Below, piece after piece: positions 1 through 23,432 of a stretch of 23,432 nt of DNA. A program made the translations under genes and the position numbers. Source of the stretch: a virus; the IMG/VR virus record IMGVR_UViG_3300033143_003700, positions 1 through 23,432 of that record, one strand, 5' to 3'. Under the pieces are notes generated by a model. It did no database searches. It was not told the DNA's origin and saw only the letters and a program-made list of their open reading frames with translations. The first letter of the stretch is position 1. Each line of letters opens with the position of its first letter.

Positions 1-216
1 GAAGTGGAAGGCGGGGCGTTCGGGATGAAAAACAAAGAGGGGAAAATGATTCAAGGCGGACACAATAGAGGGGCGCACATGACAAAGGATTGTGAAAAGT
101 ACAACACGGCCCAACTCATGGGTTGGAAGGTTTACCGGTTTACAGCAGTATCGATCCGCAACGGAGACGCACTGGAAGTGTGTGAAGAACTGAATAAACA
201 GAGGTTATATTCATAA
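1..216 (+). CDS. Phage PD-(D/E)XK/VRR-NUC-like nuclease, C-terminal part (5' partial)
   Basis: The reading frame is open from base 1, so the gene begins left of the window; the GTG at base 4 is probably an internal codon. The visible end begins EVEGG and continues with GGHNRGAHMTKDCEKYN and then AQLMGWKVYRFT. This matches the pattern of small phage nuclease-like proteins, in which an E-x-E-GG element, a G-[RG]-H segment, a D-x-EKYN segment and a GW-x-V-x-RFT strand form the C-terminal half of a restriction-endonuclease-like fold. The ExE could be the metal-binding E-x-K-type element, but the upstream acidic residue lies outside the window. The likely role is a DNA junction or repair nuclease. 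Only one base separates its stop from the next ATG. The family match is from memory of the motif, and the exact family is uncertain. Confidence 0.6.
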   Translation, partial: EVEGGAFGMKNKEGKMIQGGHNRGAHMTKDCEKYNTAQLMGWKVYRFTAVSIRNGDALEVCEELNKQRLYS

Positions 217-217
217 A

Positions 218-322
218 ATGGAAAACGCAATCAAGCTCTTACAAGACAACGCAACGGATCAACCCTACCATGGTGCTTTCTCTGGGGGCAAGGATTCGGT
301 TGTCATGCAGAGGGTGAATTGA
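218..322 (+). pseudogene. Truncated PP-loop (PAPS reductase-like) gene remnant
   Basis: An ATG one base after the preceding stop encodes only 34 residues, including AFSGGKDSVV (bases 275-304). SGGKDS is the nucleotide-binding PP-loop of the ATP-pyrophosphatase/PAPS-reductase superfamily. Phage members are usually about 200-300 residues, with the motif near residues 20-40, as here. The frame stops at a TGA 12 bases after the end of the DSVV segment. Another open stretch (318-398, ending FEPCPC) lies in a different frame but was not recognised as part of the same family. Only about 160 bp remain before the next real gene, so most of the gene has been lost by deletion. A functional 34-residue peptide is possible but less likely. 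Confidence 0.6.
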
Positions 323-427
323 AAAAGTTAGATGGGCAGTGGGCAAGCTAGTTGTGCCTCATCCAACCAAGGATGAATTCGAGCCATGTCCTTGTTAAAG
401 AAAGTATATCTCAAAAAGGTACGATAA

Positions 428-487
428 ATGAAAGCACAGGGACGTTACGGATATAAACAGCTTTTGGGAAAAGGAGGTAAAGGATGA
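428..487 (+). CDS. Mini-ORF (19 aa), possible coupling leader
   Basis: ATG 428 opens a 19-codon frame rich in Gly and Lys (ending LLGKGGKG). Its TGA overlaps the ATG of the next gene as ATGA (484-487), and the next gene's AGGAGG (475-480) lies inside it. It has no strong ribosome-binding site of its own. It may be a translationally coupled leader, the remnant of a longer gene, or chance. Confidence 0.25.
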   Translation: MKAQGRYGYKQLLGKGGKG

Positions 488-897
488 AACGAGTAAGTGG
501 TCAGGCAAACTTAATGTGGACGGTAGAACTACCGGATAAATTTCAGCATACAGATGAAGGTTATGCAGAAGATCCCGCCATAGGGGCGGTCTTAGAATTT
601 ATTTCGCAGATGGGAAAGGTTTGGTGCTTTGGCGACAACGAAGAACCTGCGGCAGTTTTTACCGAAATGCACGAAGAAGAGTTTGAAATAGAAGATGACG
701 ACAGAGATCCGAAAAAAGATTATGCAAAATGCAAATCATGTAAAGCAAAAATCTTTTTCATAGAGACATCAAAAGGAAAGCAGATGCCTATTGATGCAGA
801 TCCGGACGAAAAAGGAAACATAGAAATAGATGGGTTGAAATACAGATCGCATTTCGCAACATGTCCGCAAGCAAAGGAATGGAGAAAAGGCAAGTGA
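484..897 (+). CDS. Small phage protein with C-terminal zinc-ribbon-like motif
   Basis: The 137-residue product has a strong AGGAGG about 8 bases before ATG 484. The N-terminal half contains a long acidic stretch (about residues 55-77: EMHEEEFEIEDDDRD). The C-terminal third contains C-x2-C (KCKSCKAKI), then KGKQMPIDADPD, then YRSHFATCP. This CxxC...HxxxC arrangement, with an intervening 'K-x-MP-[IL]-DA-x-PD' segment, recurs in small phage and prophage proteins of unknown function and probably binds zinc. The function is unknown; a nucleic-acid or protein-binding accessory role is inferred only from the motif. Its stop overlaps the next gene's GTG as GTGA (894-897), indicating coupled translation. 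Confidence 0.75.
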   Translation: MKRVSGQANLMWTVELPDKFQHTDEGYAEDPAIGAVLEFISQMGKVWCFGDNEEPAAVFTEMHEEEFEIEDDDRDPKKDYAKCKSCKAKIFFIETSKGKQMPIDADPDEKGNIEIDGLKYRSHFATCPQAKEWRKGK

Positions 898-1358
898 AAC
901 ACGATTACTACAAAGAGGACAAGCGAGTCTGTGGAAATTGCAAACACCTAGTCCTCCGAGACGAAAACCGCAATCCCCCCGAAGGTTGGGGAAGGGACGA
1001 CAGGTGGGATAAAAAAGGATACGATAGCGCCTGCTTGTGCGGGCTAGACATGAAGCACAGAACGACGGATCAAAGCTGTAAACACTGGGTAGACGAAAGG
1101 CAAAGGAGGCGTGCGGAAATGGACTGTAGAGAAATCGAATTCGAAGTGATCGACGAAGCGAATCGATGTATTGAGATCAAAACACTTAGTGTCGCCAAGG
1201 AAGAGATCTTGGATCTTACGGATGACGCTTTTGATTTTGGTATGGATCGTGAAATCATAAGAACTTGCATCTTGAGAACAACAGACTTCACTGTTCACGT
1301 GGTCGGGTCAACCTGGGATGTCATCGAAAAGCTTTATTCAAAACTAGGCATCAGGTAG
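894..1358 (+). CDS. Cys-rich small protein, possibly fused to a second domain
   Basis: GTG 894 (GTGA overlap with the previous stop) was chosen; GGAG lies about 10 bases upstream. ATG 879 in the same frame is the alternative. The N-terminal half holds CGNCKH (about residues 11-16), then CLCG and CKHW, a four-to-five cysteine pattern shared in outline with three neighbours (2155, 2742, 3504). The C-terminal half, from MDCREIEFEV on, has no cysteine pattern and was not recognised. An in-frame ATG at 1119, preceded by AAGGAGG (1103-1109) at about 9 bases, could start an independent 80-residue protein. The join coincides with a 23-base segment duplicated just after this gene, so this may be a fusion of two genes. 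The function is unknown; zinc binding is an inference. Confidence 0.7.
   Translation: MKHDYYKEDKRVCGNCKHLVLRDENRNPPEGWGRDDRWDKKGYDSACLCGLDMKHRTTDQSCKHWVDERQRRRAEMDCREIEFEVIDEANRCIEIKTLSVAKEEILDLTDDAFDFGMDREIIRTCILRTTDFTVHVVGSTWDVIEKLYSKLGIR
1088..1110 (+). repeat. 23-bp direct repeat, copy 1 (contains AGGAGG)
   Basis: This segment matches 1354-1376 at 22 of 23 bases and includes GTAGACGAAAGGCAA followed by AGGAGGC. Here it is coding (WVDERQRR) and ends in an internal Shine-Dalgarno upstream of ATG 1119. Confidence 0.8.
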
Positions 1359-1376
1359 ACGAAAGGCAAGGGAGGC
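1354..1376 (+). repeat. 23-bp direct repeat, copy 2 (ribosome-binding segment)
   Basis: This is the second copy of the 1088-1110 segment, with a single A-to-G difference. It covers the end of the preceding gene and supplies the GGGAGG that serves TTG 1381. The same sequence is coding in copy 1 and mostly intergenic here, which suggests duplication of an end-of-gene plus ribosome-binding module. Confidence 0.8.
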
Positions 1377-1380
1377 TGAT

Positions 1381-1845
1381 TTGAAACTAAAAGAAAAACT
1401 AATTAAGATAAACTCATGTAGTGAGGCTGTTAAATGGATCGGCGGTCGTGGCCTACAAAAAGCCTGGACTGAATGTAACCGGGCAGACTGGATGCTATGG
1501 CTGTGCGGCAAGATGGTTGATAAACCTGGTTGGCCAACGAGACAAAAGCTGGTATTGGTCGCGTGCGATTGTGCTAGTCGTGCTCTGAAATACGTCCCAG
1601 ATGGAGAGGACAGACCACGAAAAGCAATCGAAACAGCAAGAGCATGGACCAAAGGAAGAGCGACAATAGAACAAGTAAGAGATGCTGCTGCTGCTGCTGA
1701 TGCTGTTTATGCTGCTGCTGCTGATGCTGTTTATGCTGCTGATGCTGCTGCAAGAAAAAAAGAACTGAAAATCATGGCCAACATGATTCGGAGAAAAATC
1801 AAAGTGCCGAAAACTTTGGTGTTGGGGAGGTGCAAAGATGACTGA
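1381..1845 (+). CDS. Imm-5-like domain protein with Ala-rich repeats
   Basis: This 154-residue protein probably starts at TTG 1381, with GGGAGG (1370-1375) five bases upstream. The N-terminal half includes GGRGLQKAWTECNRADWMLW. It is followed by a CDCASRALKYVPDGEDRPRK stretch and then AIETARAWTKGRAT. The 'CAxRxLxxxxxxDxRPRxAIExARAWxxGxAT' pattern is that of the putative immunity (Imm-5-like) domain, which also occurs widely in phage genomes without a toxin partner. After it comes an Ala-rich helix with an eight-residue tandem repeat (AAAADAVY, twice) and a basic tail. No toxin gene is visible nearby, so an immunity role is not supported by context; its phage function is unknown. Its stop overlaps the next start within ATGACTGA. 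Confidence 0.65.
   Translation: MKLKEKLIKINSCSEAVKWIGGRGLQKAWTECNRADWMLWLCGKMVDKPGWPTRQKLVLVACDCASRALKYVPDGEDRPRKAIETARAWTKGRATIEQVRDAAAAADAVYAAAADAVYAADAAARKKELKIMANMIRRKIKVPKTLVLGRCKDD
1687..1734 (+). repeat. 24-bp coding tandem repeat (two perfect units)
   Basis: Two identical 24-base units (1687-1710 and 1711-1734) each encode AAAADAVY. They are flanked by further GCT and GAT codons from 1681 to 1749. The tract keeps frame whatever the copy number, so slippage would change protein length without breaking the gene. Confidence 0.9.
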
Positions 1846-1847
1846 CA
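1827..1847 (+). repeat. Translation-start cassette repeat, copy 1
   Basis: Twenty-one bases running from GAGGTGCAAAG through ATGACTGACA are identical at 1827-1847 and 2731-2751. They span the ribosome-binding site, the stop of one gene and the first codons of the next. Shorter versions of the start cassette occur at 2376 and 2557. Confidence 0.85.
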
Positions 1848-2158
1848 GGAAAGACTATGAAACCAAAATGAAAAAGGGGGTCATTTCAAAAACGGATTAT
1901 GCCAAAGGAGAAAAAAAAAGGCTGGCTAAGATGCAAATTCTAGCACTTGATACTGTCACCGATTTAACACCGTTCAAAAAGAAAATTGAAATGTTGAATA
2001 AAATAACATGGGAGCAAGTAAGGCAAGAGCGATTAAAAGAAGAGAAAGCCTTGGAGGACTTCCTCAAGTCAAAGGGCTACGATCTCGACTCTGTGCTTGA
2101 GCAACTCGAAATGAAGCCGTGCATTTGGTGCTGGTTCAAAAGGTGGGTGAGAAGATGA
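1838..2158 (+). CDS. Small charged protein of unknown function
   Basis: This 106-residue product begins MTDRK, the start sequence shared with the genes at 2376, 2557 and 2742. It is Lys/Glu-rich and probably largely helical, with a strongly charged middle (about residues 46-80). It ends with MKPCIWCWFKRWVRR, a CxxC embedded in an aromatic and basic tail. A run of nine A bases (1911-1919) falls inside the gene. The start overlaps the previous stop by eight bases (ATGACTGA), and the stop overlaps the next start as ATGA (2155-2158). No family was recognised. The overlap geometry supports it as a real, co-translated gene. Confidence 0.6.
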   Translation: MTDRKDYETKMKKGVISKTDYAKGEKKRLAKMQILALDTVTDLTPFKKKIEMLNKITWEQVRQERLKEEKALEDFLKSKGYDLDSVLEQLEMKPCIWCWFKRWVRR

Positions 2159-2379
2159 CTTGTGGAAAGTGCCCATGGTTGAAAAAAGGAGGGTGGTGTG
2201 ATCTTGCCGATGGACATGTTGGACTCGACACAAAAGAATGTTCATACCGTCGGTTTTTCCGAGTAATGACACATGCGTACAAGTATCAATCTGATTACAC
2301 GAAAGCGATCGAAAGACGATTGATTGATAATACATATGGTCCGGTCGATTGGTACAAAGACAGGAGGGTTGAAATATGA
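2155..2379 (+). CDS. Small CxxC...C...C protein (Cys-rich family member)
   Basis: ATG 2155 was chosen because it overlaps the previous stop as ATGA; an upstream in-frame ATG at 2119 would overlap more. The 74-residue product begins MTCGKCPWL, followed by WCDL and then KECSYRRFFR. Together these form a four-cysteine pattern (CGxCPW-x-WCDL-x-ECSYR) almost superimposable on that of the gene at 2742. This suggests paralogy and probable metal binding. The C-terminal half is basic and helical. The stop overlaps the next ATG (2376-2379). The function is unknown. Confidence 0.65.
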   Translation: MTCGKCPWLKKGGWCDLADGHVGLDTKECSYRRFFRVMTHAYKYQSDYTKAIERRLIDNTYGPVDWYKDRRVEI

Positions 2380-2564
2380 CTGACAAGAAAAAAACGCTAC
2401 ATATAAAAGCGGCTGCAATTTTCATGGAAGAAGCGTTTGAAGAGGGATTTGCAATGGGCATGGTCTATTATAGACACAAAGGTCAATTGTCTTGGTGGCA
2501 AAACGCATTTCTGAAAAGTGAAGTCAAAAGACGCATAGACGAAATGGAGGCGTCCGATGACTGA
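2376..2564 (+). CDS. Small protein of unknown function (MTDKK start)
   Basis: This 62-residue product has AGGAGG (2362-2367) upstream of ATG 2376 and ATGA coupling to the previous gene. It begins MTDKK like its neighbours. A segment around residues 11-31 (AAAIFMEEAFEEGFAMGMVYY) is amphipathic rather than a clear membrane helix. No cysteine motif or known family was seen. The stop lies inside the next gene's ATGACTGA start (2557-2564). Confidence 0.55.
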   Translation: MTDKKKTLHIKAAAIFMEEAFEEGFAMGMVYYRHKGQLSWWQNAFLKSEVKRRIDEMEASDD

Positions 2565-2745
2565 CAGGAAAACGTGGATGTATGTAAACAAAAGCGTATT
2601 GAATTATGATCACATAATTAAAATATGTGAGGAAAATAAATATGGTGGCGGCACAATGGTTGTTATTCATCAGACCGACGACAAAAAGGAAATCATCGAC
2701 AACACTACGCTTGAAGAGTTTTTTCAAAACGAGGTGCAAAGATGA
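2557..2745 (+). CDS. Small protein of unknown function (MTDRK start)
   Basis: This 62-residue product begins MTDRKTW and has GGAGG (2546-2550) upstream of ATG 2557. It shares the start cassette with 1838 and 2742 and overlaps the previous gene by eight bases. The composition is mixed alpha/beta with a central GGGTMVVIHQT strand-like segment. No known family was recognised. The stop overlaps the next start as ATGA. Support is from ribosome-binding site and operon geometry. Confidence 0.55.
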   Translation: MTDRKTWMYVNKSVLNYDHIIKICEENKYGGGTMVVIHQTDDKKEIIDNTTLEEFFQNEVQR

Positions 2746-2751
2746 CTGACA
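2731..2751 (+). repeat. Translation-start cassette repeat, copy 2
   Basis: This is the second perfect copy of the 21-base segment at 1827-1847. It again supplies the GAGGTG ribosome-binding element and the MTD start codons for a new small gene. Confidence 0.85.
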
Positions 2752-3089
2752 AGACAACGTGCGGGGAATGCCCTTGGACAGATAGGCAATTTTCTCTTAA
2801 CTCACCGGATGGACGTTATGTTTTTTGTGATTTGAATGAAATCCCATGGGCAAGTAATTTGCCAGAGTGTTCTTATCGTAAATCTTTCCGCATCCTTCGC
2901 GACGAAATCAGGCGGTTGAGGGTGGTTGAAGAAGAATTTGAAAGGTTTTTGAATTTGCCCGAAGCCTATGCTTGTTACCATACAAATAAAAAATACATAG
3001 AAAAGGGGTGTACAATGGCTACAAGAGGGGGGCCAAAGCAGGCCAGGACGGGAGCGGGAATCCAGAGCGGCAGTGGGAAATCTTTTTGA
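2742..3089 (+). CDS. Small CxxC...C...C protein (Cys-rich family member)
   Basis: This 115-residue product starts MTDKTTCGECPWTD, then YVFCDLNEIP and PECSYRKSFR. That is the same CGxCPW / CDL / ECSYR order as the gene at 2155, so the two are probable paralogues separated by two unrelated small genes. A charged helix follows (about residues 48-72). The last 25 residues (MATRGGPKQARTGAGIQSGS...) are Gly-rich, basic and different in character. They begin at an in-frame ATG (3015) with AAAAGGGG upstream, so a separate short peptide or a fused remnant is possible. The function is unknown; zinc binding is inferred from the cysteines. Confidence 0.65.
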   Translation: MTDKTTCGECPWTDRQFSLNSPDGRYVFCDLNEIPWASNLPECSYRKSFRILRDEIRRLRVVEEEFERFLNLPEAYACYHTNKKYIEKGCTMATRGGPKQARTGAGIQSGSGKSF

Positions 3090-3125
3090 AAAAGTGGGCT
3101 GACAGGTTCAAATAAGGGAGAAGAA

Positions 3126-3479
3126 ATGAGTGAGATCGAAGCACTCGCAACATACGCCCATGACGCTTGGGCGGGTTGGATGCGACATATGTTCAAGGCA
3201 GAGAACCTTTTTTGTGTACAAAACCAAGACCCGAAACCTCTGTATTTTGAGTTGAGGATTGATGTCAATGATTGCAAAAGATGGACTAGACAAATGAGAA
3301 CCCCCTATGCCGACCTACCAGAGGACGAAAAAGAATCAGACCGAAAAGAAGCACGGAAAATCTTGGGAATATTGGAGGGAGAAAAAACGCTAGATGCTAT
3401 CGATAAACGAATAGACATGGCAAAAAAACGACGGGAAGAAATATGTAAAGAACTTGAAATCAAAAAGGAGGCCAAATGA
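3126..3479 (+). CDS. RyR-domain-like phage protein
   Basis: The 117-residue product starts at ATG 3126 after AGGGAG. It contains AHDAWAGWMRHMF (about residues 11-23). Further on come RWTRQMRTPYADLPEDEKES and DRKEARKIL (about residues 53-80). The 'HDAW...PYADLPEDEKESDR' pattern recurs in phage proteins and resembles the RyR domain (H-x-x-W, then PY-x-x-L-x-x-x-EK-x-x-DR). The C-terminal 40 residues are a Lys/Glu-rich helix. Its function in phages is unknown; a ligand- or nucleotide-binding role is only a suggestion. The stop overlaps a short ATG-initiated frame at 3476. Confidence 0.7.
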   Translation: MSEIEALATYAHDAWAGWMRHMFKAENLFCVQNQDPKPLYFELRIDVNDCKRWTRQMRTPYADLPEDEKESDRKEARKILGILEGEKTLDAIDKRIDMAKKRREEICKELEIKKEAK

Positions 3480-3514
3480 AAATCGAGGATAGGAGGGGGC
3501 GTTATGGAATATAA
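3476..3514 (+). CDS. Mini-ORF (12 aa), possible coupling leader
   Basis: ATG 3476 overlaps the previous stop as ATGA. The 12-codon frame covers the strong AGGAGGGGG (3490-3498) of the next gene and ends 11 bases inside that gene. This is the same arrangement as the mini-ORF at 428. It may carry ribosomes from one gene to the next, or be chance. Confidence 0.22.
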   Translation: MKIEDRRGRYGI

Positions 3515-3713
3515 ACAAGTCAAAGCGGAAGTTGGGTGTCTGGTAAAAATCGGCGCTCTTGTTGAAAAAATGATGCAATGTGGGATATGTAAGCACTACG
3601 AGCAAAGCGAATCAATGTGTGCGAATCCTGCGCATGAACTACCAGAGCACGTTGAGATAACTGAACTATGTGGGCATTGGGCGCTAAACGCCCGGCCGGT
3701 TGTCGAGGATTGA
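3504..3713 (+). CDS. Small CxxC...C...C protein (Cys-rich family member)
   Basis: This 69-residue product has a very strong AGGAGGGGG (3490-3498) before ATG 3504. It contains CGICKHYEQSESMC (starting about residue 25) and later ELCGHWAL. The CGxCKH...C...C-x-HW layout is close to the N-terminal part of the gene at 894 (CGNCKH ... CKHW). A minimal protein from the internal ATGATG (3570-3575) would still contain the whole motif. It is probably zinc-binding; the function is unknown. The next gene starts two bases after its stop. Confidence 0.65.
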   Translation: MEYKQVKAEVGCLVKIGALVEKMMQCGICKHYEQSESMCANPAHELPEHVEITELCGHWALNARPVVED

Positions 3714-3714
3714 G

Positions 3715-3954
3715 ATGGAAAAACAAAAGAAAAAATATGGGCTTGAAGCATGGCTTCCAGATAAGGACGCAGATCCGTACTTTGGGACAGCAAGGGATAT
3801 GGAATTATACAGGTTACACAAAGAGCTTTACTATGTCCTCATTGACAAAGAGAAGGTAATAAAGCAGTTGAGAATTTCAAATATAGGTCTGATTGTATGC
3901 GTATCAATCACGGTGGCTGCAGTAGTTGCTCGGCTGTTTTTGACGCTTGGTTGA
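3715..3954 (+). CDS. Small tail-anchored membrane protein
   Basis: ATG 3715 was chosen over the in-frame TTG 3700, which would overlap the previous gene. The 79-residue product has a charged N-terminal part (MEKQKKKYGLEAWLPDKDAD) and an amphipathic middle. One hydrophobic helix near the C-terminus (about residues 55-77: NIGLIVCVSITVAAVVARLF) ends almost at the protein end. The basic residues before the helix predict a cytoplasmic N-terminus. It is the only clear membrane protein among the small genes. A holin, superinfection-exclusion factor or other envelope role is possible, but it has a single helix and no partner endolysin nearby. Confidence 0.6.
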   Translation: MEKQKKKYGLEAWLPDKDADPYFGTARDMELYRLHKELYYVLIDKEKVIKQLRISNIGLIVCVSITVAAVVARLFLTLG

Positions 3955-3983
3955 ATTGTTCCACGGGTAACAGGGAGGTTGAG

Positions 3984-4031
3984 ATGGCGCTTGAGGGTAT
4001 GGGATACACAGTGATACAGAAGACTCAATAG
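3984..4031 (+). CDS. Mini-ORF (15 aa) in the terS leader
   Basis: ATG 3984 has a good AGGGAGG (3972-3978) and encodes 15 residues ending VIQKTQ. It sits in the only sizeable gap between the accessory genes and terS. The AGGGAGG could pair with CCTCCCT (4061-4067), so it may be part of a leader. The sequence alone does not prove it is translated. Confidence 0.28.
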   Translation: MALEGMGYTVIQKTQ

Positions 4032-4043
4032 GAATAATTTCCC

Positions 4044-4072
4044 TTGACACTCCCCTCCTGCCTCCCTTACCT
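4044..4072 (+). promoter_or_regulatory. Weak promoter candidate before terS
   Basis: TTGACA (4044-4049) is a perfect sigma-70 -35 hexamer. At 17 bases spacing the -10 would be TTACCT (4067-4072), a poor match. The interval is an almost pure pyrimidine tract (CTCCCCTCCTGCCTCCCTT) containing two CCTCC elements complementary to Shine-Dalgarno sequences. A start here would serve the packaging and structural genes, but the -10 is unconvincing. Confidence 0.22.
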
Positions 4073-4080
4073 TGGAAGAC

Positions 4081-4512
4081 GTGGCTAAAAAAAAAGGGAC
4101 ACTAACAGAAAAACAAAAGACTTTTGTTCGCAATCTACCGACAGCAGGGTCCGCAACAGAAGCGGCCAGGATAGCAGGTTATTCAGAACCGGACGTGTAT
4201 TCATCGAGGTTGGTAAATGACAGTAGATACAAGCACGTACAGGACGCTATCAGAAGGCAAGAGGAACGCCTCGACAAAAAAGTCGGCCTTACCCTTGAGG
4301 ACAAAAAAGAGAAGCTCAGGAAGATTGTCAAAGACGGTCCAGACAGGGAAGCCATGACAGCTATCGATCTTGACAACAAGATGGAGGCCGTCTATCTCCA
4401 GAGAACTCAGTCAGAGGATATTGACCCCAGCGACGAACAGCTCTTACAGAAGTATATTAAGAAATTTAACCGGCTTGGCTACGACGTAATCAAGCGGAAG
4501 GACAGGTCTTGA
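4081..4512 (+). CDS. terS: Terminase small subunit
   Basis: GTG 4081 was chosen, with GGAAG four bases upstream; TTG 4072 is the alternative. The 143-residue product begins VAKKKGTLTEKQKTF. The segment LTEKQKTFVRNLPTAGSATE followed by AARIAGYS (about residues 8-35) is the N-terminal helix-turn-helix signature of Terminase_2-type small subunits, which bind the phage packaging site and form a ring. The later part (LDKKVGLTLEDKKEKLRKIV) is a helical oligomerisation region. Location upstream of the large terminase gene, with one GNAT-like and one unknown gene between, supports the call. Nine A bases at codons 3-5 form a homopolymer at the very start. The TGA overlaps the next TTG start as TTGA. 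Confidence 0.8.
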   Translation: MAKKKGTLTEKQKTFVRNLPTAGSATEAARIAGYSEPDVYSSRLVNDSRYKHVQDAIRRQEERLDKKVGLTLEDKKEKLRKIVKDGPDREAMTAIDLDNKMEAVYLQRTQSEDIDPSDEQLLQKYIKKFNRLGYDVIKRKDRS

Positions 4513-5006
4513 CTGATATCCCCATCAAAATCCGTGGCATTCAGACAGAGGACGACAGAAACTTTATCATAGCCTCTTGGATTCAGACCTTCCGGGGCCA
4601 GTCTCAGATTGACCCATGGATGCCCAGGGAGTCCTACATACCCAAGTTGTCAAACGTGATAAAACTACTTATCCACAAAAAGCCTGAAATATTTAGAATT
4701 GCATGCAACGAGGAAAACGACGACCAGGCGTTTGGCTGGGCCTGTTCGGATAGAAACGCTGTCTATTTTGCTTATGTCAAAAAGGATTTCAGGCGCTATG
4801 GCGTGGCTACGGAATTGATAGGCAGCAAGGAATGGACGCTTGCAAACTGGACAAAAATATGTGAAAAGATGACCAACGTAATATTTGAACCATCCCACTT
4901 CAAGAGGTTAATTCATGAAGCCGATAAGACTAAAGAAAGTAGTATTACAAGGAACCTCCCACCCTCACATCTTGGGCAAAACCAGGAAAACGCTGGGGCC
5001 GGATGA
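4509..5006 (+). CDS. GNAT-like protein of phage packaging region
   Basis: TTG 4509 overlaps the terS stop (TTGA). The 165-residue product starts MTDIPIKIRGIQTEDDRNFI and contains AVYFAYVKKDFRRYGVATEL (about residues 77-97). The 'YVKxxFRRxGxAxxL' element matches GNAT motif A (acetyl-CoA binding, normally R/Q-x-x-G-x-G/A). It also matches a family of GNAT-like proteins found beside phage terminase genes. In that family the domain generally ends shortly after the sequence corresponding to NVIFEPSHF. The last roughly 30 residues overlap the next gene by 92 bases and look like an overprinted extension. The substrate is unknown; enzymatic activity is not certain. Confidence 0.7.
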   Translation: MTDIPIKIRGIQTEDDRNFIIASWIQTFRGQSQIDPWMPRESYIPKLSNVIKLLIHKKPEIFRIACNEENDDQAFGWACSDRNAVYFAYVKKDFRRYGVATELIGSKEWTLANWTKICEKMTNVIFEPSHFKRLIHEADKTKESSITRNLPPSHLGQNQENAGAG

Positions 5007-5463
5007 TATCCGAAAAGAGGGAATGACGCTGTGGTACCTCCCTGAGTGGCAAGTCGTCACAGCCACTATAAAAGACAAGACAGAGCTTATTCCCAGGGAC
5101 AACATAGGCGTTATGGAGCCTTTCGACCGAGAAGAGATGGGAATCCCCAAGGCTTGCTTCAATTGGCAAATGCCTAAGCAGGACCAAGAGCCCGTCCCCT
5201 CAATCAAGCCAGGCTACTTGCCCGGTGGTAGGGTCCAGGTTGAGTCTGGACTCAACACAGAGGGCCTTGACGCTCTCAATCGCTCAGGGCCGAAGGTGTC
5301 GGACGGTAGCGGTGGCTGGGTGCCTCCGGAGCATGCAGTCATGGGAGACCCGGACCTGCCAGTTGTAGAGCTGAACAGGGAGGCCAAGGAAAAAGAGAAG
5401 CCAGTCAGGCTCGATAAAGAGGAAAAGTCAAACAAATCAAAGGACAAGAAAAAGGGGAAGTAA
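4915..5463 (+). CDS. Unrecognised protein between terS and terL, basic tail
   Basis: The 182-residue product starts at ATG 4915 inside the end of the previous gene, preceded by AAGAGG (4902-4907). The core (MTLWYLPEWQVVTATIKDKT and following, from about residue 37) has a strand-like character and resembles a small beta domain. The middle is Pro/Gly-rich (GYLPGGRVQVESGLN). The last 35 residues are almost all Lys, Glu, Asp and Ser (KSNKSKDKKKGK). A later start at ATG 5023 would remove the overlap and keep the strand-rich core. It lies directly next to terL, one base from the end of its stop to TTG 5464. Proteins at this position in podoviruses are often uncharacterised packaging-region proteins; no function is claimed. 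Confidence 0.65.
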   Translation: MKPIRLKKVVLQGTSHPHILGKTRKTLGPDDIRKEGMTLWYLPEWQVVTATIKDKTELIPRDNIGVMEPFDREEMGIPKACFNWQMPKQDQEPVPSIKPGYLPGGRVQVESGLNTEGLDALNRSGPKVSDGSGGWVPPEHAVMGDPDLPVVELNREAKEKEKPVRLDKEEKSNKSKDKKKGK

Positions 5464-6921
5464 TTGGTACGCTGGCGGCCACCTAGACATGCGGAGAGAG
5501 ACAGGTTTTTTGACTTGCCTGTCCCACCTCCAGATCTGCTTGAGGGATCTCACGATCAACAGATGGCAGTGGCCAACGATCCGTCCAAGAGAATCACAAA
5601 TGACTGCGGCCGTCGGACAGGTAAAACCACGGGTACAGGAAAAAGACTGGCCAAGAGTGCAGAAAACAACCCGGCCAAGGGCGGGGACGAGTCGATAATT
5701 GCCTACGTGGCCCCAACGAAAAATCAAGCAAAGAGGCTCATGTGGGGAAAACTCCAGTGGATGGCAAGTCAAGAGGACCTGCCTTACGAGTTTCAAGCCA
5801 CAGAGTTGATCGCTAGACATAAAAATGGTGCTCAGATATGGCTTATGGGTGCAAATGACGACAGAGACGTTGAAAGGCTCAGGGGCTTCGCTTATCGTAG
5901 GGTAGAGGTGGACGAAGCCCAAGCAATTGGAGCCAATTTTGAGGATCTAGTGGACGAGGTTTTGGACCCGGCCTTGGCAGATTATGACGGGACCTTGGTT
6001 CTGTCTGGTACGCCAAACGCTAGTTGCTGTGGGTATTTCCATGACGCGTCAACAGGCGCAATCCCTGGTTGGTCTAATCATCACGGGACTATCTTAGACA
6101 ATCCCTATTTTCCAAGATGGAGAGGGCGGGACAACTGGAGAGAAGAAGCCAGAGCTTGGCTAGAGGGCCACAGAACAAAGAGAGGCTGGAATGAAGACCA
6201 CCCCACGTACCAGAGGGAATGGCTTGGAAAATGGGTTAGGGACGAGGGAGGGCTTGTCTACAAATACGAACCTTCCAAAAACGACTACGATGGAACACTC
6301 CCAGATGGTTATACTTGGGAATATGTCGCAGGAGTTGACTTCGGGCATGATGACTGTTTTGCCGTGGTCGTTTGGGCGTTTTGCCGAGACCTTCCGGACT
6401 TATACGAAGTATATACCTACAAAAAAGCAGGATTGACGGTAAGTGATTGGGGCAGGATTATCAGAGATGTTGAACAGAGATTTGACCCGATAGCAGAGCC
6501 CGCCGACACGGGAGCCCTGGGCAAAGCAATCACCAAAGAGCTAAACCAAAGGTTTGGTTGCAACCTGCAACCTGCTGAGAAGAAAGAGAAAAACGCTAAT
6601 ATCGATTTAATGAATAGTGATTTTAAACTTGGGATCTTACATATCAGGGCCGAGTCTCCGATGAAGCATACGCTCCAAACCCTGCAATGGTCGGAAAAGT
6701 TTACAGGGGACCGCAGGAGAGAAGACCCCAGGTTTGTGAATGATGACACAGACGCGGGGCTCTACGGCTACAGAGAAGCTAAGCATTGGGCATGGCAACC
6801 ACGTGAGGTCAGGCCAGAGTTCGGGACGACCGAGTATACGGATTCGATTGCAGATGACATGATGAAAAAGGAAGAGGACGCTTTCAATCAAAAACAGGGG
6901 GAGGAATGGTGGGAGCAATGA
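5464..6921 (+). CDS. terL: Terminase large subunit (ATPase-nuclease)
   Basis: This 485-residue protein has the two-domain layout of phage packaging motors. The ATPase has Walker A GRRTGKTT (about residues 49-56), Walker B VEVDEAQ (147-153) and motif III SGTPN (181-185). The RNase H-like nuclease has VDFGHDD with its first Asp at about 292, ADTG (Asp 348) and DDTDAGLYGYREAKHW (Asp 428/430), which fit the conserved catalytic acid positions. The start is TTG 5464, immediately after the previous stop, with GGGGAAG upstream; the first in-frame Met is at residue 34. The length is normal for the family. It uses AGA/AGG for 29 of 38 arginines, unlike the capsid gene. It drives ATP-dependent DNA translocation into the prohead and cuts concatemers. 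Confidence 0.93.
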   Translation: MVRWRPPRHAERDRFFDLPVPPPDLLEGSHDQQMAVANDPSKRITNDCGRRTGKTTGTGKRLAKSAENNPAKGGDESIIAYVAPTKNQAKRLMWGKLQWMASQEDLPYEFQATELIARHKNGAQIWLMGANDDRDVERLRGFAYRRVEVDEAQAIGANFEDLVDEVLDPALADYDGTLVLSGTPNASCCGYFHDASTGAIPGWSNHHGTILDNPYFPRWRGRDNWREEARAWLEGHRTKRGWNEDHPTYQREWLGKWVRDEGGLVYKYEPSKNDYDGTLPDGYTWEYVAGVDFGHDDCFAVVVWAFCRDLPDLYEVYTYKKAGLTVSDWGRIIRDVEQRFDPIAEPADTGALGKAITKELNQRFGCNLQPAEKKEKNANIDLMNSDFKLGILHIRAESPMKHTLQTLQWSEKFTGDRRREDPRFVNDDTDAGLYGYREAKHWAWQPREVRPEFGTTEYTDSIADDMMKKEEDAFNQKQGEEWWEQ

Positions 6922-7109
6922 GCGAAAAAATGGTAAAGGCTGTTGTGGTCTACTTCCCTTTGGACGTTTGGGAAAAGATGGCTAACCAGAATACCCAGGT
7001 TATGGTTGATGGGTACAAAATGGAGCTATCCACTATTGATAAGCCAGACGAGAAGATAAAGGCCCGCAAACGCACAGTAAGAAAACGGTGGCTACAAGAT
7101 GGCGAATGA
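6918..7109 (+). CDS. Small protein of unknown function after terL
   Basis: ATG 6918 overlaps the terL stop as ATGA; an in-frame ATG at 6906 gives four more residues. The 63-residue product (MSEKMVKAVVVYFPLDVWEK ...) ends in a highly basic stretch (KARKRTVRKRWLQDGE). It has no cysteine or membrane signature. It overlaps the next gene by 11 bases, so it fits the operon. The function is unknown. Confidence 0.55.
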   Translation: MSEKMVKAVVVYFPLDVWEKMANQNTQVMVDGYKMELSTIDKPDEKIKARKRTVRKRWLQDGE

Positions 7110-7491
7110 GAGAACACTAAGCCAGCTACACGCTCAATTCGGTCCGGACGCTGATAGCTTTAAGACCGTCCTTTTCAAAACAGAGGTCAATTCCTGTGAC
7201 GTGGTTGACGAGTACTACATTCCTGATATCTGGGACGTGGTAGGGGACACCATCCTGCTAGACTGGTACTCCGAGGTAAAGCAAGTCATCATTCAAAACA
7301 CAGACGACACTCATTATCTTGAATTCGACTATGACGACGCCATTTCTGGAACAAACTACGTCAATCTTATCCCCCCGGGCGAAAGCGTGGCTATTTGCCA
7401 GCCTGACGTAACGGTTGACATTGCTCTTATTTGTGACGATGCGGACGAATCGGTTGACGCCCATATAACGGTTGTGGGGAAAAAGCTATGA
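7099..7491 (+). CDS. Small beta-rich protein, possible virion accessory
   Basis: This 130-residue product is preceded by GGTGG before ATG 7099. Its second half alternates hydrophobic strands with loops (VIIQNTDDTHYLEFDY, NLIPPGESVAIC, VDIALICDDAD, DAHITVVGKK). This is typical of small beta-sandwich domains in which an 'xIPPGExxxx' turn precedes the final strands. The product is acidic, with several Asp-rich loops. Such proteins near portal and capsid genes are often capsid-decorating or head-associated, but no family was identified. ATGA couples it to the next gene. Confidence 0.55.
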   Translation: MANERTLSQLHAQFGPDADSFKTVLFKTEVNSCDVVDEYYIPDIWDVVGDTILLDWYSEVKQVIIQNTDDTHYLEFDYDDAISGTNYVNLIPPGESVAICQPDVTVDIALICDDADESVDAHITVVGKKL

Positions 7492-7859
7492 TGCTAGACG
7501 TTTTACCTGAGTTCCAGTTCCGGGATGATGACGACAACCTCAAGGACCTGGCAAGGTTCATTACCTACAGGTATGGATCCTCGACAGAGGTTAGGGTCAC
7601 ACACAAACGTCTTTATGCACCCGTTGCAAGCGTCTCAGTAGAGCCGGCTACCACAATTGCAATCAAAAACCACGGGACAGAGAGGGCCGCGATCGAGCTG
7701 GGCGGGGCTGGGAACAATCTCTCAATCGACCCTGGCCTTTGGACTCTCTACACTTGGCTTGACGGATTGAATCCTATCCCTCTCTTGAGTCTAGGTGTCA
7801 ATCCTGTCCTGCTTGAGATCCTTGCTGTCTGGAATTACGAATTGGTGGACCAGCAATGA
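7488..7859 (+). CDS. Small beta-rich protein, possible virion accessory
   Basis: ATG 7488 overlaps the previous stop as ATGA; ATG 7491 is an alternative. The 123-residue product has the same architecture as its neighbour. It has an N-terminal variable part, then strands (TTIAIKNHGTERAAIEL, NNLSIDPGLWTLYTWLDG, LLSLGVNPVLLEILAVWNY). The 'xIKNxGxxxAxIEL ... LSIDPG' layout parallels 'IIQNTDDxHYLEF ... NLIPPG' in the gene at 7099, so the two may be diverged copies. The function is unknown; a head-surface role is an inference from position. Confidence 0.55.
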   Translation: MMLDVLPEFQFRDDDDNLKDLARFITYRYGSSTEVRVTHKRLYAPVASVSVEPATTIAIKNHGTERAAIELGGAGNNLSIDPGLWTLYTWLDGLNPIPLLSLGVNPVLLEILAVWNYELVDQQ

Positions 7860-8113
7860 TTTTAGATGATTTCAGGCTATTGATTTCATTTTTTAGATCT
7901 CACGGGCTAGATCCAAGCTTGGTTATTCCCCATTTGCATAGGAATGAAAAAGATGAATATCTTGCCATGGCAGAGGATTGGCAAAAAGAAGAAGAAGCAT
8001 TCAAAAACCAACAAGTTAGAGACATCCCAGAGACAGAAGAAGACAAGAGGGCCAGGCTTGAACTAGATAAGCAAGAGTATGAAGACCTTCTCATGCATTC
8101 AGCGGGGCGATAA
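7856..8113 (+). CDS. Small charged protein before the portal
   Basis: ATG 7856 overlaps the previous stop as ATGA. The 85-residue product (MILDDFRLLISFFRSHGLDP ...) has a hydrophobic N-terminal helix that is probably not membrane-spanning (about residues 1-15). A long Glu/Lys/Asp helix follows (DWQKEEEAFKNQQVRD onward) and could form a coiled coil. It sits directly before the portal ATG with no gap. It could be a portal-associated or scaffold-like helper; no family was recognised. Confidence 0.55.
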   Translation: MILDDFRLLISFFRSHGLDPSLVIPHLHRNEKDEYLAMAEDWQKEEEAFKNQQVRDIPETEEDKRARLELDKQEYEDLLMHSAGR

Positions 8114-10066
8114 ATGACATACGAAATCAATAAAAATACTCGTTGGTGGCAGCTTGATAAAGGCTCAAGACATGAGGGTGTATTTGGGGCCGTACGACAC
8201 TTGATAAACACAAGTGCCTGGAGGACAGACAGAAACCTACGGAATATGAGGTTGTATGGGTCGTCTAAAATCCTCGGCTTTAGCGGTGGTGAGTATGTCC
8301 ATGAACACATGGATTTTGAGGAGCGCCTATCCCTGAATGTCATCAAATCAGTTATTGACGCAGCAACAAGCAAGATTTCCTCCAACCGTCCCAGGGCGCA
8401 ATTTCTCACAGAGGGTGGCAAATGGGGATTGCAAGAGCAGGCTAAGAAGTTGACCCAATTTGTTGATGGGCAATTCTGGGCTTGTGACGTGTATAAAAAG
8501 ACTCGTAAAGTCTTTAGGGATGCCTGTATTTTTGGCAACGGGCCTGTACACGTATACACTGATTGGAGTGACCCTGAGAATCCCACACCTACGGTTGAGA
8601 GAGTTTTCCCAGAGGAACTGTGGTTTGACCCGGTTGATGCCAAGTACGGCAGACCGAGGCAAATATACCGCGTCAAGACGATAGGTAGAGAAGTGCTAGC
8701 CGGAGATCCTGAGTATAAGAAAAAGATGACCCAAATCAAGGGGGCTGGGCTGATAAGGGAAGAGGAGTCGGGCTTTGAGAGCCTAGCCGATCCCGTGACA
8801 GTGATTGAGGCTATTCACCTCCCAAGCTCTCCATCTGCAAAGGATGGCTGGCGGGTTCTCTGTGTTGACACCGGGGAGCTATCCGCAGTCGAATACAAGA
8901 GGAAAAAATTCCCATTTCCCATGATGCACTGGACAGAGCCGGTTTTGGGTTCAGAGGGGATAGGGCTGGGTGATGAGCTGCAGGGGATCCAGGTTGAGAT
9001 AAACAAGATCCTTCGTAAGGTCCAACAACACATGCACCTAGCTTCAAGCTTTATCCTTGCCAACCGTGGATCTAAAATCCTCAAGTCCCACTTGACCAAC
9101 ACGCCATGGTCCCTGTTAGAATACACCGGGGACGCCCCCACGTTTGCTACAATCCAGTCAATTAGCCCTGAATACTTTGCTCAGATAGATCGCCTTTACG
9201 CCAATGCCTTTGAAATCGCTGGGATAACTCAACTCTTCTCAACAGGCAAAAAGCCGTCTGGGCTGGATAGTGGCAAGGCTTTACGTGAGTACAAAGACAC
9301 TGAGAGCCAACGCTTTATGGCCACAGGGCAAGCATGGGAAGAGTTTCATTTGGAGATCTCAGAATGCCTGATTGAAGAAGCCAAGGAAATTGACGAGACA
9401 CTGAAAGCAACAGGAAAGACAGACGGCTACACTGTCCTAGCAAAGAATGAAGCAGGTGACGGCCTAGATAGACTGAAATGGGAAGACGTCAACCTTGATC
9501 GGGATAAGTACGTTATGCAACAATATCCAACGTCTGCACTTCCCAAGCTTCCCGCTTTCAGGATGGAGCAAGTCAAGGAAATGCTAGACGTTGAGCCACG
9601 GCTACAAAACAGGGCTCTTGAGTTGCTGGCATTCCCCGATCTGAAAGCAGCGACAAAACAGATAAACGCCCCGATTGACGAAATAGAGCAGGTTACAGAC
9701 AGGATGCTGTATGCCGAAGGGGACATGTACGATCTCTACACTCCCCCGGATAGCTTTACCAAGCTTGGGCCGGCTATGAATATCACAAAGAACAAGTATA
9801 TCAGGGCTAGAATGGACGGTTGTCCAGAAGAACGGCTTGAGCTACTCTTGCGCTACATGTCAGAAGTTGAGGAACTTATGAAGCCTCCAGAACCTCCCCA
9901 AATTGAAGGCCCTATGCCCGGTGAAGGACTACCCACGGGACTGCCTCCCGCTCCTGCGCCCGGCATGGGGCCTGCTTCACCCCCTGGAATGGGTGACGTG
10001 AATATTAGCCCACGGATAAATGTTCAAGGTCCGGAGGCAATGCCTCCTATTCCAGGGCAGAGGTAA
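8114..10066 (+). CDS. Portal protein
   Basis: This 650-residue protein forms the dodecameric DNA entry vertex in tailed phages. Visible features typical of podovirus portals include an early helical segment ending IDAATSKISSNRPRAQF (residues near 90). Then come KLTQFVDGQFWACDVYKKTR and DACIFGNGPVHVYTDW (wing/stem region). PTVERVFPEELWFDPVDAKY follows, then LGDELQGIQVEINKILRKVQ. The C-terminal tail (last about 60 residues) is Pro/Gly/Met-rich (PPEPPQIEGPMPGEGLPTG). The position between terminase and scaffold/capsid genes and the length both fit. The start is ATG 8114, directly after the previous stop, with a weak GGGG upstream. Family assignment rests on recognised conserved segments, not on a search. 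Confidence 0.88.
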   Translation: MTYEINKNTRWWQLDKGSRHEGVFGAVRHLINTSAWRTDRNLRNMRLYGSSKILGFSGGEYVHEHMDFEERLSLNVIKSVIDAATSKISSNRPRAQFLTEGGKWGLQEQAKKLTQFVDGQFWACDVYKKTRKVFRDACIFGNGPVHVYTDWSDPENPTPTVERVFPEELWFDPVDAKYGRPRQIYRVKTIGREVLAGDPEYKKKMTQIKGAGLIREEESGFESLADPVTVIEAIHLPSSPSAKDGWRVLCVDTGELSAVEYKRKKFPFPMMHWTEPVLGSEGIGLGDELQGIQVEINKILRKVQQHMHLASSFILANRGSKILKSHLTNTPWSLLEYTGDAPTFATIQSISPEYFAQIDRLYANAFEIAGITQLFSTGKKPSGLDSGKALREYKDTESQRFMATGQAWEEFHLEISECLIEEAKEIDETLKATGKTDGYTVLAKNEAGDGLDRLKWEDVNLDRDKYVMQQYPTSALPKLPAFRMEQVKEMLDVEPRLQNRALELLAFPDLKAATKQINAPIDEIEQVTDRMLYAEGDMYDLYTPPDSFTKLGPAMNITKNKYIRARMDGCPEERLELLLRYMSEVEELMKPPEPPQIEGPMPGEGLPTGLPPAPAPGMGPASPPGMGDVNISPRINVQGPEAMPPIPGQR

Positions 10067-10068
10067 TA

Positions 10069-10269
10069 ATGGACCAAGGGCCACAAAAGGAAATCAAGAC
10101 AGGGTTCGAGACGCCAGGTTGGCACTACGACATAACCCCAGGAGCCATGCTTACTTGGTGTGGAAATTGGTTTGAATTTGTAGGTGTGGACCCGGACAGA
10201 CCGGATATTGTCTTTTTTAGGCACGTAAATGAAACGAAAAACAACACAAGGACAAAAGGGAAAAAATGA
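10069..10269 (+). CDS. Small protein between portal and scaffold
   Basis: This 66-residue product has GAGG about 6 bases before ATG 10069 and ATGA coupling to the next gene. It contains HYDITPGAMLTWCGNWFEFV and then PDRPDIVFFRHV, which suggests a compact beta-strand unit, and ends in a basic tail. It is in the slot between portal and scaffold. No family was recognised. Confidence 0.55.
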   Translation: MDQGPQKEIKTGFETPGWHYDITPGAMLTWCGNWFEFVGVDPDRPDIVFFRHVNETKNNTRTKGKK

Positions 10270-10697
10270 TAAGCGACGAAGCGATTAAATCCGCAGTGGC
10301 GGCCATCGGACAAGAGTCAAGCTCAGAAGAGCCAACGGAAACGCAACCAGAGGTACATGAACCAAATGATCAGGAAAAAGAAGGTGAACCCAGTCAGGAA
10401 AGTGATACCGAAAAGCCCCAGGAAACAGAGGAAAAGACCGAAAAGATCGATCCGGAGGTAGTAGCAAAGCCAGAAGAACCGGAGCCAGAACCCAAGCTTT
10501 CCCGACGTGACGAATTCATTGAGAAGGCCAGCAAGGAACACAAATTACGAGAGCGCGAAAACGCAATCAAGTCTCAAGAGGGTGAGTTCAACACGCTGAG
10601 GGAAACTCTTGCCAAAATAGAGCAGAACCCGCTTGCGTACGTAGCAGAGAAGGACCCGAACTTTTATCAGCTCAGAACAAACAGATTGAGGACTTGA
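10266..10697 (+). CDS. Scaffold protein, N-terminal part (apparent split gene)
   Basis: The 143-residue product starts MISDEAIKSAVAAIGQ, has an acidic Glu/Pro/Thr-rich region (about residues 18-78) and then RRDEFIEKASKEHKLRERENA, a coiled-coil start. A low-complexity acidic N-terminus with a helical rest, between portal and capsid, is the usual form of a phage scaffolding protein. The frame ends in NRLRT at 10697. However, the -1 frame is open from 10586, and reading it gives QNKQIEDLKKQIQDLTGLVI, a regular coiled coil that continues into the next gene. Together the two make about 305 residues, a normal scaffold length. The join could be a frameshift, a real split or a base-call error. Confidence 0.75.
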   Translation: MISDEAIKSAVAAIGQESSSEEPTETQPEVHEPNDQEKEGEPSQESDTEKPQETEEKTEKIDPEVVAKPEEPEPEPKLSRRDEFIEKASKEHKLRERENAIKSQEGEFNTLRETLAKIEQNPLAYVAEKDPNFYQLRTNRLRT

Positions 10698-11182
10698 AAA
10701 AACAGATTCAGGACTTGACTGGATTGGTCATTCAGTCCCAGGAGAAACAGCAGGGAGACAACGCCTACAACCAATTTATGGGAGAGCTTGGCCGTGTCCT
10801 AAGCACAGGTGACCACGAGCCTATCAAGGCGTATGCCCACGAATTCGAGCTATTGACAGGCAAAAAGTTTGACGTTAGGGCAGAGGCTGCAAGCGTTTGG
10901 GCAGAGTTCAACGAGACCTACAAAAAAAGCTTGTCACCAAAAGAAGTTGCTGAGATACTAAAAGAAGATTGTGAAAGTCATCTTGAGAGAATAAACAAAG
11001 GGAGAGCAAAGCCAGATCCAAAAGAGGAGCCGAAAAAGAATGAAAAGAAGGACGGCGGCAACGGCAAAGCAAAATCTCTCAATAACAATATGGAGGAAAA
11101 TTCTGCCTCCGGGGTTGATGACGATGAAGCATGGGAAGGATTGACCCACGAGGAGAGAATCCGTAAAGCAGCAATGATGTAG
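10694..11182 (+). CDS. Scaffold protein, C-terminal part (apparent split gene)
   Basis: The 162-residue frame begins with TTG 10694, overlapping the previous stop as TTGA. No ribosome-binding site at proper spacing is seen (GAGG is only 3 bases from TTG). It starts KKQIQDLTGLVIQSQEKQQG, a coiled coil already open upstream in the same frame. Residues about 20-95 are helical and end in a Lys/Glu-rich stretch and an acidic tail (GVDDDEAWEGLTHEERIRKA). That pattern resembles the C-terminal coat-binding end of scaffolds. No slippery heptamer of the classical X-XXY-YYZ type was found in the shared window 10586-10694. It could be made by re-initiation, frameshifting, or be part of one gene with an indel. 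Confidence 0.7.
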   Translation: MKKQIQDLTGLVIQSQEKQQGDNAYNQFMGELGRVLSTGDHEPIKAYAHEFELLTGKKFDVRAEAASVWAEFNETYKKSLSPKEVAEILKEDCESHLERINKGRAKPDPKEEPKKNEKKDGGNGKAKSLNNNMEENSASGVDDDEAWEGLTHEERIRKAAMM

Positions 11183-11193
11183 ACTAGAACCAT

Positions 11194-11209
11194 CCCCACC
11201 GAAATGGGG
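11194..11209 (+). promoter_or_regulatory. Hairpin in the leader of the capsid gene
   Basis: CCCCA (11194-11198) and TGGGG (11205-11209) form a 5-bp stem with a six-base loop (CCGAAA). No T-run follows, so it is not a convincing terminator. It may mark an mRNA processing or stabilising structure between scaffold and capsid. Confidence 0.4.
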
Positions 11210-11266
11210 CATATCGAAAAGTATTACTCCGAAGATCCGGGTTAGAGACACAACACAAACCCAAAC

Positions 11267-11279
11267 GCGCCACAGGCGC
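11267..11279 (+). promoter_or_regulatory. GC-rich hairpin next to the capsid ribosome-binding site
   Basis: GCGCC (11267-11271) and GGCGC (11275-11279) form a 5-bp stem with a three-base ACA loop. It lies two bases before the capsid Shine-Dalgarno GGAGGA (11282-11287). It could protect the 5' end of the capsid message or keep the ribosome-binding site single-stranded. Confidence 0.4.
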
Positions 11280-11292
11280 CCGGAGGAATACG

Positions 11293-12540
11293 ATGCCCCC
11301 AGCAACAATTGCAACAATGGATCCTGCACTAAAGCAGATTTATCGCCCGTCATACATCAATGACGTCTGTTTCAAAGACAGACCTTTATTGGCCTGCATG
11401 CCCAAATATACCGAGTTCGGTGGAAGGAACATGCCCATCGTGCTCAAGTACACCCGTCCCCAGGGCCGGAGTGTCAACTTTGGTGTGGCTCAAGCCAATG
11501 CTACCCCATCGAATCTTGAGGATTTCCTCTTGGTCCGTCGCAAGGATTATGGCGTAGCGACGATTGAAGGTGAAACTGTCGACGCCATGGAGAAGGATCG
11601 TTATGCGTTCCTAAAAGGGACGTCCATGGAGATTGATGGAATCCTTGAGACCCTTTCTCGAAATCTTCACATCATGGCTTATCGAGATGGCCATGCAACC
11701 CGTGGAACCGGAGACGGTGCATGGGTTGTGGCTGGTACTGTTTGCACGTTGGCCGATCCGGAAGAAGCCTCGAATTTTGAGGTTGGTATGGTTATCACGA
11801 CAACCGCCGCAGGTTATGCCGGAGCGGTTCGACCCGGATCGATCACTCTCACAGCCATCAACAGAATAGCAGGAACCCTAACCGCAGCAATCAATTGGAA
11901 CGCAGCCGGTGGGATCCCCGCAATCGTCAACACCGATCACTTGCAAGTGCAAGGTGATTATATCGCCATTGGCGACACCCTGGCCCCATCTGGCCTAGCC
12001 GCTTGGGTGCCCCCAGCGGCCCCTGGCGCTGCTCTGTTTTATGGAGTCAATCGGACAGCAGATATTACCCGACTGGGTGGCCTTCGGTATAATGGAGCAG
12101 CCTTGACCCCGGAAGAAGCATTGATCAACGGTCAATCCCTGCAAGCGCAACACGGCGGCAAGGGAACCCACGCATTTATGCATCACACCAAATACCGTGA
12201 CCTGGAAAACAGCCTGGGCGCTCGGGTTCAGTATGAAATGGTTCAATCCGGAACGAAGGGCTCGCAGGGAGATATCGGGTTCCAATCCATCAAAATCCAA
12301 GGCAACAAAGGCCCTATCAACGTGATTGCGGACGAAGCTTGCCCGACGGATTATTGTTGGATCTTGCAAATGGACACCTGGCAGCTCTGCAGCTTAGGCG
12401 GAGCCCCCAAGATTCTCATGCACGACGGGAATCGAATTTTGCGGGTGAATAACCTGGACGAAGTTGAGGTGCGGGCTGGAATGTACCACAATATTGCCTG
12501 CTTAGCTCCAGGTTACAACGTCGTAGTTACGATGCCTTAG
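11293..12540 (+). CDS. Major capsid protein (HK97-type fold, with inserted domain)
   Basis: The 415-residue product starts at ATG 11293 with GGAGGA upstream. It builds the icosahedral shell. Conserved-type segments include KYTRPQGRSVNFGVAQAN, FLLVRRKDYGVATIEGETVD and the segment starting at about residue 152 (LADPEEASNFEVGM). The insertion-like beta region covers about residues 150-240 (GSITLTAINRIAGTLTAAIN ... GDYIAIGDTLAPSGLAAWVP). Then come FYGVNRTADITRLGGLRYNG and a C-terminal strand GYNVVVTMP. The order and position after scaffold agree with podovirus major capsid proteins. The gene uses CGN for 18 of 21 arginines, unlike terL. It is followed by an intrinsic terminator and preceded by two hairpins, which suggests a discrete high-level transcript. 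Confidence 0.85.
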   Translation: MPPATIATMDPALKQIYRPSYINDVCFKDRPLLACMPKYTEFGGRNMPIVLKYTRPQGRSVNFGVAQANATPSNLEDFLLVRRKDYGVATIEGETVDAMEKDRYAFLKGTSMEIDGILETLSRNLHIMAYRDGHATRGTGDGAWVVAGTVCTLADPEEASNFEVGMVITTTAAGYAGAVRPGSITLTAINRIAGTLTAAINWNAAGGIPAIVNTDHLQVQGDYIAIGDTLAPSGLAAWVPPAAPGAALFYGVNRTADITRLGGLRYNGAALTPEEALINGQSLQAQHGGKGTHAFMHHTKYRDLENSLGARVQYEMVQSGTKGSQGDIGFQSIKIQGNKGPINVIADEACPTDYCWILQMDTWQLCSLGGAPKILMHDGNRILRVNNLDEVEVRAGMYHNIACLAPGYNVVVTMP

Positions 12541-12558
12541 TAGTTGGTTGACGGAACC

Positions 12559-12582
12559 GGGGAGGCGCAACCCTCCCCTTTT
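12559..12582 (+). terminator. Intrinsic terminator after the major capsid gene
   Basis: GGGGAGG (12559-12565) and CCTCCCC (12572-12578) form a perfect 7-bp GC-rich stem around the loop CGCAAC. TTTTCCTCTT follows. It lies 19 bases after the capsid stop and reads on the + strand. No promoter was recognised before the next gene, so downstream genes probably depend on partial read-through. Confidence 0.85.
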
Positions 12583-12611
12583 CCTCTTACTTCTTTCTGG
12601 AGGATTTCAAA

Positions 12612-13001
12612 ATGGCGGCAAGACGATGGTTTCAAAACAGGATGTCTTTATATCATTCGCCCGTGACAATCTGGGCAAAATCAACCCATGGCGCAGTAGG
12701 GGCAATAGCAGCCTTTGGAGGCCGTGGCGTAACTAGTGTAACCAGGCTAGCAGCCGGACGCTATCGAATCACCCTTGACGATACATACCGCGGGCTTTTG
12801 AATGGATCTGCCATGGTCGAATGTGCAGCCAACAATGTTGACATTTATTGCCAACTAGAGGCGGAAAATGTAGCCCTGGCCGGTGGCGGTACTGTAGACT
12901 TTAGAACCAAAACGGCAGGCGTAACAACCGATGTGGCCAACGGAGATGACGTTTGGTATAAAATCGAACTTATGAACAGCTCTGTTGACGCGCTGTTGTA
13001 G
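12612..13001 (+). CDS. Putative capsid decoration/head fibre-like protein, paralogue 1
   Basis: The 129-residue product starts at ATG 12612 with TGGAGGA upstream. It contains GRGVTSVTRLAAGRYRITLD, then VDIYCQLEAENVALAGGGTV and DFRTKT. A 'G-V-x-x-VTR-x-x-x-G-x-Y-x-I-T-L-x-D' strand pair recurs in phage virion proteins (head or tail surface domains). The protein at 13011 has the same order and about the same length, so the pair arose by tandem duplication. The position just after the capsid gene makes a decoration or minor-head role likely. No exact family was determined. Only one Cys is in each conserved YCQL. Confidence 0.65.
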   Translation: MAARRWFQNRMSLYHSPVTIWAKSTHGAVGAIAAFGGRGVTSVTRLAAGRYRITLDDTYRGLLNGSAMVECAANNVDIYCQLEAENVALAGGGTVDFRTKTAGVTTDVANGDDVWYKIELMNSSVDALL

Positions 13002-13010
13002 GAGGCTTCT

Positions 13011-13403
13011 ATGTCCATGAAAGGTATAGGAGAAAAATCCCACTCGTTGTACCACAACCCGTCAACCATTTATGGGAGATGTGTTTTCAGCGGTGGGGCG
13101 GCAAATCCTACTTCTTTTTCAGGCAAGGGCGTGGCCGGTGTTACACGACTTGGGGCCGGGCGGTTTAGGATAACTCTTGACGACAGACATCCGGGATTTT
13201 TGCATCTTGAGGCAACTGTTTTGGCCGCACTGAATACCGTCGATCTTTACTGCCAACTTGAGGCCGAGGCTGTCAACACAGCAGGAGGCGGGACAGTGGA
13301 TTTCCGAACCAAAACCGGGGCAGGCAGTGTAGACCCTGCGGCAGCCGACGAAGGGCATTTCCAGATCGATTTACAAACACTGGCCATTGATCCGGCCTTG
13401 TAG
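13011..13403 (+). CDS. Putative capsid decoration/head fibre-like protein, paralogue 2
   Basis: The 130-residue product has AGGAGG overlapping the previous stop, then ATG 13011. It has SLYHNPSTIYGRCVFSG near the start, GKGVAGVTRLGAGRFRITLD, then VDLYCQLEAEAVNTAGGGTV and DFRTKT. These align segment by segment with the gene at 12612 (SLYH-SPVTIW, VTRLAAGRYRITLDD, YCQLEAE, AGGGTVDFRTKT). Sequence between the shared blocks has diverged, so the duplication is not recent. The duplicates may form a hetero-oligomer or cover different sites on the capsid. The function is inferred only from position. Confidence 0.65.
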   Translation: MSMKGIGEKSHSLYHNPSTIYGRCVFSGGAANPTSFSGKGVAGVTRLGAGRFRITLDDRHPGFLHLEATVLAALNTVDLYCQLEAEAVNTAGGGTVDFRTKTGAGSVDPAAADEGHFQIDLQTLAIDPAL

Positions 13404-13415
13404 AGAGGACTGAAC

Positions 13416-14129
13416 ATGTCTAGCCCGTTGAATATGGAACAAATCGCATTACTTGCCGGAGAACGGGCAGACATGCTTCAATCGGACGGGGCAGGGGGCC
13501 AAGAGTTGAGCGATTTCATCAACACGGCCTCCGTCCTGTATTTTATCAATATCGAACTGGCCGCCTTGTGGGATCACTTGATTATGAGCAATGAGGAATA
13601 TTGCTCCAAGCGCTGGAATCTTACGACAGTAGCAGACCAGGAGGACTATTCTCTACCAGAGGATTTTTACAAGCTTCGGATGGTTTTCCCGCTTGACTCT
13701 TCTGGGAATAGAGAGGAACCCCTACGAAGGTTCCACTTGCAAGACCTTGGAAAGCCTGAGCTTTATCGATACCCAACATCTATCGGGACGGATTTCCATA
13801 CCTATCGACTCATGGGAAAGCGGTTGTTTTTGGACCCTATCCCGCAGATTGCAGGGAATCTTTACGAGGTTTGGTATTGTCGAGATTACCCCCATACAGA
13901 GAACAAGCTTGACTACATACCCCACGAGTACCCCAAGGGTTGGGAGGACTACGTTGTCGAGGGGGTCACCGCCAGATTACTTGAGAAAATCGAGAGCGAT
14001 TCAGGACCACAGAGGCAACGACAAAACGAGGTTTTGGGCAGGATTGTCCAGGTAATTGAGGACAGGGACCAGGGAGATCCACACACAATGATTGACACAG
14101 AGGATTCATTCTATTGGTATCGCAGTTAG
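13416..14129 (+). CDS. Head-tail adaptor (connector) protein
   Basis: The 237-residue product starts at ATG 13416 after GAGAGGA. It contains DQEDYSLPEDFYKLRMVFPL (about residues 73-92), KRLFLDPIPQIAGNLYEVWY and DYIPHEYPKGWEDYVVEGVT. It ends in RIVQVIEDRDQGDPHTMIDT. The 'YxLPxDFxKLR', 'YxxxYPxGWEDYVVxG' and late 'RIxxxxxxRDxG' elements are typical of podovirus adaptors, which form the ring between portal and tail nozzle. The position after the head genes and before the large tail protein supports this. It overlaps the next TTG by 16 bases. Confidence 0.75.
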   Translation: MSSPLNMEQIALLAGERADMLQSDGAGGQELSDFINTASVLYFINIELAALWDHLIMSNEEYCSKRWNLTTVADQEDYSLPEDFYKLRMVFPLDSSGNREEPLRRFHLQDLGKPELYRYPTSIGTDFHTYRLMGKRLFLDPIPQIAGNLYEVWYCRDYPHTENKLDYIPHEYPKGWEDYVVEGVTARLLEKIESDSGPQRQRQNEVLGRIVQVIEDRDQGDPHTMIDTEDSFYWYRS

Positions 14130-14425
14130 ACAGGCAGGGCAGCTTAGAGCAAGGGACTTCGTTTTTCCAGGAAAACGTCTTCCGCTGGTCTGAGCAATTT
14201 CAGCAAATACCTATTCTAAATGGGTACTTAGAGCAGGGCGTTGAAATGCCTGGGGCAGTTGGAAATGTTGTTTTTCAGCACAAGCTCGGGAGGGTTCCGA
14301 CCGGCATGATTCACACAAAGGCTACGTATTATCCGCATTATTACGACGTGGAAATGACGGATAAACAGATAACCATTTACTGGCCATATGTTTTGGCTGC
14401 AACCATTGACTTTTGGATTTTCTAA
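14114..14425 (+). CDS. Small podovirus-type structural protein
   Basis: TTG 14114 overlaps the adaptor end by 16 bases and the frame ends at 14425 (103 residues). The C-terminal part has the order ILNGYLEQGVEMPGAVGNVV, FQHKLGRVPTGMI, then TIDFWIF. This '[N]G-x-L ... V.......HxLGRxPxG ... xDFWxF' pattern recurs in small phage proteins encoded between adaptor and nozzle genes. It probably forms a beta-structured virion component; no function is proven. The TAA overlaps the next ATG by one base (TAATG). Confidence 0.65.
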   Translation: MVSQLDRQGSLEQGTSFFQENVFRWSEQFQQIPILNGYLEQGVEMPGAVGNVVFQHKLGRVPTGMIHTKATYYPHYYDVEMTDKQITIYWPYVLAATIDFWIF

Positions 14426-17400
14426 TGGCTTTAGAGCGTCAAGACATAATCGTACCCCTGGCTAAAGGGCTCGACCAAAAGACGGACGAAAAGCACGTTT
14501 CCCCGGACAAGCTTGCAAACCTGGAAAACGGGCAGTTTGACAAAGTTGGCACGATCAACAAAAGAAGTGGAACAGAAACCATTGACGCGGTTTTAGATGA
14601 GGCCGGGACCTCTTGGGATAAGTGTCAATCGTTGCATCATAGACAAAGGGAATTATTACAGATTTGTAGGCAGATCAACACAGCCAGGATTGCCCCCGCT
14701 GTTGAAAATGGCTGGAAAAGTTATTCTTTAGACACAGAAGCGGACGAGTGGAGACAGATCGGGCGCTGTACCCCTGTCAAAATAGAACTTGACTCAATTG
14801 CAAAACCTGAGATTTACAACGTAGCCCCAGATATGGCTTTCTGCAATGGATACAAGTGCTTTGTTTGGGCGTCCGACGCCAAGGCCCTTGGGGGTCTTAC
14901 CAGACATTGCTATGTCACTGTTGTGGAAGAAGACACGGGCTCCGTTGTTTTAGATAGATATTCTCTAGGGCCTATTGTGTACACTCCCAAAGTGCTTACT
15001 GTTGACAATAGTTTTCACATTTGGGTTGACGGGGTAGGTCTGTCAATGATTGACACCGACGTTGATCCAACGGCCCCTAGTGCGTTTGTGGCTAAGGCCG
15101 TCGGAACTATCCATGCAGATAATCTATGGGATGTCTGTACAGTCCCAAGCGGACCCGGTGGTGTTGATTGCTCTGTGATTGCATACAAGGACAACAGCGC
15201 CCCCCCTGACATTCAGGTTCTATGGTTCAGGGAAGACGGAACGCAAGTTGGAAACATGCTAGAACCGTCAACCCCGTTCAATGTTCTTTCTTGTGCTAAG
15301 TTATACGACCGCAACGCAGGGGATTATTACGTAGGTATTTTTTGGCAAGCAAACGCCCCTGCTGATATTTATGGAAGACTGTTAGACCAAGACGCAGGCG
15401 GGTTTCACTGGGCAGCAGTACAAATAGTGAACACGCAAACAGGAGCAGGGGGAGAGACAGCCAAGAATATTACGGCCATACAGGACCCCTCAATAGATAT
15501 TACTGTCCCTGCAAATTCAAGTTTTAGGGTATTCATAGAAGTTGATGGAGTTTTCCCACCTTGGTCCAATTATGTCAGGCAGGGAATTTGGCGTTTTGAT
15601 ATGGTTGGGGCTACGGCTCACGCGAAAACCTTCAATTGCGCTTGCTTGGCTTCGAAGGCATTTAATTATAGAGGACAAGCCTTCGTTTGGGCAACAAATG
15701 CCCAGGTTTTTCAATGCGCTATGTTCCTAATGTCTAATAAAACAGATTATCCAGTTGTTTCGGCTGCAATCAATACCAACGTAAAGGCGTTACGATCAGA
15801 GGGTCAGAGTTATTCTACAGGATACCCTAGACTTCCGGAAGTCAATGGTAGGCCAATATATGCTTATTCTGTGGCCACAGTGAGAAGAGAAAGACTGGGT
15901 GCCCAAGGGCTTGCTGGTGTGTCGGACCTTTTTGACGCAAAATCAATAGTTGAACTAAGGGCAACATTCGAGGGAGAGTTCAACTTTGACAGTGTAGAGA
16001 TAGATCAAAACCTAGTTTTCGCGCCTGGCATGGTGAATGATTGTGACGGTACGACATTCGAGGCAGGTTTTCATCTATGGCCGGAGCTAGATCCTACCCC
16101 GGCCAATTGGGGTACGCCTAATGTTGCCGGTGGTTTTATGTCGGACGGAATTGAACTATTTAGAATTACATACGAATGGTCTGACAGAGAAGGACAAATC
16201 CACAGATCGGCCCCTAGCCCAGTTTATGCGATAACGTTTGCTTTAGGTGGGGCCAATCAGAGATATGCTTTTAACATACCTACACTGAATTACCTGAATA
16301 AAGCCCCGACTGTAAAAATCTGGGTATACCGCCAAGCCTCAGACGGCCTGTACCACAAAGAGGATGTTTATCAAGGAAACGACAACTCTGTACCTTATGT
16401 GACCGGCTTCTCTGGAGGTGTCACCTCTGATATAAACATTTTAGACAATGAACTTTTATATACAGATGGTGGAATAGTTGAAAACATAGGCCCCCCGGCA
16501 GCCAATATTTTGGCAGCTTCAAGAAACCGAGTTTTTATTGTACCGTCCGAGGATCCACTATCTGTATGGTTTTCCAAAGAAAAAAAGGACGGGGAAGGAT
16601 TGGCTTTCAACGATACCTTTATAAAACGATTTCCAAAAGGCGGACCTATCACGGCCCTTGGTGTCATGGATGACAAAGTTGTGGTTTTCAAAGAGGATGA
16701 GATTTGGGCGTTTTCAGGAAATGGGCCAAGCGACTCTGCCCAGGGCGGATTCTCAACAGAAACGCTTATAGCTCAAGACATTGGATGCGAAAAAAACAGC
16801 CGGGGCTCTGTGCAAAACACAGAATTTGGGATCGTTTTTAACTCAAAACGTGGCTTGTATATGCTAGATCGAGGACTAAATCCCACCTACATAGGATCTG
16901 CCCTAGACGACACAAAAGCAGAAATTGTCACGGATTCTATTTCTATTCCAGAGAAAAACCAGATCCGTTTTATGCAAACGCCAAATTTGTTTGTTCCAGA
17001 CCCGTCCCTTGGCGTGCTGGATGTCCTTACAAAACAATGCTCTAGGTTTGATATTGATGCACTGCATGGGACTTACTGGGAAGACAACGGATGGGTCTTT
17101 TCAGATCCTAGCTGGGTTATAAAAAAGGAAGTAGCAAGCCACAAGGACGACGCAAACTTTATCGACATGAACCTTGAAACGTCCTGGATCAAACTAAATG
17201 GACTTCAAGGCTACCAAAGGGTTTTCTGGGTAGGGCTCATGGGAGAGTACAAAAGCGCCCATACTCTAAATATTGAGGTTTCCTATGACTATAAGGCTGT
17301 TGTGTCTGAAACAAAAACATTCACAATAGCAGCGGCAGACGATCCATATCAGATAAGATTTAGGCCCAAGTATTCGAGATGCCAGGCTATCAAGTTGAAA

Positions 17401-17514
17401 ATATACGACTCGGCCCAAGCTGGGACGGGTGAGAGCCTTTCGCTAAGTGGGATCCATTTTGTCATTGGCGTAAAACGCGGGCTTTATCGAGACAAGCCCT
17501 CTAAGACCTTGTGA
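14425..17514 (+). CDS. Large tail nozzle/DNA stabilisation-like protein
   Basis: ATG 14425 was chosen because it overlaps the previous stop as TAATG; TTG 14413 is an alternative. The 1029-residue product starts MALERQDIIVPLAKGLDQKT with LANLENGQFDKVGTINKRSG at about residues 27-46. This matches the start of podovirus tail proteins that follow the adaptor. A later segment has GPPAANILAASRNRVFIVPS, then TALGVMDDKVVVFKEDEIWA and FGIVFNSKRGLYMLDRGL. These repeated beta-propeller-like blades are typical of nozzle/stabilisation proteins. Its role would be closing or extending the tail tube after packaging. Exact homology to P22 gp10 or T7 gp12 is not shown. Confidence 0.7.
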   Translation: MALERQDIIVPLAKGLDQKTDEKHVSPDKLANLENGQFDKVGTINKRSGTETIDAVLDEAGTSWDKCQSLHHRQRELLQICRQINTARIAPAVENGWKSYSLDTEADEWRQIGRCTPVKIELDSIAKPEIYNVAPDMAFCNGYKCFVWASDAKALGGLTRHCYVTVVEEDTGSVVLDRYSLGPIVYTPKVLTVDNSFHIWVDGVGLSMIDTDVDPTAPSAFVAKAVGTIHADNLWDVCTVPSGPGGVDCSVIAYKDNSAPPDIQVLWFREDGTQVGNMLEPSTPFNVLSCAKLYDRNAGDYYVGIFWQANAPADIYGRLLDQDAGGFHWAAVQIVNTQTGAGGETAKNITAIQDPSIDITVPANSSFRVFIEVDGVFPPWSNYVRQGIWRFDMVGATAHAKTFNCACLASKAFNYRGQAFVWATNAQVFQCAMFLMSNKTDYPVVSAAINTNVKALRSEGQSYSTGYPRLPEVNGRPIYAYSVATVRRERLGAQGLAGVSDLFDAKSIVELRATFEGEFNFDSVEIDQNLVFAPGMVNDCDGTTFEAGFHLWPELDPTPANWGTPNVAGGFMSDGIELFRITYEWSDREGQIHRSAPSPVYAITFALGGANQRYAFNIPTLNYLNKAPTVKIWVYRQASDGLYHKEDVYQGNDNSVPYVTGFSGGVTSDINILDNELLYTDGGIVENIGPPAANILAASRNRVFIVPSEDPLSVWFSKEKKDGEGLAFNDTFIKRFPKGGPITALGVMDDKVVVFKEDEIWAFSGNGPSDSAQGGFSTETLIAQDIGCEKNSRGSVQNTEFGIVFNSKRGLYMLDRGLNPTYIGSALDDTKAEIVTDSISIPEKNQIRFMQTPNLFVPDPSLGVLDVLTKQCSRFDIDALHGTYWEDNGWVFSDPSWVIKKEVASHKDDANFIDMNLETSWIKLNGLQGYQRVFWVGLMGEYKSAHTLNIEVSYDYKAVVSETKTFTIAAADDPYQIRFRPKYSRCQAIKLKIYDSAQAGTGESLSLSGIHFVIGVKRGLYRDKPSKTL

Positions 17515-17521
17515 GGTTGAT

Positions 17522-18136
17522 ATGAGTTTGTGGGATATAGGAAAGTATGCTCTTTTTGGTGCAGATCCCTTTGCTGCTACAGCCATGACGGCAAGCGATT
17601 TGTCCGAGGACGAGCTATGGGGCAACAAGGGCGATAAGATCGACTATCAGCGAAACGCGTACCAGACAGACCTTGCAAACTATCAAATGGACCCGCAGAT
17701 GGCCGCCATGCTGAAAATCAAACTCAAAGCAGCCATGGAGGGCAGGGGGGGCATACCACAAGAGCAGATGGCAAGGGCAATGCAACGCGCTCAATCCGGA
17801 GCCCAGTCCATGTATGCAGGCCAGGGTGGTATGAACGCAGGGACGGCCAGGCGTATGGCCTCGAATCAATACGGGCAAGCGCAAGGGGAAATGGCTACAT
17901 ACAACGAGGGAATAAAAGCCCAGCAACAAATGCAGGCAGAGCAAATGATGAAACAATTACTTGCTCAAGAGCATAGAGCGCGGCTCGAACGCCAGAAAAC
18001 CCAGCAAGGCCAATTTGCAGCGGAAGAAAGTCGCATGATGACCAAAGAGAAAGACTGGGCAGAAAGAAGCAGGCAGGAAGACGCTGGCAAGCTTGGACAG
18101 ATTGCAAACATTGGATCTCAATATCTAGCAAATTAG
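17522..18136 (+). CDS. Candidate ejection (internal virion) protein 1
   Basis: The 204-residue product starts at ATG 17522, eight bases after the tail protein stop, with GAGG upstream. After a short N-terminal segment (GKYALFGADPFAATAMTASD) it is Ala/Gln/Met-rich and helical. Residues 79-140 carry GGIPQEQMARAMQRAQSGAQ and TARRMASNQYGQAQGEMATY. The C-terminus has a long charged helix (EHRARLERQKTQQGQ). Small Ala/Gln-rich helical proteins in front of two larger ones are the usual podovirus ejection-protein group (roles like T7 gp14-16 or P22 gp7/20/16). The assignment is by composition and position, not by sequence homology. Confidence 0.6.
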   Translation: MSLWDIGKYALFGADPFAATAMTASDLSEDELWGNKGDKIDYQRNAYQTDLANYQMDPQMAAMLKIKLKAAMEGRGGIPQEQMARAMQRAQSGAQSMYAGQGGMNAGTARRMASNQYGQAQGEMATYNEGIKAQQQMQAEQMMKQLLAQEHRARLERQKTQQGQFAAEESRMMTKEKDWAERSRQEDAGKLGQIANIGSQYLAN

Positions 18137-18145
18137 GGGTTTATC

Positions 18146-18997
18146 ATGCCCAGACCAAAAGATTATGAGTACACAACAAATGAGGACAGAAAAAGAACAA
18201 GCGGGAAGCCCCATGAGTATACAGATCCAAAGACAGGGAGCCCGGCCTCGGACTGGACAGATAAAATCGGGCCAGCCATAAAAGATGAGGTCTTTGGGAC
18301 AAAAACCGATCTTGAGTACTACATAGACAACCTAGACCAAAGACTCGGAAGAGAACACGGCGGGGCCCGTGAAGATTACATGATTAGGGGATACACTGGG
18401 GCCGCAGGCGTAGAGAACGCACTAATGATGAGAATGCTTGGCGGGGGACTATCCCAAGCCGAGGCCCAATCAAAGCAAGCGTCCGGGGCCAGAATGAGAG
18501 ACGCCCTGGCAGCAAGAGCCGGGGCAAATCAGTACAATCAAGCAGCTATCGGAAATCAACTCGGCCAGCAAATTGGACAGGTTGCAGGGGAGGGCGGGGA
18601 GCGCAGGGCGCTAGAACAAGATGAGGCAAACCGTCAATACCAAGACTGGATGGTTCAGGACATGGCTGGCCGCATGGAATGGGAGCGACGGCAGGCAGAT
18701 GACAGGCAAATGAGGAACAATCTGGCATTTCAAAAAGCAGCATGGGACGCGTCTCAATCCGTGCAACCCGGTGTATTCAATCCATTTTTGAATGCTTCAA
18801 GTCAGGCAATGGCCCAGTATAGCGCAACAGGGGGAGGTCAAGGCGGTGGCGGTGGTTACTATCAGGACCTAACAGGAACCGGGCGTATGGCTCAAGGGCC
18901 GCAGGGCCAATGGGGCTATTCTGGGGGCCAGGACGAACAAGGTCAGGACGTGTTTGGAGAGGTCTGGGACGACGGCGGGGAAGATTTTGACTACTAG
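18146..18997 (+). CDS. Candidate ejection (internal virion) protein 2
   Basis: The 283-residue product starts at ATG 18146 with GGGG about 8 bases upstream. It has a charged N-terminus, then a helical Gln/Ala/Gly-rich middle (GGGLSQAEAQSKQASGARMR, then NQLGQQIGQVAGEGGERRAL). The tail is Gly/Gln-rich and low complexity, ending acidic (EVWDDGGEDFDY). The middle resembles the central part of the preceding gene in Ala/Gln/Gly spacing, suggesting distant relationship. The acidic end could be a binding tail for another virion protein. The function is inferred from context only. Confidence 0.55.
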   Translation: MPRPKDYEYTTNEDRKRTSGKPHEYTDPKTGSPASDWTDKIGPAIKDEVFGTKTDLEYYIDNLDQRLGREHGGAREDYMIRGYTGAAGVENALMMRMLGGGLSQAEAQSKQASGARMRDALAARAGANQYNQAAIGNQLGQQIGQVAGEGGERRALEQDEANRQYQDWMVQDMAGRMEWERRQADDRQMRNNLAFQKAAWDASQSVQPGVFNPFLNASSQAMAQYSATGGGQGGGGGYYQDLTGTGRMAQGPQGQWGYSGGQDEQGQDVFGEVWDDGGEDFDY

Positions 18998-19009
18998 GGA
19001 GAGAAGAAG

Positions 19010-20920
19010 ATGCCAATAGATAAGGCAACATTTGACGAAATAATGGCGACTGTCCCTCCTGAAAAGCAGGCTCAGGCCATTGCTATTGCTGATAGGCAAA
19101 GCAGGGAGCAAGTTTTCAATCCCGACACATTGCCAGATCCAATGGGACAGACGATTGCTCCTCCGCAGGCCATTGATCCAAATATACAAAAATCATTGAC
19201 ACATGGTTTGAATTTTGAGCGGTCCATGGGTGACGGATCTATTCCTGGAGATAGTATTAGAAAATTGATCTATGGAGAGGACTACCCGCAGAGGGCAGCC
19301 GCAGCTAGAGAAGCGTTCGACCAAAAGCGACAAGCCGCAATAGATGCAGACCCAAAAATTATAGCAATGAGAGAGAGAGAAAAAGAAGAGGCCGAAATGT
19401 CTGCAGTTGACAAAGAAGCGGCAGCGGCAAGGGTGTTGACCCCAGGATTAGACCAAAAAGTAGCACTTCCAACCGAAGCAGGCGGGGTCGAATTTATGTC
19501 AGACGGCCAACCACAAGCGCAGCCTGGACAACCAGGGCAGCCACAAGCAGCCGGATATGGTAGATCCATGTCCAGAGGATACAGAGGGGGCGGGGGCGGT
19601 TCGAGCGGACAGATGGGAAGCATGATAAAGGAACATTCCGCTCTCCGTGAAAAACTGGAGGCGATTGAAGAGCAACACGGCAGGAATTCCCAGGAATATG
19701 CAAACGCCCTGATTGACATCAAAAAAGAGCAGGGGGGCATAGCAAGAGACCAGGCAGGGCAGGAATCTGTTTTAGCTTACGAGAGACAGGCCCAAGTTGA
19801 AAAGCAAAATGCAGACAGGGCAGCCTTGCTACAACGTCAAGAAAATGAATACAACGAAGCTCAAGACAGCCTTTTTGATGCAATACAGGAAATCAAGTCA
19901 GGGAAAGTAGACACGGATCGTCTATTCAAAGACGCATCTGGCAATACAAATTATGGGCGGAAAGTCGTGGCAGCTATTGCCGTGGGCCTGGGGGCGTTCG
20001 CTCAATCCCTAAGTCCTAGATACGGCGGTTCAGGGGGCAAGGGACCAAACACAGCCTTGCAAATTGTTCAGAGCGCAATCAATAGAGACATTGCAGCTCA
20101 GAAAGCAGATATGGCAAACAAGAGGGCCGGGGTTGGTATGCAAAAAAGCCTCATGGGTCAAATGATGAAAAGATTCGGAAACGAAAAACAAGCCGAGGCA
20201 GCGTCAAGAATAGCCATGCTTGAGGATTATAAAACCAAGCTGTCAGCGGTTGCGGCAAAAAGTAAAAGCGACATGATGCCATCCAAGCTAGAGGAAAGTT
20301 TCAACGCAATTGAGCAAGCAAGCGCCAAAGAGCAAGTCAATTTCCAAAAAGAAACGGTAGCCAAAACGCAGCAAAGCCTTGCACAGGGATTCGGGATGGT
20401 TAGAGACAAAAGAGCTGGAGACCAACGAGCCCAGCAAATGAGACAGCAGAGAGAGGCCCTAATGATGAAAGCCTCCGGGACATCTGGAGGAAGACAGCTA
20501 CCGGCAAGCGCAGTCCAGAAAATGGCAGACTTCAAGGGCGCTGCAAAAATGATAAAGGACCTTAGAGACTCATGGGACAGGGATGTTGGGGCTTTCTCGA
20601 TTATGACCCAATGGGTTCCTGGATCGTCTGCCAAGAAATTCGGAACCAAGGCCAGTATGGCCGCTCAGTTTATAGGTAAAAAACTTGAGGGCAGAATGAC
20701 AGACGAGGATTTCAAAAGAATAAAATCATTTATGCCTGAGCCAGGAGATCTCGACAGCACAGCCAAGAGAAAACTTGAAGACATGATGTCCATGCTTGAA
20801 CAGCAAGAGGCAGGGGCGCTTGAGACCTATGCTAACACTGGTTTTGATGTGTCTGGTTTTGTCAAGCCACAAGACCAGATACCCGCAGCAGCTCAGGAAT
20901 TAAAGGGACGTCAAGACTAA
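19010..20920 (+). CDS. Candidate ejection (internal virion) protein 3
   Basis: The 636-residue product starts at ATG 19010 with GGGAGAG upstream. The N-terminal third is mostly helical. A Gly/Pro/Gln-rich linker (about residues 165-203, QPQAQPGQPGQPQAAGYGRS, then GGGGGSSGQMG) follows, then a long coiled-coil region (about 205-305). Next is GRKVVAAIAVGLGAFAQSLS with GGKGPNTALQIVQSAINRDI and AAQKADMANKRAG. That 'LGAF ... PNTAL-x-I-x-x-x-I-x-RDI-x-AQK' pattern recurs in phage proteins at this position. The C-terminus is globular and charged. It may carry the short hydrophobic helix into the host envelope during ejection. The role is inferred. Confidence 0.6.
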   Translation: MPIDKATFDEIMATVPPEKQAQAIAIADRQSREQVFNPDTLPDPMGQTIAPPQAIDPNIQKSLTHGLNFERSMGDGSIPGDSIRKLIYGEDYPQRAAAAREAFDQKRQAAIDADPKIIAMREREKEEAEMSAVDKEAAAARVLTPGLDQKVALPTEAGGVEFMSDGQPQAQPGQPGQPQAAGYGRSMSRGYRGGGGGSSGQMGSMIKEHSALREKLEAIEEQHGRNSQEYANALIDIKKEQGGIARDQAGQESVLAYERQAQVEKQNADRAALLQRQENEYNEAQDSLFDAIQEIKSGKVDTDRLFKDASGNTNYGRKVVAAIAVGLGAFAQSLSPRYGGSGGKGPNTALQIVQSAINRDIAAQKADMANKRAGVGMQKSLMGQMMKRFGNEKQAEAASRIAMLEDYKTKLSAVAAKSKSDMMPSKLEESFNAIEQASAKEQVNFQKETVAKTQQSLAQGFGMVRDKRAGDQRAQQMRQQREALMMKASGTSGGRQLPASAVQKMADFKGAAKMIKDLRDSWDRDVGAFSIMTQWVPGSSAKKFGTKASMAAQFIGKKLEGRMTDEDFKRIKSFMPEPGDLDSTAKRKLEDMMSMLEQQEAGALETYANTGFDVSGFVKPQDQIPAAAQELKGRQD

Positions 20921-23432
20921 ATGCCCGTACTTTACGACAGAGAGGGAAAGCCCTCAAGCGTACCAGACGACAAGGTCAATGAGGCTCTAGCCTCTGGTCA
21001 ATTTGGGTTCAAAAAAGACGAACAATTGGTCATGTATAGCCCCAAGGGCAAGGCATTTACTGTGCCGGCCACAAGCGCCAAAGAAGCGTTTGGCATGGGT
21101 TATAGGCTAGAGGGAGACGAGGAAAAGAGAAGCAGAGAGCTGCAAGAGGGGTATGGAACAGCAGGGGATCAAGCTGCGGCCGGTGCCATGGGGGCGGCAA
21201 GGTCTTTATCTTTTGGTCTGTCCGATGTTGCTCTGGACATAGCAGGGGCCGGAAAGTATGCAGAACGAACAAGAGAGGCAAACCCAAACGCGGCATTGAC
21301 TGGAGAAATCGCAGGTATTGCGGGCTCACTACTTATTCCAGGCGGCCAAGCAAAAGCCGTCGGATCAATAGCAAAGCTTGGCGCTCCCGTTCGAGGCATA
21401 GCCAAGATAGGCCGCGGGATTGAGAAAGCCACAATCAAGGCTCTCGGTGGAGACAAGGGCGGGTTGGTTCGTCGGGCTCTTGCTAAAGGGACAGGGATGG
21501 GCCTGGGAGGGGCAGCCGAAGGGGCGGCTTATGGAACCGGGCAATTTATCTCAGAGCAGGCAATTGGAGACCTAGAGCCCACAGTGGAAAACCTTGCCTC
21601 CCATGTTGGCATGGGCGCTTTATTCGGGGCAGCCGGAGGCGGGGCTTTTGGAGTAGGGGGAGAGGTCCTAAAAACGGGGCTAGGGACTGGGAAAGCTTTC
21701 TTGTCCAGAAGCGGGAAGTCTATAAAAAACCTTTATGAGAAGGGCAGGGGAGTCAAGGCAGCCGAGGGGCTAGGTGAGGCTGTGGAACAACTGCAGAACA
21801 TAAGACCGGCCAAGCTTGACGAATATATGGGGGCCTTTATAGGACAGGACCCAAAGGCATTGGCTCACCTAAGACGAAATGCGGACGACTTGGCAATTGC
21901 AGCAAATCAATCAAAGTCTGTCAGACAAAACCTAAATAGAGGAATTTCAGACGGATTGGACGGTGCAGACGACGTGCTAGGCACAGTCACAGACCAAGGA
22001 AAAGGCAAGCTAAAGGCGGCAAACGTCAAGGAAATAATAGCAACCGGAAACACAAGAGAGGCAGTAACCTCAACAAGGGGGGCCATTGAAGAAGTGGCGT
22101 CCAAATTTGAGCAAATGAAGCTTGCCGGGGACGGAGTTTTTGATGCAACCCCCTCAATAAATAAAATGATCAAGTCTTCCAATAAATACATGGACGAACT
22201 AGAAACCGTTATGTTGAGATCCGGGGACGACGTAGCAGCCGAGGGTTATATCATAGCCGATAGACTCAAGAGAGACATCGGGAAATACAGAGAGCGGTTA
22301 GGTAGGATTACCAATCAGACCGATGCAGTTATGGAAGCCCAAGCGGCCTTTGAGGGTCAATATAGAACATTGCAAGATTTGCTCATGAGAGAGGATTATT
22401 TTGGAAAAATGTGGGCGGCCCAAAGACGAATAAATGCAGCATGGACCCGACGGCTTGAACTGCAACCACTAGAGAGAAAATTTAGAAAACATGTTGGGCG
22501 TAAAGACTGGCATAAAATATTCAAGGCAGACAGGCGTCAAGTAGGTAGATTTATTGACGAACTTGGGAAAGTTGAAAATGAAGTTTATGAGGACTTTTTC
22601 AAGAGAAAGCTTTCCTCCGAGAGGGAGCTTGTCAATGCGATAACAGACTCCTACGAATTGACCCCAGAGCTCCAAGGCATGGCCAAAAAGTTTACTAGCT
22701 TGACTGATGGGGTTGAGAAAAACATAGCTAAGGCCAGAAATACGGTAGGCTTGCAAAACCAGCTTTCCGACATCATAACCTCATCCAATCAGGCAGCCGG
22801 CTTACTACCAGCGGCAGCCGGTGGAATGATGGGTTATATGATAGGCGGGGAAGAGGGGGCCATGTTGGGTATGGGCCTGTCTGTCCTGTCTAATCCTGGG
22901 AGGGTCCTACAGCTCAAAGCCGCCCTGAATCGCATGAGGTCCGACGCCAACCTCAAGATTGCCAAGTCAATCAAGGGCTATGTCAAGACGCTAGCCAAGG
23001 GGGCTGATAGGGCCAAGCAAAAAGGCAAGGGCCTGATTGCCCCGGCCTCTCTCAGAACCCTGCAGGATAGCAACTGGGGAGACAAGAAAACCAAGGATAA
23101 AGACAGAGCCCAGGCATACGAGAGACGCCTGAATGAACTTTCTGATTTTGTCTCGAACCCCGAAAAGGCAGCCGAGACCCTAGCAGCCAAAACAGAAGGA
23201 ATCAGAGAAGCGGCCCCACAGATTGCAGACAGACTACAATCCAAGGCAGTTGAGGCAGCTCAGTACCTACACAACATAGCCCCAAAGAAACCCGACACCG
23301 GGGCATTGATTGAGAGAGAATGGAGGCCTACAGATTCAGAGCTGAGAAAGTTTGCAAGCGTGGCAAGCGTGGTTACTGATTTTGGCAATTTCCTGAAAGC
23401 GGTTGAGACGGGAGAATTGACCTTGGAAATGC
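20921..23432 (+). CDS. Large ejection-type protein with glycine-zipper helices (3' partial)
   Basis: ATG 20921 follows the previous stop directly, and the frame stays open to the right edge (837 codons visible). The N-terminus MPVLYDREGKPSSVPDDKVN, then FTVPATSAKEAFGMGYRLEG, resembles a small repeated 'G-x-x-V-x-x-x-x-x-x-x-A-x-x-x-G' module. Gly/Ala-rich hydrophobic stretches occur around residues 85-112, 125-142, 189-209, 228-249 and 627-655 (e.g. LLPAAAGGMMGYMIGGEEGA). They alternate with charged coiled-coil segments (LKRDIGKYRERLGR). Proteins of this shape are expected to cross or insert into the host envelope during DNA ejection. No lysozyme-type catalytic motif was seen in the visible part. 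The C-terminus is not in the window. Confidence 0.6.
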   Translation, partial: MPVLYDREGKPSSVPDDKVNEALASGQFGFKKDEQLVMYSPKGKAFTVPATSAKEAFGMGYRLEGDEEKRSRELQEGYGTAGDQAAAGAMGAARSLSFGLSDVALDIAGAGKYAERTREANPNAALTGEIAGIAGSLLIPGGQAKAVGSIAKLGAPVRGIAKIGRGIEKATIKALGGDKGGLVRRALAKGTGMGLGGAAEGAAYGTGQFISEQAIGDLEPTVENLASHVGMGALFGAAGGGAFGVGGEVLKTGLGTGKAFLSRSGKSIKNLYEKGRGVKAAEGLGEAVEQLQNIRPAKLDEYMGAFIGQDPKALAHLRRNADDLAIAANQSKSVRQNLNRGISDGLDGADDVLGTVTDQGKGKLKAANVKEIIATGNTREAVTSTRGAIEEVASKFEQMKLAGDGVFDATPSINKMIKSSNKYMDELETVMLRSGDDVAAEGYIIADRLKRDIGKYRERLGRITNQTDAVMEAQAAFEGQYRTLQDLLMREDYFGKMWAAQRRINAAWTRRLELQPLERKFRKHVGRKDWHKIFKADRRQVGRFIDELGKVENEVYEDFFKRKLSSERELVNAITDSYELTPELQGMAKKFTSLTDGVEKNIAKARNTVGLQNQLSDIITSSNQAAGLLPAAAGGMMGYMIGGEEGAMLGMGLSVLSNPGRVLQLKAALNRMRSDANLKIAKSIKGYVKTLAKGADRAKQKGKGLIAPASLRTLQDSNWGDKKTKDKDRAQAYERRLNELSDFVSNPEKAAETLAAKTEGIREAAPQIADRLQSKAVEAAQYLHNIAPKKPDTGALIEREWRPTDSELRKFASVASVVTDFGNFLKAVETGELTLEM

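Follow-up and report, generated by a model that had tools for sequence, protein, structure and literature searches.

Closest described systems

The closest described counterpart of the gene considered here is, in its role, the scaffolding protein gp8 of phage P22, a likeness that is judged by gene position. According to a published report (PMC9962691), the C-terminal part of this scaffold suffices for the assembly of P22 particles, which tolerate a large N-terminal truncation of the protein. Despite the shared role, gp8 was absent from the Pfam and PDB-sequence matches and from the fold matches (50 of 95 listed). No split or frameshifted scaffold was noticed in the titles and abstract beginnings covered, although such a case may still be in print.

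The nearest relative found was IMGVR_UViG_3300027057_000022 (L012), whose major capsid protein (MCP) is 56% identical. Its scaffold gene (1861–2910) also lies between the portal and MCP genes, is preceded by small open reading frames (ORFs) and encodes a protein that aligns along both halves of the gene described below, but it is read in one frame of 349 aa and has, in the pairwise comparison, 15 extra residues at the site of the break. A second locus, IMGVR_UViG_3300017697_001394 (L137), carries a scaffold gene that is also split near the same profile position, in the -1 direction and with a stop/start overlap. It differs in showing a one-base gap relative to whole kin, in retaining the linker and in offering an ATG restart, and represents a different lesion.

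Organization of the split gene

The stretch of DNA analysed, hereafter the window, is the 23,432-base virus record IMGVR_UViG_3300033143_003700. A long ORF of 837 codons (20,921–23,432) continues past the last base of the record, so the genome is incomplete. The features of the head-gene region are as follows.

8114–10,066, + strand: portal protein (phrog_156, E 3.3e-8; phrog_332, E 1.3e-8)
10,069–10,269, + strand: small ORF between the portal and scaffold genes
10,266–10,697, + strand: N-terminal part of the putative scaffold, frame 0, 143 aa, from ATG 10,266 to the stop TGA at 10,695–10,697
10,586–11,182, + strand: C-terminal part of the putative scaffold, -1 frame, with its stop ending at 11,182
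11,293–12,540, + strand: MCP (phrog_14242, E 9.1e-10)

The portal protein also matches P22_portal, under Pfam's cut-off, and by eye the small ORF resembles the one at 1701–1892 of L012, upstream of the scaffold gene of that relative. The split gene occupies the position of a scaffold gene, flanked by the portal and MCP genes and preceded by one small ORF, and an ORF of a similar kind lies upstream of the MCP gene in the relatives. The make-up is also that of a scaffold, a helical, coiled-coil protein of ~300 aa, as judged from a model of the C-terminal part and from the lengths of the relatives' proteins. The AlphaFold2 model of 10,694–11,179 consists of helices only (mean pLDDT 81, with values of ~90 or more over residues 1–100), and complete scaffolds of relatives span 243–355 aa, that of L007 (238 aa) being cut. 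The scaffold name is accordingly putative, resting on gene position and on the helical, charged composition, and none of the named scaffold families or solved structures in PHROG, Pfam or the PDB matched the split gene. Neither part from the window matched a PHROG and one of eight relatives gave a weak hit, to a PHROG without assigned function; Pfam returned matches only under its cut-off, the best E-value against PDB sequences was 0.068, and a PDB fold search with the C-terminal part gave no match at E <= 0.001.

A sequence-only reading of this DNA had described a scaffold divided between a frame that ends at 10,697 and a -1 frame open from 10,586, and both frames are as it described them. 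The coiled coil that it reported in the -1 frame does run on past the break, with QNKQIEDLKKQIQDL placed at 10,673–10,717. The openness of the -1 frame over the 37 codons of overlap is unremarkable and expected by chance, the same being found in 685 of 5227 such stretches (13%) from 17 other genes of the window.

Position of the frame break and the missing linker

Three comparisons place the change of frame within a short interval, which overlaps a repeat.

10,665–10,685, + strand: frame-break interval, at which the ~15-residue linker of L012 is absent
10,675–10,716, + strand: two tandem direct copies of a 21-nt repeat (90% alike), lying on the break

In tblastn searches of the window, the L012 scaffold matched frame +3 at 10,275–10,685 (E 1.7e-14) and also frame +2 at 10,607–11,173 (E 3e-17), whilst a profile of the relatives matched frame 0 over its positions 5–119 and the -1 frame over positions 132–290. 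Codon usage, learnt from 17 other genes of the window, prefers frame 0 before ~10,668–10,671 and the -1 frame after it, with an optimum that is flat over neighbouring codons. Homology of the N-terminal part to relatives stops near 10,668–10,685, and the C-terminal part is homologous and codon-like from ~10,668 onward. Because the two-frame matches of L012, the profile and the codon usage agree, the split is genuinely present in the sequence supplied, and on these comparisons the two frames are read as the two halves of one protein. Each copy of the 21-nt repeat forms one coiled-coil heptad in the -1 frame, and the repeat is a place where slippage or misassembly could plausibly occur.

The joined protein had been put at about 305 residues, a normal length for a scaffold. 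The total holds (305 positions including one X at the junction), but the linker is the shortest among those compared. The anchors NPLAYV and YNQFMGEL enclose 47 residues in the joined protein of the window, the junction X included, against 50–80 in the 130 distinct relatives, all of which exceed this value; the commonest value is 65 (56 of 130), which is also that of L012. Two further protein comparisons took distinct proteins only (75 in one of them). The pairwise alignment with L012 shows a 15-residue gap at the break and three more residues absent further on. A single out-of-frame deletion, of 3n+1 bases, would account for the change of frame as well as the missing linker. A short inherited linker combined with a small indel is also possible, since one relative (L058) has a linker of 50 in a whole gene. 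A single-base deletion was set aside as a full account, as it does not by itself explain the missing linker.

Conservation of the scaffold frame among relatives

Related loci were collected by MCP and portal searches, and 168 were examined besides the window itself (L001) and L011, a near-identical contig considered below. They derive from 9 loci, the best 80 of 294 (one already in the set) and the best 80 of at least 579, so the set and the break rates given below describe a sample of the relatives. A scaffold gene was counted as whole when one ORF covered profile positions 90–230 of 295, a test that could overlook a gene broken outside these positions if its second piece matched weakly. One reading frame crosses the break site in 158 of the 168 loci among the matches listed, corresponding to 130 distinct proteins over the last 250 residues, and these whole relatives each encode, without interruption, a single scaffold protein of roughly 240–355 aa. 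Eight loci were uninformative, four having no scaffold match (L116, L134, L163 and L168, whose contigs end 0–285 bases behind the portal match) and four being cut by contig ends (L033, L149, L153 and L154); L007 is open at its 5' end. The match falls on two ORFs in the remaining two, L137 and L023. The L137 gene is broken at profile positions 130/133 with a TAATG overlap and an ATG-initiated C-terminal part of 162 aa. Its nearest kin, L124 (84% DNA identity) and L145 (82%), have whole genes from which it differs by a one-base gap, so the L137 split is private too. The other, an IMG/VR contig, has a scaffold (L023, 1937–2084) with an in-frame TAG near the C-terminus.

Breaks were counted in the same loci for two other head genes. 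The scaffold rate, 2 of 160, is similar to that of the MCP, broken in 1 of 141 genes complete on their contigs (L144), and of the portal, broken in 1 of 145 (L073). Some contigs were fetched twice and these rates include the duplicates; 18 MCP and 19 portal genes cut by contig ends were set aside, as was L068, whose portal ORF begins at the fourth base of its contig, and there was no match in 9 loci for the MCP and 3 for the portal. Two further loci, L039 and L050, have an MCP that is seemingly interrupted near its start, yet the count did not flag them. Since a phage is hardly viable without its MCP, head-gene breaks at such a rate seem to reflect noise in the collection and not function. Both breaks lie in IMG/VR contigs, as a frame-broken MCP at 4276–5504 of L144 and as a portal spread over three ORFs at 86–1912 of L073.

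The interruptions in L039 and L050 are of another appearance. In L050 (2166–3013) the first codons of the MCP (MLDMSTFQAALKQHYTSDRV...) lie upstream of an ORF that by eye is HNH-endonuclease-like, with the remainder (ENMVYADNPL...) downstream of it, an arrangement that appears by eye to resemble an intron carrying a homing endonuclease. In L039 (2052–2950) scaffold and MCP are separated by an ORF that by eye is GIY-YIG-endonuclease-like, and a ~200-base insertion seemingly parts the beginning of the MCP gene from its remainder. The scaffolds of both are single ORFs; the loci were left out of a table of distances, where the ORF picked was the endonuclease-like one. An intron or other RNA element was considered and rejected, since none of the window, L012, L039 and L050 matched Rfam at the gathering threshold.

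Favoured origin of the split

The split is probably an assembly or sequencing error, a minority variant or a private lesion in an ordinary scaffold gene, and not programmed recoding. On this view an uncultivated tailed phage has an ordinary gene for its capsid scaffolding protein, flanked by those for portal and MCP, and a frame-breaking lesion private to this single record would have fallen in the linker that precedes the coiled coil. An out-of-frame loss of 3n+1 bases beside the 21-nt tandem repeat would be the most probable single event; it would have removed ~15 linker codons, and would have arisen through an error of assembly or sequencing or because the assembly picked up a minority variant. 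We infer a lesion without function, arising in one event and through error rather than biology. A private deletion or assembly error is favoured because nearly all relatives examined carry the gene whole. The sequence-only reading had offered an uncommon frameshift, re-initiation or a one-base deletion, and had proposed a comparison with relatives. That comparison, with 158 loci in one frame against 2 broken, favours the side of lesion or error, although a deletion of one base alone leaves the linker loss unexplained. Several observations count against error: a loss of ~46 bases is larger than the usual base-calling error, the C-terminal part is open throughout with good codon usage, the L137 gene is broken close to this profile position, and the part of the record shared with L011 is not rich in indels. 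If the split is a lesion or an error it matters for annotation only, as one environmental contig with a broken head gene is no ground for annotating recoding.

Translational signals and rival explanations

Two short elements at the end of frame 0 bear on whether the second half could be translated in its own right or joined to the first.

10,694–10,697, + strand: TTGA, a possible TTG start overlapping the TGA stop
10,697–10,703, + strand: A AAA AAC heptamer, in phase, its first base being the final base of the frame-0 stop

A real, working split scaffold, in which the deletion has become fixed, the N-terminal part ends at TGA 10,695–10,697 and the C-terminal part is made separately, is rather unlikely. 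The latter would start by stop-start re-initiation at TTG 10,694, giving 162 aa, or at another start such as TTG 10,724, and its coiled coil, helical core and C-terminal helix would suffice for capsid assembly. This reading draws on the confident helices predicted for the C-terminal part, on the tolerance of P22 particles for truncated scaffolds in the report cited above, on L137, with its overlapping stop and start and a C-terminal part that is also 162 aa long, and on good upstream pairing with the anti-Shine-Dalgarno sequence at the non-standard start ATT 10,706 (-5.9 kcal/mol), with -4.0 kcal/mol at TTG 10,724. A stop-start overlap is indeed present. However, A, G or T before TGA always yields a -1-frame start, that is three of the four bases, so the overlap is expected by chance and says little. 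That TTG 10,694 lacks a good ribosome-binding site was correctly noted from the sequence, and this weakens the re-initiation option: the nearest Shine-Dalgarno-like motif, GAGGA, is only one base upstream, too close, and the pairing is -1.5 kcal/mol, as against -4.9 to -12.9 kcal/mol at 17 starts of the window, which were hand-chosen with 861, 4072 and 14,413 omitted, no motif being found there. The weak site is not fatal, since 5 of the 20 window starts checked have no recognisable motif. The wholeness of L124 and L145 argues against L137 as a precedent. It is, likewise, unlikely that some phages of this group build their capsids with a two-polypeptide scaffold, divided in the linker that precedes the coiled coil and coupled through an overlapping stop and start, and do so independently in the window and in L137. 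If real, such an arrangement would mean that a phage can run on a two-piece scaffold, a natural version of the truncated scaffolds in P22 particles.

An inactivating mutation that is real and has gone to fixation in a defective phage or a prophage copy would account for a linker loss exceeding typical base-calling error, but the other long ORFs of the window are by eye unbroken and this explanation is very unlikely. It is highly improbable that the frames are joined by programmed -1 frameshifting, or by readthrough of the stop followed by slippage at A AAA AAC, despite the -1 direction and the in-phase heptamer immediately behind the stop. The sequence-only reading had found no classical slippery heptamer. 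A search for X XXY YYZ heptamers between 10,561 and 10,720 found two, of which GGGAAAC at 10,600 is out of phase. The in-phase A AAA AAC qualifies that statement, but it lies behind the frame-0 stop and is unusable from frame 0, because the ribosome reaches the stop first; no in-phase heptamer usable from frame 0 was found within the overlap. Three RNA stretches folded no better than shuffles (z -0.69, 0.34 and 1.39); for the uncommon-frameshift option, neither an X XXY YYZ heptamer within reach nor an unusual fold of these stretches was found. The -1 arrangement is not conserved among the relatives: the 158 whole loci require no shift and only L137 is split at this site.

Independent coverage of the break

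Searches for close relatives across the break, with the C-terminal or N-terminal part as query, confirmed none, a tail protein as query gave no match, and the portal returned only L011. A phage collection gave no DNA match to 9000–12,500 and no match to the MCP, and genome contigs yielded no confirmed relative; these searches may omit records very near the window. The L011 contig is 99.2% identical over 4,809 columns and ends at 8920, before the scaffold gene. Its gaps relative to the window all fall together, the net change in length being 6 bases, and over this overlap the record shows no obvious excess of indels. The place where they cluster, 5334–5388 of the window, contains small indels among other differences and looks like local strain exchange. 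Elsewhere in the window, the ORFs at 4509–5006 and 4915–5463 overlap by 92 bases (4915–5006) in different frames.
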